From a virus, in the IMG/VR virus record IMGVR_UViG_3300031999_000244, positions 1-20,233 of that record: 20,233 nucleotides of DNA. One strand, written 5' to 3'. The position numbers were made by a program, and so were the translations under genes. Every line of letters starts with the position of its first letter. The stretch's first letter is position 1. The notes beneath the pieces were generated by a model. It made no database searches, had not been told where the DNA came from, and worked only from the letters and a program-made list of their open reading frames with translations. This document shows positions 1 through 20,233 of the stretch, in pieces.

Positions 1-1352
1 TCAGATGTATAAGCTCCTCCAACAGAACCAGTTACCCATGATTTCATTCTTCTATCGTCAGCTTGTGCAGCTCTATAACGAACGTGTAAGAATGGTCTAC
101 GGATATTAGTTCCTAAGATTTGATCATATACAGTAGAAGTACCAGCAGGTACAAGAACTCCATAAATACCAGAATTTGCAACGGCTCCACGAGTAGATGC
201 ATCATTTAAATATTTCCAGTCAGTTTTGTAAAAATCATAAGAACCTCTTCTAAATCCAGAGAATCCTAAGTTTAATGCCATTTCTTCAGAGTTTTCGAAT
301 AAACCGTAAGCAACACCACCAGCAACTCCAGAAGATAATGCAGCAAGCATATCATCAAAGTCAAGAGATGTTTGACGGTTTAAGAATAACATGTTTTCTT
401 CAATAGCTCCCTGAGTATCTAAGTTTTTCAAGATTGAATCAAACTCAGTTAAACCCGCAGCGGCAGAGAAGTTATTTAATACGTTACCTCTTTCTTGAAC
501 AGCAGCGAATAAACCTTGAGTACCTTTTTTCAAAGCGGTTGCAGCACCTGATCCAGCAGTAGCTAATTCACCTTCAACAACAGCCATTTCTAAGTAATCT
601 TCGAAACGTAATCTTGTTTCAGATTCAGCTTTTAAATACCAGTAGTATCCATTAGCTCCGTCTTCAGTAGCGATTTCTACCCATCCAATTTGAGCTGTGT
701 CAGATCCATTAACAGTATATTTATTACGGATAATGATTGGAGAATTAGAGAATTGAGTGAATGAAGGAGTGATTGATTGATAATCGTCTCCAACTAAAGT
801 AGATCCTTTTTCATACTCAGAACCAAAAACGAATATTTTAACTAAATCCCCAGCAGTAAAAGTTGGAGTTAATAAAGCTGTTGTATAAGAAGCTACGTCT
901 ACCGCTCCATTCCCAGGAGTTGGTTTACTAGTTACAATTGCTTTTAATTCAACGCCTGTAGTAGGGTTCATAATAACAATTGTTTGATTGATAGACAATA
1001 CGTTAGCTACATAATCAGCAGGATTAGCAGGAGTAAGATCAACAGGGATTGTGATAGTATTTCCGTCAGTAATCACTACATCATTATAAGCAACGTGTAA
1101 TCTGTTTTGTTCTGACCAAATAACTTGATCTGAGCTCATTGGCATTTCAGCCCCAACCATACGTAAGAATCCAGAAAGAGTTCTGTTTCCATAACGCTCT
1201 ACTTCTGCTTCGTAGATTTCAGGTAAATATTGTTGTGCGAAAGATGAAAAATCAGGATTAGTTGGATCCGTGAAATTCAAATAGTTTGTGTTTAAAGCTT
1301 GTTGCTTCTGGGACGGAGTAATACTTCCGAACGTAGGCGTTACATTTGCCAT
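1..1352 (-). CDS. Major capsid protein, crAss-like (C-terminus cut by window start)
   Basis: The frame opens at ATG 1352 (MANVTPTFGSITPSQ...) and stays open to position 1, giving about 450 codons without a stop. It is therefore partial at its C-terminus. The N-terminal part contains EIYEAEVERYGNRTLSGF and then MSSDQVIWSEQNRLHVAYN, which I recognise as typical of major capsid proteins of crAss-like phages. A beta-rich, Thr/Val-rich stretch follows and may be an inserted domain. After it comes a mixed segment with ETRLRFEDYLEMAV and SLDFDDMLAALSSGVAGG. It is expected to build the icosahedral HK97-fold shell. It sits directly after portal and scaffold candidates, the usual head-gene order. The start lies 6 bp past the stop of the upstream gene, with an A-rich leader and AACAATCAA 12 nt before ATG. 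Assignment to capsid protein is fairly sure; the exact lineage is from memory. Confidence 0.85.
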   Translation of the reverse strand, partial: MANVTPTFGSITPSQKQQALNTNYLNFTDPTNPDFSSFAQQYLPEIYEAEVERYGNRTLSGFLRMVGAEMPMSSDQVIWSEQNRLHVAYNDVVITDGNTITIPVDLTPANPADYVANVLSINQTIVIMNPTTGVELKAIVTSKPTPGNGAVDVASYTTALLTPTFTAGDLVKIFVFGSEYEKGSTLVGDDYQSITPSFTQFSNSPIIIRNKYTVNGSDTAQIGWVEIATEDGANGYYWYLKAESETRLRFEDYLEMAVVEGELATAGSGAATALKKGTQGLFAAVQERGNVLNNFSAAAGLTEFDSILKNLDTQGAIEENMLFLNRQTSLDFDDMLAALSSGVAGGVAYGLFENSEEMALNLGFSGFRRGSYDFYKTDWKYLNDASTRGAVANSGIYGVLVPAGTSTVYDQILGTNIRRPFLHVRYRAAQADDRRMKSWVTGSVGGAYTS

Positions 1353-1358
1353 AATTTT

Positions 1359-2549
1359 TTAATTTTGATTGTTAAATTTGTTTTTTATTTTCAGTTTTGA
1401 AGAATCAACGCCGTTAATTGCTTTAACTTTAAATCCATTAACAAATATTTCACCTGTTGACGTTTGTCTCGGGGTAGTTGGGATGTTGTTAGATTTTGCA
1501 ATAACCTCTTTAATTGCGTCGGCTTTACCCTGCTCATAAAAATGATTTGCAATAGTGTCTGCGTTTTCGGCAGCATACATAGCTTTATGATAACCTTTCA
1601 AATCTGTAATTTCACCTTTGTCATTCAAGAACTTCTTGATTAGGTTGTTTATGTTTGATTGTTTATCGGCCACCGTTTCTGTGTTCTGGATTCCATATCT
1701 AAAATTTTTCTCTCCCAATTTAAAATCAAAACCTTTGAATTCTTGAGAAAAGAAATTTTTAGTACCATCCTTGAACTGCGAATGTAGTGTTTCTGCGTTT
1801 GCCTGTTCTTCGTTGTATCGGTTAAAAAAGTCCATTGCTTTTTGTTGTTCTTTGGATACGCTCGGTTTCAACTTGATCTCGTCGTAATATTTCCCTTTAA
1901 GCTCTTCCAAAAAGTTTCTGGCTTTTGCAACTTCTTCTTTAAATGCGAGTTTCTTTTTTCTGATGTCTCGTTCATCATCTAAATCTTCATCATAACTAAA
2001 TTCATCTTCCATTAAGAATTCAATCTCTTCAGAATCTAAATGTGGTCTTGATTTTTTATAATATTCTTTAAGTAAAGCTTCGTTATTAATACTAGAATAG
2101 TCGTGACTTAATCTAACATAGTCTTCGACTGTTCCACCTGTTTCTTCCATAAAGGCAACAAGTTTATTAATATTTTCAGGTAATTCTTTACCGGTATTTC
2201 CTTGTACTTCAAGTGCTTTGTTTGCTTCTTCAACAAGTGTTGCCGTTGTAGTATCAACTTCTTCTTGAGTAATCTCTTGTATTACTGTTGTTACTTCTTC
2301 TTGGGCTGGAGTTTGAACGGTAACTGTTTGATGTTCTTCGTTTCTTTGCTCCACTTCTTGCAATCCCAATTCGGGTTGTTTTGTGCCCAACATGCTTTCA
2401 TCTGTGTTTTCGATTTGAACGGCATCCTCTGGTGTTTTATTTGTTCTTAAGTCTACTTTTGAAATTTCGTTAGGTTTATTTAACTTTTTCATAGGAGTTC
2501 TCTTCTTTTGTAATTTAAAGTCTCCTTCTTGTTTTACTTGTTCTGACAT
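1359..2549 (-). CDS. Acidic coiled-coil protein, probable capsid scaffold
   Basis: This 396-aa protein lies between portal and major capsid protein, the classic place for a scaffold. The first ~115 residues are low-complexity, rich in Glu, Gln and Thr, and probably disordered. The middle has acidic patches (SEEIEFLMEDEFSYDEDLDDE, about residues 172-192) followed by predicted helices with coiled-coil character. The C-terminal third (from about residue 260) looks more ordered and ends in a basic tail (KLKIKNKFNNQN). Scaffolds usually combine an acidic helical body with a basic C-terminal capsid-binding helix, and this layout fits. No catalytic motif of a prohead protease was seen. I infer scaffold function from position and composition, not from recognised homology. 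A minor virion protein is the main alternative. Confidence 0.6.
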   Translation of the reverse strand: MSEQVKQEGDFKLQKKRTPMKKLNKPNEISKVDLRTNKTPEDAVQIENTDESMLGTKQPELGLQEVEQRNEEHQTVTVQTPAQEEVTTVIQEITQEEVDTTTATLVEEANKALEVQGNTGKELPENINKLVAFMEETGGTVEDYVRLSHDYSSINNEALLKEYYKKSRPHLDSEEIEFLMEDEFSYDEDLDDERDIRKKKLAFKEEVAKARNFLEELKGKYYDEIKLKPSVSKEQQKAMDFFNRYNEEQANAETLHSQFKDGTKNFFSQEFKGFDFKLGEKNFRYGIQNTETVADKQSNINNLIKKFLNDKGEITDLKGYHKAMYAAENADTIANHFYEQGKADAIKEVIAKSNNIPTTPRQTSTGEIFVNGFKVKAINGVDSSKLKIKNKFNNQN

Positions 2550-2581
2550 AATATGATAATATAAAATTGGTTAATGTATTC

Positions 2582-4990
2582 TTATTGAGGATTAAACTGT
2601 GATAAGTCGAATCCATCATCACTACCTTCAAAATCTTTTGGTAAAGAATTATTTTTTCTTTGGTCTATTAATTCTGATTGTTGTGTTGCTTGTATCTTTG
2701 TTCTTTGATCTTTACGATCTTCAGCTTGCGCTTGTTTTTGTTGAGCAACTCCTAATTGCATTTGAGCAAGTTGCATATCATATTCAAACTTTTGAGCCAT
2801 TTTTTGTTTTTCAATCATTAATTCTTGTTGCATTCTTTGTATTTCAAATTGAGACTTAGATTGCAATATTTGAATTTCCGTTTGTGCTAATGCTTGTTGC
2901 TTTTGTACTTCCGCTAATGCCGCAGCTTCTGATGCTTGTGCATTTGCTTGACCCTGCGCCGCAATATTTGCTTGTTGATTTGCTTGATCTCTTTCTAACT
3001 TTTTCTTTCTCTTATATTTTAAAGATTGATTAGCTAGTTTTAAATTCTTAATTTGTCTTAGATCAATTACATCTTCTAAATCAATTCCTCCTGATTGTAA
3101 TGCAACTTGAATGTTCTGTTCAAATTGTACTTTATCTTCATCTTCTGGTTCTAATTCTAAGAATATACCAAAGTCATGCAAGTTTAAGTTCTCTATTTCT
3201 CTTAGAGTTTCCACGTTGGAAATAGATATACTTTCTATAAGCGACTTACGTGTTAATGGGAATTCTAATGAATCTTTAATTCTAAGAGCAATGTTTTCAC
3301 ATAATCTTAATGTTAAGAATAAACTTGATTGTAATATATGACGTGTTGCAGTGTTTGAACTTGCTGCCGCCATTTTTTGTAGCCCTACTAAAGCATCTCT
3401 ATCTGGAGCACTACCATCTCTTGCTTCATTCAGTCCGGTTACGTCACGTATCATTTGTAAGTAATATTGGTAAGTACTTATTAAAGAACTTATCTTAGCA
3501 TTCCCTGACGATGTTTGTAATTCCTGAATTGGCACTTTACCCGGATTCATTCCTCCATCCTGGGACATCGATCTACCAACAATACTACCTGTTTGGAAAT
3601 ACATATTTAATGCTTCCGCTGCATTGTAATTTGTACCATTGCCTAAATCAACTTCAGCTAATCCATCAACATCTACAAATACCCCGTCAGGAACCATTCT
3701 TGATAGTACTTGTTGTAATTTTAAATGCGTTAATTGAATCATATCTGCAAACCCTGTTATACGGCTTACTAATGACTCAATTCTTCCTTTATACATTCTA
3801 GGAGCACAGATGGTATAATTCATCTCTACCCTTGTAGTGTCGGCAAATGGTCTAGTCATATTTTCAGACAATTCCCATTTAAGCATTTTTTCTAATCCTA
3901 ATATTTTTGCACCTGAATACAATACCTCGATTGATCTTGATACTCTTTCAAAGTTATCATTTGCTGGAGGATTAAATGTGTCTGGTTTTTCAAGTGCTTT
4001 TTCTAATCCTGTTTCAGTCTGTTTAATTTTAAAGACTTGATTAGAATATGTTTTATATTCAAAATACAATATTTGAACGGTATTGTCGTTTGTATCAGCT
4101 CCGTAATAATTACGAGTATAATTGGCATTGCCTGGAAATTTTTCTATTTCTTTTAAATCTGCATCACTTAAATACGGGAATTCCTTTTTAAGCTCCTCTA
4201 AAGGTACGGATTTAACTTCTCCAACATAATACAAATCCTCAAAATTCGGGTCCTCAGTATAAGAATAAACAAGATTAGCTGGATCAACATATTCAAGAAC
4301 CACACCGTTAGCTTCATTCCAGTTTGTTTTAGCTGCGCCAATACCTAATACTGTTAAGTCATAGTTTAGTCTTCTATTAATTAAAGTATATCTATTGCGA
4401 TCTAATATTTGATTTATTACTTCTTCTTCTGCAATTTCAATTGCTTGTTTGTAATCTAATTGTAAATGAATTTCTAATTCTTCTTTTGTTTCAGGTAATT
4501 CTTCTGGGTTTGGGGTATTATATAGATTAACACCCAATTTAGATTGAATGCTTTCTAATAAGTCCTTTGCCATCATATCTCTTATGATACCTTCGGCATA
4601 TTTTGTTTTAGCTTGAACAGCTTCTGGATCTTCGGCATAAGCTTTGATCTCATAGTTCTTACTAGATATACCATTAACAACAATGTCTACAAACTTAGGT
4701 ATAATAGGAATAGGTTTCCAATCTAAATTAAGATATGACAAATCACCATTAATAGATAATTCATCTTTATATTTTTGTACAGATTGTTCACCTCTTGCAT
4801 AAAGACGTAAATTGTGAAAGTTTTGCCAGTTTGATCCCCACCTGTTACCTACTCCGCCACCAACTCTATCTCCACGAAACCATTCGTTTTCAATAGCTCT
4901 GCCGACTAAAGCCCCGTATTCATAACTTTGTTTTTCTTCATCCGGTACTACCTGACTAGGGAAAGAACTATTATTGTTTGTATAAATCAT
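2582..4990 (-). CDS. Portal protein
   Basis: An 802-aa protein placed 3 bp after TerL and before the scaffold candidate. Near residues 91-107 it has WKPIPIIPKFVDIVVNG, a stretch I associate with crAss-like portal proteins. The middle contains patterns typical of portal cores, such as NYDLTVLGIGAAKTNWNEAN and the segment around YYLQMIRDVTGLNEARDGSA in the likely stem region. Residues of roughly 655-765 are a Gln/Ala-rich helical stretch with coiled-coil periodicity, consistent with an extended barrel or tail at the portal C-terminus. The portal would form the dodecameric ring at one vertex, gating DNA entry and joining head to tail. The size is at the upper end for portals but usual for this phage group. 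The start MIYTNNN is the only good one near the TerL stop. Confidence 0.88.
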   Translation of the reverse strand: MIYTNNNSSFPSQVVPDEEKQSYEYGALVGRAIENEWFRGDRVGGGVGNRWGSNWQNFHNLRLYARGEQSVQKYKDELSINGDLSYLNLDWKPIPIIPKFVDIVVNGISSKNYEIKAYAEDPEAVQAKTKYAEGIIRDMMAKDLLESIQSKLGVNLYNTPNPEELPETKEELEIHLQLDYKQAIEIAEEEVINQILDRNRYTLINRRLNYDLTVLGIGAAKTNWNEANGVVLEYVDPANLVYSYTEDPNFEDLYYVGEVKSVPLEELKKEFPYLSDADLKEIEKFPGNANYTRNYYGADTNDNTVQILYFEYKTYSNQVFKIKQTETGLEKALEKPDTFNPPANDNFERVSRSIEVLYSGAKILGLEKMLKWELSENMTRPFADTTRVEMNYTICAPRMYKGRIESLVSRITGFADMIQLTHLKLQQVLSRMVPDGVFVDVDGLAEVDLGNGTNYNAAEALNMYFQTGSIVGRSMSQDGGMNPGKVPIQELQTSSGNAKISSLISTYQYYLQMIRDVTGLNEARDGSAPDRDALVGLQKMAAASSNTATRHILQSSLFLTLRLCENIALRIKDSLEFPLTRKSLIESISISNVETLREIENLNLHDFGIFLELEPEDEDKVQFEQNIQVALQSGGIDLEDVIDLRQIKNLKLANQSLKYKRKKKLERDQANQQANIAAQGQANAQASEAAALAEVQKQQALAQTEIQILQSKSQFEIQRMQQELMIEKQKMAQKFEYDMQLAQMQLGVAQQKQAQAEDRKDQRTKIQATQQSELIDQRKNNSLPKDFEGSDDGFDLSQFNPQ

Positions 4991-4993
4991 CTA

Positions 4994-7213
4994 TTATATT
5001 ATTTTTGAACTATAACCTTCATTATTATATCTTTTAAAGCTTAAAGGAACTTTCTCCTTTTGGAAATTGCTAGTTGGTGTATACATGTGTTTGTTACATG
5101 CCATTATAGCTAATCCTGAACTTATCGAAGCATCATGCTTTGTTCTATCGTTTATGTTGAACCTTGCCCAATCTTCTAATGTCTTTTGAAAATACATATC
5201 TCCATATGAATCTCCTAAATCGCCAACATGATGTTCTATATAGGTTTCAATTGCGGCCGCGTGTGCTTGTATAATATCTTGTCCTGAGTTTGGTATACCA
5301 CCAATTTCTTTTTCAGCCGGTGATAATTTATTCCATACTTTATCAGGTCTATTCATTGAGAACCCTCTATAGCCTCTTCTTTTAAAATGATACAACAATC
5401 TTGCTTTGTTATTCTCGGCAAGTATTGGCATACCATAAAATACACAAGCCATTAATACTTCTTCAAAAAATATTTCAGCAGTCTGAGGTCTTGCAATGTA
5501 TTCTAAAAAGAAATGATTTACGGGTACATCTTCCATTGAAAACTTTGTTAAACCATGAAGAGCGCCATTCGATCCTCTGTTGTCAACTGTTCCTGATATA
5601 TCATAACTATCACAACCAAATGCGCCACAGTGTTCATTGCCAGGATATTTGTACCCATCTTTTATTATTACGCGGTTTTGCATATGTTTAGGTGGTACCC
5701 AAGAAATTAAGAATCTGCCGTCTTTATTTGGATAAAAACTCACTCTTGTATCCATCACACCCATATCCCATTGGAAGTTGCCACGTGTTAGAACGCCAGA
5801 GTGACGTAGATCTGCATTGTAATCAATTTGCTCGTATATTTTTGTAAGATTAAACAACGATTGTTTTGTTTCATCTCTAAATGCGTGTTGTTCAGTTCTT
5901 GGAAATTGTCGGTAGTATTCGTTTAGGCCATCTGAATCTGACTTTAAACCATCAACTTCATTCTGCCAGTGTTCAATAACACCTATTTCAATTTCGTTCC
6001 CATCAATTCCTTTAACGGGTCTTTCCGGAGAATGGAAGACAGGTAAGCCATAAGTATCAATGAATCCCTCGTAGGACCATTCCATAGGTATGAACAAACT
6101 ATATAATCCTGAACTAGTCTGTCCATTGGCATTTCTTTTCGTAACATCTGAATTGTAATAAAGTTTCTTAAAGTTTTCTCCTCCTTTATCTAAAGCATTT
6201 GATGTTGATCCCATCATACACTTACCGATAATACGACTACCTAATCTTAAACAAGTTTTAGTAACCCTCCAGTTGTTTAATATATTATCAGGTTTAAGCC
6301 ATTTACCACTTTCATCATGTACAAGAAGTTTTAATTTCTCTCCATCATAAGAGTTATCCCCTGTATTCTTCCAGTCAATTGTTGTGTCAAGACCATCAAG
6401 TTCTTCGGGGTTTTCATTATTATCTAATTTCTTCCTTGTAAACTTAGAAGCCGGTACTCTATATGCCAGTTCTGTTTTAGGTCTATCCATACCATCTTGG
6501 ATAGGTTTAAAAAAGAAAGGGTAGTTGATTGATATTGGTACAACCTTATCGGTAAACATTGTTTTAGCATCACTACCTGATTTAGATAGGATACCAAACC
6601 TTGAGTCACTTGACATTGTAGCTTGATTAACTAATTCAGCAGAAGACATAAATGAAAAACCAGAACGTCTATTCTTTAAATAAGACATTCCGTAACATCT
6701 ATAATCCGCTTTACAAGCTTCCCAAAATATAAAGAATAATCTATTTGATTCTCTAAAGTCTGGTGCACCAACGTCTATCTTGCTCCATTGCAAGTACATA
6801 TAGTGTGTTCCTGTTATATATGTAGGAGTTCCATTACTGTAAAACGAAAAACCTTCATCTCTGTATTTAAATTCATTGTCAATGTAATCGTACCATTTTT
6901 CCTTAAAGGTATCAGGATATTTATTCCAATCAAATACATTCTTTATCTTAACTAACTCTTTAGGAACTTCTAATTGTTCCCAATATTGTAATTCTTTTTT
7001 TGTATTTCTTTGATATGAGTCTTCTATTAAAGGTAAAGCAATCTTTAAATCTTGTATTTCATATATCTCACCAATCTTACCGGTCTTACTTATAACAACC
7101 ATGTCGTGTTGTTTATTATAACCGTACTTCCATGTTTTAAGTCTATTCTCTTTCTTTAAAACAGTTGATTTAATATAATCCGGTAAAACCTTGAATAAAG
7201 TATTTTCGTACAT
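4994..7213 (-). CDS. terL: Terminase large subunit (packaging ATPase-nuclease)
   Basis: A 739-aa TerL that would power DNA packaging and cut the concatemer. In the N-terminal ATPase half, KNRRSGFS (residues 180-187) sits where Walker A belongs, LKLLVHDE (294-301) is a good Walker B with catalytic Glu, and MMGSTSNA (333-340) matches the coupling motif. The C-terminal RNase H-like nuclease half has GCDSYD (533-538, first acidic residue D535), an acidic AENN near 599-602 and KHDASISSGLA (692-702) for the last metal ligand. The Walker A lacks the classic GKT/S ending, as in a number of terminases with an Arg/Lys-rich variant loop. Its ATG overlaps the stop of the preceding 91-aa gene in TAATG, implying coupled translation. 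TerL, portal, scaffold and capsid follow one another. Confidence 0.92.
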   Translation of the reverse strand: MYENTLFKVLPDYIKSTVLKKENRLKTWKYGYNKQHDMVVISKTGKIGEIYEIQDLKIALPLIEDSYQRNTKKELQYWEQLEVPKELVKIKNVFDWNKYPDTFKEKWYDYIDNEFKYRDEGFSFYSNGTPTYITGTHYMYLQWSKIDVGAPDFRESNRLFFIFWEACKADYRCYGMSYLKNRRSGFSFMSSAELVNQATMSSDSRFGILSKSGSDAKTMFTDKVVPISINYPFFFKPIQDGMDRPKTELAYRVPASKFTRKKLDNNENPEELDGLDTTIDWKNTGDNSYDGEKLKLLVHDESGKWLKPDNILNNWRVTKTCLRLGSRIIGKCMMGSTSNALDKGGENFKKLYYNSDVTKRNANGQTSSGLYSLFIPMEWSYEGFIDTYGLPVFHSPERPVKGIDGNEIEIGVIEHWQNEVDGLKSDSDGLNEYYRQFPRTEQHAFRDETKQSLFNLTKIYEQIDYNADLRHSGVLTRGNFQWDMGVMDTRVSFYPNKDGRFLISWVPPKHMQNRVIIKDGYKYPGNEHCGAFGCDSYDISGTVDNRGSNGALHGLTKFSMEDVPVNHFFLEYIARPQTAEIFFEEVLMACVFYGMPILAENNKARLLYHFKRRGYRGFSMNRPDKVWNKLSPAEKEIGGIPNSGQDIIQAHAAAIETYIEHHVGDLGDSYGDMYFQKTLEDWARFNINDRTKHDASISSGLAIMACNKHMYTPTSNFQKEKVPLSFKRYNNEGYSSKII

Positions 7214-7488
7214 TATTTTGATCTCCCTTCTGCGAAACCTTTAAACGTTTTTGCCGTAGGTTCTTTTTCGCTTTCTTCTAACATTCTTTCTTCTTCTTCA
7301 ATCCTACTAAGGATTTCAAAAGCATCAAATATAGCCAACTTCTTTGTTGCCGCTGCATTCTTTAATTTGTCTGCGCTTAAATCATCTTCTCCATTGTCTA
7401 GGATAGCCTCTTCAGCAACTTTAATTAACTCAAGAACCGCTTTGTGCCCAGCTTGGACTATATTCCTCTTCGTTTCCTTTATATTCAT
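7213..7488 (-). CDS. Small helical protein, terminase small-subunit candidate
   Basis: A 91-aa, charged, mainly helical protein immediately upstream of terL, with the two genes sharing one base in TAATG. The centre (DDLSADKLKNAAATKKLAIFD, about residues 36-56) and a following Glu-rich helix (ILSRIEEEERMLEE) are what can be seen. The C-terminus is basic and flexible. The place directly before terL is where the DNA-recognising small subunit usually lies, and its size and helical content are compatible. No helix-turn-helix is obvious, so the role is inferred from context only. The 5' end overlaps the preceding gene by 59 bp. The only internal Met is too near the end to serve as a later start, so the overlap appears real. 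Confidence 0.6.
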   Translation of the reverse strand: MNIKETKRNIVQAGHKAVLELIKVAEEAILDNGEDDLSADKLKNAAATKKLAIFDAFEILSRIEEEERMLEESEKEPTAKTFKGFAEGRSK

Positions 7489-8038
7489 ATTTAATTACAA
7501 TATCATTAGATTTCATACAATATAATCTCTGATTGTCTATAATGAATTCAAATTCTCCAAAAGGAGTATAACCCACTAAGTCTCCAGGATTGATTTCAAG
7601 CTCTTTTAAAGAGTCATTTCCATATTTTAATATACCAATTAGTTTACACTCTTTATCAAGCTTTAAATGGTCTATATTTTTTAATGGCTTTATAAAACAT
7701 CTATCCCCAAATGATTTCCATTCGGTATCTGTTTTATATAAATATATTTGATCTGAACTACAGAAGTACAAATCTTCTTTAAAGTAAGCTCTACTGTTTT
7801 TTTGTTTACCCTTTATATCATAAAATCTTCTAAAAACATTATGATGTATAATTACGGTATCACCAACTTTTATATCTGTTTTATATGCCAATGGTATTGA
7901 AACCACTATAGCTGCATTATTTACAGATTTAAAACTTTCTATCTTAGTATTTACTATTAATTCTTTACCATCAATATCAATACTATTTTCATACCTAGAC
8001 CCCACAGGTTTAACTATGAAATCAAATACTCCGGTCAC
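7430..8038 (-). CDS. Tandem GroES-like two-domain protein
   Basis: A 202-aa protein that reads as two divergent copies of a GroES-like fold. Copy 1 (about 4-102) has FDFIVKPV (5-12), IKVGDTVIIHH (56-66) and DLYFCSSDQIYLYK (89-102). Copy 2 (about 110-187) has GDRCFIKPLK (111-120), INPGDLVGYTPFGEFEF (149-165) and LYCMKSNDIVIKY (172-184). In GroES the equivalent landmarks are the opening DRVIVK-type strand, the VGDIV turn and the SDILAI-type closing strand. The segment between the first strand and the VGD turn lacks a clear GGIVL mobile loop in both copies, so it may not be a standard GroEL partner. It lies two genes upstream of terL, which suggests head assembly. The call rests on pattern reading; a structural comparison would decide it. 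Confidence 0.55.
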   Translation of the reverse strand: MTGVFDFIVKPVGSRYENSIDIDGKELIVNTKIESFKSVNNAAIVVSIPLAYKTDIKVGDTVIIHHNVFRRFYDIKGKQKNSRAYFKEDLYFCSSDQIYLYKTDTEWKSFGDRCFIKPLKNIDHLKLDKECKLIGILKYGNDSLKELEINPGDLVGYTPFGEFEFIIDNQRLYCMKSNDIVIKYEYKGNEEEYSPSWAQSGS

Positions 8039-8039
8039 T

Positions 8040-8267
8040 TTAATATTCTAAATCGTACTCGACTGAAATAGCCATATTAGAATTAAACTTCTTCCACGGC
8101 ATTACTTCGTCTTCCTTTTTAATATATATATTGTAGGAGTTGTCTTCTTCGTCAAAGAGTATATGGGAGATCTCATGTCCCCCATAAACGCTTTGATTTA
8201 AAGAGTAATGCATTGCGTCATTTTTATAATCTGATCCAATGCTTATCTTACGAATTACAGAATTCAT
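8040..8267 (-). CDS. Conserved small phage protein, function unknown
   Basis: A 75-aa protein ending 1 bp before the start of the tandem GroES-like gene. It opens with VIRKISIGSDYKNDAMHYS, followed by GGHEISHILFD and a strand-rich second half with YNIYIKKEDEVMPWKKF. The alternation of charged and hydrophobic residues suggests a compact beta-rich fold. I recall similar small proteins beside terminase genes in other Bacteroidota phages, but no function is attached to them. No membrane segment, signal peptide or catalytic motif is visible. Its ATG overlaps the stop of the next gene upstream (TAATG), so the two are likely translated together. Confidence 0.75.
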   Translation of the reverse strand: MNSVIRKISIGSDYKNDAMHYSLNQSVYGGHEISHILFDEEDNSYNIYIKKEDEVMPWKKFNSNMAISVEYDLEY

Positions 8268-8515
8268 TATTCCTCAGTTGGAATTTCCATTTCAGTATAT
8301 GAACCATCTTCTAAATTAATATTGACTGCTCCATATTCAGCTTCTAACTCTGATTTAAATTCCTCAATCATTTTATTTAATTCACCAAGTTGATGTAAGA
8401 ATCCGTGTTTTTGAGATTCTAATACTCCAATGTTTGTTAATAATGATTGCAGATCTTTTTGCTGAGCTACGATTTTTTCTAATTGTTCTTTTGTGATTTG
8501 TTTTACTACTTCCAT
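8267..8515 (-). CDS. Small coiled-coil protein
   Basis: An 82-aa protein. Residues of about 5-60 form a heptad-like helix (KEQLEKIVAQQKDLQSLL, then QLGELNKMIEEFKSELEAEY) followed by a short acidic tail (VNINLEDGSYTEMEIP). Such small coiled-coil proteins are common near the packaging genes of phages related to this one, with no assigned role. The leader holds two overlapping copies of AACAATTAA, 10 nt upstream of the ATG, and the 59-bp gap before it is one of the longer ones in the window. This gene may therefore begin a well-translated unit leading into the packaging genes. Oligomerisation is inferred from the heptads only. Confidence 0.75.
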   Translation of the reverse strand: MEVVKQITKEQLEKIVAQQKDLQSLLTNIGVLESQKHGFLHQLGELNKMIEEFKSELEAEYGAVNINLEDGSYTEMEIPTEE

Positions 8516-8574
8516 CTGATTTAATTTAATTGTTAATTGTTATTATGTTAATGTTAAAAAATATTTTAATTTAT

Positions 8575-8841
8575 TTATCTGTATAATATTATACTAGTCA
8601 CTGGTATATTAACAGCGCTTGTAACGCTAGTTACCATTATAGGTAAAAACGTACCCTGATTTAATCCAGAAAATGTAGTATCAGTACTATCCCCAACTAA
8701 CCTAACGGTAATAGAGGCTGCAGTACCACTAACAGTAAACGCTCCAATAAAAACGGCTGAAGGTTGTGATGCTGTTTCAGGAAAGGCACTTAAAGTTTTT
8801 GATATTGCCGCAAAGTCTGGTTGATTTCCAAATTGTCCCAT
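8575..8841 (-). CDS. Small beta-rich protein, virion decoration candidate
   Basis: An 88-aa protein rich in Thr, Ser, Val and Ala with almost no charge. Alternating hydrophobic residues (AVFIGAFTVSGTAASITVRL, about 29-48, then TFLPIMVTSVTSAVNIPV) suggest a small beta-sandwich or barrel. There is no signal peptide. Proteins with this composition in the late region of a phage are often head-decoration or minor structural proteins. The neighbouring 82-aa gene is also beta-rich, and it ends only 2 bp before this start. The structural role is inferred from composition and location; no family was recognised with certainty. Confidence 0.65.
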   Translation of the reverse strand: MGQFGNQPDFAAISKTLSAFPETASQPSAVFIGAFTVSGTAASITVRLVGDSTDTTFSGLNQGTFLPIMVTSVTSAVNIPVTSIILYR

Positions 8842-8843
8842 AA

Positions 8844-9092
8844 TTATTTTTTAAATATTTTATTGTATATTCTACTTTTGTTTTTTGTTCCAAGTTTAAA
8901 TTCTAAAACGGTATTGCCTGGAAAAGAATAATCTTCACCTGGTTCCATTATTTTAGAATTGCCTTCATTATCAATACCCAAAACGGGGAAACCTACGTTT
9001 TTCATTGTGATTTCCCCGCTAGGTATTACATTATAAGGTCTATCTTTATCAGGACTATTTTTTTTATAACCTGTTGTTGATAGATTTTTCAT
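8844..9092 (-). CDS. Small phage protein, possible virion component
   Basis: An 82-aa protein that begins MKNLSTTGYKKNSPDKDRPY, continues with VIPSGEITMKNVGFPVLGID and ends in a basic strand-rich tail (KLGTKNKSRIYNKIFKK). The middle turns (NEGNSKIMEPGEDYSFPGN) fit short beta hairpins. I recall similar proteins in uncultured Bacteroidota phages in the same neighbourhood, without known function. It lies between the 159-aa and 88-aa genes with 1-2 bp gaps, so it belongs to the same transcript. A minor capsid or tail-attachment role is possible but not shown by any motif. Confidence 0.68.
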   Translation of the reverse strand: MKNLSTTGYKKNSPDKDRPYNVIPSGEITMKNVGFPVLGIDNEGNSKIMEPGEDYSFPGNTVLEFKLGTKNKSRIYNKIFKK

Positions 9093-9093
9093 T

Positions 9094-9573
9094 TTATTTT
9101 CCGGCTAAACTTAGGGTATAATTTTGAGCCATTGTATTAGCCTTTCTTGCTCCTTCAGTACTAGACTTCATTTTACCATATTCTTTTTTCAAAGCTTCAA
9201 CAGCATCCGGATTTCTAGCTTCTGCTTTCTTAAGGATTTTTCCGGCGCTATCCGTAATAAACATGTCGTTCGGGGCTTTCTCTAATCCAAGTTCTTTACC
9301 AGACCTTAAAGATTTTTCAAAAGCTTTAGGAGCCGTTTTACCAGATTTAACATCAAACTCAGTTCCAGATATAACTTTACCCGTAGGAGCGTTTGAAGCA
9401 AATGCCTCAGCTTTTTTCTGCTCATCCGCTGTAGGCCCAAATGCTTTTCTTTTAGCAATAGACTCTTCCATCTTTTCTACTTTTGGATCTTCAGCTGTTT
9501 GTAAAAATACAGCAGGTATTCCATATCCGGTTTTTGAACGGTTACCTCTACCGTAATCTTGTTTGTATGCCAT
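9094..9573 (-). CDS. Basic hydrophilic protein of the structural block
   Basis: A 159-aa protein rich in Lys, Ala, Glu and Gly with little hydrophobic core. The N-terminus (MAYKQDYGRGNRSKTGYGIP) resembles the MAYK/MAFL openings of two other proteins in this window. The rest holds several short charged helices, for example KVEKMEESIAKRKAFG and AVEALKKEYGKMKSS. Much of it is likely disordered or only folds on a partner. AACAATTAA lies 11 nt before the ATG (9585-9593). Based on position it may be a minor or internal virion protein, but nothing in the sequence proves this, and no domain was recognised. Confidence 0.65.
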   Translation of the reverse strand: MAYKQDYGRGNRSKTGYGIPAVFLQTAEDPKVEKMEESIAKRKAFGPTADEQKKAEAFASNAPTGKVISGTEFDVKSGKTAPKAFEKSLRSGKELGLEKAPNDMFITDSAGKILKKAEARNPDAVEALKKEYGKMKSSTEGARKANTMAQNYTLSLAGK

Positions 9574-9595
9574 TTTGTTTATTTTTAATTGTTAT

Positions 9596-9955
9596 TTATT
9601 TTATTCTTGTATATACTACAGTTGCGTTAACTGGTCCTTTCACAATGCATTCTAAAGTATTGTTATCAATAAATGTATAACTGCATTCCGTAGTCCAGTT
9701 TGTTTCGTCGCAAATTGATTTAATAACCAATACATTATTTAGTATTCTTATTGATAATAATCTTAACGGGCCTCCATCAACCGTGCTAAACTCAACAACT
9801 TGTAATTGGTTTTTAATATCTTTCCAAAATACCATTTGTGTTGCATGGCGATTTGGTTCCCAATATCCAATTAAACTATTAATATTAACTTTTGATTGAG
9901 CAAAAATATTAAAACTCAGTAATGCAAATACGGTAATTAAAAATACTTTTTTCAT
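9596..9955 (-). CDS. Exported small protein, possibly lipocalin-like
   Basis: A 119-aa protein with a clear Sec signal peptide (MKKVFLITVFALLSFNIFAQ), probably cleaved near residue 20. The mature part starts SKVNINSLIGYWEPN and continues with repeated beta strands (MVFWKDIKNQLQVVEFS, RLLSIRILNNVLVIKS, CSYTFIDNNTLECIVKG). A GxW near the mature N-terminus followed by strands is the pattern of small lipocalin-like proteins of Bacteroidota, but the barrel would be short. Two Cys (in SICDETNWTTEC) could form a disulfide in the periplasm. An exported protein inside a virion gene block may be an accessory gene acting on the envelope, for example in superinfection exclusion. That role is a guess. Confidence 0.7.
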   Translation of the reverse strand: MKKVFLITVFALLSFNIFAQSKVNINSLIGYWEPNRHATQMVFWKDIKNQLQVVEFSTVDGGPLRLLSIRILNNVLVIKSICDETNWTTECSYTFIDNNTLECIVKGPVNATVVYTRIK

Positions 9956-9960
9956 GATTA

Positions 9961-9988
9961 AATAATATTAGATTTATATAATATTATT
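9961..9988 (-). promoter_or_regulatory. AT-only inverted repeat before the exported-protein gene
   Basis: Perfect 10-bp arms (AATAATATTA at 9961-9970 and TAATATTATT at 9979-9988) flank an 8-nt loop. It lies between the metallopeptidase stop and the start of the exported 119-aa protein, ending 5 nt before the ATG. The stem has no G or C and no U-run follows it, so it is not a good terminator. It could fold at the start of translation or bind a protein. In AT-rich DNA some such repeats arise by chance. Confidence 0.35.
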
Positions 9989-9999
9989 ATCACGTGTAT

Positions 10000-10314
10000 T
10001 TACTGCTTTTTATAAGCTTCCATCTCCCAAGGTAATTTCTTAGACCCCTCTTTCATAGTTGCTCTGGGATATTTCTTTCCCTTCCACATAACATGAGTAT
10101 CCGTATAGTCTAAATCACCACGTTTCATTTGATCTATATGGACCTTCTCATGAGATATAGTTTTATTCTTTTGTAATTCTAATGGGGATACATCTTTATT
10201 AATTAGGATTGCTCCATTATTTTGCGCCATACCTAATATGTTATTATCCATGTCTGTACTATAGATCGGAGTATTATCCATATTATAAGGTGCACCCTTC
10301 ATTAAGAATGCCAT
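10000..10314 (-). CDS. Small HExxH zinc metallopeptidase-like protein
   Basis: A 104-aa protein with HEKVH at residues 55-59 inside KTISHEKVHIDQMKRGDLDY, a zincin active-site helix with two His ligands and a catalytic Glu. Glu97 or Glu99 in LPWEMEAY, about 40 residues on, is a good candidate for the third zinc ligand, giving an HExxH...E layout. Between them lies a conserved-looking WKGKKYPR segment. I recall similar minimal zincins in phages of Bacteroidota. The N-terminus MAFLMKGAPYNMDN resembles the opening of the 199-aa protein at 11242-11841. There is no signal peptide, so it would act in the cytoplasm or in the virion. Substrate unknown; virion-protein processing or host-protein cleavage are possible. 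Confidence 0.7.
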   Translation of the reverse strand: MAFLMKGAPYNMDNTPIYSTDMDNNILGMAQNNGAILINKDVSPLELQKNKTISHEKVHIDQMKRGDLDYTDTHVMWKGKKYPRATMKEGSKKLPWEMEAYKKQ

Positions 10315-10315
10315 A

Positions 10316-10492
10316 TTAGCACTTCTTCATTTTAGCCGCGCTCATTTTAGCTGGTGCTTTCATATAAGCAGCAGATTTCATTTTAGCAGGAGATTCCATT
10401 TCCTTTGCCATAGACTTTACTGAAGATACAGCTTTTTTAACTTCTTTATTTTTCATTGCTGCTTTAGCAATTTTTTTTACTACCTTTTTCAT
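10316..10492 (-). CDS. Lys/Ala/Met-rich basic small protein
   Basis: A 58-aa protein opening MKKVVKKIAKAAMKNKEVKK and ending in short repeats (SPAKMKSAAYMKAPAKMSAAKMKKC). It consists largely of Lys, Ala, Met and Ser, with only two or three acidic residues. The composition resembles the Lys/Ala-rich tails of histone H1-like proteins, which bind DNA without sequence preference. Because it lies among late genes, binding or condensing packaged DNA is a plausible role. Its stop lies 1 bp before the metallopeptidase ATG, so the two are coexpressed. It follows a hairpin at 10514-10539 and an A-rich leader. Real-gene status rests on the open frame, start context and tight packing. Confidence 0.65.
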   Translation of the reverse strand: MKKVVKKIAKAAMKNKEVKKAVSSVKSMAKEMESPAKMKSAAYMKAPAKMSAAKMKKC

Positions 10493-10513
10493 TTTTATTT
10501 TTTGTTTAATAAA

Positions 10514-10539
10514 TCAACCGCAAAATTAATCGCGGCTGA
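10514..10539 (-). terminator. GC-rich hairpin, partial terminator or attenuator candidate
   Basis: In minus-strand RNA, UCAGCCGC (from 10539-10532) pairs with GCGGUUGA (10521-10514) over 8 bp with one G-U pair and a 10-nt loop. This GC-rich stem stands out in an AT-only gap between the 92-aa stop and the 58-aa start. The following bases (UUUAUU) are a weak U-tract, so readthrough is likely. It could lower expression of downstream genes relative to the 92-aa protein, or protect the upstream mRNA 3' end. Confidence 0.45.
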
Positions 10540-10551
10540 TATAAATTATTA

Positions 10552-10830
10552 TTATGCTATTGCTACAGAAGTAACTTGAGATCCTGCTGGCAATGCTACA
10601 GCAACAACTTGTCCTCCAGGAACAGCAGCGATAGCCGCGTTAATCGCAGTAAGTACTTCTACTGCTTTAGCAGCGGTTGTAGTAAGCACAATGTTCTCAC
10701 CTGCAGTAAAAAGAGTTACAGCATTAGCAGCTGTTGCGAAAATACCGGTAATTGTATTTACATTAACTAATCTAGGTCCTGCAGCATAAGCTGTTGCGCT
10801 AGTTACAGGAATTGAAATAAAATTTGTCAT
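10552..10830 (-). CDS. Ala/Val/Thr-rich small protein, virion candidate
   Basis: A 92-aa protein with only a few charged residues. It begins MTNFISIPVTSATAYAAG and has alternating strands and turns (GIFATAANAVTLFTAGENIV, later QVVAVALPAGSQVTSVAIA). It resembles the 88-aa protein at 8575-8841 in size, composition and near absence of Lys, and both may be small beta-rich structural proteins. There is no signal peptide and no long membrane helix. The leader carries AACAATTAA 12 nt before the ATG, and a GC-rich hairpin follows the stop, which fits an abundant product. A decoration or tail-associated role is inferred. Confidence 0.65.
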   Translation of the reverse strand: MTNFISIPVTSATAYAAGPRLVNVNTITGIFATAANAVTLFTAGENIVLTTTAAKAVEVLTAINAAIAAVPGGQVVAVALPAGSQVTSVAIA

Positions 10831-10853
10831 TTTGTTTTGGTTTTAATTGTTGG

Positions 10854-11021
10854 TTATTCTTTTATTTTTTTGCTTTTAAAGTAATCTAAAATACGTATAC
10901 ATGTATATACAATAGACACTAATAATAATACTATTTTTAAAGTAGATTCTACTCTATCACTAAGACTTACTATGAGTGCTACCGCATTTAGTAAATACAT
11001 TTTTAGATCGGGTGTATGCAT
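10854..11021 (-). CDS. One-helix small membrane protein
   Basis: A 55-aa open frame beginning MHTPDLKMYLLNAVALIVSL and ending in a basic tail (YFKSKKIKE). A hydrophobic stretch (LKIVLLLVSIVYTCIRIL, about 28-45) should cross the inner membrane, and an earlier one (MYLLNAVALIVSL, about 8-20) might form a second, shorter helix. Its ATG overlaps the stop of the 72-aa gene in TAATG, the coupling seen at other junctions here, which supports it as a real gene. The layout resembles small phage membrane proteins, including holin-like or pinholin-like ones, but a better holin lies at 15455-15697. Function unknown. Confidence 0.6.
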   Translation of the reverse strand: MHTPDLKMYLLNAVALIVSLSDRVESTLKIVLLLVSIVYTCIRILDYFKSKKIKE

Positions 11022-11239
11022 TATCTTCTCGCTTTTGCTCTTTGTGTTATAGGCTCAGGCGAACAACTCGGTTGATCAAATCTAAGTTTGATTCCATCTT
11101 TTCCAGAACTAGATCCTTTACCTTTTGGATAACCAGTCGTGTCAAACGGTCCGTCCCATAAAGCGTTCGCTCCTACACCTGACATTTTAGCTTCGGTGTC
11201 AAAAGGAGTCATTGGGTGTATTTTTGCTTTTACATTCAT
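11021..11239 (-). CDS. Small Gly/Lys-rich protein, function unknown
   Basis: A 72-aa hydrophilic protein (MNVKAKIHPMTPFDTEAKMS at the start, then LWDGPFDTTGYPKGKGSSSG). It is rich in Gly, Ser, Lys and Pro with little hydrophobic core, so it is probably flexible. No domain, signal peptide or membrane helix was found. It lies 2 bp after the 199-aa gene and shares one base with the following membrane-protein gene, within a run of small late genes. A minor virion peptide is possible. The call as a gene rests on packing and the clean start. Confidence 0.6.
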   Translation of the reverse strand: MNVKAKIHPMTPFDTEAKMSGVGANALWDGPFDTTGYPKGKGSSSGKDGIKLRFDQPSCSPEPITQRAKARR

Positions 11240-11241
11240 AA

Positions 11242-11841
11242 TTAATTGTTTTCAAAGCCCAGTGCGGGCGTTATACTTGTGTCTACTCCTTGTGGTGGCA
11301 TCAAAGGGCCATCTTGTAATAATTCTGGATTTGCTAATTGCATAATTGGTGCTTCATTCCCGGGCACTGTTCTTGTAAAAGTATCTGCATTGGCATCACC
11401 ATATATCCCTTGTACTGCCATTGGATTTCCAATTGCTTTTGGGTTAATCGGAGCAGGTTGCATTGCAGACGGATTAACCGCGGCAGGAATAGGTTGAGCA
11501 GGTTTAACTCGAGTGCCAGTAACACGAATCGGCTTAGTTGGATTGTACTTTTTAGGTACCCTTGTTGTTGTATTGGCATTTGCTTTTGGCGGTGCTGCAA
11601 CTGTGGGTACTGTATTAGTCATTGCTCCTGTACCTTGTTGTAATTGTTGTGCCTGCATTGCTCTAGTGGCCGCGTTACTCATAGCCCCTGATAAACTTGT
11701 TCCAAACGCGTTTGATAATTGCGATTGTGGCAACGGTTGTACCGGCATCTGTGATTGGTTTTGTTGGCTAGCTAGATTTGCCATCGAACCTATCAATGAT
11801 CCAAATTGGTTCAAAGGACTATTCTTCATTTTATATGCCAT
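11242..11841 (-). CDS. Low-complexity Pro/Ala/Gln-rich protein with MAYKMKNSP start
   Basis: A 199-aa protein starting MAYKMKNSPLNQFGSLIGSM, then rich in Gln, Pro, Ala, Asn and Thr with repeated short motifs (QPLPQSQLSNAFG, KPAQPIPAAVNPSAMQPAP). There is no predicted globular core, membrane helix or catalytic motif. The opening resembles that of the metallopeptidase (MAFLMKGAPYN), and similar MKxSP openings are familiar to me from late proteins of uncultured Bacteroidota phages. It may be an extended internal or linker protein of the virion. Its start overlaps the winged-helix gene stop by 11 bp. Open frames on the opposite strand here are shadows of its composition. Confidence 0.65.
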   Translation of the reverse strand: MAYKMKNSPLNQFGSLIGSMANLASQQNQSQMPVQPLPQSQLSNAFGTSLSGAMSNAATRAMQAQQLQQGTGAMTNTVPTVAAPPKANANTTTRVPKKYNPTKPIRVTGTRVKPAQPIPAAVNPSAMQPAPINPKAIGNPMAVQGIYGDANADTFTRTVPGNEAPIMQLANPELLQDGPLMPPQGVDTSITPALGFENN

Positions 11842-12289
11842 GATTCCTTGTTTTATCTTTGTTCAAATGATCTATTGCGGTTTGCAATACTACATCTGTA
11901 TATGTTTTACCTTTCATTATACTATTATTCCTTGGTCTTGTTGGAATATCTTCTTCACCTAGCATTATACGATACATTCGGTTTATCAGTTGTTTACACT
12001 TAAATGAAACTTTGTATATGTTGTATTTTTGGGTTGTATGGTTTCTATTTCGCCACACTACTATCCACCCTTCTTTTAACAAATTGTTCCAGCGTTTATT
12101 GTCCCAACTGTAAGCGTACGTACCAATCTTATAATCTTGCTTGGTAAAGAATTCCATGCAATCAAAGTATATTAGCAATTCTAAATCAGAATCGGTTAAA
12201 TTATTATTTCTACAAGCCCATCTGCGTATCAACCTGTAATGTTTTAATAAGCCAAGACTTTTTACATCCTTTGCTTCTAGCTTTCTCAT
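11831..12289 (-). CDS. Winged-helix-like DNA-binding protein
   Basis: A 152-aa basic protein. Helical N-terminal part LKHYRLIRRWACRNNNLTDS, then DLELLIYFDCMEFFTKQDY, a likely recognition-helix region (SWDNKRWNNLLKEGW) and a two-strand wing (GWIVVWRNRNHTTQKYNIYK). A last long helix follows (CKQLINRMYRIMLGEED). This order is that of MarR-type winged-helix domains, and I recall closely similar proteins in Bacteroidota phages near structural genes. It overlaps groES by 4 bp (ATGA), so it is coupled to the chaperonin pair. It could regulate the late operon or bind DNA in packaging; regulator is the likelier guess. The C-terminal tail after residue 110 is variable and charged. Confidence 0.65.
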   Translation of the reverse strand: MRKLEAKDVKSLGLLKHYRLIRRWACRNNNLTDSDLELLIYFDCMEFFTKQDYKIGTYAYSWDNKRWNNLLKEGWIVVWRNRNHTTQKYNIYKVSFKCKQLINRMYRIMLGEEDIPTRPRNNSIMKGKTYTDVVLQTAIDHLNKDKTRNHGI

Positions 12290-12546
12290 AAAACAATTAC
12301 AACGTCTTGTAACTTTATAACCTTATAATCATGACCTTCAAATTCAATACCGTGACCGGCACTTTTGTCATAATAGATAATGTCTCCAACGTTCAACACT
12401 TTTATCTCATCACTTATAGAAACTATAACAGCTTCTTTATATCTTATATTCTCTTTATCTTTTTCTGCTAAAAGTAAACCGCCTTCCGTTTTGCTTAACC
12501 CCGTTTTCTTTAACGAAATTATAATGTTGTTACCTATTGCTTTCAT
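12286..12546 (-). CDS. groES: Co-chaperonin GroES (Hsp10)
   Basis: An 86-aa GroES-family protein, the lid that closes the GroEL cavity. The first strand NNIIISLKKT leads into a mobile loop (SKTEGGLLLAEK, about 18-29) whose GGLLL matches the GGIVL element that docks on GroEL. The core has KEAVIVSISD, LNVGDIIYYDKSAG and the closing strand LQDVVIVL. The usual length is about 95 residues, so it is slightly short, with the roof loop probably trimmed. It overlaps the end of groEL by 4 bp and the start of the winged-helix gene by 4 bp. The order groEL then groES is the reverse of the usual bacterial groES-groEL operon. A working partnership with the adjacent GroEL is inferred. Confidence 0.87.
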   Translation of the reverse strand: MKAIGNNIIISLKKTGLSKTEGGLLLAEKDKENIRYKEAVIVSISDEIKVLNVGDIIYYDKSAGHGIEFEGHDYKVIKLQDVVIVL

Positions 12547-14087
12547 GATACGCGTAAATTATTAATTACACAATCAGTTGATAATATAGTAACAGCTACA
12601 GATGCCGCATTTCTTAGTGCAGATTTTGTAACTAATAATGGATCAATAATCCCCGCTTCAATCATATTAACAATATCGCCAGTCATTACATTTAATCCAT
12701 CACCTTCTACAAACTTAGTCATTGTATCTTCCATTCCTGCATTTATCAGGATCGTATTGAAAGGGGCTTTAATTGCATCGAGTAAAACCCATTCTCCGGT
12801 ATTAACTCCAGTTAATGTTTGGGATGCGTTTAATAAAGCAATTCCCCCTCCTGGAACAATACCTTCTTTAATGGCTGCTTTAGTTGCACATATCGCGTCT
12901 TCCACTCTATCTGCTTTTTCTTTTAATTCAACATCTGAATTAGCGCCCACTTTTACAACAGCAACTTTTGCGGATAATCTTGCTAATCTTCTTTCTAATC
13001 GAATAACTTCAGCGGGATTAAGTTTACCTTCAAGTTGTGTTTTTAATTCATCAATTAATAGTTGTACTTCTTCAGTTGTACTATTAACTTGTAATATTGT
13101 CTCTGAATCATCGGTTATGGCTTTTAAACAACTACCTAAATGTTCTGGTAGTATTAAATCCATATCGTCACCTAAATCCTCATTTATAATTGTTGCGCCA
13201 GTTAATAAGGCAAGATCCATTAAGGTATCTTTTTTATTAACACCATAAGTTGGCGCATTAATTACATTTACTTTTATATTTCCTTTTACTTTATTCATTG
13301 CAAGAGCAGATAGAACGTTTGTTTCCATATCTGCAATAATCAATAAAGATTTATTTGCTTTTATAACGTGTTCAAGTACTGACTGTATTTGTCTGATACT
13401 CTCCACTGGTGATTCAATAATCAATACGACAGGATTTTCTAATTCTGCAATCCTTTTGTTTGGGTTAGTTATAAAATGTGAATTAACTAGACCTTTATCG
13501 TATTGTACGCCTTCAATTACTTCTATTTCTGTTTCGGCTGATGCTGATGTTTCCATCATTACAATTCCTGTTTCTCCAACGGATCTAAACGCATCGGCAA
13601 TAATCTTACCTAATACTGGATCATTGTTAGTTGAGATAGTTGCAATATTGTCAATCATATCTCCTGTAACCGGTACTGCAATTGATTCTAAATAAGTAAT
13701 CACCTGATTAGTCATTGACTCAATACCTTGCTTTACCTCTCTTGCATTATGTTTAGCTTGAACTTTGTAAGCTTCATTTAATATTGCATGAGCTAATACA
13801 GTTGCGGTAGTTGTACCGTCCCCCGCTTCTTTAACTGTTTTGCGAGCAGCTTCTTTTAAAAGTCTTGCCCCCATATTTTCAACTGGGTCCAATAAAATAA
13901 CACTATCTGCAACGGTAACTCCGTCCTTTGTTATAATTGGTCTCCCCTGATTATCTTCTAGCATTACACATTTACCACCAGCACCAAGCGTTGAGCTTAC
14001 GGCTTTTGTTAACTTTGTAATACCTTCGAACACTTTATCTTGAGCATCTTGCCCAAAGCTAAGATTCTTAACTATTGCATCTGACAT
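12543..14087 (-). CDS. groEL: Chaperonin GroEL (Hsp60), phage-encoded
   Basis: A complete 514-aa group I chaperonin. The equatorial ATP site has TLGAGGKCV (33-41), TKDGVTVA (53-60) and DGTTT (90-94); the Asp of RVEDAICATKAAIKEG (394-409) corresponds to the hydrolysis Asp of GroEL, and VPGGGIAL follows. The apical domain (about 190-375) keeps the layout of GroEL, including SLLIIADMETNVLSAL. The C-terminus ends at NNLRVS and lacks the flexible GGM-repeat tail; with some loop trimming this explains the length below 548. No key ATPase residue is missing, so it should be active, probably folding phage capsid or tail proteins. It leads a coupled groEL-groES-winged helix cassette and is preceded by a 67-bp gap. 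Confidence 0.95.
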   Translation of the reverse strand: MSDAIVKNLSFGQDAQDKVFEGITKLTKAVSSTLGAGGKCVMLEDNQGRPIITKDGVTVADSVILLDPVENMGARLLKEAARKTVKEAGDGTTTATVLAHAILNEAYKVQAKHNAREVKQGIESMTNQVITYLESIAVPVTGDMIDNIATISTNNDPVLGKIIADAFRSVGETGIVMMETSASAETEIEVIEGVQYDKGLVNSHFITNPNKRIAELENPVVLIIESPVESIRQIQSVLEHVIKANKSLLIIADMETNVLSALAMNKVKGNIKVNVINAPTYGVNKKDTLMDLALLTGATIINEDLGDDMDLILPEHLGSCLKAITDDSETILQVNSTTEEVQLLIDELKTQLEGKLNPAEVIRLERRLARLSAKVAVVKVGANSDVELKEKADRVEDAICATKAAIKEGIVPGGGIALLNASQTLTGVNTGEWVLLDAIKAPFNTILINAGMEDTMTKFVEGDGLNVMTGDIVNMIEAGIIDPLLVTKSALRNAASVAVTILSTDCVINNLRVS

Positions 14088-14154
14088 AATTTAATTTGAT
14101 TTGATTTGATATAGTATATATATCACATGTTTCTACAGCTTTTTACCCCACTGA
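14088..14154 (-). promoter_or_regulatory. Possible promoter/operator region before groEL
   Basis: This 67-bp gap is among the largest in the window. It contains an inverted repeat (GATATA at 14108-14113 and TATATC at 14119-14124), the palindrome ACATGT at 14125-14130, and a run of CAAAT repeats just before the groEL ATG. No clear Bacteroidota -7/-33 promoter (TAnnTTTG with TTG) was seen. A start of transcription or a binding site for a regulator is plausible but not proven. Confidence 0.35.
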
Positions 14155-14622
14155 TTAAAATAGCTTGTATTCAAATATAAATCCATATCCACTAGGATTA
14201 TCCAATTGCATATAATACCTAGCTCCAATATTAATCTTTTTAAATTCTAATAATATAGTTCCGTATAAATAAGGATTAATCAAACTAGCGTTTACGGTTT
14301 GAACCCCAAGGTAACTATGCAACTCCGGCTTTTTAAACCATCCAATCGCTTTGTCTTGAACTGTAATTATTTCATCTTTTTTAAAAAGGATACTATCCTT
14401 AATTTTTATAATTTCTACAAGTTCATTGTTTTGATCTTGCAGGTTTTTTATGTTTTCATTTTTTATTTTTAAAAGCTGTTTACATATATCTCCTTTAACA
14501 AGATCCTTAACAACCTCTCTTGCTAAGCTTTCATTTAATACTATCTTTTTGATTGTATCGTTCTGCGAAATACCTTTGAAGCTCACTAAAAGCAATAGTA
14601 TCAATAATCTTAATTGTATCAT
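14155..14622 (-). CDS. Exported coiled-coil protein with possible outer-membrane C-terminus
   Basis: A 155-aa protein with a strong signal peptide (MIQLRLLILLLLVSFKGISQ), probably cleaved near ISQ. Residues of about 45-90 are a coiled coil (KIKNENIKNLQDQNNELVEI). The last 55 residues form alternating strands (HSYLGVQTVNA, YLYGTILLEFKKINIGARYY, YGFIFEYKLF) and end in Phe, as in outer-membrane beta proteins recognised by BamA. The start lies inside the upstream spanin-like gene, overlapping by 92 bp, and the signal peptide fixes it there. There is no lipobox Cys. Overlapped genes for inner- and outer-membrane partners are typical of Rz/Rz1 spanins, so I infer an outer-membrane lysis partner. 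An unrelated envelope protein is the alternative. Confidence 0.6.
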   Translation of the reverse strand: MIQLRLLILLLLVSFKGISQNDTIKKIVLNESLAREVVKDLVKGDICKQLLKIKNENIKNLQDQNNELVEIIKIKDSILFKKDEIITVQDKAIGWFKKPELHSYLGVQTVNASLINPYLYGTILLEFKKINIGARYYMQLDNPSGYGFIFEYKLF

Positions 14623-14854
14623 GTTCTAATTGTATTAATGTCCTTTCTTTTTGGATAATTATTTTGTTGTTTGATTTTAAGCTATCAAATTTATTCCAAT
14701 GCAATTCCTCCATCTGCTCCAACGCTTTAATCTCTTTCTCTAATTGATTTTTTTCCAATAGCAGTTCATTAGTTTTTTGAATTCCATATAGTGTATATAA
14801 TGCAAACACAATTATTAACACAACCCCAACCCATTGTGATTTTATAAAACTCAT
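14531..14854 (-). CDS. Inner-membrane spanin-like protein (Rz-type)
   Basis: A 107-aa protein read from MSFIKSQWVG at 14854. A Met seven codons earlier (14875) is possible, but 14854 shares a base with the endolysin stop (TAATG), the junction type repeated in this operon. One N-terminal membrane helix (VGVVLIIVFALYTLYGI) is followed by a long periplasmic coiled coil (LLLEKNQLEKEIKALEQMEE onward). This is the build of i-spanins, which cross the periplasm and fuse the membranes at the end of phage lysis. It follows the endolysin directly and embeds the start of the exported 155-aa gene, as Rz embeds Rz1. Function is inferred from architecture and place. Confidence 0.65.
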   Translation of the reverse strand: MSFIKSQWVGVVLIIVFALYTLYGIQKTNELLLEKNQLEKEIKALEQMEELHWNKFDSLKSNNKIIIQKERTLIQLEHDTIKIIDTIAFSELQRYFAERYNQKDSIK

Positions 14855-15462
14855 TACTTTATTTTTTTGTACCATTCGTTTGTTAATTTTATTCTTTCAT
14901 CTAAACCAATAGTTCCTCCATTAACTCTTTTTGAAATTTTTTCAATAGAGTCTTTAGTCACAGTGCTGGCGATAGGTAGCAATCCATTTTTTTTAAAAAA
15001 GAATAAAGCACTTTCAAAATAGTATTTTGTTCCAACTAACTCAGGATTAGCTACACAATCTTCTTTAATAAAATCCGAAAATTCTTTAAAGTTTGATTTA
15101 CCGGTTAATTGCAAAGCACCGGCCCCCCTGTATTTCCAGCCATCTTTTGACGCCTCGTCTCCATTGCCCATTCTATTAGCATATGTTCTTGATGCAATCA
15201 AATCTGGTTTTCTTGCATAAGTAGCAGCTTGCTCAGTCGTAAAATACTTAGGAAATATTTTTCTTAATCCATCGGCTGAATAATTAACATTTTCCCTCTC
15301 CGATTTAAAATGCCCACTTTCATGCTCAGCTTGCCCAAGTATATGCGCTAGTTGCTCATCAGTTACCGCCCAAGCCTCTTTTATTTTTGCAAATGATTGC
15401 TTACCCAAAATCCCATCAGCTGTTAATCCCAACTTTTTTTGCAAATCAGCTAGCTTACTCAT
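14854..15462 (-). CDS. GH19-type endolysin
   Basis: A 202-aa muralytic enzyme read from MSKLADLQKK at 15462; the longer frame from 15510 adds 16 residues of doubtful coding inside the holin gene. Residues 3-28 (LADLQKKLGLTADGILGKQS) look like a short peptidoglycan-binding motif. The GH19 lysozyme domain follows: AEHESGHF (45-52) with the likely general acid Glu48, RENVNYSADGLRKIFPKYF (56-74), TYANRMGNGDEASKDGWKYR (93-112) and GAGALQLTGKSNF (113-125). GH19 phage enzymes cleave the glycan strands of the cell wall. There is no signal peptide, so release depends on a holin, and a holin candidate lies just upstream, overlapping by 8 bp. Confidence 0.88.
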   Translation of the reverse strand: MSKLADLQKKLGLTADGILGKQSFAKIKEAWAVTDEQLAHILGQAEHESGHFKSERENVNYSADGLRKIFPKYFTTEQAATYARKPDLIASRTYANRMGNGDEASKDGWKYRGAGALQLTGKSNFKEFSDFIKEDCVANPELVGTKYYFESALFFFKKNGLLPIASTVTKDSIEKISKRVNGGTIGLDERIKLTNEWYKKIK

Positions 15463-15697
15463 CCTCTTTTTTATCCTTATTAAATACTGTTCCTGCCATA
15501 GATATTCCAAAACTAACTGAAGTTAATATTAAGAACCCATTAAATATGAATTCTTCTATAACTAATTTATTACCAATTATTCCTGTTATAACGTCTGCTA
15601 TTAAAGTAAACACCATCATAAAAAAAGAAACTACTCCAACGAATGATTTCTCATTTATATCGTTATTATCACTAATTAAATTTTTCCAAAATCCCAT
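15455..15697 (-). CDS. Holin candidate with two membrane helices
   Basis: An 80-aa protein. A polar N-terminus (MGFWKNLISDNNDINEKS) is followed by two hydrophobic helices, FVGVVSFFMMVFTLIADVIT (about 19-38) and FIFNGFLILTSVSFGISMAG (about 51-70), and a charged tail (NKDKKEDE). Size, two helices and charged C-terminus fit phage holins, which form lesions in the inner membrane and release the endolysin. The endolysin gene follows with an 8-bp overlap. The protein is not assigned to a named holin family, and a different small membrane protein cannot be excluded, although position makes holin the best call. Confidence 0.72.
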   Translation of the reverse strand: MGFWKNLISDNNDINEKSFVGVVSFFMMVFTLIADVITGIIGNKLVIEEFIFNGFLILTSVSFGISMAGTVFNKDKKEDE

Positions 15698-15699
15698 AA

Positions 15700-16083
15700 T
15701 TATTTTATTGTGTCTTTAACGGTTATTGAATCTTTATTTTTACCAAGTACCTTGTCAAAGAATGATCTTTTTTTAGGTAATTTATATTCATTTATTTTTT
15801 TATTGGCTACTATCAAACAATCTTTTGTAATAGCTATTTCCTCTTTTAGATTAGAGTTTTCAGTTTTAAGATTAGAATTTTCTGATTTAAAAACATCTTT
15901 CTGATAAACAACTTTCTTAACATCGTCTTCTAAACCCTCTGTTTTTACTAATAGACTATTCATTTTCTCTATGTCGTTAGAGAATAAAGAATCCATAGTT
16001 ACAACGTCTTTGTTTTTTTCCGTAACAGTGGATTTATTACAAGCCACTGCTAACAATATAAATAGTATAAATATCTTTCTCAT
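15700..16083 (-). CDS. Coiled-coil lipoprotein, outer-membrane spanin candidate
   Basis: A 127-aa protein with a lipoprotein signal (MRKIFILFILLAVAC), Cys15 being the probable lipidated residue, followed by NKST. The mature part is highly charged, and residues of about 60-90 form a coiled coil with a duplicated SENSNLKTENSNLKEE. The C-terminus is basic then acidic (LPKKRSFFDKVLGKNK). A lipoprotein with a periplasmic coiled coil, coupled by TAATG to a one-helix coiled-coil protein upstream and followed by holin and endolysin, fits an o-spanin. It is longer than the small Rz1-type lipoproteins. Other lipoprotein roles, such as blocking superinfection, are possible. Confidence 0.65.
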   Translation of the reverse strand: MRKIFILFILLAVACNKSTVTEKNKDVVTMDSLFSNDIEKMNSLLVKTEGLEDDVKKVVYQKDVFKSENSNLKTENSNLKEEIAITKDCLIVANKKINEYKLPKKRSFFDKVLGKNKDSITVKDTIK

Positions 16084-16343
16084 TATTTCAATCCTTTAAT
16101 TTGGTCTAACAATTCTAATTTGGCAGCAGCTCTTGCTAATGTACTATCTGACTTTTTAAGCCTTTCGTCTAATAGATCTACTTTTTTAGTTAGCTGTTCA
16201 ACATTAATACTACACTTATCTATTTGTGATATATAATTCATTTTATTGTCTATGTATAAATAGCCCACAGCTAATACCACCAAAAACAATAGCCCCTTTA
16301 CAGGATCTTTAGAAAATTCTTTAAAACTTATTGGCATTTCCAT
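16083..16343 (-). CDS. One-helix coiled-coil protein, inner-membrane spanin candidate
   Basis: An 86-aa protein. After a short N-terminus (MEMPISFKEFSKDPVKG) comes a membrane helix (LLFLVVLAVGYLYI, about 18-31) and then a coiled coil to the end (VEQLTKKVDLLDERLKKSDS onward). The topology would place the coil in the periplasm. It shares one base with the downstream lipoprotein gene, and together they form an inner/outer-membrane pair of the kind expected of spanins. Met3 (16337) is an alternative start. It is short for an i-spanin and could also be an antiholin-like or phage-tail-associated membrane protein. Confidence 0.6.
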   Translation of the reverse strand: MEMPISFKEFSKDPVKGLLFLVVLAVGYLYIDNKMNYISQIDKCSINVEQLTKKVDLLDERLKKSDSTLARAAAKLELLDQIKGLK

Positions 16344-16416
16344 ATTTTAATTAATGTTATAAATATTATTTTTAATTTTTTTGTTATTAAATTTGCTTTT
16401 TTAAGTATATTTTAAA

Positions 16417-16551
16417 TTACCTACCTTGCCCTTTATATAATTTCTTGTAATTCTTAGAATCTTTTAAACTTGATGTTTTGGATTTTGAGTGAACTCCAGG
16501 TCTTGATATGTTTTTTTCAACTTTTATAGCGGTTACAGTTTGTTTTGCCAT
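16417..16551 (-). CDS. 44-aa basic conserved phage protein
   Basis: A 44-aa open frame beginning MAKQTVTAIKVEKNISRPG and ending DSKNYKKLYKGQGR. It is very rich in Lys and Ser, with RPGVHSKSKTSS in the middle and a GQGR end. I recall nearly the same pattern (RPGVHxKxKTS...NYKKxYxGQGR) as a tiny recurrent protein in late regions of uncultured Bacteroidota phages. That supports it as a real gene despite its size. The A-rich leader contains AACAATATAC shortly before the ATG. No function is known to me; a nucleic-acid-binding or virion-internal peptide is plausible because of the charge. Confidence 0.65.
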   Translation of the reverse strand: MAKQTVTAIKVEKNISRPGVHSKSKTSSLKDSKNYKKLYKGQGR

Positions 16552-16572
16552 TTTGTATATTGTTTTTTATTT

Positions 16573-17172
16573 TTATCCTATTTCTTCTACTATAATACTT
16601 GATGGGTATATATCGCTAGCGCAAGCGCTTTCTATATATAAGTCATATGGAACATATCCGTTAGTTAGCACGGTAATATCGCTGGTTGATGTTGCTCTTG
16701 TGTCATACGTAGAATTATATGGAAATATTATGCCTCCATTAACTTGAAGTCTTATATTGGTACCTGTATCATATACATTAAGAAAGCACTCAAACCTACA
16801 ATAACTAGTGTTACCATCGTTGCTAACTGATCCAACATGACTAGGAGATATTAAATACTTTCCTACGCCAACTTCATCTAACCCTATTTTTAAATTAACT
16901 GCACTATTTGCTTGTGTTATTCTAAAATACATAGTTATTTTTATAGTTCTACCGGAGTTAATATTTGGTTTTTCAAAATAACTTGCCAGTAAACTTATGC
17001 TACCTTTACTACCGCCTATTCCGCTTGTTGCGCCAAATACGGATCCGTCAGGGGCAACCAGGGGAGCAGCCGAGTCGGGCATCTGAAAACTATATATAAT
17101 CTTAGGTGTCCACCCTGATGTTAGGTTTGATATTTGATTTGGTCCTGAACTAAAAGTTGTAAATGCTGGCAT
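16573..17172 (-). CDS. Beta-rich tail or adhesin-like protein
   Basis: A 199-aa protein with little charge and many strands (TIKITMYFRITQANSAVNLK, YCRFECFLNVYDTGTNIRLQ, then VPYDLYIESACASDI near the end). The strand pattern suggests a jelly-roll or carbohydrate-binding-like sandwich. Near the N-terminus, Gly/Ser-rich stretches (GSVFGATSGIGGSKGSISL) give flexible loops. It lies 6 bp after the large tail-fibre gene and shares its low-charge, Thr/Ser/Gly-rich style, so it is probably a fibre tip, accessory baseplate or receptor-binding component. No named family was recognised. There is no signal peptide or enzyme motif. Confidence 0.65.
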   Translation of the reverse strand: MPAFTTFSSGPNQISNLTSGWTPKIIYSFQMPDSAAPLVAPDGSVFGATSGIGGSKGSISLLASYFEKPNINSGRTIKITMYFRITQANSAVNLKIGLDEVGVGKYLISPSHVGSVSNDGNTSYCRFECFLNVYDTGTNIRLQVNGGIIFPYNSTYDTRATSTSDITVLTNGYVPYDLYIESACASDIYPSSIIVEEIG

Positions 17173-17178
17173 ATTTTT

Positions 17179-20100
17179 TTATGTTAAAGTTTTTCTTAAT
17201 ATAAGTCTTGATGTTGTATTAATGTTTATTGGATAAGTATTACCTAAATTATTATATACATATAATTTTATTTCTGTACCGTTCCATTCTACATCAAAAG
17301 TAATGCCGGAGGTATCGCCCATTGATAGTATATTATCATTGGACCAGACTATTACGGAACCGTCACCATTAAATATTGCTCTAATAGTCCCGCTTTGCAT
17401 AATATTATTAGCAGAATCTTCTTGAATTACATAATCCGTAAAGAATCCTGAATATATACTAGCACTTAAAAACAAAAGAACGTCACTTCCTCCATCATTT
17501 GCTACCCCAGTAGTAGGTGCCCAAAAATGAGGGTAACCTTTAGCATCTATAGAGTTTTTAGCAATGCCTAACGTATCACTACCTATAAAATTGTCTCCTA
17601 AAGGTCTTTTAAACGCGTCGAGTCCTATAAAAGTATTTCTATCTCCTTCAATATACTTACCAGAAGAAGCTCCTAAAACGGTATTATTTAATCCTGTTGA
17701 ATTGCTAGTAAATGCTGATTCCCCCACGACTGTATTACCTGCCAGGTTCCCAGCTCCTCTACCAACGGTAATTCCGTTTATTAGCGCGTCTCCATTAACA
17801 TCAAGTAGTTTAGCAGGTGTTACGGTTCCTAATCCTAACCTATTGTTAGTATCATCCCAAAAGAAATTTGCATTATCTTGAGTAATTGTAGTTCCATTAG
17901 AGAATAATACCGACCCACTTGTTAAACTTGGTAATGTAAACTTACCATTAAATGCACTCCAATCTGTTGAACTTAAATAACCATTCTGAGAGGCGCTCGA
18001 TTGTAATATTGATAATGTTCTATCTGCAGTTAAATCACCACCACCTTGTAATGGAGATGTTGTGCTTATATTTCTTGTTGTTGGAACTCCACCTAATCCG
18101 CTTAGTGTATACTCAGGAACATTCAATACCCCTCCTATTAAAGTAGAAGCGCCTGAAGAACCAGTAATTGTTAAAGATGTAAACGTTGCCGCGGGAGGCG
18201 TTGGTATATTTAATGTATTTGATACAAAAGTGGCCGCTCCCGTACCTGTTGTTGTAAGAGTTATTGTATTTTGTTTTCCATTAAACGCACTCCAATCAGT
18301 GGTGCTTAATGCTCCTCTATTTGATGCAGATGCTGTTGGTAAATTAAATGTATGGGTATCTGTTACAGATGATATATTAAAATCAGAACCTGATGTGCCT
18401 ACGGCAAAATTTTGTACCTGTGCAGTTAATCCATTTAAAGCAGTTAACCCTGTTGAGAATGTTGTTATGATTTGTGATAAATGACTATTCTCAGTATGCA
18501 TAGTTATTGTTCTACCACTATGTGTAACATAGAATCTAACTGCCAATCTATCCGTAACAAGTAATACTGTAGAAGGCACTGCTATTGCCGTTAAATATAA
18601 ATCTATACTTGTACCGCCCGTAATATTTTCAGGAGTTGCTGATGAAGAAGAAATTAATGTAAATGCAGCACCGTCGTATTTATATAATTCAACATAGAAT
18701 GAAGGACTTCCTCCTCCTGACGAAGCGCTAAAATAAGTTTCAAAATTCCAATTACCTGCAGGTATTAATAATTTATTTGGATCTCCTGCGTCTGTAATAA
18801 ACTGAGCAATATATCCATCTGCATTTATAGTAAAATCTGTACCTGCTCCAATAACAGGGATACTATTCATTTCTTTATATGCAACACCTCCTATTGTACC
18901 TTGAGACACACTACCATTTAAGTAATAAGATACAGAAGCGCCGCCACCGCCACCGCCCGGGTTATAAGTAGCTAAAGCACCATCTCCTCTTATATATTGG
19001 CTTGCAGTACCTGCTCCTGTAACAGCAATTGCACCTGCTCCTGTTATTGGACTATTTGAAACAGTAAAGGCTACAGGCATTGTCAGTCCTACACTTGTTA
19101 CTGTGCCACTATTTGCATTTGATAATGTACCTGCTGATAAACTAAGTCCCGTTCCAATAGTAATCTCTTCCATTACACCTGTCCCTGCTGTACTTCTACC
19201 AATAAGTTTATTAGTAGCCATTGAGGTAGAGATAACTGGCGCAGAACCTCCTGATGAGGTTATTGGTCCTGTTGCAGTAACTCCTGTAATAGTACCAACA
19301 CTCCAAGTCCTATCAGCTGTTAAGTCATAAGCAGTTCCGTTTATTGTAAGCGTTCTACCTGTTGGAACCCCTCCTAATCCCGCTAAAGTATATCCGGGAA
19401 CATTTAATACCCCACCTATTAAGGTTGATAATCCAAAAGTTCCAGATGTTGTAAGTGATGTAAATGCCGCGGTTGGAGGGGTTGGTATATTTAATACATT
19501 AGCTATTAAAGTAGCTGCTCCGGTGCCTGTAGTAGTTAAACTTGTTATACGATTTGTATAAGCCGTATTCCAATTTGCAGAGTCGTCGGTAATATAAGAT
19601 ATTACGCCAGACGTAGACTTAACTAACCCTGTGCCTGATAACGCGTTTTGTTTTCCGTTGAAAATTCCCCAATCAGTAGAACTTAAATATCCATTAACTG
19701 TTGAACTAGACTGGTTTATTGTAACTGTACCAGCTGTATCTACCAAAGGAGATGTGAATGTATAAGACGCCCCGCCTCCTGAATACTGTGGTATATTAAG
19801 TGTTGAACCAACTAATGTTGCAGCACCACTCGTTCCAGTTACTGTTAATGTTATTGCATCCTGTTTTGCGTTCCAAGTTGAAGCAGACGCTATCCTTGAA
19901 TCTGCAAGAGTTCCACTCCATCCTAATGTTAATGAAACACCTTGTAACAATGAAGTATTAGGTGTTCCCCCTAATGTTAGCGTTACATTTGTATCATTAA
20001 CTCTTGTGAGTGCGGAAGGTGTAATTACAGGTATACTTAACGAATAATCGGGTATATTTAGAGTGTCCGCTACAAACGTAGCCGCTCCGGTGGAACCTAT

Positions 20101-20233
20101 AGTTGTTAATGTTATACTATCTTGTTTTGCATTCCAATATGCGGCAGAAGCTATTCTATTGTCTGCTAGTAATCCGGTCCAACCTACAGTTATAGACACG
20201 TTGTTAAACAAAGCGTTAGCGGGCGTTCCTCCT
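17179..20233 (-). CDS. Large repetitive tail fibre (N-terminus cut by window end)
   Basis: The frame is open to the end of the window. The TTG at 20211 is not the start, because codons before it (GGTPANALFNN) continue a repeat seen again inside the protein (GGTPNTSLLQG). At least 1017 residues are visible. Repeats of about 87 residues carry ADSRIASASTWNAKQDAITL, GAATLVGSTLNIPQYS and GYLSSTDWSAFNGKQN blocks, typical of fibre shafts. A Gly-run linker (PGGGGGGAS) lies at about 18930-18965 and precedes a globular segment. Near 17575-17775, GNTVVGESAF and GLNNTVLGASSG resemble the trimeric YadA-head type repeat. The unique C-terminal ~120 residues may be the receptor-binding tip. No autoproteolytic chaperone domain was recognised. 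Confidence 0.82.
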   Translation of the reverse strand, partial: GGTPANALFNNVSITVGWTGLLADNRIASAAYWNAKQDSITLTTIGSTGAATFVADTLNIPDYSLSIPVITPSALTRVNDTNVTLTLGGTPNTSLLQGVSLTLGWSGTLADSRIASASTWNAKQDAITLTVTGTSGAATLVGSTLNIPQYSGGGASYTFTSPLVDTAGTVTINQSSSTVNGYLSSTDWGIFNGKQNALSGTGLVKSTSGVISYITDDSANWNTAYTNRITSLTTTGTGAATLIANVLNIPTPPTAAFTSLTTSGTFGLSTLIGGVLNVPGYTLAGLGGVPTGRTLTINGTAYDLTADRTWSVGTITGVTATGPITSSGGSAPVISTSMATNKLIGRSTAGTGVMEEITIGTGLSLSAGTLSNANSGTVTSVGLTMPVAFTVSNSPITGAGAIAVTGAGTASQYIRGDGALATYNPGGGGGGASVSYYLNGSVSQGTIGGVAYKEMNSIPVIGAGTDFTINADGYIAQFITDAGDPNKLLIPAGNWNFETYFSASSGGGSPSFYVELYKYDGAAFTLISSSSATPENITGGTSIDLYLTAIAVPSTVLLVTDRLAVRFYVTHSGRTITMHTENSHLSQIITTFSTGLTALNGLTAQVQNFAVGTSGSDFNISSVTDTHTFNLPTASASNRGALSTTDWSAFNGKQNTITLTTTGTGAATFVSNTLNIPTPPAATFTSLTITGSSGASTLIGGVLNVPEYTLSGLGGVPTTRNISTTSPLQGGGDLTADRTLSILQSSASQNGYLSSTDWSAFNGKFTLPSLTSGSVLFSNGTTITQDNANFFWDDTNNRLGLGTVTPAKLLDVNGDALINGITVGRGAGNLAGNTVVGESAFTSNSTGLNNTVLGASSGKYIEGDRNTFIGLDAFKRPLGDNFIGSDTLGIAKNSIDAKGYPHFWAPTTGVANDGGSDVLLFLSASIYSGFFTDYVIQEDSANNIMQSGTIRAIFNGDGSVIVWSNDNILSMGDTSGITFDVEWNGTEIKLYVYNNLGNTYPININTTSRLILRKTLT
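18080..18262 (-). repeat. In-frame direct repeat in tail fibre, copy B
   Basis: This 183-bp stretch lines up without gaps with 19361-19543, 1281 bp away (a multiple of three). Both copies encode GTGAAT...LNIPTPP, a short variable part, then STLIGGVLNVP and GGVPT. The copies have drifted, so the repeat is old, but the fixed length suggests that the fold constrains it. Confidence 0.7.
19361..19543 (-). repeat. In-frame direct repeat in tail fibre, copy A
   Basis: Upstream partner of the repeat at 18080-18262. It encodes the shaft module with LNIPTPP and LNVPGYTLAGLGGVP. The two copies frame the Gly-run linker and the globular segment between them, so the fibre appears built as shaft, insert, shaft, tip. 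Confidence 0.7.
19862..20233 (-). repeat. ~87-residue tandem fibre repeat units
   Basis: WNAKQDSITL (encoded near 20123) and WNAKQDAITL (near 19862) are 261 bp apart, one unit of 87 codons. Each unit contains GGTP, a VSxTxGWxG strand, LADxRIASA and WNAKQD. The upstream unit runs off the window, so the total number of copies is unknown. Confidence 0.7.

Follow-up and report, generated by a model that had tools for sequence, protein, structure and literature searches.

The window, the whole stretch of DNA analysed here, is a 20,233-base virus record of a Bacteroidota phage. Its portal protein shares 51% identity with the portal in an environmental phage record and approximately 40% with Maribacter and Flavobacterium phage portals. 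The minus strand of the window carries, in order, a tail fibre gene, small genes, Ai, Ao, a holin-like gene, an endolysin gene, Bi, Bo and a GroEL gene (Table 1). A preliminary description had placed two spanin-like pairs around a holin-endolysin core, and this arrangement was confirmed, with all four pair genes (Ai and Ao, forming pair A; Bi and Bo, forming pair B) on the minus strand. Neither pair is a copy of the other. The start of Ao overlaps the stop of Ai by one base, and a second open ATG lies upstream of Bi at 14875.

Table 1. Features of the lysis region and its immediate surroundings in the window.
Feature	Positions	Strand	Description
44-aa basic peptide	16417..16551		Sequence ..SRPGVHSKSKTSSLKDSKNYKKLYKGQGR; upstream of Ai
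Ai (pair A)	16083..16343	-	86 aa; single N-terminal membrane segment, predicted short periplasmic coiled coil
Ao (pair A)	15700..16083	-	127 aa; lipoprotein, coiled coil, signal MRKIFILFILLAVAC
Holin-like gene	15455..15697	-	80 aa; two hydrophobic segments
Endolysin, GH19-type	14854..15462	-	202 aa; start ATG 15462
Bi (pair B), i-spanin-like	14531..14854	-	107 aa from ATG 14854
Bi/Bo overlap	14531..14622	-	92 nt; Bi C-terminus and Bo signal peptide in two frames
Bo (pair B), exported	14155..14622	-	155 aa; signal peptide, helix, C-terminal four-strand beta domain in the model
GroEL-like chaperonin	12543..14087	-	Immediately downstream of Bo; PHROG match 8e-130

All four pair genes are real. 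Across Ai, Ao, holin, endolysin and Bo, dN/dS values of 0.04-0.25 (0.04-0.05 for Ai, 0.10-0.25 for Ao) reflect purifying selection. Synonymous change in Bo is lower within the overlap with Bi than outside it (pS of approximately 0.3 versus 0.7-0.9), as expected for dual coding, and the Bo frame stays open through the overlap in just 3% of synonymous shuffles of Bi. The endolysin has a PHROG endolysin match (4e-54) and a Pfam Glyco_hydro_19 match (3e-4) that is under the family cut-off; its start, first read as TTG 15510, is most likely ATG 15462. The name holin had been given to the 80-aa gene. Its two hydrophobic segments and its position, which is constant next to endolysins in relatives, agree with that name, but no Pfam or convincing PHROG match was obtained, and the gene is termed a putative holin here from hydropathy and position.

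Bi, Ao and Bo had no tblastn match among 50,697 phage records, and Ai had one, in a 634-kb phage. PHROG matches of Bi to 'holin' (9e-4) and of Ai to 'Rz-like spanin' (0.08) were too weak to be used, and a Pfam match of Ai to an FtsL-like family (E 0.11) was set aside. Two neighbouring genes recur in related loci. The GroEL-like gene is also found downstream of Bo in L001, L035, L041 and L166. The 44-aa basic peptide gene is recurrent in relatives, lies downstream of Bo in L035, L036, L038, L039, L085 and L161, and is a small conserved mobile gene.

Pair A and its relatives

Pair A is phage-specific and widespread: IMG/VR contains at least 235 relatives of Ai, and a search of 84,980 species genomes of bacteria and archaea yielded one, on a single contig. 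In nearly all of the 70 distinct loci listed, the gene after Ai encodes a coiled-coil protein that is either exported or anchored in the membrane. Of 68 Ai loci, 53 have a holin-like gene nearby and 46 have an endolysin. Three loci (L191, L192 and L193) have no lysis gene beside Ai-Ao, and the L193 contig has lysis genes elsewhere. Conservation of a pair where lysis genes are missing, which the preliminary description had proposed as evidence against a spanin role, is thus seen in part for pair A, but not for pair B.

Several of these loci have further features of their own. At L191:5001-5814, in a 634-kb phage record, the gene after the Ai relative encodes a 198-aa coiled coil anchored in the membrane, and no recognised lysis gene was found within 5 kb. 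On the 39-kb contig of L193 (L267, L268), dozens of small single-TM proteins surround Ai-Ao, some with peptidoglycan-binding-like repeats, and this contig is possibly a membrane-containing virus. Additionally, lipoproteins of approximately 50-65 aa rich in Ser, Thr, Val and Asp are encoded approximately 2 kb or less from Ai-Ao in L204, L199, L237, L229 and others, and are possible extra envelope components.

The i/o-spanin build that had been proposed for pair A holds in the window, where an i-type protein with an N-terminal TM segment is coupled to a lipoprotein partner. The lipobox of Ao reads LLAVAC in the window and LVSC or LASC in relatives. However, this build does not extend across the family, since the lipobox is present in 33 of 68 Ai loci and absent in 35 of 68. 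Pair A also co-occurs with other spanin types in approximately 15 loci. A Bo-superfamily protein begins within the 3' end of Ao in approximately 41 of the 68 loci, including 34 of the 35 in which Ao has no lipobox, and the C-terminus of this third protein is usually a helical membrane segment. The best conserved parts of Ai are its membrane segment and its cytoplasmic face rather than the tether, a pattern that is unusual for a simple tether. As for co-occurrence, pair A is found with Bi-Bo in eight loci, plus the L193 contig, where approximately 16 kb separates it from the genes for the holin and for Bi-Bo. It is found with u-spanin candidates in six loci, some of them closely related, as judged by a simple lipobox and hydropathy rule applied to contigs that may be incomplete.

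The strongest competing explanation is that both pairs are spanins: Ai-Ao would be a conventional lipoprotein i/o pair and Bi-Bo would work without a lipid, the two being retained either as redundant sets or to suit different host envelopes. Consistent with this, the Ao proteins of the window and of close relatives are lipoproteins. The same holds for Ao on four contigs, G041 (122 kb), G043 (73 kb), G029 (34 kb) and G046 (18 kb), where no spanin candidate other than Ai-Ao was found and where the pair adjoins a holin-like gene. These contigs may be incomplete, but the result favours a spanin role for pair A there. Against it stand the frequent loss of the lipobox, the retention of pair A beside both Bi-Bo and u-spanins, which would be odd for a spare, and the conservation of Ai away from its tether. 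That both pairs are spanins is rather unlikely. Similarly, redundancy, which the preliminary description had offered as one explanation, is not in its plain form the best reading, given the Ao proteins without a lipobox, the co-occurrence with other spanins and the separation of approximately 16 kb in one phage, although the four contigs do lend support to a second spanin.

The role of pair A is probably linked to lysis. By judgement rather than computation, the chance that pair A is a lysis accessory is put at just under even; a second spanin is nearly as likely, and some other function is quite unlikely. An accessory acting in holin or envelope coupling is a likelier role for it than that of a backup for pair B.

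Distribution and exchange of pair B

Profile searches of IMG/VR recovered 67 distinct loci with overlapping Bi/Bo pairs, the overlaps ranging from 77 to 146 nt. Among the 61 loci with more than 2 kb of upstream sequence, to which the neighbour count was restricted, a recognised endolysin lies within 2.5 kb in 30 and directly before Bi in 28. Eight other Bi/Bo loci were inspected, and several of these adjoin other putative wall hydrolases by an eye reading rather than a profile test. The pair is also present in an isolate: gp187 and gp186 of Flavobacterium phage immuto are overlapping homologues of Bi and Bo within the lysis cassette (HMM E-values of 3e-18 and 2e-14).

In several respects pair B is built as a spanin. 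Bi has a hydrophobic N-terminus and a conserved C-terminal motif, LQxYFxxRY, and was modelled by AlphaFold2 as one helix (residues 8-100, pLDDT 86.5), so that it combines the N-terminal TM segment and the predicted periplasmic helical domain of i-spanins. Spanin genes are embedded, overlapped or separated within the lysis region, and the overlapping genes of pair B lie in that region downstream of the endolysin. A variant arrangement is found in L104, where a GIY-YIG-like endonuclease gene (4420-4944) separates Bi from Bo; a truncated Bo start is left at 4311-4448, and the signal peptide of the intact Bo is a different one that also has no cysteine. An endonuclease-like insertion between the two spanin genes has likewise been described for T5/Shivani (PMC6139136).

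Comparison with a close relative, L001, indicates that the two genes of pair B move together. Between the window and L001, DNA identity is 100% in Ai and Ao, 99% in the holin gene, 94% in the endolysin gene and 97% at the start of the GroEL gene, but only 63-64% in Bi and Bo, the breakpoints lying within the first few codons of Bi and just past the Bo stop. Because the drop is bounded by near-identical flanks, Bi and Bo were exchanged together as one unit. In the sister phages L002 and L041, the Bi-Bo slot is instead occupied by a lipoprotein with a C-terminal TM segment, which is the build of a u-spanin. The L002 u-spanin begins MNFIKSKW and Bi begins MSFIKSQW, as if the exchange point between Bi-Bo and the u-spanin lay at these starts. 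Evolutionary distances of Bi and Bo are also correlated (r 0.83), but shared ancestry alone could give this value, and it is therefore not taken as proof of contact.

The C-terminal domain of Bo

Bo had been described as an embedded, exported coiled coil. The signal peptide and a long helix agree with that description, but the last third of the protein was modelled as four beta strands. The AlphaFold2 model, made from a 54-protein alignment (pLDDT 78, pTM 0.34), consists of a signal helix, a helix at residues 31-95, and strands at 100-109, 117-126, 130-139 and 145-152, and the strands are amphipathic (p 0.005). The signal peptide in the window (..LLVSFKGISQ..) has no lipobox cysteine, the residue at that position being Phe; the cysteine is absent in 50 of the 54 aligned Bo proteins and present in four. 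In all 54, the presumed cleavage site carries a Q and the last residue is Phe.

A stalk helix followed by four amphipathic strands and a terminal aromatic residue is shared with the anchors of trimeric autotransporters (YadA, Hia, AtaA). Foldseek searches of the PDB with Bo placed AtaA/Hia anchors at ranks 1-4, with weak E-values (0.009-0.07), and phage proteins named YadA-like were among the best viral matches. VIA-align gave Bo Z-scores of 4.8-6.3 against autotransporter anchors, with Hia and YadA at 4.8-5.7 (approximately 2.2 A over 54 residues). However, unrelated four-strand meanders score alike (Z of approximately 5-6.6), and the fold match is thus a lead, not proof. Bo further differs from these anchors in that no Pfam YadA_anchor match was found up to an E-value of 1, in having no passenger domain and in lying in a phage lysis cassette. 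A lead to phiEco32 from a viral fold match was dropped, as gp18 beside the endolysin in that phage is a Gp10_C baseplate-type protein. On the basis of the model, the attachment of Bo to the outer membrane seems to rely on its beta piece, not on a lipid.

The C-terminal end varies among relatives. L197, L117 and immuto gp186 have a helical hydrophobic segment in place of the beta domain, and pairs with such Bo relatives would be without an obvious outer-membrane anchor. Downstream of Ai-Ao in two other loci (L255:2505-3380 and L256:2823-3698), a Bo-superfamily N-terminus is fused to an apparent full outer-membrane beta barrel (291 aa).

Pair B compared with known spanins

The resemblance of Bo to a stalk anchored in the outer membrane, together with the true lipoprotein in pair A, could also be read to mean that pair A is the spanin and that pair B serves another role, such as surface anchoring, receptor masking or superinfection exclusion. 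This is improbable, however, as a recognised endolysin directly precedes Bi in 28 of the 61 loci, putative wall hydrolases lie near others of the inspected pairs, and sister phages fill the same slot with u-spanins. Least probable is a single envelope complex of all four proteins, with the window carrying a split version of a machine ordered Ai-Ao-Bo-like elsewhere, as the frequent start of a Bo-superfamily protein inside Ao might suggest: searches of 26 contigs (57-128 kb) carrying Bi-Bo gave no Ai (positive control, 20/20), the L001 exchange swapped Bi-Bo and left Ai-Ao untouched, and the two sets lie far apart on the L193 contig.

The best reading, and a well supported one, is that pair B is the spanin-type complex of this phage. 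Its position, gene overlap, co-exchange and replacement by u-spanins agree with the i/o-spanin complex of the preliminary description, but its outer partner has no lipobox. Because this lipoprotein feature was looked for and is absent from Bo, pair B is not classed as a canonical two-component spanin. The probability that it works like a spanin is put at approximately 0.7, a judgement and not a computed value.

Pair B shares with two-component spanins (lambda Rz/Rz1, T4 PseT.3/PseT.2, T5/Shivani) a position in the lysis cassette, a predicted single-pass inner-membrane helix with an exported partner, and overlapping genes, although comparison with known spanin families gave no sequence match strong enough to be used. 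It differs from them in that Bo is not a lipoprotein and has an apparent C-terminal beta-strand anchor, and in that its partners would run parallel rather than meet C-terminus to C-terminus. Unimolecular spanins (T1 gp11 and the potential u-spanins of the flavobacterial phages Nekkels and Ingeline) are single lipoproteins with a C-terminal TM segment, whereas pair B consists of two proteins; the common ground is the slot that both occupy in the sister phages.

In the proposed scheme, the N-terminus of Bi would sit in the inner membrane, with a helix of approximately 70 residues reaching outward. Bo would be exported via a cleaved signal peptide and would contribute a helix of approximately 65 residues, its C-terminal four-strand beta piece holding it in the outer membrane. 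There, this piece would need to oligomerise (as three sets of four strands, by analogy with autotransporters). With an N-terminal anchor inside and a C-terminal anchor outside, both proteins would run from inside to outside. Once the holin had fired and the endolysin had removed the peptidoglycan, the linked membranes would be pulled together or the outer membrane would be torn. Pair A would be another coiled-coil pair of a different kind, made up of an inner-membrane protein and a lipoprotein, that accompanies the holin-like gene. The scheme as a whole, with pair B a lipid-free spanin-type complex and pair A a probable lysis accessory, is given slightly better than even odds.

A 2025 survey concluded that Bacteroidetes phages have exclusively unimolecular spanins, after a filter that discarded o-spanins without a lipid box (PMC12596118); Bo, having no lipid box, would be discarded by this filter. 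Potential unimolecular spanins have been reported in flavobacterial phages (PMC8776804), in agreement with L002 and L041. Literature searches on spanins with YadA or beta barrels, and on phages with two spanin sets, gave nothing relevant among the results listed. Tentatively, Bacteroidota phages may have a widespread lipid-free two-component spanin, with an outer coiled coil on an oligomeric beta barrel, that is interchangeable with u-spanins and is accompanied by a second conserved, non-spanin bridging pair. The natural swaps between an i/o pair and u-spanins in one slot, together with the immuto homologues, make these ideas testable, and pair A constitutes a large phage-specific family. If pair B is a spanin, then the conclusion that these phages have exclusively unimolecular spanins would be partly an artefact of the filter, and a lipid anchor would not be essential for the outer-membrane step.
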